NCBI GenBank assembly: GCA_020466095.1
Contig: CM035807.1
Span: 105,958,727-106,022,726, forward strand
Reading direction: 5' to 3'
From: Chlorops oryzae
Taxonomy: Eukaryota; Arthropoda; Insecta; Diptera; Chloropidae
DNA length: 64,000 bases
A model generated the notes under the pieces. That model was not told where the DNA came from and ran no database searches. It saw only the letters and a program-made list of their open reading frames with translations. Of the stretch, positions 1 through 64,000 are shown piece by piece. The position numbers and the translations under genes are program-made. The first letter of the stretch is position 1. Each line of letters starts with the position of its first letter.

Positions 1-1339
1 TCTCTCTCGCTCCCCTCTTTCTCTTCACTTGTGACCAATATTTTAACTGGTAAAGCATTCAGTTGGCCCAGTTGCTTGGGAATTTAATTCGCTGCTTAAT
101 AGAGCGTCGACAAGGAGTAGTGTTTGACTAACACTTGCTCGCTTGCCAAGGCAAAGGACACGGACACGACACGACGCGACGCGACGCGATGCGCATCGTT
201 ATGTTAACAATGAACGCGTATAAATGATGACTTGCAATGGAAGGCGCAGCAGTGCCAGCATGCTAAGCAGCAGACCATGAAGACATACCCGGCTGCAGGT
301 ATTAAAATAGTTAAATTACCTACACACACAGTCACACTATAAGAAAAGAACACAAGTTAACAAAATGTGTGTTAATCTATCAAAAGAAATGATCTATTTT
401 CCCATTCGTCGTGCTTCTTAAAGTGCGACATAACATAGAAATAAAGTCTCCCGATTTTCTACTAATTACTCCGACAATGTTTTTATTTTGCTCACTGCTA
501 AAACAAACCGGAACATCCTCCGTTGCTTTCTTTGATTTTCCTCAAAATGAAATGGGTGTGTTTCACTTAAGAGCGCCGTTACACTGACTTCAGTAGAAAG
601 TGTCCTACACGCACACGTATCCACATACCCCGCAGTAATTACTACTGCTCTCCAACTACTCTCCGACTAGCCAAAAAAAAAAAAAAATACACTGACTACT
701 TGACGAGTAGACCTGGGAGGGCCAATTGTCCGATTTGTACCAGTTTGTCTAATTTTTTAACTACACTTCCCCCAGACCACTTCTTGCTGCTCAAAGTCTA
801 GACAATTCTCATAAATAAAATTCTCTACATTTTGACTAGTCATATTCCGATTAGCCTCAGAGTGCTCCATTTGAGTTAATTGCCCTCATCACTACTGGGA
901 GGTACATTCAACATATATGTATGTATGTGTGTATGTTTGTGTGTGAATTTGTTTGGGAAGAATGTTTAACCATTTGATATAAGTGTTGGCTAAACCATAA
1001 GGTGTATCCTCTGCATATATATGCGAAAAAGTCAGTGTCCTTTTTCTCGTTTCCCTGAGGGCCGCCACATCACGTTTTCTTCATAAATTTCTTTTATTTT
1101 TGATGCACGACATTTTATTCCTTTGTTGTTGTTGTTGTTGTTGTTGGTGTTGCTGCTGTTATTTATGCCTTTTTGTCTTAAAAATATCTTCATTTTGCAG
1201 CCTCCGGCAACGTAAGCTATCAGAACAAATATGAATGACAGTCGCTCCTTTGAGTTTGACAGCAAGAATGTGCCTGCAACTGTTTTATATCTGTGGTTTA
1301 TGCCGCATTTACGGATGCACAGAAACGATTCGATGTGTT
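1..1339. other. intergenic sequence, no gene supported
   Basis: No coding region can be supported here. Visible structure is limited to a short GACGC-type pentamer run near 168-190, a poly-A tract near 673-687, a TATG/GT-rich patch near 917-945 and a GTT trinucleotide run near 1124-1146. The 77-codon minus-strand frame over 1032-1265 translates the GTT run as poly-Asn and has no family resemblance. Confidence 0.6.
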
Positions 1340-1342
1340 CCC

Positions 1343-1836
1343 AGCAAACATTCTGAGTCGTAAAAGAATCAGATATGACTCCTTATTTGTAGTCGGAGCC
1401 CTCATAACGAGCTCCTTTAGGAGTCCAAAATGGAAGTGCTTCGCTTCTTGCGCAGGTCGTCCTATATGAGTATGAAATTATATACTGAATGAGCCCAGCT
1501 TCGAGTCATTTTAATGACTTCCTTTGGCACTCAAATCTGACTCTTATTTCCTTTTACATATGAGCCATATATGACTCCTTCCGCACTCATATTTTTGAGC
1601 TTAAAAAGACTCAAAAACTTTGAGTGATATTTATAATCGAATGCTTTAAAGAACAATTTTTTGAAAGATACACACATTTATCGGGTTTTACGTCTTTATA
1701 AGTAATAACAAATTTTTTTTTCAATGCCCTTGTGTGGGATTTCAACCTTGAAACTCTATTTTTCTTATTTTCTATATATCTCACACTCATTTTGAAATCA
1801 TATTTCCGATCACTCCGAATATGTTTGCTGGGTTTA
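1343..1836. mobile_element. GAGTC-rich TIR element, copy A
   Basis: The segment starts with CCCAGCAAACAT near 1345 and ends with its exact reverse complement ATGTTTGCTGGG near 1824-1835, a perfect 12-bp terminal inverted repeat. The interior is made of alternating GAGTC and GACTC words around ATAT cores. It contains a decayed form of the block that is tRNA-like in the other copies (GTGTGGGATTTCAACCTTG near 1732-1752). Related copies lie at 32.0, 33.9 and 47.5 kb. I see no clear target-site duplication and no coding capacity. It is a non-autonomous repeat whose transposon class I cannot name. Confidence 0.7.
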
Positions 1837-3036
1837 AATGCAACGCCGAAAATTCAGGTATTATTCAAATACAAATAATTAAAAACTTAAAAACCATTTT
1901 TTTTTTTTTTTTTAGTGATAATTCAGTTTTCCTGAGCATTAAATATTTCCACATTTTTGAATAAAAATATCTCACAACGATGAAAAGTTTTATCCATAGA
2001 AAATGAAAATAAATTTGGACCATACAGACAATCAAACATATTTCAATATGACTCATTAGTTATTACTTTCTTATTGACATATAAAATAGCATAGAATAAA
2101 GGTAATTTTGCTGATAAATTGTTTTTGTTTCTGATTCACTGACGACCAGTTAATGACGAGTTCATCAAGCAGTCCTAGAGCAGTATGGGATAAACCACAA
2201 TAGTTTTCATTCAGTAATTGAATTTCAATTTGAGTTTTACGTGCTATGAAGGCTGTAGACATTTAATTTGAATCAGGCGGCAGCACTGAAATATTTTGTG
2301 AGTCAACTATCGCAAGCAGCCTCATTGGCAGCAGTAGAGCGGCCTTGAAATGGTGCTTCATGTTTCAACCGATCAATAGATTTCTTAAAATGTTATTTTG
2401 GTAGAAACGCTAGCTTTTAATAAGCAGAAGAACATACCTATTTAATTTCAAAGCAATCGGTTCAATAGTTTTGTTTGTAGGTACGTTCCCCGTTTCACAA
2501 AATAATGTTTCGAAAAAGAAAAAAAAAAACGCATTTAAAATTTCAAAAGCAGAACTAGTCGCTTGGCGTCAGCAATTAAAACCTGTAACTTTTTAATACA
2601 AAAAAAAATTTCTCTGTCTGATTTTTTCACACCACGTTCTCAATAGCTTTCACTATCGTCTTTTACTATCGAATTATGAATTTAAATAATCGATTTTTAA
2701 CAGTGGTACCAGCAGAATAACCCTTACAGTTTTCTTTTTGGGCAGTTTAATACACAGATACTGGCTACATCAGCAAATAATTTTTAGTGAAATGAAATAG
2801 TGAATGATACACACATGTTTGTACATATGTACATCAGAACCACTGAACTACTCGTCATGAAGTATCGTCTGCAGTCCGCTTAATAAATAGTATAAAAAAG
2901 CTTTTCAACTTTATTGAAAGTTTCATGGAAAGTGCTTCACAGAAAAAGTCCGCGCTTCTTTTTCAAATGAATTTAAAATCGTGTTAAAATCAATTCGAAT
3001 CATTTAAGTATAATAAATATTAATAAAACTCAATTA
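1837..3036. other. intergenic sequence, no gene supported
   Basis: AT-rich sequence with homopolymer runs (T near 1898-1914, A near 2521-2529). Two 63-codon minus-strand frames (1865-2056 and 2071-2262) have no recognisable motif and no splice context. Nothing else is supported. Confidence 0.5.
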
Positions 3037-3900
3037 AGGGTGTTATAGTCACGCGAGCCTTACCATACAATACCCGACACAAACATGTTTGTTTGAACAT
3101 TTCTTTAAACAGGTCTTTACTCTATTAAAATAGAGATTTTCAAGGCCATTTAGGGCCTCATATTCCGATTTTTGTTCGAATATTTTACGAAAACCACCCG
3201 ATTGCCACGCCCACTTTTCAAATATTGTAAAATTTAATCGTAGCCTAATATATATAAGCTCATATGATAAATTTTTTTAACAGTGTTTCGAGCTTTGTGA
3301 CAGACCCTAGTACCGGAGGTGCCCCTAATAATGGACCGATGAAGAAAATTTTTGAAGGGGGTTTTTATGACTATAGAGGAAGCTTATATGCTAATCTTCG
3401 TTCAAGTCCCATTTGAATTTCGAGTGTAGAAGGTAATTTTCGAAAAACGCCCTTCGGCCACGCCTACTTTTACAATATTTGGAGCTTACTCTAAATGCCC
3501 TTAAATATGCTTGTACATATGTATATCAAATTTCATCAAAATATTTCCAAAAATTCAGGTTTTAGAGAAATTTTTTCGATTTTTATTACAGACCCTAGTA
3601 CTGGAGGTAGTCTCCAAAATTGGTCCGATCGGGTCCATTCTCGAACCTGTTCTTACTCATGTCGCCGTGAGCACGCATACCAAATTTTGTCAAGCTAGCT
3701 CAACTCCTTCGATAAGATAACTGTATACACAGACAGACGGACGGACGACAGACGGACATGTCTAAATCGAATCTCCTGGTGACGCTGATCATTTCCATAT
3801 ACATTTTATATGATCGATCTCGACTGGTTCTGGGTGTTACACACAACAACACAAACGCAATATACCCACGACAGAGAGTGTGTCGGGTATAACAAGTAAG
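3037..3900 (+). mobile_element. dispersed repeat with ATACCCGACAC inverted ends
   Basis: ATACCCGACAC at 3070-3080 is matched by its inverse GTGTCGGGTAT at 3880-3890. The interior carries GACAGACCCTAGTACCGGAGG-type blocks near 3299 and again near 3590. It also has an ACAGACAGACGGACGG run near 3731, followed by a CATGTC...GATCAGCGTCACC-like block in complement. A second copy lies inverted at about 44.43-44.98 kb, and the shared sequence runs outward past the inverted ends to about 3037. The GACAGACGGACATG/GATC signature is widespread in dipteran repeats. No protein is encoded, and the short frames at 3495-3909 are by-products. Confidence 0.7.
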
Positions 3901-4560
3901 CAAGATCAATCGTGTAGTTTGCGTCGTTTTGAAATAGGTTCGTGTTTGTGGTTTCCCCCCGAAAAAGAAAAGTGCTATTGAATCCCCTTTCTCTGAAACT
4001 TACGTCATTGATTGAAATTATTACGTTCCATCGGCTACGTTGAGCTTGCTGTATATGTAAATTATTTCGAATATTGTTGGTGTAATGAAATCTTACTCAG
4101 AATTGTTGCAAGACTCTATGTTTGCTTAATTGTGTATCGTTGGATTTAGTTAATGTGTTAATGAACCCATTAATGAGTGATTCCATTGGCATTCAAGCAA
4201 GTTTTAAGCCAGATAAGTTGTCACCAAATGATCGTGTGCCGAAATGCAAATAATATGAAAACAATCACAATAAATTATGTCAACAAATTTGTTTCAAAAG
4301 AAAAAAGTTTTCGAGTCTGTTGCGTTCAAAAATCTCATCTTACACAGAGTAATACCAATACACAAAAAAATAAAGCGATTGAAATAATAGTCAAAATTCC
4401 GAACTACTTCACTGGGTACTGTCCCGCTTTATGATTCTCTCTAAGATGACTGACGTGGTATGAAGAAAAGATATTTTCAGTCATTTATTAAAATTGTGTA
4501 ATTGCATCGAATACGGGTAAATATGAGTTGGACGAATGAGAGTCGATCTGTTGTTGACAG
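3901..4560. other. upstream region of protease copy 1
   Basis: No gene is visible. The 85-codon plus frame at 4177-4434 matches nothing I know. This stretch probably holds the regulatory DNA of the first protease, but I could not assign a convincing NF-kB or GATA site cluster by eye. Confidence 0.45.
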
Positions 4561-4571
4561 ATGATCTGCTG

Positions 4572-4579
4572 TATAAAAA
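4572..4579 (+). promoter_or_regulatory. TATA box of protease copy 1
   Basis: The sequence TATAAAAA lies about 110 bp before the ATG at 4682. Transcription would start about 30 bp further on, near 4600-4605, giving an 80-nt leader. The equivalent position in copy 3 also carries TATAAAA. Confidence 0.65.
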
Positions 4580-4681
4580 GATCTTTAAAAAGCCACTGGC
4601 CCACACTTAATTAATAAGAAGACAATAGAGCCGTTCAAAGCAATCTCTCAAGAAAAGTGTGACAACCCAGAGAATTGGAAA

Positions 4682-6087
4682 ATGTCTTGTTTTCAGATTT
4701 TTTCTATCACAATTTTTATCATAAATTCTTTTTTATCTTCTACGATAGCAAGTGAGCCTTTTAACAATTATTTATTTTCCTTCATAGTTTTATTCAAAAA
4801 AAAAAAAAAAAAAAAACCAAAATATTTTTCAAGGATATGGTGAAAATTGTGTTTTATCAGAGGGTGGTGAAGGCAAGTGTGTTCCCATAAAATCATGTGC
4901 CGGTGCTTTTGAGCTGTTAAAAGATATATACACGCATGGAGAGGAGGAATCAGAAAATGAAATTTCATCCTTGCGGCAAGCGAAATGCGAATCGGATGAT
5001 GAAACAGTGAGCTAAAGCAAAAAAGAAGGACCCCATCGAAAAGACTGAAATTCAAAAATTTTTGTTTCTCTTAAAGCCTTTGATATGCTGCGCCAAGAGT
5101 AATATTCAATTGAATCCCGATGTTTATAATCATTTAAAAAATCTCAACTGTGGCGTGAGCAGTAGCACCAGAATTTCGAAAGGCCAAGAGGCTGGCCTAT
5201 ACGATTTTCGTTGGATGGCATTGCTGAAGTACAATGGAAGGAAGCGGTTCGCTTGTGGTGGAACACTTATCGATAATCAGCATGTTCTAACCGCTGCACA
5301 TTGTCTGCATAACTTTGAAAATTTGCCGTAAGTGCTAGAAAGAGATTTTTTCCAAAAGGATTTCTCTCTTATTACTTGTATGTGCTCATAGGATCGCAGT
5401 TCGCTTGGGTGAATATGATATCTTAAATGATCCTGATTGCTTAAAGCACGGAAAACGCATGAAATGTCTGGATCCCGTGCAAGATATTGGCATTGAAAAG
5501 CACATTATTCACGAGGATTACATATACAAAGGAATTTATGATGATTTAGCCATATTGCGTCTTGAAAGGCCTGTCAACTTTACGAGTAAGTGAAAAAAAT
5601 GCAAGGAAATTTATGGTATAGAAGGAATATTCACCTGAGAGTTTTAATTTTTTTTTTTGTAACAGAAAGCATTCGTCCGCTTTGTCTACCAATTACTAAG
5701 GAGCTTCGGAATGATTTCCCGAAAGAATTCTTTACTGCAGGCTGGGGAGAAACCGAATACGGTAACCGATCGAATGTGCTGCTCTGGACTGCTCTGCCGA
5801 ATCGCACACCGGATGTTTGCGAGAACTCTCTTGGACTTGCATTATCGGAGGAGCATATATGCGCCGGTGGATCAAGATTCCGTGATACATGCAAAGGCGA
5901 TTCGGGAGGTCCCCTCTTTTTCGAAAATATATACGTTGATGGCGTTGCACGAGCAATTCAATATGGGATTGTTAGCTTTGGAGCAAAGAACTGTGGTGAA
6001 ATGAGTTATCCAGCAGTTTATATGAAAGTTTCCCACTACATGCAATGGATAACGGATCATATTAGAGTCTATACGGACTTCATCTAA
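4682..6087 (+). CDS. CLIP-domain serine protease (Grass-like), copy 1
   Basis: Five exons (4682-4751, 4834-5006, 5077-5327, 5392-5585, 5666-6087) encode 369 residues. They comprise a hydrophobic signal peptide (about 1-22), a six-cysteine CLIP domain (Cys29 to Cys85-Cys86), a linker, and an S1 protease beginning after Arg113 (R|ISKG). The triad is His156 (TAAHC), Asp216 (DDLAIL) and Ser309 (GDSGGP). Asp303 in the S1 pocket predicts trypsin-like cleavage. The DxC...KxKC loop at 180-190 and the WMALL, IEKHIIHE and CLPIT blocks resemble Drosophila Grass, a CLIP-B protease acting upstream of Toll. The role is inferred from family: a secreted zymogen in a haemolymph cascade. Introns are GT-AG and 64-82 nt. 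The first acceptor is an unusual AAG behind a poly-A tract. The exon map is a reading by eye guided by three paralogues, and it keeps frame throughout. Confidence 0.93.
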
Positions 6088-6275
6088 CGTCAGGACCTAC
6101 TCACCAGCAAGTTTATGTCTACTGTTGCGGCACTTAACAAATATTTGTTCATATTATTTATTTATTTAATTATATAATTTTATTCATATTTATAATAACT
6201 AAACATCTAACTAAAGATTTAAGCAAAAATGTGATAAAAAAAAACCGAGTACCTAAGTATAGATTATGTAAGCAG

Positions 6276-6281
6276 AATAAA
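6276..6281 (+). terminator. polyadenylation signal of protease copy 1
   Basis: A canonical AATAAA lies 189 nt after the stop codon. The 3' UTR is AT-rich and contains no other convincing feature. A hAT-type MITE begins only about 54 bp downstream. Confidence 0.65.
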
Positions 6282-6334
6282 TGCTAAAAGTTTCTCTCAG
6301 AAATTCAACTTCCTCGTTTTCTTTTGGAATTTAT

Positions 6335-6810
6335 CAGGGACGTGAACCGGGTGGAAAATTTGACCGGTTCGGTTCGGCGGTTTGAACCGTATTTTGACTT
6401 TTGGATTGGGTCATCAAACCGATTTTTCTAGTTCTTTGAACCAGGGTTTCGTTTCGGTTCATCGGTTCGAGAATTTCTTAAACTGAAAAAATTTGTAAAC
6501 ATGTGTTCCCACTTCTAACGCAATTTTTTACCATTTAGGGTTAAAATTTGCCCATTAAAAAGTTAGTGATGATTACCTTACTCATATTAGAGATGCTATC
6601 GATACTAATTTCATCAGAATATCGACTTCGATTTTTTTAAATTTTGGCCTATGGGGTTGGAGGCAAAAATAAAACCCCGAGCCTTTACAAAAAGGGGTTC
6701 GGTTTGCGGTTCGGTTTAAACATTTGTGAAAAACTTTCGGTTCGGTTAATGGTTTGGTTCATCAGCAGATAAAAGCGGGTTTTCTGGTTCAAAACCGGTT
6801 CACGTCCCTG
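6335..6810. mobile_element. hAT-type MITE with 8-bp target duplication
   Basis: A 476-bp element opens with CAGGGACGTGAACCGG and closes with CCGGTTCACGTCCCTG, a perfect 16-bp inverted repeat. It is flanked by exact 8-bp duplications GAATTTAT at 6327-6334 and 6811-6818. CAGGG-type termini plus 8-bp duplications are diagnostic of the hAT superfamily. The interior is rich in GGTTCGGTT words and carries no transposase, so the element is non-autonomous. The intact duplication implies a fairly recent insertion just behind protease copy 1. Confidence 0.92.
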
Positions 6811-7374
6811 GAATTTATTTTGTGGAGATTTTTGTTACTTCTCATCTTAGTCAGTTTTTTTTTTTCGCATAGCTCAGATACCTTCAAAAATCTTGTGGCA
6901 GCTACCTTAAGCTAGTATAAGGTTCACTCGCGTGATTACTCCTTTTAGCAGACTTTCCATTTATAATAAAAATTGAAAAAAATATTATTTCTTTCCTTGC
7001 CCAAACATCAAAGTGCTGAAGTCAGTGGGTCATGGGTCCAAAGATTTTATGCAGCTCACATTTGTACAGAGCACCGGCAGATCCGAGACAGTCGCACCGA
7101 ACCTGGTGAGTTGACGCTAGATATGAGGATTACTTCTAGATTCGTAATTAACCTTCCACCTAATCATTATGGAAGGACTTGCAAGGAAGGAGTACCTACG
7201 CTATCACCACAGTTTCTCCGAGGGTCATCATTAGAGCTCGGATATTGAATATTTTGAATTTTTGAATTATGAATTTTTGAATTTTTTTGCATTTAACTGT
7301 GCTTTTTGAATACTTTATTCACTGAATGTTAATTAGACAATTCAAAATTTTACATAAAAGGCAAATCGAACTAA

Positions 7375-7907
7375 AGCCCAAAATCCAACATTGCGAGAGC
7401 GCGAGACGAGACGCACACAAATTTCAATACATTCAATCATATGGTTCAAGCTCCAATGTATTGCACTGCGAGACCTCGTAGCGGGAAAAGTTTGAAAAAT
7501 TGAATATTTCTCGTGGCGCGGCAATTTTGACAGGTTAATGATGTAGCTATTTTTTGAGTACTCGCTATTGGGTACTCGTTTAAACTAATAAAACAAAAAC
7601 TGTTCACTGTTCCGTGAAAAAGAGCTTTTAAAATATTTCGCGAGTTTTGCTTCATATTGAAAATGTTTTGAAAATTTTTGAAAATTATGAATTAAAATTT
7701 CAACTCAAGTGATAGCGTATAATTTTTATGAGTACTCGGTACTCATTAGATTGGTATTTGGTTCAAATATTGCATTACTAGAAGCCAAATTATGCTATTA
7801 TCTGCGTGACGTAAAACTCTGATTGGAGATTGAAATGCGTCACGCAAAATATTTTCGTGACGTCGAACACTCTCGCATCGGGCTCTCGCAATGTTGGATT
7901 TGGGGCT
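7375..7907. mobile_element. Harbinger-like MITE with TAA duplication
   Basis: The left end AGCCCAAAATCCAACATTGC and the right end, read inward, AGCCCCAAATCCAACATTGC differ at one base, and the match continues through GAGAGC. TAA flanks both sides (7372-7374 and 7908-7910). A 3-bp TWA duplication suggests the PIF/Harbinger superfamily. The interior has no transposase. Both flanks are rich in GAATTTTTGAATTTT microsatellite, which suggests insertion into a simple repeat. Confidence 0.7.
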
Positions 7908-7910
7908 TAA

Positions 7911-9000
7911 TTTGGAATTTTTGACTGTGAATTTTTTGAATTTTTTTAAATATTTTTTGAATATTCTTTTGAATTTTTTTTTTCATTTTTTTACTTATTC
8001 AAATTCCGAGGCATAGTCATCATACATTCTGAACCCCTACACTAAGTAAAGATAGCAACAAGACTGTAACCTGATATGTAAAAAAACACCAAATATTTTA
8101 TGAGAAAATATTTAAAACTACCAATAAAGGCCAGAAAATATCCCTCTAGATATTGTTCACCATTTTGTTCTAAATCTAAATCGACTCTGATGGCATCTTA
8201 ATGTCTTTTGCTTTCTTCCTGGTAAATCCAAAAATGCTTCTATTTTTCAATGATAGCATAGTTGGACCCTAAAAAAATATCCTCACCAGTGGCCCAATTG
8301 ATGGAAATAGCCGCTTATCCATATTGATGTGGAATATTGAATTTTTATATTATATTATAATGTTTTTAAATTCACTTTCGAGGACCTTGGATTTGGATTA
8401 ATTTTTATACTTTGTTACTTTTCTAGCCTTACCATATTGTATCTCATTTTTTCCTCCTGTAATATTAGCTGCAATCCGGATTTTTTTTCTCTGCTGAAAG
8501 GGCATTCTTAGTCCTCGTACAGAAAATCAAAAAAATATTAGGTACTTATTTTGTAATACGTAATTGTTTATGCATATTGAACTTATGTCACGGTTCTGAT
8601 GGATTCGGAAGTGAGTAAGCCTCGATTAAGCTACAGTCATAGTTTGCGTGTTAAAAAAGAACCTTACTCAATATTGCAAAAATGATAACAACAACTACAG
8701 TGGCTCAATAGTGTTTTTAATAAAAAACTAATCTCGAAATTCGAACAATACCCGCGTGTGAAATAAAATCATTTGAAAGAATAAATTTTCGCTTCACTGT
8801 GGTACAATTCACAGCAATGCTGTGATAAAGAAAGCTGGTCCTACAACGTCGTTGATATGATTGGGTAGCTGCAGTAATTTCAATTCAGTCAAGTGGTTTT
8901 CCAAAATATTCAAAAGCTCTGACTAAGTCACTAGCGCTTCGATTAAGATAAAAAAATAAAAATAAAAAAAATTTATCATCTTTCGAAAATCAAAACAACT
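7911..9000. other. spacer between protease copies 1 and 2
   Basis: After a GAATTTTTT-rich stretch near 7920-7990 nothing beyond AT-rich sequence is visible. No gene is supported. Confidence 0.45.
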
Positions 9001-9018
9001 ATCGCTGCTACGCTTCCG

Positions 9019-9025
9019 TATAAAA
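9019..9025 (+). promoter_or_regulatory. probable TATA box of protease copy 2
   Basis: TATAAAA at 9019-9025 lies about 236 bp before the ATG at 9255. Between them sits a GAAC tetranucleotide run (about 9099-9131). A weaker alternative, CATAAAAG near 9160, would give a much shorter leader. Confidence 0.5.
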
Positions 9026-9254
9026 CGGCCAGTCCAAGCAGCCGGCTTACCATAAGTTAATAAACAACAGAACCGTTTGCAACAGCTCAACTGAACTCGT
9101 TTGAACGAACGAAGGAACGAACGAACGAACGCCGCTTGAGCTTGAGTTGTTGTGAATTCGCATAAAAGAAGCTCGCATTTATTTGCATTGGGGTTCCCAT
9201 CGCATCGTGTTCATATTATCCATCGAATTGTTCAATAAATTCAAAAAAAAAAAA

Positions 9255-10956
9255 ATGTTTTGGCTCCAAATCGTTGTGCTTTGCCTTTCAGTGTCGTTCT
9301 CCTTAGCCGGTGAGTGTCTTTTCAGAAAAGTGAAAAAAAAACTCTTCGTAAAAAAAGACAATCAATTTAAAGAAAAAGAAATTAATTTTTTCACCTTCTT
9401 CAGGGTATGGAGAGAATTGTGAAACGCCTTTGGGAGAGCTAGGCACCTGTGTCCCAATTAGATCCTGTGCAGGTGCCTTTGAATTAGAATTGCATATACT
9501 AAGGAATGGAATTGAAAAGTCAAAGGATGAATTGTCGTTTTTTCGTGATTCGATATGTGACTCATCGGGTGAAAAGGTGAGTCGTTAGTTTGGATATGCG
9601 ATGAAAGCTCACTAACTCAGCGTTGAAAAATTTATTCAAATTACTATAGCCCTTAATATGCTGCCAAAATACCAACATTCAAATGAATCCTGTTGTCTAT
9701 AATCATTTGAGTAAATTGAATTGTGGCAGCAGCAGCAGCACTCGTGTCTCAAAGGGTGAAATAGCAGGACCAAAGGAATTCCGTTGGATGGCATTGCTCA
9801 AGTACGAAGGCAAAGAACCATTTGCATGTGGAGGCTCACTTATCGATGATCGACATGTTCTCACTGCCGCACACTGTCTACATAATTATGAGAACCTACC
9901 GTACGTGTCATTAAAAAATAAAAAATTCTAATAATCAGGAAAAAAAAAATACTAATTAAAAAAAAAATCTCAATAGAATCGCAGTTCGTTTGGGTGAATA
10001 CGATATCAATAATAAAACTGATTGCTGGCCTCATGGAAAGTCCATGCGGTGTATGGATCCCGTGCAAGATATTGGCATTGAAAGTTACACCATTCACGAG
10101 GATTACACATACAAAGGGATTTATGACGATGTAGCCATTCTGCGCCTTGAGAGGCCCGTAACCTTCACTAGTAAGTGTTGATCAAACATTCAAAAAAAAA
10201 AATCATTTTCCCATTTTGGCAATTTTTAATTTGATTTATTTTACAGAATTCATTCGTCCGATATGTCTTCCAATTACTAAGGAGCTTCGGTATGATTTCC
10301 CAAAAGAATACTTTTCTGCTGGCTGGGGTGAAACCGAACACGGTAACCGATCGAATGTGCTGCTCTGGACTGCTCTGCCGAATCGCACACCGGATTTTTG
10401 CGAAAACTCACTTGGACTTACACTATCGGAGGAGCATATATGCGCGGGTGGAAATCGATTCCATGACACTTGCAAAGGCGATTCGGGAGGTCCTCTCTTT
10501 TATTCCAAACTATATGTTGATGGCGTTGCACGAGCAATTCAATATGGCGTTGTTAGCTTTGGTGCACGCAATTGTGGTCAAATGAATTATCCAGCTGTTT
10601 ATATGAACATACCCTACTATATGCAATGGATCACCGATCATATGGATGTAGAACATTCTGACAGTCAAAATACAAATCACCGTGAACATCGCAGGCATCA
10701 TGCGAACAGTGTTCACGATCCTCATGCGAAGCCAGACAAAGAAGATAATGCGATCTCTAGTTATGAAGCTTTTCACGATCTTGAATCCACCATTCAGACC
10801 ACAACTTCTACAATCCCCGTAACCTCCACAATTCCCGCAACCTCTGCAACAACGGAGCCCAGTTTTCAAAGTTCTGGAACTAGCATAAAGGGCAACAGTT
10901 TTGCGATAAAAATTCTAATCGCCGTGTTAATGACCTTCTGTTTACGTCGTCCTTGA
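9255..10956 (+). CDS. CLIP-domain serine protease (Grass-like) with mucin-like anchored tail, copy 2
   Basis: Five exons (9255-9309, 9404-9576, 9650-9900, 9977-10170, 10247-10956) encode 460 residues. The signal peptide is about 1-18, followed by a six-Cys CLIP domain and activation at R108|VSKG. The triad is His151 (TAAHC), Asp211 (DDVAIL) and Ser304 (GDSGGP), with a trypsin-type Asp pocket. Exons 2-4 are the same length as in copy 1. The copy differs by about 100 extra residues after ITDHM. These form a His/Asp-rich stretch (near 360-400), then a Thr/Ser/Pro-rich mucin-like stretch (STIPVTSTIPATSATT), then the hydrophobic SFAIKILIAVLMTFCL and a final RRP. This layout fits a GPI-attachment signal or a short membrane anchor, so this copy may act at the cell surface while its neighbours are freely secreted. 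Function is inferred from family; the tail is seen directly. Confidence 0.92.
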
Positions 10957-11090
10957 TTGTATGCCAACACGTCTGCAGAAAGGAGGGAGCCTAGTATATA
11001 ATATAAATAATTTATAATTTATTGCCATATTTATTTCTATTCTAAGTTAGCTTTGTAGTTGATGCTGTGACTGTTATTTAGTCTTAAAAA

Positions 11091-11096
11091 ATTAAA
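11091..11096 (+). terminator. possible polyadenylation signal of protease copy 2
   Basis: ATTAAA, the common variant signal, lies about 135 nt after the stop codon and just before an A-rich run. No canonical AATAAA occurs nearby, so the 3' end is uncertain. Confidence 0.35.
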
Positions 11097-11109
11097 AAAA
11101 AAAAAAATG

Positions 11110-12310
11110 TACAAAATTTATGCAATTATAAGGAATTTTTTCAAAGTTTCTTTTGTTGGCTTTTAATAGGACACAAAATTTGATTTTCTTCTTAGAAGAA
11201 GAATTTTTCCATTAAATTATTTAAATTCACTCTCAATGTTGACATAAAGAGGGGTAGTTTGCATGACCAAACGTGTACCTCTTGCTAACGTGCCTGTCAG
11301 AAAATATCTCAAATTAGAATATAGCCACTTTTCTGCTCTCTTAATTACACCGAAATGAGGGGAAATCACAAAAAAGTGAAGCAAGAAAAAATCACCAATT
11401 CATGCCTTTGGAATTTCACTAGCCACGGGTTAATTTTTATAAATTTAAAAAAAATGTATTTGCTGCATTTTTCGGAGAAGGGACTTTTTTTTTGTCTCAT
11501 ACAAATTCACTTTTATAAAATCCAGTTTTTTATTGCAAAATGTTAATCAATTTTATTTGATATTCCTAATACCCTGATCGATTAGAAACGATACTCAAGT
11601 GATTTACAATCGGATTAATTGAAAATTAAATCAACGTTTTGTTCTTAACAATTTTACTACAGATATGTTAATTAAGCTGAGAAAAAATTACTTCCCCGAT
11701 TGTCATGAATGAAAATCGAAATGCAATTTCAGCCGGTCGATAGATACTCATACATAAATATTTTACTGACAACGTCGACTGATCAATTTACAATTTCAAT
11801 TTCAAAATAAATCAATTCATCGTGCATAAATCAATTAAAGAAATAGAAAAATCCCCGTTTCGCGGACGCGTTAATTAAGTTGAACTTTGTCTTGGCTGGG
11901 TTAGTTGTTAACTAAAATACGAAAATGTCTCATTTTGGCATATGTTGCAGTTGAAAATTTTTTTTTTTTGAAAAATTCATTTTAAATTAAGAAATAAATA
12001 TTTGCACTTATCGAAGAAAAGAAATTTCCGAAATTCCATTTAACTTACTCTGGAATTCAATAAAGCGATTGAGAAAACCCGCACAAAGACGTCATCAATT
12101 TAATCTACACCGACAAAAGTGTGCCTGAAACTTGTTTATCAACATCACAGCCACGAGACCAGAGCATTTGATGACGTTTTACGATTTGTTTACGACTCAT
12201 GTAACGTGTCGTATGCGACTGTAAGGTCGCCCAGTGAGTGAGTGAGTGAGAGAGAGAGCGTGAGAGACAATTTCTCCTCGGCTTGTACGAATCAAAGTAA
12301 TAATCGGAGA
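11110..12310. other. spacer between protease copies 2 and 3
   Basis: AT-rich sequence with many AATTAA and TCAATT words and no supported gene. A GAGT/GA repeat (GTGAGTGAGTGAGTGAGAGAG) sits near 12234-12260, about 65 bp before the TATA box of copy 3. It could be promoter-proximal, and such GA tracts can bind GAGA factor. Confidence 0.45.
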
Positions 12311-12322
12311 TGTCTCGATGCC

Positions 12323-12329
12323 TATAAAA
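12323..12329 (+). promoter_or_regulatory. TATA box of protease copy 3
   Basis: TATAAAA lies 120 bp before the ATG. A start of transcription near 12352-12360 would leave a leader of about 85-90 nt, similar to copy 1. A GA-rich tract lies immediately upstream. Confidence 0.7.
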
Positions 12330-12442
12330 GCGCAGTCGAGCAATCAAATCACGATTCGTGATTTAACTTCAGAACGATTAGAACCGATTGGAGCTGAGAG
12401 AATATATTTTCAATTGAATTTTCTTTGGTACATACGATTTCA

Positions 12443-13906
12443 ATGAACTGGAAGAAAATGCCAAAGGTTCAATTGATCAAATTCACGGCTGTGATTTGCC
12501 TTCTGGTACCATCATCATCCTTAGCAAGTGAGTGTGTTTGAATTGTTTTTTTTTTTTTTTTTGTGTGAAAGTTTTTCATATGTAGATCAATCTCTCAGGC
12601 TATGGACAAAATTGTGAAACCCCATTGGCAGAGGAAGGAAGTTGCGTTCCATTAAGGTCCTGTGCAGGTGCTTACGAATTACTACAGAATATTTATAAAT
12701 TTGGTGAAGAGAATTTCAAAAATGAGATCTCATTTCTAAAGGAATCGTCGTGTGATACGAAGGATGAGACGGTATGTTGATAGGGAATGGTACAACAATG
12801 ATTTAATAATCTTCCATATACGTGTGTTTATAGCCTCTTGTCTGCTGCCCACGAGAGAATATTCAAATAAATCCTGAAGTTTACAAACATCTTGCGAGTC
12901 TAAACTGTGGTAATAATGCTGTGCCTAGAGTTTCAAAGGGTCAGGTAGCTCGATTATTCGATTTTCGTTGGATGGCATTGCTCAAGTACGAAGGCAAAGA
13001 ACCTTTCGGTTGTGGTGCATCATTAATTGATGATCGGCATGTTCTAACCGCTGCACATTGTCTGCATAACTTTGAAAATTTGCCGTAAGTGCTCGAGAGA
13101 AAGTTTTTGAAATGGTTTCTCTCTTATTATTTGTATATCCTTATGTATAGTATCGCAGTTCGCTTGGGTGAATATGATCTTCGAAATGAAACGGATTGTT
13201 CGAAACATGGCAGACACATAAAATGCCTTGGCCCAGTACAAGATATTGGCATTGAAAAGTATATCATTCACGAGGATTACATTTACAAAGGCGTTTATCA
13301 TGATCTCGCAATTTTAAGGCTTAAGAGGCCGGTCAACATAACCTCAAGTACGTTGGGAAGATCATTTTAAACAGCTGAAGAGATAATTATTAAAATCAAT
13401 ATTTTTTTTTCCCCCAGAGAGTATACGGCCAATTTGCCTTCCGATTAGTAAAGAGCTGCAAGCAGGTATTCCGCAAGAGTTTTTAGCTGCAGGTTGGGGG
13501 CGAACTGAATTTGGTAGGATTGATTTTGGAGATTTTTCTTTATATGCTGGAAATATGTATAAAAAAACAAACAAACAAATTTTGTATCCCAATAGGAAAT
13601 CGTTCAAATGTCTTACTTTGGACTGCATTATACGAACGTTCGCAAGCATATTGCGAAGAGTTACTTCGACTGAGGCTATCCGAGGAGCACATTTGTGCTG
13701 GTGGCAATCGATTCCATGACACTTGCAAAGGTGATTCGGGTGGTCCGATTTTTTATCCAGACATTTATGTTGATGGCGTTGCTCGGGCAATTCAGTATGG
13801 AATCGTGAGCTTTGGCTCATCGAAATGTGGCCATTTAAATGTTCCGGCTGTTTATACGAATGTTACGCATTATATGCAATGGATAACTGATCATATGGTT
13901 ATCTGA
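12443..13906 (+). CDS. CLIP-domain serine protease (Grass-like), copy 3
   Basis: Six exons (12443-12527, 12599-12771, 12834-13084, 13151-13347, 13418-13513, 13596-13906) encode 370 residues. A basic N-terminus and hydrophobic core form the signal peptide (about 1-28). The six-Cys CLIP domain follows, with activation at R118|VSKG. The triad is His161, Asp221 (YHDLAIL) and Ser315 (GDSGGP), with a trypsin-type Asp pocket. It ends shortly after QWITDH, like copy 1. It has an 82-nt intron (13514-13595) inside the GRTEFG|NRSNV coding block that copies 1 and 2 lack. It also has one extra codon at the end of exon 4. The second in-frame ATG (12458) would shorten the signal peptide by five residues. 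The first was chosen because it is nearest the TATA box and keeps a positively charged n-region. Confidence 0.93.
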
Positions 13907-14045
13907 TGGAGTATTACCAAAGGAAATTTTCTCATTTCTTCAACAATCATTCTTGTAAATAATTCATCTCCGTTTAGTTATAAGCATTATCACGGATTAT
14001 CAAAAAGAACTGCGAAATTATAGTTTAGTTGTAAGAGTTCTCTGT

Positions 14046-14051
14046 AATAAA
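14046..14051 (+). terminator. polyadenylation signal of protease copy 3
   Basis: A canonical AATAAA lies 140 nt after the stop codon, in an AT-rich 3' UTR. No other gene follows on this strand for many kilobases. Confidence 0.6.
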
Positions 14052-14099
14052 TTTTGAAGGCTAATGCCTGAATAGTTGTATAACCAAATGAACTTCGTA

Positions 14100-15120
14100 T
14101 TGTTAATCCATATAAGGGCGATAATGGTAGGGTTTCAGAACAAGCTTACAGAATTTGTTGCAATATTGCTGCATAGAAATCGTTGTGAAATTCAACTAAA
14201 AGATTATTGATCTCGTGTTTTTTTTTTCAATAGTTTTAATACAAGCATACCAATTGGAATTCCTGTTCTAATTGAGATAAATTTTTTTTTAGAATTTTAT
14301 TCCACGCCGAGAATTTCATCAAGTTATTTAAAAGAAAAAGTAATATGATCTCGTGATTGAGAGACTATCGAGTGGGGCAATTAGAGAAACTGTTGGATGC
14401 GAGGCCCAGATAAAGGGGAAGTGAGGCTAATCAATGGGGTGCCCACTTTTTTTTTTTAATAAATCTCAAACACATCAATAGGAAAAGTATGTTATTTATT
14501 CTCTTAATAATTAATTGTGAATAATTTCAAGTTGATCGAGAGGTGCTAATTGGAAATGTATATATATTATTATTCTCAATAGAATAAGTCATATTTAAAT
14601 ATTTGTCAAGCAATCAATTGATCAAAATTCCCTGATCATGAGAAAATTCTAAATAATATACAATTTATTCAAGGAAAATCACGGTGCAGTTAGTTAGACG
14701 ACATAGTGACCAGTATGATTGATGAGACTTGATGAAGAATCTAGGAACTATATGAAGCAAGGTCCTAATATATCGGTAGTGATGCGCTACTCAAGGGTGA
14801 CCACTTTTTCATGATTTTTATAAACATCAGTAAAATGCACATAAGCATAGTCATGTATTCTAACATTATCATCTCAATTTGTCAGATAGCTTCGATATTT
14901 TCTAATTTCTTCTCATTACAAATCAATCTATTCTCTCTCTTTTACTTTCTGTTCTCATCAATATTTTTCTATTTGCTATCATTCTTCATATAACATTCTA
15001 ATCTCATTCTAAGATCTCTATTCATAATATTTCTTCATTCTTCTCAAGTCATGTTTCTGGCGTATTACATCTTCTTACTCTCCTTTACGCTCATTTCTAT
15101 ATCTTCTTAACATTCATGTC
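14100..15120. other. intergenic sequence grading into polypyrimidine block
   Basis: No gene is supported. From about 14870 the sequence becomes steadily richer in CT words (TTCTCATT, ATTCTTC) while still containing A and G. It forms a soft left shoulder to the pure TCTTC block that follows. Confidence 0.5.
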
Positions 15121-16120
15121 TTCTCTCTTTGTTCTTTAGCTTCTCTTCTTCTCATACTCCTTCTTTCTTCTCTCTTGTCTTCTTCATTCTCATATCTTAT
15201 CTTCTCATCTCTTCTTCATTCTTCTCTCTTCTCTTCTCTTCTTCTTTCTTCTTCTCATTCTTTCTTCTATCTCTTCTTAGCATCTATCTCTTTCTTCTCT
15301 TTTCTTCTCTCTCTTTCTCTATCTTCTCTGTCTTCTCTATCTCTTCTCTTTTTCTTCTCTTCTCTTCTCTCACTTCTTTCTTCTCTTCATCTTTCTCATC
15401 TTCTTTCATTCTCTCTTCTTCTCTCTCTCTTCTCTCTTCTCTCTTCTTCTCTTCTTCTCTCTCTCTTCTCTCTTCTTCTTCTTTTCTCTCTTCTTCTTTC
15501 TTTCTCTTCTCTTCTCTTCTTCTCTTTCTCTTCCTCTTCTCTTCTTCTCTTCTCTCTCTTCTCTTCTTCCTCTCTTTCTTCTTCTTCTTCTCTTCTCTCT
15601 CTTCTTCTCTTTCTTCTTCTTCTTCTTTCTCTTCTTCTCTCCTCTTTCTCTCTCTTCTTCTTCTCTCTTCTTCTTTCTTCTCTTCTTCTCTTCTTCTCTT
15701 CTTCTTCTCTCTTCTCTCTTCTTCTTCTCTTCTCTCTTCTCTCTTCTCTCTCTTCTTCTTCCTTCTCTCTCTTCCTTCTCTTCTTCTCTTCTCTCTCTTC
15801 TCTCTTCTTCTTCTTCTCTCTTCTCTTCTTCTCTTCCTCTCTTCTTCTTCCTCTCTTCTTCTCTTCCTTCTTCTTCTCTCTCTTCTCTTCTTCTCTTCTC
15901 TCTTCTTCCTCTCTTCCTTCTTCTTCTTCCTTCTTCTCTTTCCTTCTCTTCTTCTTCCTCTTCTTTCTCTCTCCTATCTTCTCTCTTCCTCCTTCTCTCT
16001 CTTCCTCTTCCTCTCTTCCTTCTCTTCTCTCTTCTCTTGCTCTCTTCCTATCTACCTTCCTCCATCTTCTTTATCGCTTTCTCTCTCTCTATCTTTCTCA
16101 TTCCTTTCTCCTTCCTCGCA
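15121..16120 (+). repeat. 1-kb polypyrimidine (TCTTC/TCT) tract
   Basis: About one kilobase is almost wholly C and T on the plus strand, built from irregular TCTTC, TCTCTT and TTCTTC units. A and G interruptions become rare after about 15430. Such mirror-rich homopurine-homopyrimidine DNA can form intramolecular triplexes. Two overlapping open frames of more than 300 codons run through it but encode only Ser/Leu/Phe and are by-products of the repeat. The right edge is abrupt (near 16100-16135) compared with the left. Confidence 0.9.
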
Positions 16121-16139
16121 CCGTTTTCCTCTAGGCCTA

Positions 16140-18544
16140 CTAAAAAATTTCTTTTTATAGATTTATTTAAAATAATTTTTTTTGATGAATTTGACATTTG
16201 ACAGGTGGAGAAATTTCCCTACTGGGGATTTATTTCACAGCATATTTATATTGAGGAATTCCATGCGATAAGCGAATACGACAAGCTTGTTGATAAAGTC
16301 GCTTACGGTTTTTATGAATGAATGAACTATACTGTATGCCTTTGAAAATTGCCAAGCTGGCTAAAGCGAAGAAAGTAGACTGTTCACGTCATTTGAATAA
16401 TCAGTGACGTTACGTTCGGTTGTAAAAATAACTTGTCGATCAACTCAATAGCGTGCGTTTTCGTTTACGTATTGCCCCAATGTATACAAATTGCTAGCTT
16501 TTTAACGTGAATCAATGGGGAATACCCAATGCAAAAGCTTCAGTTAGTTTGGGAAAAACGTTCACTCGATTTTTTATTTATTTATTTTTTATTCCTTTTA
16601 TGAAAGACAAAATATTTTATTGAAGAAGAGTTTTATTCTTCATCGATTTTTTGATTATGCTTTTTTTTGACTCTTGCGGTTATTGGAATAATTTAGCAAC
16701 CATGCCATAATTCCAAATGCATTTCATCGCGGCTTATGGGATTTACCCATTCGAGGGTACTTCACATTTCCGATAAATTTTTGTACATTTTGTTTTTTTA
16801 TTTTTTAAATATTTTTATTAATAGAAAAAACAAAACACTCTTTCAACATGCTCACAGCAAATATTTCGCTTTCATTGGGCAAATACCCTCATCTGCAATC
16901 AGCCGAGTGTAAATGGAACTCGGCATGAAGTCTAGATTTTTAGTGTAAAATATGAACTGAATAAATTTTATATTGCAATTTATAGCAGAAAATTCCGCAA
17001 AGAACATAGAAACGCAAAACAAGGAGAATGCTCAACAGTGGCAGCAGAAATGTTTTGCATAAAATGTTTTATGCACAACAAAACGAAACGAAACGGAACG
17101 AAATGAAAGGAATTGGAAAAATATACAAAAAGAGTAGAGTAGGCAAAAGAAAAAATAGGGTCGGCAACATTGTCATGAGCAGAACTGCATTGGACATGCT
17201 TTGGGACTACCACTGTGTATAAAGCATATTTTGGGGGAACTTCTGTTCCGGGTGGACGCCCAAAATCCGAGTCAATCCGATGCAACGAAATATGAACATT
17301 TCTTGCCGCTGCTGCTGCTGCTGTGTCTGTAGTTGTACTGTATGAGTTATTGTGCATTTGTATTAGTAATTGAGTATCAGCTTCAAGTGCAGGCAGGCAA
17401 GCTAACGCAATGTCATGAATTATGTTGCACGACATGTTGCATGGACTTCTTGCTGCCCCATTGCATTTTGCTGTGACGTCAATATTTTTCAAGCTAATAA
17501 CTTCAGGGTTACTTAAAGTACAATTGTAGATACACAGACATACGTAAATATGTATGAACATACGTACCCAAAAGAAAAAAAATATCTTTAAGCTTTGCTT
17601 TAAAATTTCCTTCAAGCAAATGAAAATGGACGTTACATACATATGTATGTAATATGTTATTAGAAAAGTTTACTGATTGCATAAGGACTCATCATATTCA
17701 TAAATGCATCTGTGTGTCTATGCGTGTGTTCGACCATGCATAGCAGTCAGGCACGCACTCGCTTGATGCACACATTCGCAATCATGCAAGTCCATTGAAA
17801 ATGTGGTTTCTAAAGTGAATAGCTACCTAATAGACGTGATTATGAATACATATGCCAGCCATGCCAGCTGGATACATTCAAGTGACAATTTTATAACAGT
17901 TTGAGCTTCTTGGTGCCATCCACACGCACATTCTCACATCTCAAGTGTTTAAACTTGTCTTTTACATACATAGCTATCTGCAATGATGTTCGTACATATA
18001 TCTGTTTTTGTCTGTTGTGTATATATGTATATATGTGTCTGCAACGCTTTCAAACATTTCCTTATGTCCCTATGGTGTGTATACCTTGAGCCACTTAGAC
18101 ATGACCTGCCTAGCCCTTGAAGTGTTTATGCGTATATTTCATGGGGAAAAATTTCTTTAAACATTTTTATTACTTGTTCGCTTTACATCCAGTAAGGCAT
18201 TTCGATAGAAAAACATTTTTTTTTGTTTGTTTGTTGACAAGAGTCTCACGCGGAGAAGAGAGAAAAACAGTTCAGCATCAACTTCCCACGCCCCCTAGCC
18301 TACAAGAAATGTTTCAATTATGAAATGTCCTGCTGTTTAAATTCCGTCTTGTCCTTTTGGTTTAACCTTCTAATAACATATTTTTTTTTATAAAAAAAAA
18401 AAAATTAAGACGAATTTGTGGTGGAGAAAAACAAATCTGAAATAATTGTTTATTGTGGTTCGCCGACTGCCACGCCCATAAACATTAATTTTGTTTAACT
18501 TCTGCACGGAAAGGCAAAAAAATATTGCGCCAATATTGTTGGGA
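16140..18544. other. intergenic sequence, no gene supported
   Basis: Contains a short GCT/CTG run near 17308-17322, an AACGA-type pentamer run near 17082-17100 and T-rich runs. A 220-codon minus-strand frame at 16980-17642 is long for AT-rich DNA, but it reads through the CTG run as poly-Ala and shows no family motif. I do not call it a gene. Confidence 0.5.
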
Positions 18545-18549
18545 CGCTG

Positions 18550-19618
18550 CACAGTGGGTTGAATGGGGCCCAAAACGAGGCTTAATTCAACCGAAACGTT
18601 TAAGCGACATTTTAAGATTTTCGTATTTTTATTATTATTGCTTTATTTACTTAAAAAAAAACAAATTTTCAACAATATTTAATTGTTATTTCTTGATGGA
18701 AAAAAAAAAAATTTAATCCTGTACTAATTGGCGTATGAGCAATGTTATTTACAAAACTTTTGTAGGCAGTTGCATTACGTATACGCCGCATACGTCTCAT
18801 ACGAGGAAAGCAATTTAATGCAAAAACCCATAATTTTGATGTGAGTTCTTTCACAAAAACTGTATTTTCTTAAATTCGCGCAAACATGCACAACTTTTTA
18901 TATCGAATTTTAAAACATAAGACTCATAATTTTATATGTTTATAACCACTTTTGCACAATTCGTCCCAATTCACTTTTGAAAGTCTTCATGAAAAATGCT
19001 ATATTTTTAGTATATTAGTGGGATTCAAGCAGGTATGCAATTTTTGCACCCTCGCAAATTTTGCGTTTGTGAAAATTTGTTTGTATGGAAAAAAAATTCC
19101 GCGGCCGGGCAAATATTGCACATCAATTTTGATGGGCAAAATTTGCGCCATGTTATCGCAGAACTTTTGCACTCGTTCTTCGCAGGGTCGTTCATACAAA
19201 AGGGCAAAATTTTCTGGTGCAAAAATTGCACACTTATATTTGCACAGCTGCTTGAATACCACTATTATATTTTGAAAAAAAAAATATTGTACAAACATAA
19301 AAAATTTTTTTTCCCAAACAAAGATAATTACCTTAAATTGAAGCTTCCATGCCGAAATATTTATAAAAAAAATTGTTTTCCTTTTCAAATTTTTTAATGA
19401 AAATGACCAAAAAATACTTTTTTCAAATTCGCGGGAAACGCTCACCAAAAAGTGACTTTTGACATAGCAGTGTTGGGTTAATAAAGAATTCATCAAAAAA
19501 AGTACTGTTTTGTGATGCAGCCATCCACGCTCTTTAACCAGGTACCAAAATCGTTTATTAAAAATCATTTTGATTTTTTGATTTAATCTTTGTTTTGGGG
19601 CCCATTCAACCCACTGTG
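18550..19618. mobile_element. non-autonomous Transib-type transposon 1
   Basis: A 1,069-bp element opens with CACAGTGGGTTGAATGGGGC at 18550. The inverse of this 27-bp terminus closes it at 19592-19618, with 26 of 27 bases matching. Both sides carry the GC-rich 5-bp duplication CGCTG (18545-18549 and 19619-19623). A CACAGTG-like heptamer at the tip plus 5-bp GC-rich duplications is characteristic of Transib, the transposon group related to RAG recombinase. At both ends CCCAAAAC lies 12 bp inside the heptamer. No transposase is encoded. A foldback element is nested inside (19016-19264). The open frames within are non-coding. Confidence 0.85.
19016..19264. mobile_element. foldback MITE nested in Transib element 1
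   Basis: The left arm TAGTGGGATTCAAGCAGG and the right arm, read inward, TAGTGGTATTCAAGCAGC match at 16 of 18 positions. A further inner arm GCAATTTTTGCACC matches GGTGCAAAAATTGC in inverse. The interior is full of GCAAATTTTGC-type palindromic words, so most of the 249 bp can fold back. I found no convincing target-site duplication. It lies wholly inside the larger CACAGTG-ended element, so it either inserted later or is part of that family's body. Confidence 0.6.
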
Positions 19619-19623
19619 CGCTG

Positions 19624-20340
19624 AGTATACCAAACTCGAACTTGACCGACTTTAGCTTTCTTGCTTTATTTTTGTTTCATTTTAAGGATACTTATCATAT
19701 CCTGTCATGTCATTCAACAAAAAATCAAATCTTGTAGAAATTATAATAAAAATATAAACAGTAATGCTAAATGTATTAAACCCTGAACAGTTCAGTCAGA
19801 TCCTCTTTTCCTATAAGAATCAAAGAAAAAATATAGGCTTCCAGTTTAACAGAATTTCTTATTTTTATTCTCTGTAGGCAGTTGAAAATCCGACAAAAAA
19901 ATTTTAATCAAAAATATTCATCAATTTCGAAAATCTCATGTCAATTACTCTCTTCAAAATAATGGAATTTACGCTTTACTCTTAACTTATACCAGCCCGG
20001 GGGCGGTTGGGAGCGTTTCAAGTCGCTAAAACAGATCCTCTTAAGCGGCTTACGTTGTAAGAAGTTCACGTTCCTGCACTTATGTACATTAATTTAGCTA
20101 AAAATTGCTCACAAAAAAAAAAAAAAAAAAAAAAAAAAAGAAAACAGAAAAAACGTGAGCACAAAACAAAATCCAATTGAGTTAAAGTATGCGTAAAAGG
20201 TAAAAAATGAGTTGCACCAAAATATCGCCGAAGCGTAACGAACGTGGCTGGGTACTTTCTTATTGATGAGTGACGCCTCCGAATGGCACAGCATCAATCT
20301 ATTCAATATCGTTGGATACGCAAAAATTTTACTTGCACGC

Positions 20341-20375
<35 letters not shown>

Positions 20376-21690
20376 AAGCCAACCTCGCGCGTGAATATAA
20401 TATAATAAAAAAAAGGAAAAAAAATGAACCCCATGGCTCGCATTTTGATAGCGAATTTCTTATGCAAAAAATTTAAGGAAATCTTTTCTCCTTTTAATAT
20501 GGAAAATAAAACTCATACCCTAATCCGAATGCTCCTTTTTTTCGTGCCTTCAACGGGAAAATAGCAAAAATTATGCGAAAAATTCGTTGTGAGCTTAAAA
20601 AGCACAACTTTTTTCCGTATTTCTATGCATGCTTATTCTTGTGTGTGAGCGTGAGTGTGAGTAGGTGTGTGCTTCCGACTCTAGAAAGGCTGTTATTATT
20701 AATATATTTTTCTCCCTCTCGTTTAAGTCAAGAAAAGTCCTAAGCTGATTGACGTGCAAATAATGGGTTTTTCTTGGTATAACAGCGAAAAATATGTTAT
20801 CGCATCAACCTATGTGGATATTACTTAATAAGCGTCCACGGTGAGCATGCAGCATTTAAAAGGATCTAGGTATTCGAATGCTCCTGCCAACTATTTATAG
20901 TGAATAATAAAAGTTGTTGCCGTGCTAGTTGAAGAAATTCCTTTGGCAACTTTCTGTGTTTGTCCGAAAAAAAGGAAAACATTTCAAAATATTGATCAGC
21001 TTAACCCTTTAATTCCTGGCTTCGTCTCAGAATAATTTCCGATTCGTTTTTCTCTTAGTCTTTTCTGATTTTTGTCATAGAAAAAAAAAAAAAAAAAAAA
21101 AAAAAATTGGCATTACAAGGTTAAGAGAAAAAAGTGAGAAACTTTCTTGCTGTACAAGACAATGTTAAAGCATTCTAAGAAATAAAATTTCTGTCGTTAC
21201 CTCCATTTCATGAAGAGCTGAGTCCCAACTCGATGCATTCGTACTCCACGTTCTATAAAGTACTAAACGGGAAGCTGCCAACCGCCCAATCTATTATGAC
21301 GCAGATAGTATCTTTATAGCTAATTATTTAATAAAGTTTTTTTATAGAAATGGTAATGAGAAGAAGCCTACTTTTTTGATGAATATTATAAACTGATTTC
21401 CATGGTCGATTGACGTCATAATGATCCTCTTTTTTCCCGGGATAGATATGTATGTCGTTCAGAAGGCACCTTATTTCGATAAAGTCAACAAGACTCGATT
21501 ATTTTAAGTCAGCTCCATATCGATAGTGCCAACTGTCAGATACAGCTGAAATATATTCAGTCCGGTCGAGATTGCCCGCAAGTTTGCAATGGAGTTTCAG
21601 TAATTGAGATTTTGTTGCACTATAATTATTTAGGTGTGCTCTGATCTCTTTATCTTAAACACTAATTGAAACTGTTGAATCAAATATCAT
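19624..21690. other. intergenic sequence with long poly-A tracts, no gene
   Basis: Three pure A runs of 26-29 bases stand out (20113-20139, 20343-20371 and 21081-21106). They may mark the 3' ends of old retroelements, but no retroelement body could be identified next to them. No coding region is supported. Confidence 0.5.
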
Positions 21691-21693
21691 TGG

Positions 21694-22740
21694 TTGAATT
21701 TTCTGAACAACCCGAACTTTTGTATCTCTAAGAAATTAAAAATTTTCGATGCTGCTGCAAAATCGATTTTGTTTGACGGTGCTCAGGATTGGGGTATCTG
21801 GAAGTTTGACCAGGTCGAGAAACTGCTAAGATTTTTCATTAAGAAATTACAGCTTTTGCCGTCCAACACCGCTAACTATATGTTGGAACTAGAAAAGAGT
21901 GTGCACTCATTATTTATTAACACTGTCAGTATCCACTTCGAATACATTTTTAGTTTTCTGGCCCTAGAAGAGAATCGGTTTCCAAAGATTGCGGCTGTTG
22001 AAACTTTTAGTAAAAATGTATTCTTCGTCCCCGAATGGCGTAAAGTATTTTCTGATTGTAGGCTGAAAAATTTCTGATCATTTCTGAAGCGCTTATTTAT
22101 ATGAAGTTTTTTATTTCTGACAGAACTGGAGAGAGCCCTGTGTCATGAAATTTTATATTGATTTTTTGATCAATAGTCCTAAAGTATCCCGTCCTTCTAT
22201 TCTAGATAAAATGAAAAAATTTGAAATAAAGGCTGGCAAGTTTTACGATTTGTACCCAACCCTCATTTATGAAGTTAATCCTTATTTAACTGACTACCTA
22301 CCGGCATAAGTATGCAATCGGTCTAGTGCTACGAGCTAGATTTGGCCTTCTAAACAGAATCGGAAAAGTATCTATTTAAGCATAGCACTCTTGGCATCTG
22401 TTCAATTTGTAGATGGACAGTGTCGAAAATACGTATCATTTCATAGGGGAATGCCCAATTTACAATTGTTTTAGACGCAAGGACCTAGGTAATCGAAAGC
22501 TGTCTTTAAACGAAGTCATCGCTGTTTAAATGGATCGCAATATAAAACTCTTTATAATTACATCAAAGACTGTTTGAAATAGAAAGAATTAATTACGAAT
22601 GAAATTATTTAGTGAGGCTTTCTCACCGTGTTGCCAACAACACCAAGTGCTATGCCATGTTGTTCAGTATCTAGCTAAAATTTTTGAAGTCCGAATGAAA
22701 ATACAATACAATCCAATTCATCCCAATTCTTAACATTCCC
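21694..22740 (+). pseudogene. 5'-truncated LINE (non-LTR retrotransposon) remnant, C-terminal ORF2
   Basis: An open 127-codon stretch (21694-22077) carries blocks typical of the region behind the reverse transcriptase of fly LINEs: ILFDGAQDWGIW, FDQVEKLLRFFIKKLQLLPSNT and NYMLELE. After an interruption, frames shifted relative to one another read LRARFGLLN near 22325-22360. They then read CSIC followed by VENTYHFIGECPIYNCFRRKDLGNRKL in parts near 22396-22500, a C-terminal Cys-Cys-His-Cys zinc knuckle. Stops and frameshifts make it non-functional. Its 5' end is lost or unrecognisable. The 3' end may be the ATACAATACAATCC tract near 22700. The exact clade is not assigned. Confidence 0.75.
22063..22140 (+). 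mobile_element. fragment of a Harbinger-like MITE inserted in the LINE remnant
   Basis: The string TTTCTGAAGC...TATATGAAG/ATTTTTTATTTCTGACAGA followed by CTGGAGA closely matches the right end of the element at 47237-48444 (positions 48383-48440). It sits exactly where the LINE open frame stops. Only one end is recognisable, so it is a partial copy. Confidence 0.6.
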
Positions 22741-22744
22741 GGGG

Positions 22745-24777
22745 AGGTTTTCTGTGCGGGATTGAAAAAAAAAATCTGCCATTTGAAGCTCACTGGGGAT
22801 ACCAAGAGTTTTGAAAATTTTTAAGCAAAAAACAAAATCACATCCTGTCTTATAGTGATGCTTAGAATACTTCTTCTTTCCGCAGAGAAAAATTTTTTGG
22901 GAAAAAACTCACGGGGAATAATTCTTTAGAATAGATCTGATTATATCGATTTAGAATTTTGATAAACATAGTATATCATCATTGTCCTTGTACCAAGGGC
23001 CCACCGGGCGTTTGAAAAATGGGGCTTCGTTACCTAAGAAAAAAAAAAAAAAAAAAAAACTGGGGCTTTTGCCCGGTTGCCCATGGGCCTAGTCCGCTCC
23101 TGCGTTGTACTCTAAGAAAAAACTTGTTATGAAAAAAAAATAAGATTTTTTTCCCATTTCCAAATGCCTATTAAATATTCCATTTTGCCTCCGTTCAGGT
23201 TTATTTTGTTTTCCTATGAAATAAGAGGATGAATTTAATAGCTGCTGAGACTATGTAATCTCCAATCAATTTGTATTTTCTATTTTCTTTATTATTTTAC
23301 CAAAGTTTTTCATGAATTTTCTATTTGCTCTTTTAGTAATACAACATCTTTCAGGCAGGTTCAGGATAATTTTTTTGTTTTTTTTTTATTACACCTGTTC
23401 CGAAGCACATACACTTTAGCTGCCTCTGTTAATAGTATCATGTTCCGCAATATTCAATAGTGTGTCTTACTAAATTGGCACGCTTGATTGCCTTCGAAGT
23501 TTATAAATGACTTGCAAAATAAAAATAATAAAAAAATAAAAAATTAAAAAAAAATGATAAAAAAAAATTGCAAATAAAAATCATTTCTGCATGGAATATT
23601 ATAAACGAAAAGGCAACCTTCAATCAATCACTGACATTTGTAGTTACAAGCAAAAATGTCGTGGGAGCACCTCACACAATCGGGAGTGACTATCAAACCA
23701 TGTCAGTGTATTGACAGTTTGACAATTACAACGGCAATATATAAAAGCTCACTCAGTCGTCGTCAGTCAGTCAGTGTTCAGCTGAGCCCGACTTCGAAGG
23801 GCAACAAACCTCATGAACACACATACGAAAACATCTTTATGGACATAACATATACACATACACATCCGCATACATATATATGTGTGTGTGTGTGTGTGTG
23901 CAGGCATACATACACGTTATTAAACAAGCAAATGAGTTTCACGTTACAAGTTGAAAGCTTTAGGGACAAATGAGAACTTATGAAGGAATCAGCGCAAACT
24001 ATACTTTATGTGTTTGTGTGGCTGTATGTATGTATGTTATGTATTTATGTTTTTGTGTGTCTTCACACGCCAATCGGGCAGCGTTTATTCATTTACACAG
24101 CATGACTTGGCACGATTGCAGAAAACTGAGTTGAACTTAGCTTATTAAACGGCAACTTTTCATAAAATCCAATACAAAACTCTGTGCACAACGACGTTGA
24201 ATTGAAAGCATAAATTGTAAATTAAAGTTTGTATTATGCAAAGGGAAATACGACGGCAAACCATACCATGACATACCACAGACACATACCGGCCGACCTG
24301 CAACCACGCCCAAGGACAGCGAGAACTTGTACACTCGTCCTGGCTGTGGGGAGAAGTGAAGCATGGAATGGCGGGAACGGTAGAAAACGATTCAGTTCAG
24401 AGAGAAAGCAGAAGGACGATGACGAAGGGCGAAGGACAGAGGACAGAGGATAGAGGACGAAAGGCGAAAGGAGGTGGCGCAAATGGGTAATGGAAAGTGC
24501 CAAAAATTTGAGTCCGAAGCATTGATGAAATATTTATGCGATGGCATGAGTATGCAGCAGCTCTAAGAGCGATTGTGGGTGGCCGCTTGTGTGAAAGGAT
24601 GTGTGGGTCTGTGTTTGGGTCTGGCCGAAGGTTTGTAGGCTTTGTGTTTGCGGTTTTGCTACTCTTACTGTTTATTCGGCACAAATTGTGCTCAAACAAA
24701 CTTTAACAAACTTTTCTTCTATTCGGACAGCAAATTTCCATATAATTTTGGCAGTCAAAACTGTGAAGACACATAGC

Positions 24778-24778
<1 letters not shown>
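22745..24778. other. intergenic sequence, no gene supported
   Basis: Holds A/T homopolymers (A near 23038-23059), a GGGCCCACCGGGC...GCCCGGTTGCCC imperfect inverted motif around 23000-23090, and a TG run at 23878-23900. Open frames at 23656, 24137 and 24234 have no motif. The TATATAAAAG near 23739, followed by TCAGTCAGTCAGTGTTCA near 23763-23780, looks like a TATA box with an initiator. No credible coding exon follows. Confidence 0.4.
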
Positions 24779-24813
<35 letters not shown>

Positions 24814-24831
24814 GAGAGAGAGAGAGAGAGA
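24779..24831. repeat. (GA)n microsatellite
   Basis: Nearly pure GA dinucleotide repeat of about 50 bp with one T interruption at 24811. It may bind GAGA-type factors, but no gene lies nearby. Confidence 0.9.
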
Positions 24832-24839
24832 AAGGGAAA

Positions 24840-26229
24840 AAGATAGAGAACGTGGATAGAGCAACGACGTTGAGGGAATTTCGAGACAGCAGATTGATGA
24901 AATTTAAGCATTTTCTTCGGTTTCTTACTCTCAATTAAATTCAATTGCTTCAAAAATATTTATGACGGGCCATTTTGAAGCAAATGGAATTGTGAATTGA
25001 CTGGGCGGATATTCGCCGTTTTGAAGTTGTGCAGCGATGTCGAAGGACCTCATAATTAAATAGCCTTAAGAACTGTAATTACGAACTTTTGTTTGCTACA
25101 AGGAATATGCTTATAGCATCAAATAAATTAGAAGTTGGTAGGCATAAGTGGAAGTGTTTCTCAGTTAAATGAGCACTTCGAACTCTTGAAGAAATGTTAC
25201 GAGCAAATGATGCCTAAAGAGATGGCATTGAATGTCCTCTCTTTTAATTAAATTCAAAAGATGTACTTCTTTTTTTTTTTGTTTTTCTTTTTTGGAAAAA
25301 TAAATGCTTTTCTCATCTCTCAAGTATCCGAATGTCCTTTTTTTTCTCAATCGACTGAATGTCTGTCTCGTTACTCGTGTCTTGTAAGCTTTTGTTCACG
25401 AAAGTAATAAATCCGCTCTTAAGTACTGACCTACTCTACTGACTTAAGAGTTAAGCCTTTTGAACTACGAGAAAGTGCAATAAAAATATGTCAACGTCGC
25501 TTCGGGACGAAAAAAAAAAGAAAAAAAAAATAGTAAGTACAATAAAAAAGAGAAAAAAAAATTTCAAAATAAAAGAAAAACAATGGAAGAAATAACAAAG
25601 ATCGCACGAAACAAACAGGAGCATGGAGCAAAGCAAAGCAAAGCAGAGCAGAGCAGAGCGTGGCAAAGCAAGGAATAAATAAATAAGAAGATGTAAGGAT
25701 TCATCTCATCGCATCGTGTTGGGTCGCGTTTTTATGCTCCTTGCAGCGTTAAAAGTTTACGCGATTCGTTTTCACATTTCAATGCAGACATTTCATTATG
25801 CTCGACGCTTGTGTTTGCTTTCAACAATGCCGAACGCCGAACGCCGAGTGCCGCAGTCGAAGTCGAAGTTTAAAGCTCGGCTGCAGTATGGATAGGAAGT
25901 GGGCGCGTGCTGTGCTTTGTCAACGCATTCCATTCCCACAGATGAGTGGCGTTTTTAAGTTGTAAGAAAATCTAGCTGTAAGCAGATTACATTGCAGATC
26001 GTATCTTCGTTGATGCTCAAAGGAAAAGATATTGCTGTTTGAACCCGAAGGCGATGCTGTCAAGTGAAAATCTAGTCGAGCAAATAAAAGTGATATTGAA
26101 GAAACTAATGAAAATCACCGATATGCCTATGTATTTCAATTGAGGGAAATTAAGTGACAGAATCGAAATGAATAAATCGCGATTTGTTTCGTCGATTATG
26201 TCACAATGCTCTAGATAAGATAAGATAAG
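24840..26229. other. intergenic sequence, no gene supported
   Basis: Contains AGCAA/AGCAG pentamer repeats at about 25623-25660, A-rich runs and no supportable gene. A short TAAGA pentamer run (26214-26234) lies at the edge of the LINE remnant that follows. Confidence 0.45.
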
Positions 26230-26230
26230 A

Positions 26231-26880
26231 TTAGATTTGAATTGTGTTTGGGACCCAAGTCTCCACGTCACCGCATCCTACAAGGATTATTGTGACTACC
26301 CTTTTCGAATTCCATAGGCGAGTGGCATTTAAAAAATCCGTGATATCCCGTAGAGATACCATACCAATCTCCATTGTTGAAGGGGAAGGCGAGGTATAAG
26401 GAACGAAGTCTGAGTCTCGCAAGACTCGGCACATTATGTGCTCCGATGTCACGTCTTTCAACAGCTGTCGTCTCTAGCTAAGCCAAGATTCGACAGGTGT
26501 TTGTTTACTTTAAAAGTCCGTGTTTAAATTAAGAGAGACACTGGAAGGAAACACATGAGAGTGACAAAGACGAAAGACATTCCATCTCCGTTTTTCTCAT
26601 GTGTTTCCTTCCAATGTCTCGGATTTTGTTTCCGTGTTTAAACCGGGACAATGTCCAGTAAGAAAGCCTGTAGCAAGTCGAATTCCAGTCCTGTTTAGCA
26701 GTAGGAGCTCTTAAGTTCTGGCCTTTGAGAAGTCTGGCTTGAAATCTCTAGCTTGTCTGTGGCCGGTAATGTCGTTCCATTCAGTCTGAGAAACTCCATG
26801 ACGGAACCCAGAATGGTCTAGGTTCATCAGCTTTCTCATTCCCTTCAAATCCACTGTCCGTTTTTCGCCATAGCCGTAGC
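26231..26880 (-). pseudogene. decayed LINE ORF2 remnant (RNase H to C-terminal zinc knuckle)
   Basis: On the minus strand, 26880 to about 26800 reads SGFEGNEKADE, the conserved GNEKADE block of a LINE-encoded RNase H. Further on, about 26685-26640 reads TGFLTGHCPG, matching the TGHC block usual after RNase H. From 26450 the 76-codon frame (26231-26461) reads TSEHIMCRVL, the decayed SEHVLCECP zinc-knuckle region, then SLRDITDFLNATRLWN, a typical C-terminal LRD-F motif of Jockey/R1-like ORF2. A 26-bp inverted repeat interrupts it near 26535-26620. It is broken by stops and lacks the reverse transcriptase. Confidence 0.7.
26535..26620. repeat. 26-bp inverted repeat (hairpin) inside LINE remnant
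   Basis: GAGACACTGGAAGGAAACAC...ATGAGA at 26535-26560 is matched in inverse at 26595-26620 (25 of 26 bases), leaving a 34-nt loop. TCCGTGTTTAAA occurs on both sides (26517-26528 and 26631-26642). The unit between the direct repeats could be a tiny inserted element or a pre-miRNA-like hairpin. The placement fits an insertion splitting the LINE ORF. Confidence 0.7.
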
Positions 26881-26889
26881 CGCTATGGG

Positions 26890-27807
26890 GGCGAGCCCTT
26901 AATCGAATCGATTTAACGAAACCCTTTGCTTCTCACGTTCAACAAGTTCGACCTCCAGCGATGACGGCACAGTCTATGATCGCAACCGCTAAGACGCGCC
27001 TCGCCGTTCCGCATGTATTCGACAAAAATCTCTGATCAGAGCGCGCGATAGAAAAACTTATATCGCAGTAGTGAATTTATCACAAGTCAAAAGTGAAGTT
27101 ATCTGTGTACCGCCACGAAGGCAAGCCTTTTTTCTTTTCTTTAAATGAAAAACATTTTGTCAACTAAAAAAAAATATTAAATACTTTAATCGCGTCGCGC
27201 AACCGCCGGCAAACAAAAATTAAAAACCAACAGGAGTTCTCTCACATCTTCATCTTGAATAACAGATACGTCAGCCCTTAATTGTCTCTGACATTAACAT
27301 CAACTATGCCATAGCATCCAAACGAGGTGGAGTCTGTTTTGGGATGCAGATTCAATAAGAACCAGCAGACATTCCCATACTTATTTAGACGTAATTCTAA
27401 AGGAGTAAAGTACCAGTAGTGCTGCTTTGCTCTCAGAGAATGTATCGATGTTTTTACCGTTGGTGGATGTGCCTTCATATTATCTCAGACAGAGTTCAAT
27501 TGCGTGAATTTCGGCTGAAATACTAAAATTTTGTTTATCAATTTCTTTCTTTAATTTGATATGAAGGATTGGTGTTCTGCGTAAGCAAAAAGTTTTGTTT
27601 TAATCCAAAATTTTGTAAACTACTTTAGTTGACGTATGTATGTATGTACGTATGAGTTTAAATCTACACATATAGGTACGACTTATACAAACAGGACTAC
27701 TCCAGTTTCCAATTCTAGCAGAAAATACCTGGCAGCCTTTAGAGCTTGTGGGATATGTTCGGGAAGCTCAAAACAGGGCTATCGGGGTTTGTTTCGTTGT
27801 TTCTCCA
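26890..27807. other. intergenic sequence, no gene supported
   Basis: A tRNA-like string on the minus strand near 27003-26935 (TTAGCGGTTGCGATC then GAGGTCGAACTTG) resembles box A and box B but is not a complete tRNA. The minus frame 27278-27478 has no motif. Otherwise plain sequence. Confidence 0.4.
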
Positions 27808-27810
27808 TTA

Positions 27811-28010
27811 GGCTGAGAACACACCAGATCAAACGAAACGAAAAGAAACGTTTTCGATTCGTCAGTCAAGAGAAACCCTTTTCTTTCTTAGTCAAAACCG
27901 TTTCGTTTTGACTAATCTGGTGTGTTTGCTCTTATAAGGCCCCATGGACTGTTGTTTTTGAAAACGTTTTGTTTCCGTTACGCTTCGTTTGATCTGGTGT
28001 GTTCGCAGCC
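27811..28010. mobile_element. 200-bp Harbinger-like MITE with TTA duplication
   Basis: Starts GGCTGAGAACACACCAGATC and ends with the inverse (read inward GGCTGCGAACACACCAGATC). That is one mismatch over 20 bases, and the match continues through AAACGAA. TTA flanks both sides (27808-27810 and 28011-28013), the duplication type of PIF/Harbinger elements. A third copy of the terminal motif (AATCTGGTGTGTTTGCTCTTATAAGG) lies inside near 27914-27940, so the element is internally repeated. No coding capacity. Confidence 0.82.
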
Positions 28011-28013
28011 TTA

Positions 28014-29530
28014 TGGGTCGATTGTGAGATTTATTACCTATGATTATAAATAACGATTATTTCTTTTTTATTAAATTTCATTTTAACCTATATACATTTA
28101 ATTAAAAAAAACATATTGCTTCTATGAATTCGTGCATTTAATGTAACAATTAATAAATCCAACTAAATAAACACTCTGCATTGTGTGTCTGTGTGTGTGT
28201 GTGTGTGCTGATTGCAGTTTAAACCCATAAAACAGTGAAACAATAAAAAGCAATTTTGCAGGATATTACGCTTTTGTGTTTGAACCCTTGCTTTGCGCGC
28301 TGTCTACCTGTAATCGGGCCAACTGGAAAGTGGAAAGTGGTTTCAGGCGATGGTTGAGCAAACAAAACGTGATTGTTTTCATGAATTTGCTTAAACGTGT
28401 TTTCAATTTAATTAATTAATTTTGTTTTTTATTTTGTTCTTGCTTTCGCTTATGCAAAAGCTGTTGTTTGCCAGTTTTTTTTTTTTTTTTTGTGATTAAT
28501 TTTTGCTCATAGTGCCGCGCAGGAGGACAATGAATCGCTTAACTAAAAACGTCTTTTGTGTAAATAAAAGTTTATTTTCTCACGACGAGATTTTCCATAA
28601 CGAAAATCTAATTAATGCGGCTCGTTTTATTTTACGCGTGACTCTACGTGACTAAATGAAGTGTTTTCATAATTTTTGTTTTTTATAAGATTTTTTTCCT
28701 TTTTTTTTTGGACAGTTTTTAATTATGTGTTCATTAAAATTTGGGTAAAAGTTTTATACAAAAAGTATTTTCAAAAGAATTATTTTTTACTAATAATTTT
28801 ATTGTTTGAATAAATTTTGCTTGAATGTGGATTGAATTTACGATCGTTTTTATGAAATATATAAATCCTTAAGTGTAAACAGATTTTATGTTTAACTCTA
28901 GCTCCTGAAAACACGCGAAAAACTGCCCCAAGTTCGTAATTATACCTGAGTCTACACTCTAGCCACCATGCCAGCTGAGTAAGTAGATACTACATTTGCT
29001 TCGAGTTGAGACTTTAAAAACTGGAGTCCAAATCAGAATCGCTGCAGCCTGAGCTTCCATTGCTCTAAGTTCCGTTTATTAGGTAGAAAATGCTGATTCG
29101 GTCCTTCGATATCGTGCACTTTCTTCGGTTGTTTTGTCGTTGTCGCAGGTCAGTCTCCGATATTAACTCAGAACAATCGACCCAATTAATAGTGCTGAAT
29201 CGCATTTCTTCGTTGCTGGTGTCGTTGGCATTTATGCTACTTTCTTCTGCCCATCATTCTGCTTGGTGATCGTTTTTTTGGTCACTGCACGGCCGCTTGT
29301 GTGTGGTGTTGTCGTTTCGCAATATCAAGCTCAGTCAATCCCAGTAGTCAGTAGGTCGCCCCCGATATTTGTGACATTCCAAAGTGCCAGTCCTTGATGA
29401 CTAGCCGTTTCACCTACCACATGAACCTGAAAGAGTAGATAGGCCTCAGCTCACATTTCCGTATTCGCTGCGTATGATTGTTTTTGCTGTTGTCTACTTT
29501 TACCACGCATTCTGATCATTTGTCCGTCAA
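28014..29530. other. intergenic sequence, no gene supported
   Basis: A short GT run near 28190-28206 and T/A homopolymers are present. No coding region or RNA gene could be supported. Confidence 0.45.
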
Positions 29531-29534
29531 GCGT

Positions 29535-29660
29535 TTGATAGCTCAGTGGTTCAAACTGTGATTCGACAGCCAGGATGTTCGGGGTTCAATCCCTGCGGGC
29601 GGCGAGAATTTTTCCTAAATTTTTTACTTTTTTTATAAATTAGAGTTTTTTTTTTTTTTG
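29535..29660 (+). mobile_element. tRNA-headed SINE-like fragment 1
   Basis: Box A TAGCTCAGTGG at 29539-29549 and box B GGTTCAATCCC at 29583-29593 have tRNA spacing, but the acceptor arms do not pair, so it is not a working tRNA gene. The head is followed by GGCGAGAATTTTT, closely matching the GGCGAGAAAATTT that follows the next tRNA-like head at 29.85 kb. A T-rich stretch follows. Confidence 0.6.
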
Positions 29661-29837
29661 TTCAGTAATTTTGGAAGACAAACATTTTCCCCTACATTTT
29701 TAAGGTTTTATTATTTTTTTTTTTAATGGTTCATTTTCAACTAAACAATTTTTGGAGTGAAAAAATTCGTTAAATACGTTTCCCAAAATCTGAGCAACGC
29801 TAAACTCAACTGAGCATTTTGACCAAGAAATTAAATT

Positions 29838-30290
29838 CGTTCGTTTAGCGTAATGGTTAAGGCGTTCGCCCAGCGATCTTGGTGGTCAGCGGTTCGAGGC
29901 TCGCTGGAGGCGAGAAAATTTAAAGAGAAGTAAGATAAAAAAGATTTAAAATAAAAAATAGATAAACAAAAAAATATAATAATTAATATTATAAATAAAT
30001 TTAAGAAAAGTCAAAACAAGAAATGAATTTTTTCTTTTTTCTCAGTCGCTGGTGCTAGGCCATTTTCCTGCCCCTTTTCGCTAGCGAAATGACTGGTTAA
30101 AGGTGGCGCATAAAAGGGCGACCTGTCCCCGGCAATGAGATCGTAATGTTAAATTCGCCAGCGTCTTGGATAGGAAAGGGACCGATCCCCGACACCCAGT
30201 GACTAGTGAAATCGCTAGTGTGGTGGTGGCTCCGCTGACTACTGGGATGTGCTGACGCTTGTTCTTGTATTGTTGTTGTAATTATATCAT
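29838..30290 (+). mobile_element. tRNA-headed SINE-like element 2
   Basis: Box A TAGCGTAATGG (29846-29856) and box B GGTTCGAGGCTC (from 29891) are followed by GGCGAGAAAATTT, an A-rich stretch, and then a G+C-richer body (30045-30260). The body contains CTAGCGAAATGACT and its partial inverse AGTGACTAGTGAAATCGCTAG. The 3' end is TTGTTGTTGTAATTAT. TTGTTGTTGTA tails are common at the 3' ends of fly SINEs and LINEs. The boundaries are inferred, and I found no clear target duplication. Confidence 0.55.
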
Positions 30291-30309
30291 AATATATAAT
30301 GGGTGGCCA

Positions 30310-32030
30310 GTGACGGTGAAAATGAGTGGACATATATGCATTCATGTTTGAGTCAAAACGTAACTCAGAACATCTGGAGTGCCCTGAAGTTTCCAGTTAA
30401 GAAATTAAGATCGAAATCGGTGCTCTCCAGAATGATTGAAATTCTCCGAAAAGCGCAATCGTACTTTTCTCTTACCTTAATTGAAATTTTCTCAATTTTA
30501 AATTTCCAAGTAGATCACTAGTTCAGCAACCCTTGCACATTTACTTCATCTCTTCAATATTGCACTCCAAAAAAAAAAAAAAAAAACTTTGCTCACTCAT
30601 AGGAATAAACGCTCAAAAATATGCTCCATTATTTTTCCCTTTATTCAATTGCGAGGAATCTAAAAGCATTTGAGAGAGAAAAAAAGAAAATGAAATGGCT
30701 GCAAAGCATACAATTTAATAATATTTTTGCAGATAAAAGCAAGTTTTACTGCATAAAAAAAAGACGCCCCGTTTATCCGCGCGCTTTTCAAACATTTTCA
30801 TTTTCATTTTCGTTTTCATTTCATTTCATTTGTACCTACCGCTCTGGTGCAATAGTGCAGCATATATTCTGACACAAATTTCTATACGTTATTTAAAAAA
30901 ATATATAAAAAATAAAACAAGAGAAAACGCTTCCACCTTTTCTCCTTTTCATACTCGCATGTGGAAATGGAAAATATTGCAAAAGGAAGTATTTTTTAAT
31001 ATTTCCTACAGGCAAAAGGCAAAGGTATTTGCTGTTTGCGCGCATTTTATATAATATTCATACGTTTCTCGGCGTTTATTTCTTCTAAAAAAAAAAAAAA
31101 AAAAAAAACATACGGGTGACTGAGTGAAAAAAGTGGGGAAAGAGAGCGAAAGAGCGAGAAGAAAAATCCAACTAAAATGGATATGAAATCTTGAAATGCT
31201 TCAGCTCCCTCGAGCTTACTGTAAGCATTCTCTTTTGCTTTAGTTTAGCATCAAACAAAAGCCCATGGAAAATAAAGCCGAGATACAGGGTAAGACTCAA
31301 GATGAGATATTTCCGTAATTTTTTTTTTTAAGATTTTATTTGATTTTATATATTTGAGAAAATTGAAGAGGAATAAACATATGTAAGTAATAAAGTCCAA
31401 ATAGACGATGTACCCTTCCTCTTCGTTATTACAAAACTTTGAAGCACCCTGTTCCAAAGTAAACGTGTGTATTAAAGTTCTGCTGCCGTTGCTGTTCGGA
31501 CATTTCTGCAAAATATTGTATTCAGCAACGTGGAAGGAAAAAAAAATTCATCCTATAAATTCACGTTGCTTCGGTAAATTTGCTTAAAAAAGAGAAAAAT
31601 CCTTTATAGCATATTTTTTGGCGTTTCCCAGTGAAATTCAATTTATGTTTGCATAGCTTAAGGCAGTATGTTTTGGAATTTTCTAAATAAATTTTCGTTC
31701 TATTTCAGTTTTTTCCTGCCATATGGGAAGAATGGCTTAAAGCCTTTAAGCACTAAAGCGAACTAGCCAGCGATGAGAATGAAAAAAACGAATTCAGGTA
31801 ACTCTTTTTTATATTTTCTATTTCTGTACAACATCTTTTCCTGCTAATTGATCATAAAAACAAAACAACTCCAAATGTTTGCATTCAAGGGTTCCATTTA
31901 ATCGAAAAGACCAAAATTATGAAAACATTTTATTTCGCCCCGGGGAATAACTCCAATTCAAAAATAGAAAGGAAAAAATAGACAACCCTCTCAATTCATT
32001 TTCACCTGAGTTCAAACTCGAGAGCTTACA
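30310..32030. other. intergenic sequence, no gene supported
   Basis: Homopolymer A runs near 30568-30586 and 31087-31108. No gene: short frames at 30303, 30621 and 31251 lack motifs. Confidence 0.45.
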
Positions 32031-32032
32031 TC

Positions 32033-32690
32033 CCAGCAACCATTCTGAGAACATTTTGGAGTCATATACGACTCTTTCCGCTCTCATATCTGACTCTTAT
32101 TTCCTTTTAAATATGAGCCATATATGACTCCTATCGCACTCATATCTAACTCTTTTTTCCGCTCAAATAAGAGCCATATATGACTCTTTCCGCACCCATA
32201 TTAGACTTTTTTTCCGATCATATAAGAACCATATGGGACTCTTACCGCACTCATATTTGACTAATTTTTTCACTCAAATAAGAGCCATATATGAATTCTA
32301 TCGCACTCATATTTATGAGTTTAAAAAGACTCAAAAAATTTGGGTGATATTTATAATCGTATGCTGTAAAAAAATTTTTTGATTAATACACACACATTTA
32401 TCGATTTTTACGTATTTATAATTTCAAATATTTTTTTCAATGTTCATATCTCTTCTCTCCTCTTTGGGATTTGAACCTCGGAACTCTCGCTTTCTAGCCA
32501 TGTGCTTACCCATGACACCGAGTTAGCTAAAACGAAGGTCGGGGATCTTTTTCGTTTATAAGTTTAAAGTCAAATTAAAAAAATTTTTTTTTTTTTTCGA
32601 CATATTTCTGATTCATATAGGACTCATAAATACGAGCCCCTTATATTCAACATATTTTAGACTCATTACGGGCTTAAACATACATACCAA
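32033..32690 (-). mobile_element. GAGTC-rich TIR element, copy B
   Basis: Begins CCCAGCAACCATTCTGAG, the family terminus. From 32055 to 32320 there are four or five imperfect tandem units of about 60 bp of the form GAGCCATATATGACTC...CGCACTCATAT. On the minus strand 32525-32462 reads a tRNA-like segment (CGGTGTCATGGGTAAGCAC...GAGTTCCGAGGTTCAAATCCC) with a good box B. The far terminus is not clear near 32690, and the element may be truncated there. Confidence 0.7.
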
Positions 32691-33869
32691 ACAAATATAC
32701 ATAGATATTTAAGTAAAAAACTATTAATTTTCCCGTTTTATGTTCATTCCCTTTGAAAATCAAATCAATCAATCTGCTATGTCATCTAATCCACTCTATT
32801 TCTCTCTTCTCCAAATGCAATGTGTTTAAATGTTGATATTTAATTCAGTTTCCTCCTTTTCTCATTCTTCATTGCAAAAAGTACGCACAGCCGTTAGAAA
32901 AGGGAGTAACAACGAACTTCTTTGTCATGCAAACATATGCATTCCTACTAAAATCTTCAACATGCGAAAAGTACTAAAAATTTCAACACTGAACATACCA
33001 TCGATCAGCTCTCTTTGTTCTTGCCTTGAGGAGCTGTCAGTTTAATTTCGCCATTTATGAGTTCTCGCGTGCTTTTCATACGATGCATTATTTTTCGTGG
33101 AAATATCGGTTAAAACTACGAGGAAGTGAAGAAAATGAGTGTGTAACGTGATTTTCAATACCATCTCCTTCGTTTTTATACAAAGGTTTCAATAGCAAAG
33201 CGATGTATTTAGTAAAAATGAGTGAAAAGAAATATGCGAAAATTATAAGCCTGAAGCAATTGTTAGTGTAATGCGCATTGACAAAATTGACCGAAAACAT
33301 TGAGGTTATGGTTAGAAGGCGCAAACTGCAATTGTCAAATCATCGCATGTTCCATGAATTTTGGCAATGTTTTCGTGAAATCATGCAAATGTGGACAGCT
33401 TTCTTATAAATCGATTTAAATATATGAACAAGTTGAAGAAGAAAGTTACTATTCAAGATAAAATTTAACGAAAAATGTGTTCAAAATAGTTTCTATAGAA
33501 TAAATCACTGGAAATTTTCATGAAAAGGCTTTTTTAAATTAATTAGAAGGAGAATTTGCCTTTTTAAAGCGATATATAAGGTAATTTGTCTATCAAAGAA
33601 GTACAAAAGTACTCTCATCTAAGAGTTTTGTTTCTCTTTTGACAGATTTTGGATACTTGAACGATTTATGACAGTTATTAAGGCTACGAATGCGATTGAC
33701 TCCGAAGAACCGTTTGAAATGTAGCAATTGGTAAGTGCAATGAAATTATAATTTTACTGAACTCTTTTTTTTTATTTGAACATATTACATATACAATGTA
33801 CCTACATATTATACATATTTACATACGATTTACTTATAATTTCAACGATTACACTGAGATTAATGGTGA
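32691..33869. other. spacer between element copies B and C, no gene
   Basis: AT-rich sequence without supported genes. It lies between two partial copies of the same element and could be an insertion that split a single ancestral copy. Confidence 0.4.
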
Positions 33870-34321
33870 TTTGGTTATTTATGAGATTAAAAAGACTCAC
33901 AAATTTTGGGTGATATTTATAATCGTATGCTGTAAAAAAATATATTCATTAATACACACACATTTATCGATTTTTACGTATTTATAATTTCAAATATTTT
34001 TTTCAATGTTCATATCTCTTCTCTCCTCTGTGGGATTTGAACCTCGGAACTCTCGCTTTCTAGTCATGTGCTTACCCATGACACCGAGTTAGCTAAAACG
34101 AAAGTCGGGGATTTTTTTCGTTTATAAGTTTAAAGTCAAATTAAAAAAATTTTTTTTTCTTCGACATATTTCTGATTCATATAGGACTTATAAATACGAG
34201 TCTCCAATTTTCGACAACTCTGACTCATTTAGACTCCTAAATATGAGCATCTTTTTTTCAACATATTTTTGACTCATTTCGGACTCATATTTCGGAGTAC
34301 TCAGAAAATGTTTTCTGGGTA
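33870..34321 (-). mobile_element. GAGTC-rich TIR element, copy C (5' truncated)
   Basis: From about 33880 the sequence repeats copy B almost base for base (TTGGGTGATATTTATAATCG through TCGACATATTTCTGATTC), including the tRNA-like segment at 34027-34092. It then continues into GACTC-rich sequence and ends with GAAAATGTTTTCTGGGT, the inverse of the family terminus. The left GAGTC tandem units are missing. Confidence 0.72.
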
Positions 34322-34338
34322 TTTATATGTATTTTTGT

Positions 34339-34340
<2 letters not shown>

Positions 34341-34374
<34 letters not shown>
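34341..34374. repeat. (TG)17 microsatellite
   Basis: Pure TG dinucleotide repeat of 34 bp. Confidence 0.95.
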
Positions 34375-34375
<1 letters not shown>

Positions 34376-34379
34376 ATTT

Positions 34380-35390
34380 GTTCGTCATTTTCGGCAATTT
34401 AAATGTTAATAAACATTTCGCCATCAGCGTAAATATTTAAGCGTTTCGGGCAGTGAGAAGCCATATGGACAGAAATAAAATCGACGACGCCATTACACAA
34501 TACTCGTATTTTTTCTGAGCGCCCAGTCAGCGCAACACACACTCAGAGCTGTGTACAACGGATAATAGCATCACCAATACTTTGCACAATAAACACAGCC
34601 ATATGGCGTTTCATCCTTTCGGAAAAAGCCTCCATACATACAACATTCGGTTTTGTATGCCAGTGTGCCTGAAATTCACCCAAAGGTATTCTAAAGGGGA
34701 GCACAGTTTTTGCTGATGCGGAAACTCGGTTATGAGCGCAGCAGCAGCAGGCACACTACAGCCGCACCTGGACCAACGTGGGACTAATACGAGGCATTGT
34801 GCTCAAATTGTATGTGTTAAGTAGATATGCAAAGGCATCGCATAAAGCGGTATAGTGTTCCATGCGATGCGATGCGATGCGAGGCGAGGCGAGGCGATGT
34901 GAACGTGAATGTGCTGTAATGTTGTGGTATGGGTGTAAATGGGTGCTTTTGTATTAATGTAACCATATTAAATTTTTCATTACCCTCGGCATGCAATTTG
35001 CGTTCATTCCAGTTTCATCTCATTGTACATGAAAATTGTATGCCTCAGCGTCAGTATCAAAATGTTATACGTTTTAGGAATAAACTGAACTTTCAGCACA
35101 ATATTTAAGGCCCGATGTACACATGTGCTGGTGGTGCCGAGTTTATTCCCACATTTGTATGTGTCAATAGCGCGAACTTGTATGCCAAAATGTTTGCTTC
35201 CGCATGTGTGCGTGTGTGTGTATGTGCTGTTGACGTCTAAGCATTTTGGACAAAAGTTAATGGAACGCTGATTTTTGCATGAGGTGTCGAAACGGAATCA
35301 GCGACGGGGACTACATTACACTTTAGTTTTGTAATAAATATGGGTTAAAGTGGCATTTTTTTGAAAGTTTATTAATATTCATTACAAACG
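34380..35390. other. intergenic sequence, no gene supported
   Basis: Includes a GATGC/GAGGC pentamer minisatellite at about 34863-34898. No coding region found. Confidence 0.45.
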
Positions 35391-35394
35391 GGGG

Positions 35395-35925
35395 ATATAT
35401 TTTTAATTTTTACTTTTTTATTTAAGGCTACATGTTAAGCAATAACTAGGCTAATTACCCGTCATAGGAGTGAGTGTTTTAGTTTGAAACTTAAACACAT
35501 ACATACATAATAATGTTATGGTCTCTATTGGTCCCAATCGAAAAGAAATCACCACAAAAGGTCAAGGAAAGTTTTTTAATCGATATTTAAAGCTTTTTAT
35601 TTAAGGCTACATTGATTAAAATAAAGGCTAATTACTATTAGGAGAATTTTATTTGAAATTAAATATTAATTTTTATAATTTTAGCATAATAATTTAGAAT
35701 TGATCAATAAAATAAATAACATTAATAAGGATAAATTATATTTTAATAATATATTAAATTATTATTTAAGGCTACTGATATAAATAATAAGGAATTACTA
35801 TAGAGAAATTTTTAGATTTAATAAATAATATAATTTATAATTAAATAATTTATAATAATTTCAAAAATATATAAGAAAATCAAAAAACTAATAAATAATT
35901 TAATAATATAACTTAAATAATTGAT
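35395..35925 (+). repeat. three tandem copies of about 175 bp with stepwise loss of G+C
   Basis: The anchor TATTTAAGGCTAC recurs at about 35420, 35599 and 35762. Downstream words also recur (CTAATTAC, TAGGAG, TTTGAAA, CAATCGA/GATCAAT). Copy 1 is ordinary sequence. Copy 2 has the same order of landmarks with many G and C bases gone. Copy 3 is almost only A and T. The array then runs into the pure TAA block. Confidence 0.7.
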
Positions 35926-36460
35926 TAATAATAATAAAAATTAATAAATAAAAATAATAAATAATAAATAATAAATAATTAAATATAAATAATTAAATAA
36001 TTAAAATAATAAATAAATAAAATAATAAATAATAAAAATAAATAAATAATAAATAATAATAATAAATAATAAATAATAAATAATAAATAATAAAAAATAA
36101 TAAATAATAAAATAATAAATAATAATAATAAATAAAAATAATAAATAATAAATAATAAATAATAAATAATAAATAATAAATAATAATAATAAATAATAAA
36201 TAATAAATAATAAAATAAATAATAAATAATAAAATAATAAAATAATAAAATAATAAATAATAAATAATAAATAATAAATAATAAATAATAAAATAAATAA
36301 AATAATAAATAATAAATAATAAATAATAAATAATAAATAATAAATAATAAATAAATAAAAATAATAAATAATAAATAATAATAATAATATAATAATTAAT
36401 AAAAATTAATAACAATAATAAAAAAATATAAATTATAAATAATAAATAAAAAACATTAAA
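35926..36460. repeat. (TAA)n/(TAAATAA)n low-complexity block
   Basis: About 0.5 kb built almost entirely of AATAAATAATAAAT units with no G or C between about 35990 and 36400. The 140-codon Ile/Tyr/Leu frame on the minus strand is a by-product. The right edge regains complexity gradually to about 36540. Confidence 0.92.
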
Positions 36461-37157
36461 TAAGAAATAACAAAAAATAGATTAATTGATAAAAAAAAGA
36501 AACAAACAAAACCGAAAAAATGAAGAAAAAAAATTTTTAATTCGAAATAAAAATACTTAAGAAAAATATAAAAGAAATGAAATGGCAAAACAAATAAAAT
36601 GCAAATTTAAAAAAAAATACTAACAAATTTAAAAATTAATGAAAAAAATAAAACGATTAAGAAAATTAATTTAAAAAAATAACTCATAATTAAAGAATAA
36701 GAAACAAAAAACAATTACATATTAAATAATTTTCCAAAAAAGCATAAATTCAGCAACTCTTGATGCCCATTGTCGGAGAAACTGCTGTTAACTGATCTAT
36801 CTCCACGAGTACTTTGACTCAATTATTTAAAAAATCGCACTAAATTAAACACAGCTAGAAAACCCGAGGATTCTCCGTTCATCCTTCTCTGCATTAAATA
36901 TCAAAAACCCAGGTCGAATAAAAAAGAAGTTTGATGAGAAATTACAATTTCACCAAAACCACCAATATCTTTTGGTTCTTACTCTCAATTAATTATTGTA
37001 ACTAAATAACTGAATGCGAGTATTTTTTTAATACAATATCATTCTTCTGAAAATTCTTTTACGCCATATTGTGTATATATGGGGGGATAAATGTTGTGTA
37101 ACAATTCATCTATCTACTCAATCCAATTAATTAAAATAACCTTTTCGATTGAGGTCT
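36461..37157. other. AT-rich flank, no gene
   Basis: A-rich to about 36740, then normal sequence up to the tRNA gene. On the minus strand just beyond the tRNA, TTTT in TTATTTTAATT (about 37128-37138) could end Pol III transcription. Confidence 0.45.
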
Positions 37158-37230
37158 CAACCCTTGCGGGGATCGAACCCGCGACCTTTGGATTAGAAGT
37201 CCAACGCGCTATCCGCTGCGCCAAAGGGTC
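37158..37230 (-). tRNA. tRNA-Arg (anticodon TCT)
   Basis: A 73-nt cloverleaf reads on the minus strand. The acceptor stem is GACCCTT/AAGGGTT (one G-U pair at 1-72). The D arm is GCGC...GCGC, the anticodon stem TTGGA/TCCAA with loop CTTCTAA, and the T arm GCGGG-TTCGATC-CCCGC. The discriminator base is G. Box A (TGGCGCAGCGG) and box B (GGTTCGATCCC) match the Pol III promoter consensus. Every stem pairs, unlike the tRNA-like strings elsewhere in the window, so this is a probable functional gene reading AGA codons. No intron is present. Confidence 0.96.
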
Positions 37231-38130
37231 TGTCTCGAACCGGAAAACTAAATGCTCTTATAAATGATCAAGCAGCGCGATCGAGTAGGCGAGCTAAAAA
37301 TAGACTCTCTTTTTTCTTCGTTTTTGCCTTATCTTTTGCATGAGCTGCTTTATGTTTTCTTCTGCTTCTGACGTTCGCGTTAAGCATTATACTTTTAACT
37401 TGGCAACACGTTTCTTTTAGCTCAGCGCTGTTAACTCAAAAAATTTTGTGTTCGAATTGTCGCTCTCTTTTGCTGTTTCCACTGTTAGTTAATAATTAAG
37501 AAATAACAAAAAATGATTATATTTGAGTGGGAAAACATATCGCCGAAGAGAAGTAAAAAGAAATTGATATGAATTTCTCTCAACCATTTTACGCGTAGAT
37601 GAACTGAAGCTCTTTTTTGATGCAACAGGGCGCTTTAAATTTATTGCTCCGGGGACTGGGGTCAACATTCAACGAAAGCCAACAAATTGCCTTTTTTTTT
37701 AAACGTCGGCGCAGTAATTAATCACTCAAGAAATTCTCAAGAGATTTGTGTGTGTGTGTGTGTTTTCTTTTCTTTTTTTTTTAAGAGGCTATTTAACAAG
37801 TGAAATGGGCTAGCAAAAGAAAAGGGAAATTGAGACATTTCGTTTGAATGCTCGCAGGCAGCTTACGAGAATAATTATGGTAGTCTGTACAAATAAGACC
37901 TTCATTTTTTTTAAAGGTACATACATACATACATACCCTGTAGGAAATTGAACTAGTGCAGAAGTATTCTTCGACTACTTCCCAAATCAACAGTACTACT
38001 CGCTCGTAATTTCCCCGCCAATGCATTGAACTGTTAACTTTTACTCTAAGGCGGCATTCGAAAATCGACAGTCGCGTTTGAACTAGTGCAGAAGTAGAGG
38101 CAATAGGGTAAATTCAATATACTACGTTAA
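37231..38130. other. intergenic sequence, no gene supported
   Basis: GT run near 37748-37761 and an ACAT tetranucleotide run near 37919-37936. The 12-mer CTAGTGCAGAAG occurs twice (near 37951 and 38081). No gene is supported. Confidence 0.45.
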
Positions 38131-38138
38131 TAGATGGG

Positions 38139-38290
38139 GAACCGGCCCGAGCTGTCGTAGCTCACAGCGGAGCGCGTGCACCCCACGATTCCGAGCGTCC
38201 CAGGTTCAATTCCCCGGCCAACCGAATGCCGATTATTTTTTTTTAATTATAAGTTCAAATTGAAATCCTAAGCGAAATAAAAAGCATTTA
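38139..38290 (+). mobile_element. tRNA-headed SINE-like fragment 3
   Basis: Box A TAGCTCACAGCGG (38158-38170) and box B GGTTCAATTCC (38203-38213) have tRNA spacing, followed by GGCCAACCGAATGCC and a T-rich run. No full cloverleaf is present. It faces another tRNA-like element on the opposite strand about 200 bp away. Confidence 0.6.
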
Positions 38291-38329
38291 AAAAAAGAAC
38301 TGTTTCAAATTGGTAGGAAATTTTGAGCA

Positions 38330-38500
38330 AATTTGTGTGCAAAGTTCTGAGACAGCATTGGCGAAAACTTGTTTTTCAATCAAATTTTTTAATTTTTCGA
38401 ATATTGTCATTCTTCCACATTTTCTCGCCTGTGACAGAATCGAACTCAAGCCCTTCAGATTGCCAGGGCGAATACGCTTTCACTACGCCACGGATATGAC
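38330..38500 (-). mobile_element. tRNA-headed SINE-like fragment 4
   Basis: On the minus strand box A TGGCGTAGTGAAAG (38490-38477) and box B GAGTTCGATTC (38447-38437) are followed by CAGGCGAGAAAATG. That follow-on motif is shared with the elements at 29.5 and 29.8 kb, which groups the three. The distal end is not defined. Confidence 0.58.
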
Positions 38501-38509
38501 TCACGCACA

Positions 38510-41500
38510 GCAAACATATTACATTAATGTGTGAGCAAAATTGAACTGTTGACCATGCTACTAGTTAGGCTCTACTGTCCGTGTCTCTACTCGCGTACTA
38601 GTTCTTTTTTCTATACTCGAGAACTACACGCCAGGGCCCCAATTGACCCCACTCTTCCTAAAGGGAATTGTTCGGCTGAAATTGAAATCGACGATAGAAT
38701 GTTGAAACAGATTTTTCGTTAAGGGCTCTACGCTCTAAAGCAGCAAGTAAATTTCCTATACCAAACACATGTAGAAAAAACAAAGAAGTACTTTCGCTAC
38801 TTGAACGCATATGCTAATTACAAGTAATCGGACTCACAGGGATGCATTTAAGTCATACATTTTCTATATTTCTGTCGACCTGTCATCGAAATTTCAACTC
38901 TGATTTCCTTTCTTCAAAAGAATGAGCTCGTTACTTCCTTTCAATTTACTTTAACAGCGTTGAGCCCTTTAGCATTAAAGCTTCTTTAAAGTAACACAAT
39001 CATTCGAAGCGGAAATTGAATGAAATTGAGAATTTTTTCTATTTTTTTTTTGCGTTCATGCTTCAAATGGTGATGACGTTTAGAGCTTGTTGTCTGAAAC
39101 GACTTCTTCATGTGTCCTTCTGATGAATTAAGATAATCTCAACTGTTGTGCATCTTGCCATCCATTTAAAGTGACAGCAAGCGAACCTTAGAAGAGCTAG
39201 AAAAGTCCACACTTAGCTGCACATTCGAGTAGAAAATGCAATTTTCCGCTAATCTTCTGTTTTGAATATCCTTTATGTTTATTGTGAACACTTGACTGGC
39301 GTCATCAACAGAAGAAAACAAAAAAATAGAATAGCTCGCAAAAAGCTATGATTATCTAACAGAAGCTTTCATCGTGATCTTAACCCAAGCGGAGGCGAAG
39401 AAGCAAGAATAAGAAATCACAAGTTAATTAGGGTGCAAAATATTCTCATTTTTTCAACCTAAATCGCTGGCATTTTCCTGCATTCACTTCCACTCTGTGC
39501 CCTTTGGATAAGAAGCGTTGCAAAAATAAGCGTAAAATTATTTTTCTTCCTTTCCCACATTGACTCAAGGTTTTTATTTGAGAAAAAAATGTTTTTTTTT
39601 TTACATTATTTTTCTTCATCTCTAGGGGGGCTTAAAAAACACTTACGATGATATTCGCGGCTATCTCATTTCATCTTGATACAAGAGCTCTCTTAATTGA
39701 GAAGAATCATTTTATTTTCAATTACTGATGATGAAAGTTTTCCTCTTCCGTAACGAATTCAAGCGGAAAAATGCTTAAGTATCACAGTGACTTGACTGAG
39801 AAAATGAGCTAAAAAGGATTTTACGGTAGAATTCAAGTCAAATCAAAGTGGGATACTCGTCGTCGGCCAGACAAAAGCGTCTAATTTACTCTTCATTTGG
39901 TTTATAAATCAAACCGCAAGCAAAGTAAATGAAAACCGCCGCTACACCATTTGCCTTGTTTATCGTACAACACTTACATATTAACATGTCTATCGTGTGT
40001 ACATATCTATGCGGATGTGTTTGTGTTTATGTATTCGTTGAGCCGTTACCCACTGGCCACAGAGGTAATATTCGGCTTTCTAACAACCTAGCCCAGTATG
40101 CAAATATCAAATAAAAGCGCATAATAATAATTTCAAATAAATTTAATGCCTTTCCAGTCGCAGCGAACGCTCGTGCCCACAGCCCTGACAAACGACGATA
40201 ACAAATCGCATACCACGGAGGCAACAAAACACCTCGCAATGACCGTATATACATATGGATATGTGTGTACGTACACACACGGGTACGGGTTTAATAATGC
40301 AAACCCACATTCACGTTTGTGCCTGCGTGTGTGTGAAGCCATGTGAGCGCAGTTAGCACACCGCAACACCTTTACTACCATCATGAAGGCCTTAAGCCGC
40401 CATGACTCTTTAAATGAAAGCATGGCAGCCATGTTGGTTTGGTTTAGTATCAGTGGCGCCATTGCTTGCTGTTTGCGGTCTTTCTACTTGATTTTTTCTT
40501 TTGTTATTCTCTCTTTTCGTTTTTAGCGTTTCTAATATTTCTTGCTATAGTTAGGTACGGACTGGGCGTATTTGTGCTGTATCCTTTTGTATTCGCTTTT
40601 CGAAATTGCATTTCTAAGTTTCAACCTTTGGGTATTTTCTTGGGGCGTCAGTGATGTGCATTTCCGGTTTGTTTATGATTGACTTCCGGATTTCGTGGAA
40701 TTTCATTCATTTCAATCGAAAAGTATTCGAGCAGATCAAATCGAAACGACTTGAATAGTGAATCTTAATTTTGAGAGTTGAAGGGCAATTGCCTTCGAAT
40801 GAAGGACATTGAAAGACAAAAGGAATCAGGAAAATAATCGTAGGCTCTAGTACGAAGTTGCTTTTGTTGTGTTTGTGTTTAATTGTAAGGGAATAGTGGA
40901 AGCTATAGTTAAATGTAAGAGGATTTTCAAAGCAAATTGAATGTTGAATGAAAGGCTTTGCCAGAAACTCAATTGCTCAATGTGGTCTGTGCAGTAACTG
41001 GAAGGAAATGTGATTTAAACTGTTGCCAATTAAGGGAAAACTCACCTAAATTAAAGGAAATTTCTGATCTTTAGTGTGCAGACCTTGGAGAGAAGAGTCT
41101 TTGGAGAAAATCTAAGGGAATTTCGGCTTTATTTTGGGTTGAAGCTTAAAGCTTATTTTATTACGAAAACTTTTGAAATGCAATCTTGCGTTTTTCTACA
41201 TTTATTCAATGTTTTAAAGCCTGATCGAAATTCTTCTTATTACCAATTGTTGTTTTCCATTCTTGTGTGGCCGCAAATTGATTATCTTGTTACACTTGAT
41301 TGCATATGAATGAATGGCTTAATTATTACATTCAATGGGGCCGGAGCGAGGAGAGAGATAGAGCAAGGGTAAGAGAGAAATTGTTATTTCAAAACCATAG
41401 AGCATTTTTCTTCGGAATTTTTTCCAACATTTCTTTTCCTTAATTATTACTTTTTTTTTCTTGCATTGCCCTAATTCTTTTACTTGCTTTATTTCTCATT

Positions 41501-42900
41501 CGGTTTTCATCCTTCTTGCGATGAATTCATTTTCCAGCTCGTTGCATTTCGATTGCGCAAGAAGTGCACTTCGGCTATTCAGTTGAACTGCAGCAATGGC
41601 GTACAGCATATTTGCAAATGTACTTAAACGAATGTCCTTCTTGTGGGATATTTTGCGGCATTAGAGGAGGCATTGATAGCGGAGCATGGCATGCTGTTCG
41701 GCTATTTTCAAAGCAATGTCCTTCGATTTAATTTCGAATAAATCATTGCGCAGCGTATTTGAAGTGTGGAACTCTTAATCTTTTGATGAGATCGAACACG
41801 TGTGCTTTAAGGACCTTCCGCTTTGTTTTTTTTCCCACTTTTTTTCTTTTTAAGGTAGTTTCCTTTTGTGAGTGCCCGTAATTGGAAATTTTAATGACAT
41901 CTTTTAATGCTGTATAAATATGCCAAAGGGCTTAAATAAATTCGAAAGCATTAAAATGTTTGAGCAGCACTTTTTCGGACATGAACAGAATGCATTCGTC
42001 CTTTTTTTCGCTTCTTTTCTTATTTGGATTTTTGCTTTTTTATTTTTTGTAGGTACTTTTGGCTAGTATTTCTTAAGGAATGATCATTACTCAATCCAGT
42101 GCAATAAATTCTCGTAAGCTTGGTCGCCTCGACTGTTGTTGGTGTGCTCAGTATTGTACTGTGCTGTGCAGCTCTGTTCTTCAATGCACCGAACTGGAGC
42201 TGACGTTAGAGCTGCTGGTATGCTTCGCCAACTCAGCATCATAAATTATTGCCACATTATTAAATTCACATTATTTGCACACGCCGAGTGCAAGCAACTC
42301 ATATCATTTGTGCGAATTGTGTTCAACTGTAATATTTGATTGCGAGCGAATGTGCTTGTGCGTGTGTGTGTGTGTGAGCGTGTGCGTGGGTGTGCAATAG
42401 TTGCAGCCAAAAAGTAAATAAGAAGAGCATGTGCAGCTGAATCGCAGGCACCATATAATGGTAATGGTAATGTTTAAACCGCAAGAAGTTAAATAACGTT
42501 TAAAATGTTAAAATGTTGAAATCCCAAAATCCACAATACGATCGGTAAGAATAAGCATTGGGAAAATGTGAGCAGCTGTGGCGACTTTTAATACAAATTT
42601 AACATTTGTGTGTGCATTCGGGTGCATGCATTTATGAACAGCATACAACATACCTTCATATGTATGCTGAAGGCACGCAAACAAATTCATTCGTGAGACC
42701 ATTTCATGAAACATTATAAAAAGAGAAAAAATTTATTGAAATGGTCAGGCATGTCTCTTACGACGTTATGCCAAATTAAGCTTTGGTAACTTAAATACCC
42801 AATCCTCTCAATAGGTTATCCTTTTTAAGGCATTGTTGCCAGTTGAGAGGAATCTCCCCTAAATTAATGGAAATTTCTGGTCTGAACCCTTTAGTGCATG
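38510..42900. other. long gene-free stretch
   Basis: No exon, RNA gene or mobile element could be supported over about 4.4 kb. Open frames (for example 40133-40462 minus and 39929-40114 plus) lack motifs. Simple-sequence content is low: a short GT run near 42361-42374 and T runs near 39593 and 41451. It could be intron or intergenic. Confidence 0.4.
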
Positions 42901-42906
42901 ATAAAG

Positions 42907-43160
42907 GGTGTTTTTTTAAGAGCCTCCGTATTTCATTTTTCATAGAACATTTCAGGACATTTAGTGTTCGAAAATGATTTCTGGCAAATGACCACCGCGA
43001 CTACGCTCCAGGAAGCTCATTCGGACGGTCCAATTTTTGATCATTGTAATTACATATCGTTTTTCATGAGAAAGAATGCCTTTTTTTGGCAGAGAACCAG
43101 TAGGGGTCGTATGGGATAAAAGACAGAAAAGTCCTTTGAAGAATTTGTGAGGGAGCATGT
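42907..43160 (-). pseudogene. C-terminal remnant of a mariner/IS630-type transposase
   Basis: On the minus strand the open frame ends with VITMIKNWTVRMSFLERSRG followed by GHLPEIIFEH and a stop at 42961-42963. The pattern NWxxRMxxCxxxRGGHLxEIIF at the extreme C-terminus is typical of arthropod DDE transposases of the mariner/IS630 group, although the usual Cys is not present. Beyond the stop the element ends GGCTCTTAAAAAAACACCC near 42907-42925, which resembles a transposon terminus. Upstream catalytic regions are not recognisable. Confidence 0.65.
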
Positions 43161-43164
43161 TGTT

Positions 43165-44425
43165 GTTTTGGGAGAATACAAATCAAATTCAAGTGAGTTT
43201 TTGAGGCATTCTGGGTTTACTTATATCCTGCAAAAACACTGGCGATGGAGATCAAGGACGTCTTGTCTAATCCCAAGTCGAGAAAACAAAAGATTTCTGA
43301 TTTCAAAAAAATAAAAAAAAATTTTAACTCAGTTCAAAAGAATGCCCAAAGTCTCCGGAAAAAGCCCGAAAGCAGTGGGAAAAATCCTTCACAAATATTT
43401 TCAACTTAATTTATCCAAAAAAGAAAAATGAATCACGGCATTTGAACACACGCAAACGAGAATGGGAAAGAATGAGCGAAAAGAGATATGTATGAGGGAT
43501 TTGCTGCAGTTATTCCATTGCGATTTGCTTTGCAGAAAGAAGAGTAACGCAACGCTTCTATTCTTATAAGCATTGTGCATTCCCTTTCATATCCGTTTCC
43601 GGTATCCGGTTTCCGTTTCATGCAGTTTGTTGATGTGCATCACTTTCTGCCATTTTCATTATCGAATGCGTTCATTTTTGGATATATTCATGTGTCTTTG
43701 TCTTTTTCCTTCTCTCTCGCTCTCTTTTTACTTCTTTTTTTTTCTTCTCCTTGACTTCCTCTCTGTCCTGATCGTTATCCATCTTTTTTTAGAACGTTTC
43801 GGCGATGTCAGAGTAAACTGCGATTTGATGCGCTTAAACAGATGTTAATGTTCCATGATTTATGTTGGTTTATCAAACGAGTAGCGTTGAAATAATCGAG
43901 AAGCAACGAGGCATCAATGTCGTCGACGATGTGCTTCGTCAGCGGCAGTTAAGGGCACTTCATCGCTGTGGCTACTTTACTGCTATGTTTAGTGCCTAAC
44001 TCTCTCCTCTCTCTCTCTCTCGCTCTCTGTCCGTTTGCCCCAGACATTCAGTGTTAACTGCCATCCACATCAACTGCACTGACGTTTTACGTCAAAAACC
44101 AGCACGGATGGGCTGTGTGAATAGTCGGCAGTCGGAAAGTTGGCAAGCGTTTTATGTTTGGCTTGGCAAAGTCTCTAAGCCAAACTAAATTTGAAGTTGG
44201 ACAAGCCTTCAGCTCGGTTTGAGGCGTAATTTTTAAAAAATTTTTTTTTTTCCATGAGCAAATGTCAAAAGTTGTATGAAAGTCCACATGAATGAGTGCA
44301 ACGACGAGTGGAACAGGGAAAAAGGGAAAGACGAAGATAGAATGGGAATGACCTTACACATATGAGCGGTATTTTATTATCAACTTTTTTTTGTAGCACC
44401 ACGATATTTTAGATAGTTTTGCTAA
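43165..44425. other. intergenic sequence, no gene supported
   Basis: Contains a short CTCTC tract near 44004-44030 only. No gene is supported. Confidence 0.45.
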
Positions 44426-44427
44426 TC

Positions 44428-44985
44428 TTTTTATACTTGACACACTTTGGAACGAGAGTGTATTGCATTTGTGTGGGTGTGTGTTACACCCAGAACCAGT
44501 CGAGGTAGACCATACAAAGTCTATATAGAAACGATCAGCGTCACCAAGGTCCGTCTGTCCGAATCGAAGTCTTATCTTATCGAAGGAGTAAAGCGATCTC
44601 CGCGAAATTTAGTATGCGTGCTCACGGGGACATGAGTAAAAAGTACTGGACCCGATCGGACCCTTATTAAGGGTACCTCCAGTACTAGGGTCTGTTACAA
44701 AACTCAAACAAACCGCTTCAAAATCGGGGCTCCTCAAGATATTTCAGTTTAATCTAGAGTTTGAGCTTATATTTAAGACTCCGATTAAATTTCCTAAAAT
44801 TGGGCGTGGCGGTTATCACAAACAAATGAAAACAAAAATCCGAATATGAGGTCCTTAATACCCTCAAAAATCTCCAGAGTACCTCGTCTTAATGGTAATG
44901 TTTTTGGGGCCTTTTCTAAAAAATCAACCAAACACAGTTTTTTTCGGTATTGTATGGTCTGACTGTAACGCCCTTACTTGTTATT
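44428..44985 (-). mobile_element. second copy of the ATACCCGACAC dispersed repeat
   Basis: Inverted and shorter relative to the copy at 3.0-3.9 kb. ATACTTGACACACT at the left end, CAGAACCAGTCGAGGTAGACC near 44493, TCTTATCTTATCGAAGGAGT near 44570, and CAGTACTAGGGTCTGTTACA near 44680 align in order with the inverse of the first copy. The right end carries CGGTATTGTATGGT...TAACGCCCTTA. It is internally deleted and non-coding. Confidence 0.75.
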
Positions 44986-44989
44986 TCGT

Positions 44990-46085
44990 TTCCTGTCTTG
45001 CAGTTTTTTTTTTCGTTTTTTTGTTTTGCTTTCTCTCGCATCTCTGCTTTGCTCTAATTTTCTTCAAAGACTATTTGTGCTCCGATTGCGTGTGATTGTA
45101 ATAGTTGCATTTGTTGTTTGCGTTACGAATGCATGACTGCATCATATTTGAGCTACACACACAAACACACACGCACACTCAAACTTTCACTTTGACTTCG
45201 AGGGAGATTCGATTTGAGTTTCTTGATTTGTGCGGTTAAATTTCCATTTGACTTCTGTTTGAGTTTGCTATGTGGTATATTTGTGTCCTTTCATACATAC
45301 ACACATATATGTGTACAAAAATGCGTGTGTGTTCCATATTGTATGGTCCCCCATTGCGGTATTAGCATTGATATTGATTCTGTTCGAAGTTCAACTACAG
45401 TAACTTGCAGGCGTCAGAACTCACACGTACTCCGTAAATTCTCCATTAACCTAGCCGAGCATAAATCAAAAGCTTATCCATCTGCTGCAGCAGGGATTTT
45501 CTTGATTTTACTTCAATATTGGGCTTTCCGTTTCTGTTAATATTGATAAGTAGGTGTTCGACCCCGGGCGACTCGTTTGATCTCGCATGAATAATCTTTG
45601 AAATTCGTATGGGGGTTTTTCGTTCTCATCAGCAATAATTCGAAAGTCCAAATATCATTGCTTGAAGTCATACAAACATTCAATGAGAATCCTTAAAAGT
45701 TTTTTCTCTATGATATGGCTTAGAAATTTCAAAGTTATCAATGCTCTTAAACAGGAAGTCTCAATTGCACTTCACTTAAGTAAAAGAATTTTTAACCAAT
45801 GAACTTGCTCCCTGGATTCTTTAAAGTAAAGTTTTCTTTAACCAGTTCTACATTAAATGTTATATAAAGACATTTACATCTGATTGATCAAGATAGCACT
45901 AGTTAACATAAAATAAAATAAAAATTAATAATAATCGCGATAAAAATCTCTTTTTAACGAAGAAAACTTTCTGCCATATACAAATGCAGGTACAAACAAT
46001 TTTTCTAGTGAATTTTATGTTTATTGCTAAATACATCAAGAACTATTTCCTTCCCAGCGAAGATTATAACTTCTCTTGGAATAAT
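44990..46085. other. intergenic sequence, no gene supported
   Basis: No gene or element recognised. The 108-codon frame at 45214-45540 has no motif. Confidence 0.4.
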
Positions 46086-46091
46086 TTTATA

Positions 46092-46577
46092 CAGTGAGCA
46101 AAAAGTCCACCTAAAATACCCTATAATCTAGACCAAAATTTAGATGATTTCTCTATAGATTTTATCCATTTTATCCGTCTTAATTTTAGGTGGAATTCCG
46201 TCTCAAAAAAATTTAGATGATTTCTTGTAGAAATAAGAGGGAATTCCTATTCAATAAAATTAAGATGACACCCCATAAAAACTAGAAATTTAGCATCTGA
46301 ATAATTTTAAGATGATAATCGGTTAGAAACATGCAGTTTTCCTTCTCATTTGCACTTTTTATGACATAAAGAAGAGAAGAAGAAGAGAGAACAAGAATTT
46401 TTCTCCTTATTTTTTACTAGATTTCCTTTTCAATAAAATTAAGATGATTTTTAAGATAAAAATAAGATGAATTTCTACTAAATATTTCTTCAATCTTGTC
46501 CCCTGTCACTCTTCTTGGTCCCCATGCAATTTAAGATGGAAATCCTCTTAAATTTTGGGGACATTTTTCGCTCTGTG
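46092..46577. mobile_element. candidate MITE with internal TTAGATGA/TTAAGATGA repeats
   Basis: Left end CAGTGAGCAAAAAGTCC and right end read inward CACAGAGCGAAAAATGTCC are similar inverted termini. The interior repeats AAATTTAGATGATTTC, AAAATTAAGATGA and similar words at least six times between 46140 and 46540. No convincing duplication of the target was found, so the class is open. Confidence 0.5.
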
Positions 46578-46744
46578 TACTCAAAAGTTTGAGCTCAACA
46601 GTATAATTTGAGCTTGATTTATGGTTCAAAATGATAGTTTTTTTTTTTGCTCGAAAAGGCCAAAAGGTTTACAGTCTAAAATAAGACTCCTAATACAGTA
46701 TAATTTTCAAATATTTTTTGCTCCTTTTAGAGTATAATTTATCG

Positions 46745-46935
46745 GTCTTTGTGCCGTAGTTGGTTGAAATTCCAACTTACGAAACGAGAGGATCTGGGCT
46801 CAACTCCCAGCTGAGGTCGTGGATGTTTGTGACTTTTATTTTGTGTCGGTTTTTCTTTGTTTTCCCATTATTCGTGGTATCACAATGGGCCCATGCGAGG
46901 CCTTTATGGTGACAGTAATTTCTGGCCATCACAAA
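46745..46935 (+). mobile_element. tRNA-headed SINE, tail shared with the 56.1-kb SINE
   Basis: Box A TGCCGTAGTTGG (46752-46763) and box B GGGCTCAACTCCC (46797-46809) form the head. The 3' part reads CGTGGTATCACAATGGGCCC...GGCC...TGGTGACAG. The same tail (CGTGGTATCACAATGGGCC...GGCC...GTGGCAGCC) occurs on the minus strand in the SINE at 56.1 kb, although the tRNA heads differ. Confidence 0.68.
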
Positions 46936-47236
46936 TAATATGTGAAATCTCTGAACAAATTGTAAAATATTTACACCCACTGCTCTATCAGCATGTTTGC
47001 TTTTTTTTTCTATTTCTTTCTCTTTGTATGAAGGGCTGTAGTTTAATTATAATTATTTTACCAAAATCGACAGAAAAAAATATAAAGAGCTTATGGAATA
47101 TCACGCGGGATGCCACTTTCATGATCAGCGACTTTGAATTAATTGAAAAACCTCCATTTTGACTGTTCTATCGGGGAAAATCTTAATTCTAATCTGGTTT
47201 AAGTAAAGTTATTGAACGTTAGGATTTACTAGCTTA

Positions 47237-48444
47237 GGGGCTATCTCCAGTTCTGTCAGAAATGAAACAGAAATTATAAACTTCATATGGCCAAATTTCA
47301 CAAAAGTTCCAATTTCGTAACGTTACCATTGATCTTTAACGGCTTACAGCTCCTTAACCATAAGCGCAATCTAAAATATTTTAAGGAACGAATTATAGAT
47401 CTAGTTATTTTTAACACAAAGGTTCAAAAAAAATCAATAATTTTCATTGTGTTTCGACGAGTTTGAGGTGAAACATTTAAAAATAAACCGACGTATGTGT
47501 AACGTTACCAGTATTAAAAATGCCCATATAACCCAGCTAGCATTTTTTGAAATTTTTGATCAAAAGCAAATCTTTTTCGGGTCGCCTTTCTGATTAAAAA
47601 GTTCAAATATGCACTCGTTTTCTGATCAAAAAATATACGAGAGAAATTGGAACCCTAGCCGCGACTCTTCATAGGGAGCCATATTTGATATCATTTGCGA
47701 GTCGTTTTCGAGTCATATTTGTTATCATAATCAAGTCTTTTTTGACTCATATTTGTGATCATTTTCGAGTATTCTACGACTCATATTTGATATCGTTTTC
47801 GAGTCTTATCCGAGATATCTTTACAATTGATTGCTTTCCAAAAAAAAAAAAAAAGTTACTGATAAATCAATACAAACTTTTTGGCTTTTACGTATACCTA
47901 TACGTATTATATTATAGATTCAATAACGTTTATTCTTTCCTTGCCTTGTGTGGGGCTTGAACCAGGGAACTCTCGTTTTCTATTCCAATGCTCACCCGTC
48001 GACACCGTGTTTTCCAAATCGAAAATCATGGATTTTTGTCGTTTATAACTTTAAATTCGCATTCCATTTAATTGAATTTTGAGTCAAATTTTGAATGAAA
48101 TATACGATAGCAACAATTTGAATGATCATATTTCAATCCCATACGTGATTAATTGGCGATTGCTCTATATTTTGTTTTTGTAATTTGAATACGACTCGCT
48201 TTTGAAACATATTGGAGAGTCGTTTTCGAGTCTTCTTTTAATCATGCATGTGATCAATTATTTTCTAATAATGAAGGAGGCTCGAAAAAGACTCGTAAAT
48301 GAATCTTCTCATAAAACAGTCTTCCAGATGTTGGGTAGGAAAAAATGCCTATATAAAAAAAACCTTTAGAAAATTTCTTATTCATTTCTGAAGCATTTTT
48401 TATATATGAAATTTTTTATTTCTGACAGAGCTGGAGAAAGCTCC
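47237..48444. mobile_element. Harbinger-like MITE split by a GAGTC-rich element
   Basis: Left end GGGGCTATCTCCAGTTCTGT and right end read inward GGAGCTTTCTCCAGCTCTGT match at 17 of 20 bases, and the similarity continues through CAGAAAT. TTA flanks both sides (47234-47236 and 48445-48447). The host element is about 370 bp once the nested insertion (47532-48339) is set aside. A partial copy lies at 22.1 kb. Confidence 0.72.
47532..48339 (-). mobile_element. GAGTC-rich TIR element, copy D, with 16-bp target duplication
   Basis: Starts CCCAGCTAGCATTTTTTG and ends ...CAGATGTTGGGTAGG. It is flanked by AAAAATGCCCATATAA (47516-47531) and AAAAATGCCTATATAA (48341-48356), 15 of 16 identical. GAGTC/GACTC words fill both halves. 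The tRNA-like segment reads on the minus strand from about 48005 to 47948 (GTGTCGACGGGTGAGC...GAGAGTTCCCTGGTTCAAGCC). A 16-bp duplication is longer than cut-and-paste transposons usually make. Confidence 0.7.
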
Positions 48445-48449
48445 TTAAT

Positions 48450-51400
48450 ATGAGTTCTGAGAACAAAAATAAAAGACAATGAAACCTTTCAATGACCAAA
48501 TAGTGCAGTGCAGCCGCCGATGGTGGGGACTTCAACGAGTAATAGTTTGGACTTAAGTGAAGCAAAATTCGTCATGGAAAAACGAAGAATTCTAATATTT
48601 GCTGACATTCGTGTTTTTTTTTTTTTTTTGTGCAATATTATCAAGTTAGAAGGAACAAAAGAAAAAACTTAAATGAAATGAAAAAAAAAAATCCAAAACA
48701 AAAGTACATTTCCGTAAAAGTTTTCTATTGTGGACGTCGCTACATCAAAATATAAAATGCCAAAAATGCAGGAATCCAAAAAAAAAAAAATTGTTTTTTG
48801 TAAAATGAGGCGCCATTAACCTTTCTCTCTAGTTGGCTTTTTTTTTGCTTCCGTTACAAAAACAGTTACAAAAACAGTTACAAAAAACTAAAAGAAAAAA
48901 GGAGAACAAATTAAAAGCAAAATAAAAAGCGAAGTCGACTGTTACTAATTTGCAACAATGGCTGCAGTTGTGTTTAATGAAAAAGAGAAACGGAAGCGCA
49001 AGCGTGCGAAATTAAAAAGTCAACAAAAGGACTTAACAGGAACTTTTTTTTTTATTTATTTATTTTTTTTTTTGTTTGATTGTTTCGGAGCTCTACAATT
49101 TAAGCTTCACTTTATTTAGAAATGTGCCTTCGTGGTCAGTAGTTTTAAAGCCTTAAAAAAAAAACTCCAAAGCACATAGTAATAAAAAAGCTTAATACGC
49201 CGAACTAAAAAGCGTGCTTGAACTTATTATGAGAGCAAGAAAAAGAAAAATATAGAAAGCGATGTGTGAAGGATTTCACATTCGAAAGGATTTTGCGAAG
49301 CGAGAACTGAATAGAAGTGGTTATCATTTTTTTTTTATCGCCTTTATCCTTAAGCGTTGTGTACGGTCGGTCTATTATATGCTTTCATTTTTCCCATGGT
49401 CCAACGAACGTAAGCGTTCGTTTAATACGTATAATAATATAAAGGATTCTCGGTTTTTCGGTATTGCTTTTTTTCATATTCGACTTTAGCGATTTCGCAG
49501 AGCAATCTTCAGTCTTGTATCGCATTTCGCAACGAGTCATACCACAGTGCGTTCATTACTTTCATTTTACTTTATGCGTTGGAATACCAGAATGGCTTAA
49601 CCGCAATATTTTCATGTTTGCTCAAGGAATTCCTTTGTCTTCCTCTTCGTGCCGTCGAACAGAGCAAAAAAAAAAAACAGGAAAAATTCCAGATAACATG
49701 GAGCTTTCAGGCCTTAAGAACATTCACAGATTCATCGAAATCGATTCATCGAAAATGGCCCCTCAAAGTAGGCAATACCTTAAACAGGAGACAGCTTTAT
49801 GGTACTTACTTCTAAAGAGTAAGTAAATGAATAGTGGAATATTGCTTCCCAGGCCTTATTCCAGGCCTGCTTAATGCGAAGGCAAAAAAAAAGAAGGAAA
49901 ACAAAAATTTCTGAACAAAAGACTTTAACTGCGATAACAGCCAACAATAGGCACACACTCACACAGGCTGTGCACAGCGTTCATGATGCGAACATTTTTC
50001 TTTTTCCCTGAAGCCTGAAGCATCTTTGCAAGAAACTCAAGCGTAAAAGTCCGTTTGAAAGTGAATGGCATAAAAGTACGCACTTAAATTCACGCGTAAA
50101 TATATAAATCAGTACTTGAATTGCGTGTTTTAATCCTTTTTTTTTTGTTACGCTCCTGTACTGAGTAGAGGGTATTTTCATACTTTGAAAACAATGCATG
50201 CGACGAGATCTTGAAGGCATTCTCTTTCGTAGGCCGAGAGAAAAATAATTTTTATTTTGCAAATTTTTTTATTTTTTTTTTTTTGTGGACTCAAATCTAT
50301 GACGGCACACATAACAGCAATGTTGAGCTCATGCATATGTGAGCTTTTCTATTATATTTTGACATAGAACAGCATACAGCAGCAGCAAAGCGAAAAACCA
50401 AAGAATCCAGTCAAATGGACAAACGGACGGACGAACGGAGGAACGAATGAAAACGGGCACAAACATGTGAAGGCAGTACGAGGATGAAGGCTCGCAGCGA
50501 AAAACATTTTGCAGTAAACTATCCACTTGACATCTGACACCTCGAACACAAGGACAACACACACGCACAGGCACACGAGTTCAGATACACATACATATAC
50601 ATATATGCAAACATGTACGAGCATACTCTGAAATAGTTGGCAAACGCGTGCTCACGTGACCCAAATGTCGTGTTGGCGTAAAATTCGCACAAAAATATAA
50701 AAAAAAAAGATTGCGAAAAATATTATGAAAAAATAAAAGTAAAAGAAAGTTGGCCACACTACGAGCAAGGACAGGGGCCAGTGCGATTCGTTGTTTGGCA
50801 GTCGGCAGCAAAGGGAAAGCAGATAACCATTTTTACCACATTTGCACCCATTGCGCTGCAGAGCAATCGCATAAAGACCACTTTTTTGGCACTACCAGAC
50901 CTCAGATGCCAGCTGAAAATATTTTTTGTCGCAAAGCTTAGACATTTCATTGTGTGAGTGTGTCTGTGTGTGTGAGCGTTTTTGTGTGTGCGAGCGTTTA
51001 AGGTGTGTTTTGTTTTAACAGCATTCGTAAAGGCTGGAAAATTACAACGCCATTTGGGCAGCAAACTTGCAATTTTTGTTTGTTTGTTTGTGGCCCTGTC
51101 TTGGCTACGGTATCTGATGAACTCTTACCTGGATGACTGCATGTATTGGCGTTGCTATGTATCATAAAAAAACATACAAGGGTTATAGCCTTAACCCGAA
51201 ATAGTATGATGCTTTTACTGATGACGCAAGCAGGCCTTTTTCCCGAAATAGAATTTCACACAATTTTTTGTTTTTTCTTTTAAGGTTCTTCGTCTTACCT
51301 TTTCTTTCGTTCTCTTTTGTTTTATTGTTTACTTTTTTTTTTCGTTTTGTCTTTCATGTGTTTTGGTTTAAATTTATATGGTGCTTTCAACTTTCTTCGA

Positions 51401-52190
51401 GCGATTTTAAAATGGCACCAGATGTATTCGCCATTATGAAATTTTTTCTTGCATATTTTGTTCTAATTTTTTTTTTTTCGAAGCTTTAACGACACCTAAA
51501 GACAGAGCCTTGCAACGTGAAACGGAAGTGTAAGAAGCTGTTCTGTAGTTTGAAAAAGCATCTTCAAAGGAGCTTTAGCAGAATAAATCGCTCTGTGAAA
51601 TGCATTCATTGCTGAATGCTTTGAGTTCTTATTATTCTTTATGATTATTATAGTCTTCCAGCTGCTCAGTTACTTACTTGAGTGTGACTGAAATATTAAA
51701 GGTCCTGATTGTTTTGTGTATAATTTCTTTGAGTTAACTAAATGGAAAATTCCTAAAATTTATGAATAAATTTCGCTGAAGGATGAAGGCTCAATTAATT
51801 TTGAACTTTGCTCTTTATGTTTTTGAATAGAGTAAAGTTTCCAATAGCGGTTCAAAGAGAAATGGATCAGAAATATGAAAACCGCTGAGCCATTTAATTA
51901 AGTCAAGTTGGATTGAGGGACCGTCAGAAGTGCAATGTGGTCTCTCTAGACCCTCCAGATTGTTCGTTGTCTGCTTCACGGAGAGACTTGATTTGAATGT
52001 CACACAAAAGCATCGTTCAAGTTACGGTTCGTCTCAATGTAAGACCGATTGAGTCGTAGGAAATACTCTGATAGAGATCGAATGCGTCCAAAAAATACCT
52101 ACATTAGTGTGGAAAATTTTCTGGTTCGAATAAACAAATTTAAATTTTCTAGAATGCCTCGGATGGTTGAATTTTCTTCAATATTGTTTT
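48450..52190. other. long gene-free stretch
   Basis: No exon or element was supported. Poly-T/poly-A runs occur near 48614, 48780 and 50270, with TG/GA runs near 50953-50990. Open frames such as 49464-49826 and 50759-51064 lack motifs. The TATATAAATC string near 50101 has no gene behind it. Confidence 0.4.
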
Positions 52191-52197
52191 AAAAATG

Positions 52198-52616
52198 TTC
52201 TCTCTCTTCTCTCTTTTTAATTTTTTTTCTCTCTCTCTCGCCTACCCTCTCTCTCTGTATAGCTATCTCGCCCTCTATCTCTCTCTGTCGCACTCTCGTT
52301 CTTTCATTCACTTTCTCTCTCTCGCAATCCCGTTCTCTGTCTTCCTCTCCCCATCTTTTTCTCCACCATTTCCACTCCCTCTTTCTCTCTCTCCCTCCCC
52401 TCTCCCTCTCTCATCCTCTCTCTTCTTTCCTCCCTCCCTCTCTCTACTTCCCTCCCTCCCTCTCTCTACTTCCCTCCCTCCCTTCCCTACTTCTCTACCT
52501 CCTTCCGTCTCCTTCTCTCTCCTTCCCACTCTCTCTCTCCCGCCCTCTCTCCCTCTCTACCATTGTCCCTCTCTACCTTTGTCCCTCTCTCCCTTTCTCC
52601 CTCTCCCCTCTCTCCC

Positions 52617-52650
<34 letters not shown>

Positions 52651-53005
52651 CCTCTTCCCCTTCCTCTCTCCCTCTCTCTCCCCTCTCTCTCCTCTCTCAC
52701 TCTCCTCTTCCCTCTCTCTACCTCCTCTCTCCCTCTCTACCTCCTTCCCTCTCTCTACCTCCTTCCCTCTCTCTACCTCCTTCCCTCTCTCTACCTCCTT
52801 CCCTCTCTCTACCTCTTCCCTCTCTCTACCTCCTTCCCTCTCTCTACCTCCTTCCCTCTCTCTACCTCCTTCCCTATCTCTATCTCCTTCCTCTCTCTAC
52901 CTCCTTCCCTATCTCTACCTCCTTCCCTATCTCTACCTTCTTCCCTCTCTCTACCTCCTTCCCTCTCTCTCCCTCCCTCACTCGATCTATCTCCCTCTCT
53001 TATCC
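52198..53005 (+). repeat. 0.8-kb polypyrimidine tract with 18-bp CTACCTCCTTCCCTCTCT repeats
   Basis: Almost wholly C and T. From about 52728 to 52970 it resolves into at least a dozen near-perfect 18-bp units of the form CTACCTCCTTCCCTCTCT, some 17 bp or with CTATCT. The first half is irregular CTCTCCCT. Open frames of 275 and 150 codons through it are by-products. The left edge is graded and the right edge abrupt. Confidence 0.9.
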
Positions 53006-53009
53006 AAAT

Positions 53010-54371
53010 ATGTAAAATTTAAAGCTTGAATTTTAATTTGAGCTTTAAAAAATTTTTTTGCTGTCTTTGATGGCTACCGAGAAAAAAAACTGAAAAAAAG
53101 CAGAATAGTTGAAGAGCTTTTTCCTTCTCACAATTTTGTCGGTATCTCCTTTTCGGGAAATTTGTCGCAAAAGATTTTGAAACTAATATCTGAAATGAAA
53201 ATTTTCTAGAAAGGAATTGCAAGGATAAATCAGATATGGTTACTTCGATTCGTTCGTAATTCCAGGAATGTCCTGGGAATGATACACACACATACATATA
53301 TGTACGTTGTACAATACAGAGACTTTTCGGTTTTTAATACATCATTTCTTCCTTTTTAAACATGGGGGAATATCAAATGTCACAGTCTCCACGCATTACC
53401 ATGTCGACGATGACTCTCACGAGTTGACTGGAAATTTTGCATTTTTTATTACTTCTCCGATTCTATATTTTATCTTCTTTTTTCGGATTGCTTTTTCGAG
53501 AATCATTGTCATTTTCACTTTCACATGATTTCAGTTTTTGTTTGGGTTTATTCCCTCGGTTATTGTTTAGTTTAGTATTGCTTTAATATTTTTTCACATT
53601 CAAGTGAATTCATCACGCCGCGGCCGGGTGTTTGAATATTCCGAGCGTCGGCAGGATTACTACGGCATTGTGATGAGTGTGTGCATACATTTATGAAATC
53701 TGTGTCATACAATGCCAGTAGCCAAACAATGCTTGAAAAAAAAAAAAAAAAACAAAAAAATACTGGGAGCTTTTGTTGACAATTTTAATACTCCGGGGAT
53801 TGATGCCGTTCACATCAGACAGCGAAGTAAATAAGTAGAGAGCCTGCAGTGTTTTTTCTTCTTTTTGTTTTTGTTATCTCCAGCGTTTCTCTTCTTTTTT
53901 AATTCATCACGGTAAATATTGTTTTTAATACTTTATGTCACAATCACCCACCGTTATGTCTATTCAACACCTTCTTGCACGTTGAAAAATTGAATATTTT
54001 TTTTCTATCTCTCGAGGCATTATTTTTTCACAGGCATAATTAATGAAAGACACTTTGACCTCAAAACTGAGAATTTTAAATGGGACAGAATTCGTTTCAT
54101 AGTGTGGCTGTGTGTGATCGTCATTTCAAAGTAAAGGCATTTAAGATTATTTATGAAAGTGGACAGCAAAAAGAAAAGCTCCTGAGCATTTCTGTTCATA
54201 TTTTATATGGTCTATCTACCTCCGATTTGTTTGGAGTAGGTATCTACTTGTTGACATTACACGAGAATGTGCCAGTGCTTGGACTCTCAGAGATTTTTCC
54301 TGCAATATTTTTAAGTGCTAATTCCTTCAGTTTTGATCACTGTTCAATTTTTGCTTTCGCTTATTAATGAT
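53010..54371. other. intergenic sequence, no gene supported
   Basis: A-rich run near 53739-53759; no gene. The 95-codon frame 54080-54367 has no recognisable motif. Confidence 0.4.
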
Positions 54372-54614
54372 CAGGGCTCGGATTTTGTTGACTTTTATAA
54401 ATTTAAAGCATACTTTATGGAGTAAAAATTTTGTCCCACTCACATACAGCTAAGATTCAAATCGATTTTTAACTTCAATATGAATTTTTTTGAAGTTAGA
54501 AAACCGGTTTGAAGTTCAACTTCGTTAAACTTATTCGCAAAATGTTGGTAAGAAATATTTTTGCACCATAAAGTATGCTTTGAATTTGTAAAAGTCAACA
54601 AAATCCGAGCCCTG
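54372..54614. mobile_element. hAT-type MITE with long inverted repeats
   Basis: A 243-bp element starts CAGGGCTCGGATTTTGTTGA and ends with its exact inverse. The inverted match extends to about 49 bases with only two mismatches. The flanks TTAATGAT (54364-54371) and TTCATGAT (54615-54622) form an 8-bp duplication with one change. CAGGG ends and 8-bp duplication indicate the hAT superfamily. No coding capacity; most of it can fold into a hairpin. Confidence 0.88.
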
Positions 54615-54624
54615 TTCATGATGT

Positions 54625-56094
54625 TGCTTGTGGAACGTTACCAGGAAAATATGGTATGTCCTTTTCTAAAAAAAAACAAATTATATTCTTCGCAATTTAT
54701 ACTAATGCGATGATAAATATGTCGTCCTGATTTCTAATCCTTTTTAAGTTGAAATTTTTTTGTTCCCATATGAGGTTCCCCAATAAAAATGAATTATTTC
54801 TTAGGAAATAACCCCAAAATTTTTCATATTTTGACAAGCATGAAATCCTAAATTATTTAAATCATCCAAACACCATCATCATGACCTTTCATCGCAGTCG
54901 GAATGCCATTAACAAACAAAATAGAAGAAAGCTTCATTTATATTATGGCTTTACCTTTCGCATTTCGAGACAAATCCGTTTCGACAGCACTCAGTCATTC
55001 GTTCATTGGCATGTTCATTTGTGACATTTCAGTTGATCAGCTTCGATCTGCTCACTTCAGGACAACCAACACACACACACACCCACAGAGACCACCCACA
55101 ATCAAGAAATAAGCTGTTCGCAAAAAAAGAAAAACGGAGGTAGAACAAAAAAAAAAAAAAATTCTTTCTTATTGCATTCATGTCCATCACCATTCACTTG
55201 TAAAGTGAAGGCGCGATTGCTCGGTACACTCAGCGGTCCACGTCCGCACAAAATCGACTTGATCTAAGGAGCAAGTCACATCACTTGACATTGCCAAGTT
55301 GGCGGTTGCACTTTCAGCTTCGTTATCGATACGTTTCCATTTTTATTTCTTTCACTTCGTTGAGTAGGTACGTTGGAAAGATGGGGACCGACCAATTGGA
55401 AGGAAACTGTCACCGCTCGTTTGCGGTGCGTGCTTCCGGCAATGTTCAAAGTTCAAAATTGCGAATAAGAGGAATAAAAAATAAAAAAAATGCAAAAGAA
55501 AATGGAACGAATGGGCTCAGCAGGATATCAAAAGAGAAAATAGAAAAACGAAAAAAAAAAAAAAAAAATTTGAAAAGATGGTGGAGAGAAATCACGATAT
55601 GCGGTTTCGTTAGCTGATATACCTGCCGATGGCATTTATTCTCAACCATTGACATTGCCATTATCCGTTCATTGCGTTTTGGATTTTTTTTTTTTTTTGC
55701 TTTCCCCCCTGCAACTTGCCTTCATTATTGTTCGGTAGTGGTTTCTAGCCTTTGAATAGCAGTAATGATCCTTCAGACACTGCTGTGAGATGAGTATCTT
55801 CAAATGAAGCTTATTTGAAGATGATCTTCGGAGGGAATTGACAAAGGAAAAAATGGCGAGCTTTGGGCGTGTTCAGAATGAAACTTTAAGGTTCATAGTT
55901 TTTAACGTTGTTTAAGCTTTTTGAAGGTTAAAACTTTCAACTTTAAGTCTTCAGGAGATTTCATACCAGACTTCATAATTTTATATGAAAATTTTTTGAT
56001 AAATTCATATATGTCAAAGAGATTTCGTTGAGTTAAACTGGCATGATGAGTAAAAGAATATCTTTGAAAATTTTAACTTTCGAAGTTCTTAAAC
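54625..56094. other. intergenic sequence upstream of the SINE
   Basis: No gene is supported. Poly-T near 55686-55699 and poly-A near 55551-55568. The 110-codon frame 55285-55617 ends in Lys/Arg-rich low complexity and has no motif. Confidence 0.4.
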
Positions 56095-56108
56095 CGAGCT
56101 GAAGAGTA

Positions 56109-56356
56109 GGTAGGTAGGTAGGTTGAAGTGGCTGCCACTTAGGCCGTTAATCGGCCCATTGTGATACCACGGATGTTTTCTTGTGTTTGTGTGAGTGTAT
56201 GTATGTCTTATTATGTAGTGTGCCCCTAACATGCGATTTTTGAAAAACCAGTGCTAGGCTTGGAACATTACACTCCGTTTCGACTGTGCCGGGAATCGAA
56301 CCTCGGACCCTGGGATCAAGAGCATAGCACGCATCCCCTACGCTATCCCAGAGCCA
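56109..56356 (-). mobile_element. complete tRNA-derived SINE with 14-bp target duplication
   Basis: On the minus strand it begins GGCTCTGGGATAGCGTAGGG (box A) and carries box B GGTTCGATTCC. The body contains an ATCACAATGGGCC tail block. The element ends in a (CCTA)n run. Flanks CGAGCTGAAGAGTA at 56095-56108 and 56357-56370 are identical, a 14-bp duplication expected of LINE-mediated insertion. The unbroken duplication suggests a recent copy. It sits about 300 bp upstream of the MECR-like gene in opposite orientation. Confidence 0.9.
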
Positions 56357-56689
56357 CGAGCTGAAGAGTAAGTTTCTAAAAAAAATAGAACGAAGATGTC
56401 AAATAACTAAGAATTTTCGAACATAATTTGGGAAACCTACAAACAAAGAAAGAGAAAATCGCAAAGGCCGATTCACGCTGTTGAGGTTTATCGATACCAA
56501 GGACAGTTAGTTGCTATCCTTATCGAAATGTCATTGTACATAAACATTTAAAGCACTCTTATAAATAAATTTTCTCTAAAAAATAAAATTAATAAAAAAA
56601 TATTTTAAAAAATATTATAAAAATTCTCAGAAGCGTCAGAAATTTCGACGATAAAAAGCAATGTTTTCAAATCGTTTCAAAATCATAAA

Positions 56690-57769
56690 ATGTTTTCAAA
56701 ACTTTGTACAATCGAGAGCTGCTCCCCTTCTATAAAATCCCTACAGCTCTTTGAGCATGGCGAGCCCACACGAGTACTGCGAATCGAAGAGGAGGAGCTT
56801 CGCGATCCCGAAGATAATGAGGTGATTGTCAAAATGATAGCAGCGCCCATTCATGCAATCGATTTGGATTTTATAACAGGCGAGAAGCCAGCATTATACA
56901 CAACCGATAAGAAATTTCCGCTCGTACCGGGAACCGAGGGTGTTGCCGAAGTAGCCTTTGCCGGAAAGAACGTGAAAGACCTCAAGATTGGCCAACGTGT
57001 TGTCATACCGTTCGCTAATACGATTTCGTCGCGTGGAACGTGGACAAACTACTCAATATATAATGCTCGACATATTATGCCGGTACCGGAGGATATGAAG
57101 ATCAACGATGCAGCCCAATTGGTTATTTATCCTTGTGCGGCATACCGTGTGATGAGAGACTTTGTCACGTTAACGCATGGCGATTGTATATTCTTCAACG
57201 GCGGCAACACTCCAATGGGACTGGCTTTGATTCAACTATGCAGGGCGGAAAATTTCCATTGCGTTTGTGTTGTACGCGAAATAAATAGTTCGGAAAATTC
57301 GAAAAACCATTTGAAGGTTCTCGGCGCCGAAGTTGTTATCTCCGAACCCGATGTCATGACATCGAATGTCTTTGAATCTGGAGAAATTCCGAAACCGCGA
57401 TTGATTGTTAACACTGTGCCACGTGGAAGTTCCAAATTGCTGGGCAAGTTCTTAGATCAGCGTGGCGTTATGGCAACGTATGGCTTTATAGCTGGATATC
57501 CAGCTATAACGGCAACAGCGCCATTAATTTTTCGCGATTTCGTACAGCGTCCCTTCTGGATTGTTAGATACAATGAGAATTTCCCCGAAAAAGCCGAACG
57601 CGAAGCAATGTTCCAGAACCTTTCGAAAATGATACAAGAAGAATTATTGAAATTACGAAAATTGCAATCAGTTCCTTTTCTCGAATACAAAACCGCTTTC
57701 GAAGAACTGGCCAAGCTGGAGGGTAACCGGACATCACAATTCCTACTTGACATGCGAGGTGTAGACTGA
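56690..57769 (+). CDS. diverged mitochondrial enoyl-CoA/ACP reductase-like protein (MECR-like MDR family)
   Basis: A single exon of 359 codons. It aligns by eye along its length with MECR: LQLFEHGEPTRVL (18-30), KMIAAPIHAIDLDFITG (48-64), PLVPGTEGVAEV (77-88), GTW (116-118), YPCAAYRVMRDF (147-158), FFNGGNTPMGLALIQL (168-183) and CVVRE (193-197). MECR performs the NADPH-dependent last step of mitochondrial fatty acid synthesis. Two key sites differ. The segment normally reading QGNYG, with the catalytic Tyr, reads TGEKPALY. The cofactor loop SGVG reads TPMG. Activity may therefore be changed or lost. No stops or frameshifts occur in the body, which favours a constrained gene. An overlapping upstream ATG frame (56661) reads a basic, presequence-like peptide but stops after 24 codons. 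A retrocopy origin is possible but not shown. Confidence 0.85.
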   Translation: MFSKLCTIESCSPSIKSLQLFEHGEPTRVLRIEEEELRDPEDNEVIVKMIAAPIHAIDLDFITGEKPALYTTDKKFPLVPGTEGVAEVAFAGKNVKDLKIGQRVVIPFANTISSRGTWTNYSIYNARHIMPVPEDMKINDAAQLVIYPCAAYRVMRDFVTLTHGDCIFFNGGNTPMGLALIQLCRAENFHCVCVVREINSSENSKNHLKVLGAEVVISEPDVMTSNVFESGEIPKPRLIVNTVPRGSSKLLGKFLDQRGVMATYGFIAGYPAITATAPLIFRDFVQRPFWIVRYNENFPEKAEREAMFQNLSKMIQEELLKLRKLQSVPFLEYKTAFEELAKLEGNRTSQFLLDMRGVD

Positions 57770-57914
57770 ATGGGAAAGTAAAAACCAAATATTCACCTTC
57801 GAAACCATAAAAGAGAAAACTGAAAAGCCTCTTATTAATTGATTTTCCATAATAGAAAGAAATCAGTTTTAATGCCTTCAAAGGACCTTTTGTAAAAAAA
57901 AAAACCATTCTCAA

Positions 57915-57920
57915 AATAAA
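57915..57920 (+). terminator. polyadenylation signal of the MECR-like gene
   Basis: Canonical AATAAA lies 145 nt after the stop codon, in a short AT-rich 3' UTR. Having its own signal argues that the gene is transcribed as a unit. Confidence 0.55.
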
Positions 57921-57924
57921 TCCA

Positions 57925-60900
57925 TAGTTCTTCAATGCCATAGTTAACTACATGACTCAATAATCGCATTGACATAAATGCCAACTATTAATATCGCATC
58001 CACAAAAGCGTTTTATCAAAGTCAAGTAATTCAATTATTCATGCATGCCTCTGTGCAAGGGTCTCCTCCATTTAGTGCTTTTCAATCGGAATATTGAAGG
58101 CCATAAAGCAAACAGACAAACAAACAACCAAACAAACGAATTAATCCCTTAGCAAGTTCACAGCTTTTATGATAAATCATTGTAGCATAACTTTCAGCTT
58201 CATCGCCCTTAATGATACTACGAGCACCGGAGTCAGCGTAAATAGACTCAACCACATCCATTTACATGCTCACCAACAGTCCCTGGCTCACTCTTCGAGT
58301 TCTCCCATTTTAACATACTTACTTAAAATTTCCGTACGTAAAATACACCATTTTACTAACCCCGAAAAGTAAATGCCACAACAAATCCTTTTTACCGCAC
58401 TCAAATGTCACACAGCCGGTTCACTCATGAGCGCGCACCTTCTTCTAACATGCGATGGCGATAGCCAGCCCCCCGTATTCACCTACACACAAAAAAAAGC
58501 ACACTCACACACTCGCAGGGAAACCCATACTCTCTTTAATGGCAGTGTAATGTCAAGGACGGCAGAATAAATCGTCGGCTCCTTTCATTATATACATATA
58601 CATAACATATACATATATATATTTTTCTATTTATATTTGAAGCCTCCTATCTCAAGGATCTTCCTTCCCACAAACATTTTCTCGAATCGTTCGACATGCC
58701 TCCGCAGTTGGTGGTGACCTTTATTCTCTTATGTGAAATTTATAGAGCGAGCTTTGCGAAGCTGTAGTGTTAAAATATAACAAGTTATTGGGAATTTATG
58801 AAAATAAATTTTTATGAAGCAAACTTAATGCGATCTTTAAGCCACTTATCACGGTTGCAAGCGTAATTTTCAAAAGCCTTTTGTTATTCTTTATTTGCGT
58901 TTTAAATCGAATGGAGTTTGGTTTTTTTTTCTCTTCTTCTGTTAGGTGCTTCGCGGAATCCATTAAGTTTGATGGAAAAATTCCTATTTAAGGATTTCAT
59001 TCTGCCTCGATGAGCAAGCACTTCGGGGAATGATGACCTGCACTCACCATTAAAGGGGATTATTTTTTTTTTTAAATAAAAATCGAATCCTTTCATAAAT
59101 TGAAACTTTTGAGTTTCATTCAAATACTGGCAAATAAGCCTCAATAGCTCGGCCTGAATCGATTGGGGTTCGGAGAGATTTTATGTAGGAAGTTTGACTG
59201 TAAAAAAGAAAAATATTTTGAAAAATAACAGAATTATGAATGGAGAATGTGAATCGAAGGATACATACTTAACTCTGCGAAGAGTCCTTTAGAAGGGATT
59301 ATTTCCTGGAATAAATACGGTACATTAAGCTAAAAATAACAAAAGGCTTACTCCTTAATCGGTTTGACAACGTATCATCTGTGAATAGCTTCAAAGGTAA
59401 AAAGGCAATTGAGATGGGCAGAAGTGAAGGATTTGCCATATAGGCTTCATACGAGGCTGGCTGTCTGAGGACGAATACTTTCAAGTGCGAGAAATTTTCT
59501 CGATTGATGGGATGGAAGGGGAAACTTTAAGAAGGAGAGATTTTGGTTTGTGGTGAAGTTTCTTGGACGGCCATTTTTATGCACACTGATGATTTTCGGG
59601 ATATAATTTTTATTATTTTTTGCACGTGAATCGTGCATTCTTGAATTGCCGTGGCTTAAAGCACATCGTCTTTGTTTACCATTTCAGTAGAACCTCGATT
59701 ATACAATCTCTTAATTCATGTGAATAGAATTGCATGGAGAAAAGGATAGTCCGAACAAAAAAGGACGTATTGGGGCAGGAAAGTTATTTTGTTCTCACAT
59801 TCGATAGTAACATTTTCACACATCCAATGTAAACCACAATTTGATGAAAAATTTAGAGCATATCTAAAGGGGTAGTTTTTTAGTTTATTCCTCTGATTCC
59901 GGTAAGAAAAAAACCTTCAACTTTGCCCTGTCAAAATCTTAACAAGGACCGCTCGAATGCAGCTAGCGTATTTGAAGAAGTTGGAGTTATGTGCTTTCTC
60001 TATTTCGGTCATAAAAGCTTTTTAAAACTCTTTACTGCCTGGGAGATATGCGCTCGAAATTAAACGATCATCTCAAAAACCTCAAAAGTCAAAAGAATAG
60101 AATTTTTCAGGAATCAACAAACTTTTATATCCATTACCCAGATTTCCGATGATACGGAATACTCCTGGTTTTATTTGATTCGGATAGTCGTGAGATTCTA
60201 TTGCATTTAATATCGATAATAAACAAAATACTTAAACTACAAAAATTTGCGCGAGAATTCCTCATTTAAGTTGAGACAAGTTTCTTTTCCGGCTTCAAGG
60301 TTTTTCCTTTCAACGTAGTTTTTCTTTTTTTGAACTTCTTACTTTTTAGGCAACCACTTGACGCAATGTAAGCAGCTTATTATATGAAAAATAAGCTTAA
60401 TTTTCCACATAAATCCCAAAAGCCCGAAAGTGAATAACAACTTGGAATTACCGAAAACATGCTCTCGTACATACACACAACACAACACACCACAGCACAG
60501 CACAGAAAATCGCACACAGGCGTACGGCGGAAGTCGTTGAATTGGCATTTCGATTTTTGCACAGGAATGGCGAATTTCATAACAATTTCGAAATCTCTTA
60601 CGAATTTTGTGCTTTTCAGTTAACGAAATTTTAACGAGTGCCACTTCCATTGCTGCTGCTTCTGTTGGATTTTCAACTTAAGTGCTTGCAACGGCTGCAT
60701 CAACACTACAGGCTCCCTCTCCTTCCGTAGCGCCTACGCGAGGACTAACAAAGTTTTCTTGTCTAGCGAAAAAAAAAAAAAAAAAATGGGATGATGCTAA
60801 CCTCGACGTGCAAAATTACGGACCGACAACGATGACATGCTTCACTCCTCCCGTTTGCCTCCCAGCGCACGGAAGCGCAATAGAACTATCGCTGCTGCCA

Positions 60901-62688
60901 TGAAGTGACTTGATGTTTGAGTGTTTGCTCAACGCTGAAGCCAACTTTGCATAACAAGTTTGCTGAGTTCTTAAGAGTCAATTCCGATGCGTGATCCATT
61001 CGCTCCGTTAATTCTATTATCCTTCGATACACGCTTTTGTTCAGCGACTTTTCGAATCTGGATGACACATTGAAAATCATGAGAGAGAAATATATGTTCA
61101 AGGGAAAGCATAAACTTAGTGAATGACCTCAATTTTTATTTATAATAATTAATTCAAAGTGTTTGAGAGACTATTTTATTTCAATTCTTTAAATGTTTTT
61201 AATTAAAAAAAATTGTTTTTTTTTTATGAAATCCATTTAATTTTAAATGACGGAAAATGTCCTTTCGCCAAGACATGCACATCCTTTCACGGCTAATCCG
61301 CTAAAAAAAAAATGAAAACTTTTGTTGAAAAAATCCTTCAGCACAAAAAAAAACGCAAATAAATTGTGCAACGATTTCATTTCAGTCGAAATCCACGGAA
61401 ATCTAATCCCACGCGGAATCCACACTATCTGCGGCTTTTCCCGTAAATGCATATCTCCGTAGAACGATGAACGATAAACGCGAGAAATACTTAATTTGAC
61501 TGAACTTTTTAATTTCCGTCGAAGGCAGCGCGCGCTCGGTTTGGGTGTCTTAAGCGGAGGATGCAATTGTTTGCGAGAGCATGTTAAGCGGTGCTCTCCT
61601 TGCTCAAAGTACTTTGTGTGTTGGGCTATTAAGTGTTGCATACTTTCTGGAGTTTCTGCGGTAAACCAATGTATGCAGCAGCAGCAGCTACCGCACTACC
61701 AAATTGCACTGCATATCAACACCTTGCGATGCTCTTAGCTGAATTTTTCCCCCTCCCCCGTCCCCATGCGCTGTTAAACTTCATTAGTCGGAATAGTAAC
61801 TTCATTCTTTCGCTGAGCGTATCGCTGTGATCGTCTCGTATATCATGTATATATTTTAGTATGCTGTTGCATGCCGTAGCTGTAGTTGATATATCGTTTC
61901 CGCTGATGCTGTCGTTGCACATTTTTTTGTTGTTTTTTTTTTTTTTGTTGTTTAGGTTTTGAAAGTCTCTTCCCCTTTATTTTTGTTTTCTATTTATAGT
62001 TTTAGTTTTTGATTTCATTTTACCCCCAACGGGGTTTCGCGTTACCGAAGCGCTGCCACACCCTCCTCATGTTGCCTTGGATGGTTTTTCCTTGTTGTCT
62101 CAACGACCGAAGAAAGTTTAATTAATTTTCCTACTTCGAGGCTTCAGTTTTAAGGCTTTTCCTTTTTTTATTTTAATTTTTTTTTTTTACTTATTTTACT
62201 CTTTCACAAAGTTTCTTTTTTGTTTTTTTTCAAAGGTTATTCGAAAGATTACACGACTATGCTTCACTTTTTAGTCTCATTCATTCTATGAGGTGATACT
62301 ATCTCTCTAACATAGTCATCGAAGGTGGGTTGAAAGTGGGTGTCCTTTGGTTTTCCGTTTTTCGTAAAATGATAGACATTCTGCCTTCTGGAAAGCAGTG
62401 AGAAGAAAAAAAAAAAAAAAAAAGAAAGGACGAGAGTTAAATGAATGGTCGGATACGCCTTTGGATAGTTTATTTTCTCGTGCCGTTGGGGTTTTGCAAG
62501 AAAATGAATTTTAAGTTCGCATTAATTTAAATTTAAATGGTTTTTCTTCGTCTATTCAAAGTCATTTAAGCGACCCTTTCGGAATGAAACGGAATGGAAT
62601 GAAATTTATTTTCATCAGGCAATTTGTTGCTTTATAACTTAGAAGAGAAAATTGAAGGTACCTACTTTTTTAATGGCTGTCAACGATA
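57925..62688. other. long gene-free stretch
   Basis: No exon or complete element could be supported over about 4.8 kb. Open frames such as 61243-61641 (minus, 132 codons) and 60339-60650 have no motif. Low-complexity patches include TATACATA runs near 58591-58623, poly-A at 60769-60786 and 62406-62423, and poly-T near 62177. Confidence 0.4.
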
Positions 62689-62693
62689 CGCTG

Positions 62694-63720
62694 CACAGTG
62701 AGATTTCAGCGGCAAAAATAGGATTTTTTGACCATCGTAATTTTATGATTTGTCGATTTAATCTAACAAAGAAACCTCTAGATAAGAAAAATTCAAAACT
62801 GTTTTTTCAAAAAACATAATTTTTTTATATAAAAAATTAAGCTAAAGATAGAAAATGTTTTTTCTTCGAAAAATTGAAAAAAAAAAATTCGAATTGGTTC
62901 CCATTTTTTTCGGATTTAAATCTACCACTGTTGCTATAAAAGTGATTTTTTATTAAAATTTAGAGTTTGATATTTAAAAGGAATTAAAAATTATGGCATT
63001 TTATTGAATATCGAAGAGGAGGTGGGCTATCAAAAATTCTACCTCGAAAATGACGCCTTTCCTTTTTTCAATGGACAAAAAGTTTATATGCTTTGTCGTG
63101 CTTTGTCTTCTAGTTGATAAAAAATAAAAGTCTGGAGTCTGTTCTAACGATCTATGAAAAAAAAATTACCGCCCACTTACGATTGTCTCGATAAAGTCCA
63201 TTTTTATGTTAAAAATCACCGGGAAAATGTCTGGATATTAAGAAAAAAATCATTGCATATGTTAAGGATGATCAGTATTCATTAACGCTTTATTATAATT
63301 TCTGATGGCAATGTTTATAAGAAATTAAGAACTAACTAAGAAATTACAAAAACAAAACATTATATTAAAATTTTTGTTTTGTGAGAACATACGAAACTAT
63401 GATGCAATTTATACTGAAAAGGCTGTTATCCAGGAAGTACCCCTAGGGACTGTCAATGAACCTTTTTTGTATATATTCGTTTTTGAGTATAAACAACATT
63501 CTGACCAAGTTTCATTAAAATCGGTTGAGTTTTAGATGTAGCTGCCATACAAAACTGCATGTAGGGGTCTATGGGCCGGTACCCGAAGGGTTGAACCGAT
63601 TTCGATAAATTTTAGTTTGTATCTTAATGACCTCAATTTACACCCGCATACCAATTTTCATTATGATAGGACTATTCCTTCTATTTTTTGCCGCACGATG
63701 TATGGAGCAATCCCACTGTG
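62694..63720. mobile_element. non-autonomous Transib-type transposon 2 with 12/23-spaced termini
   Basis: A 1,027-bp element opens with CACAGTGAGATT and closes with the inverse of CACAGTGGGATT. CGCTG flanks both sides (62689-62693 and 63721-63725). Inside the left heptamer, 12 bp (62701-62712) precede CAAAAATAG. Inside the right heptamer, 23 bp (63691-63713, read inward) precede CAAAAAATAG. Both A-rich motifs are preceded by GCGG. This heptamer, 12/23 spacer and A-rich nonamer layout is that of RAG recombination signals, known to descend from Transib termini. No transposase is encoded, so it would need a source in trans. Confidence 0.85.
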
Positions 63721-63725
63721 CGCTG

Positions 63726-64000
63726 CAGGAATTATTTGGAATAAAATATTAAAATTGATATCCTTGTGATATACATACATGTTTGATATGTGCACAATTA
63801 TTTTCTAATTGAATTAATTTTCATACTTGAAATTGATGGGAAAATTTTGCTCCAAATAAACACATTTCATTTCATTGGAAAATCACCAAATTACCTCCCG
63901 AAGATCGTATCAGATTTACGTGATACATTACTTTGCAAAAACCTAATTAAAATCTCATTAAACATTCGAAATTCATTTTGTATGCTCACAGTTAAGCAGA
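63726..64000. other. end of window, no gene
   Basis: Plain AT-rich sequence; nothing is supported. Confidence 0.5.

Follow-up and report, generated by a model that had tools for sequence, protein, structure and literature searches.

The segment at positions 62694-63720 of the DNA analysed here (64,000 nucleotides in all, referred to below as the window) is very probably a non-autonomous cut-and-paste transposon of the Transib type. The element (E1) opens with the heptamer CACAGTG and closes with its reverse complement, and a directly repeated CGCTG adjoins it at each end. Its A-rich block, GCGG-CAAAAA(A)TAG, occurs twice, 12 bp in from the left heptamer and 23 bp in from the right heptamer.

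Anatomy and coding content of the element

The element and its parts, in the order in which they lie, are:

62694..63720, + strand: element E1, 1027 bp, G+C 30%, apparently non-autonomous (sequence, heptamer-pair scan and Pfam scan)
62689..62693, + strand: left target-site duplication, CGCTG (direct sequence)
62694..62700, + strand: left heptamer, CACAGTG (direct sequence)
62701..62712, + strand: left 12-bp spacer, AGATTTCAGCGG, last bases GCGG (direct sequence)
62713..62721, + strand: left A-rich block, CAAAAATAG (sequence and end comparison)
63681..63690, - strand: right A-rich block, CAAAAAATAG (sequence and end comparison)
63691..63713, - strand: right 23-bp spacer, GGATTGCTCCATACATCGTGCGG, last bases GCGG (direct sequence)
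63714..63720, - strand: right heptamer, CACAGTG (direct sequence)
63721..63725, + strand: right target-site duplication, CGCTG (direct sequence)

When flank lengths from 3 to 12 bp were compared, only 5 bp matched, exactly and on both sides, which upholds the use that an earlier note on this DNA had made of the CGCTG duplication to confirm the ends. Read inward, the two ends are identical at 11 of their first 12 positions (CACAGTG-R-GATT), and their match extends over just these 12 bp, with one mismatch, ahead of an 11-bp offset. Beyond it, GCGGCAAAAA is common to both ends as a run of 10 identical bases that recurs at a lag of 11 bp, and GCGG closes both spacers. The bases that had been quoted for the ends are thus all present in their places, and the description of a single motif set at two distances 11 bp (one helical turn) apart, with the flank GCGG in common, is borne out. 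An imperfect inverted repeat was also seen by eye near the right end, at 63480-63640, around AAATCGGTTGAG / GTTGAACCGATTTCG.

Among the 28 reading frames listed for E1, stop to stop, none exceeds 75 amino acids. Pfam returned no match at E up to 1 for the 10 of these 28 that were scanned, which include most of the longer ones, and no Transib transposase (a relative of the RAG1 core) was recognised in them. The RAG1L and RAG2L gene pair, the mark of a RAG-like (RAGL) transposon, is likewise absent from E1, where no frame is long enough to pass 75 amino acids.

A second element and the Transib assignment

A listing of every CACNNTG in the window (76 sites, both strands) yielded a second element, E2, which serves here for comparison:

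18550..19618, + strand: element E2, 1069 bp, heptamer CACAGTG at both ends, symmetric ends
18545..18549, + strand: left target-site duplication of E2, CGCTG (direct sequence)
18550..18590, + strand: left terminal inverted repeat of E2, 41 bp, with 88% identity to its right counterpart (end comparison)
19578..19618, - strand: right terminal inverted repeat of E2 (end comparison)
19619..19623, + strand: right target-site duplication of E2, CGCTG (direct sequence)

As in E1, the duplication is exactly 5 bp and reads CGCTG. The probability that two sites taken at random from the window have the same 5-mer is 0.002, and CGCTG accounts for 0.75% of the window pentamers with at least four G or C. Because random sharing is this rare, the pentamer common to both elements suggests a common target preference. 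A reading of E2 as another copy of E1 was rejected, as BLAST of E1 against the window gave no match to E2 at E up to 0.1. Within E2 lies an inverted repeat of 30 bp (19011-19040 and 19240-19269, 87%); its arms are of the type GTGG-ATTCAAGCAG, and it may represent a smaller mobile element lodged within E2.

Could CACAGTG sites and short repeats have come together here by coincidence, with no transposon involved? In favour of this, the heptamer is commoner in the window than expected (9 occurrences against 3.29). A scan was made for CACNNTG...CANNGTG pairs within 8 kb of each other, with at most two differences between the heptamers and identical 5-bp flanks; it returned 3 rows, whereas 60 sequences simulated with a first-order model averaged 0.23. 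Pairs of CACAGTG/CACAGTG with matching 5-bp flanks and less than 3 kb apart number 2 in the window, and the mean over the same 60 simulations is 0.0. This excess shows that the ends of E1 and E2 are real, and a coincidence is considered extremely improbable.

One row of the scan, 13054-19618, was rejected as an element: it joins a CACATTG in duplicated protease-gene DNA to the right end of E2 and is probably spurious. A further copy of this CACATTG lies at 5297, likewise within the duplicated protease DNA. This trypsin-type serine protease region is present in three diverged copies (5071-6062, 9397-10645 and 12591-13898), pieces of which are 73-82% identical, and Pfam Trypsin was found in frame 10162-10953, the one protease frame tested.

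Other features of the window include an uninterrupted frame at 56687-57769 that resembles mitochondrial enoyl-ACP/CoA reductase. It gave 7 protein matches at 22-31% identity and, in a comparison with solved sequences, matched 52, with mitochondrial enoyl reductases at the top, which points to a eukaryotic host and to nothing narrower. One tRNA was found by the Rfam and tRNA scans. A dispersed repeat has inverted copies at 3571-3903 and 44419-44712, about 80% identical, and 32059-34282 holds tandem repeats of 56/111 bp together with a 327-bp direct copy at 96%. The 19 bases CGTGGTATCACAATGGGCC occur twice, at 46873-46891 (+ strand) and 56153-56171 (- strand), in surroundings that otherwise differ; they are possibly the ends of another repeat.

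No further copy of the outer end of E1 was found within 2 substitutions in the 64,000-nucleotide window. Exact searches gave 0 matches for the E1 end patterns in the viral and prokaryotic contig collections and 0 for those of E2 in the viral collection; such misses say little.

Ends beginning with CAC occur beyond Transib, and no transposase was identified in E1, as might be expected if the element came from some other cut-and-paste superfamily with ends of this kind. This origin appears improbable in view of the exact 5-bp G+C-rich duplication in both E1 and E2, of a heptamer that in both equals the RSS consensus, and of the usual length of Transib and RAG duplications, which is 5 bp (PMC7204232, in excerpt). 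G+C-biased 5-bp duplications are described for Transib, RAG and RAG-like insertions alike (excerpts of PMC7204232 and PMC8289069), and the RSS heptamer consensus is given as CACAGTG in the latter, as the earlier note had said of the heptamer of E1.

The Transib type is thus supported by the CAC heptamer, by the exact 5-bp G+C-rich duplication and by a second element with matching heptamer and pentamer. The two features that mark Transib insertions, a terminal RSS-like heptamer beginning with CAC and a G+C-rich target-site duplication of 5 bp, are present at both ends of E1 and of E2 (CACAGTG and CGCTG, respectively), and both elements fit non-autonomous Transib-type elements. Since no transposase was found, we infer membership of E1 in Transib by descent from its anatomy; the earlier assignment to a Transib-type element holds for that anatomy, and its genealogical part stays putative.

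If the Transib assignment is correct, E1 would be moved in trans by a Transib transposase encoded elsewhere in the genome. The enzyme would recognise the terminal CACAGTG together with the next bases, RGATT, and would probably also bind the subterminal A-rich block. Cleavage would begin with a nick at the first C of the heptamer (the heptamer border) and, if the enzyme acts as Hztransib and RAG do, proceed through a hairpin formed on the flank, leaving blunt transposon ends. Both ends would then be joined 5 bp apart into the G+C-rich target CGCTG, with the 5-bp duplication as the outcome.

Spacing of the A-rich blocks

The spacers of 12 and 23 bp in E1 are counted up to the C of the A-rich block, and on this count the RSS-like 12/23 spacing proposed earlier stands. 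However, the C is the second base of the RSS nonamer, ACAAAAACC, so that the best spacers against it are 11 on the left and 22 on the right, where each end agrees at 6/9 positions; agreement drops to 4/9 with a spacer of exactly 12 and to 5/9 with one of exactly 23. Judged as V(D)J signals, which would need ACAAAAACC at one of these two exact spacers, the ends of E1 do not qualify. The ends of both elements were also scored against AAAAAAATC, which we take to be the Transib consensus. By this measure the highest score of the right end of E1 is 7/9, at exactly 23, and that of the left end 6/9, at both 11 and 13. As the excerpted text of PMC8355894 allows asymmetric Transibs spacers that deviate from 12 or 23 by up to 1 bp, E1 fits their description, with the two spacings at opposite ends, in one copy. 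The 11-bp displacement of one A-rich block relative to the other is independent of the register chosen.

The ends of E2 are 12/12-like: each has CCCAAAAC 12 bp from its heptamer, scoring 6/9. Its right end contains additional 6/9 matches of A-rich sequence at spacers of 18, 30 and 31, and its left end one at 33; the right end also reaches 8/9 against the presumed consensus AAAAAAATC at 31; nonamer-like matches are therefore easy to find in such DNA. E2 is an element with Transib-type hallmarks inserted in this genome without the 12/23 asymmetry.

How much of the spacing in E1 could be expected by chance? All four ends (4/4) of E1 and E2 have, at a spacer of 11-13 or 22-24, a block that scores 6/9 or better against the nonamer; they are not four independent events, the two ends of one element being related. 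The same holds for 4/72 other CACNNTG sites (both strands) and for 0/5 other CACAGTG sites. The joint pattern, with such a block at 11-13 on one side and at 22-24 on the other, arose in 1333 of 200000 random pairs. The 12/23 reading of E1 is thus modestly better than chance, with one copy behind it.

Functional asymmetry, on the one hand, and an insertion, a deletion or chance placement, on the other, are about equally good accounts of the 11-bp offset. In the second account the ends are of Transib type and their 12/23 look is accidental, left by an 11-bp insertion on the right, a deletion on the left or a chance placement of A-runs. We give it slightly less than an even chance; it opposes the functional reading of the spacing only, and its probability is not to be added to that of the Transib assignment. 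An accident would agree with the single copy of E1, with its composition (70% A+T), with a best RSS register of 11/22 and with the symmetry of the neighbouring E2. In addition, an alignment as good as the one over the shared A-rich block is reached by 460 of 50000 pairs of 40-bp stretches drawn at random from the window, and in 45 of 20000 letter shuffles; this match is not overwhelming, and the block is less certain than the ends of the element. Against an accident, the shared block takes in the G+C-rich GCGG plus C, as 10 identical bases at a lag of 11, and several dipteran Transibs are reported to be 12/23-asymmetric (PMC8355894, in excerpt). The spacers of RSS-resembling Transib ends are, for their part, of various lengths according to the portion of PMC6941560 cited here.

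Significance and comparison with known systems

Going by the naming rule, TransibN1, N2 and N3 of Anopheles gambiae are non-autonomous. These three, with Transib2 of the same species and Transib5 of Drosophila melanogaster, are given as having 12/23-asymmetric ends in the excerpted part of PMC8355894, which credits Kapitonov and Jurka (2005). Compared by description only, they resemble E1 in having an RSS-like heptamer and nonamer spaced, to within 1 bp, by 12 and by 23 at the two ends; E1 differs in being known from a single copy and in having no known autonomous partner. Because 12/23-asymmetric Transibs are already in print, the novelty claimed for the arrangement is unsupported; it is likely a further case of a published kind and not the first. 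The direct bearing on the origin of the V(D)J 12/23 rule with which the earlier note had credited it was overstated, given these fly and mosquito cases and the symmetry of E2.

One copy of an arrangement credited to a paper of 2005 changes little at present. If the spacing proved fixed in a family, E1 would be an independent addition to the few 12/23-asymmetric Transibs, which underlie the idea of a 12/23 rule that came down from a transposon and did not arise with RAG2. Its neighbour E2, symmetric but alike in heptamer and target, would make a natural control. That a single genome holds a Transib family with fixed 12/23-like ends (E1) beside a 12/12-like symmetric family (E2), both inserting into CGCTG, is a tentative and rather unlikely proposition. 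If true, a comparison of the E1 and E2 transposases could tell what in a relative of RAG1 sets the 12/23 preference without RAG2.

Most Transib families have symmetric ends (PMC8289069, in excerpt). Hztransib of Helicoverpa zea is flanked by GCTCG and measures 3518 bp, with a deduced transposase of 489 amino acids (PMC1852546, in excerpt); hairpin cleavage is described for it (excerpt of PMC6941560), and its ends are symmetric, with little or no similarity to the nonamer (excerpt of PMC8289069). It shares with E1 the ends like the RSS heptamer and the 5-bp G+C-rich duplication. Differently from Hztransib, with its own transposase and symmetric ends, E1 has no frame above 75 amino acids and carries offset A-rich blocks.

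The 12RSS and 23RSS of V(D)J recombination have a heptamer identical to that of E1, CACAGTG, and in E1, as in the two signals, the distances of the A-rich block differ by one helical turn. The nonamer match of E1 is 6/9 at 11/22, and E1 ends lie in a transposon, whereas an RSS lies in a split receptor gene. The amphioxus ProtoRAG has spacers of 27/31 bp (PMC8289069, in excerpt) and, unlike E1, encodes RAG1- and RAG2-like proteins; what the two elements have in common is a pair of asymmetric two-part ends and a duplication of 5 bp.
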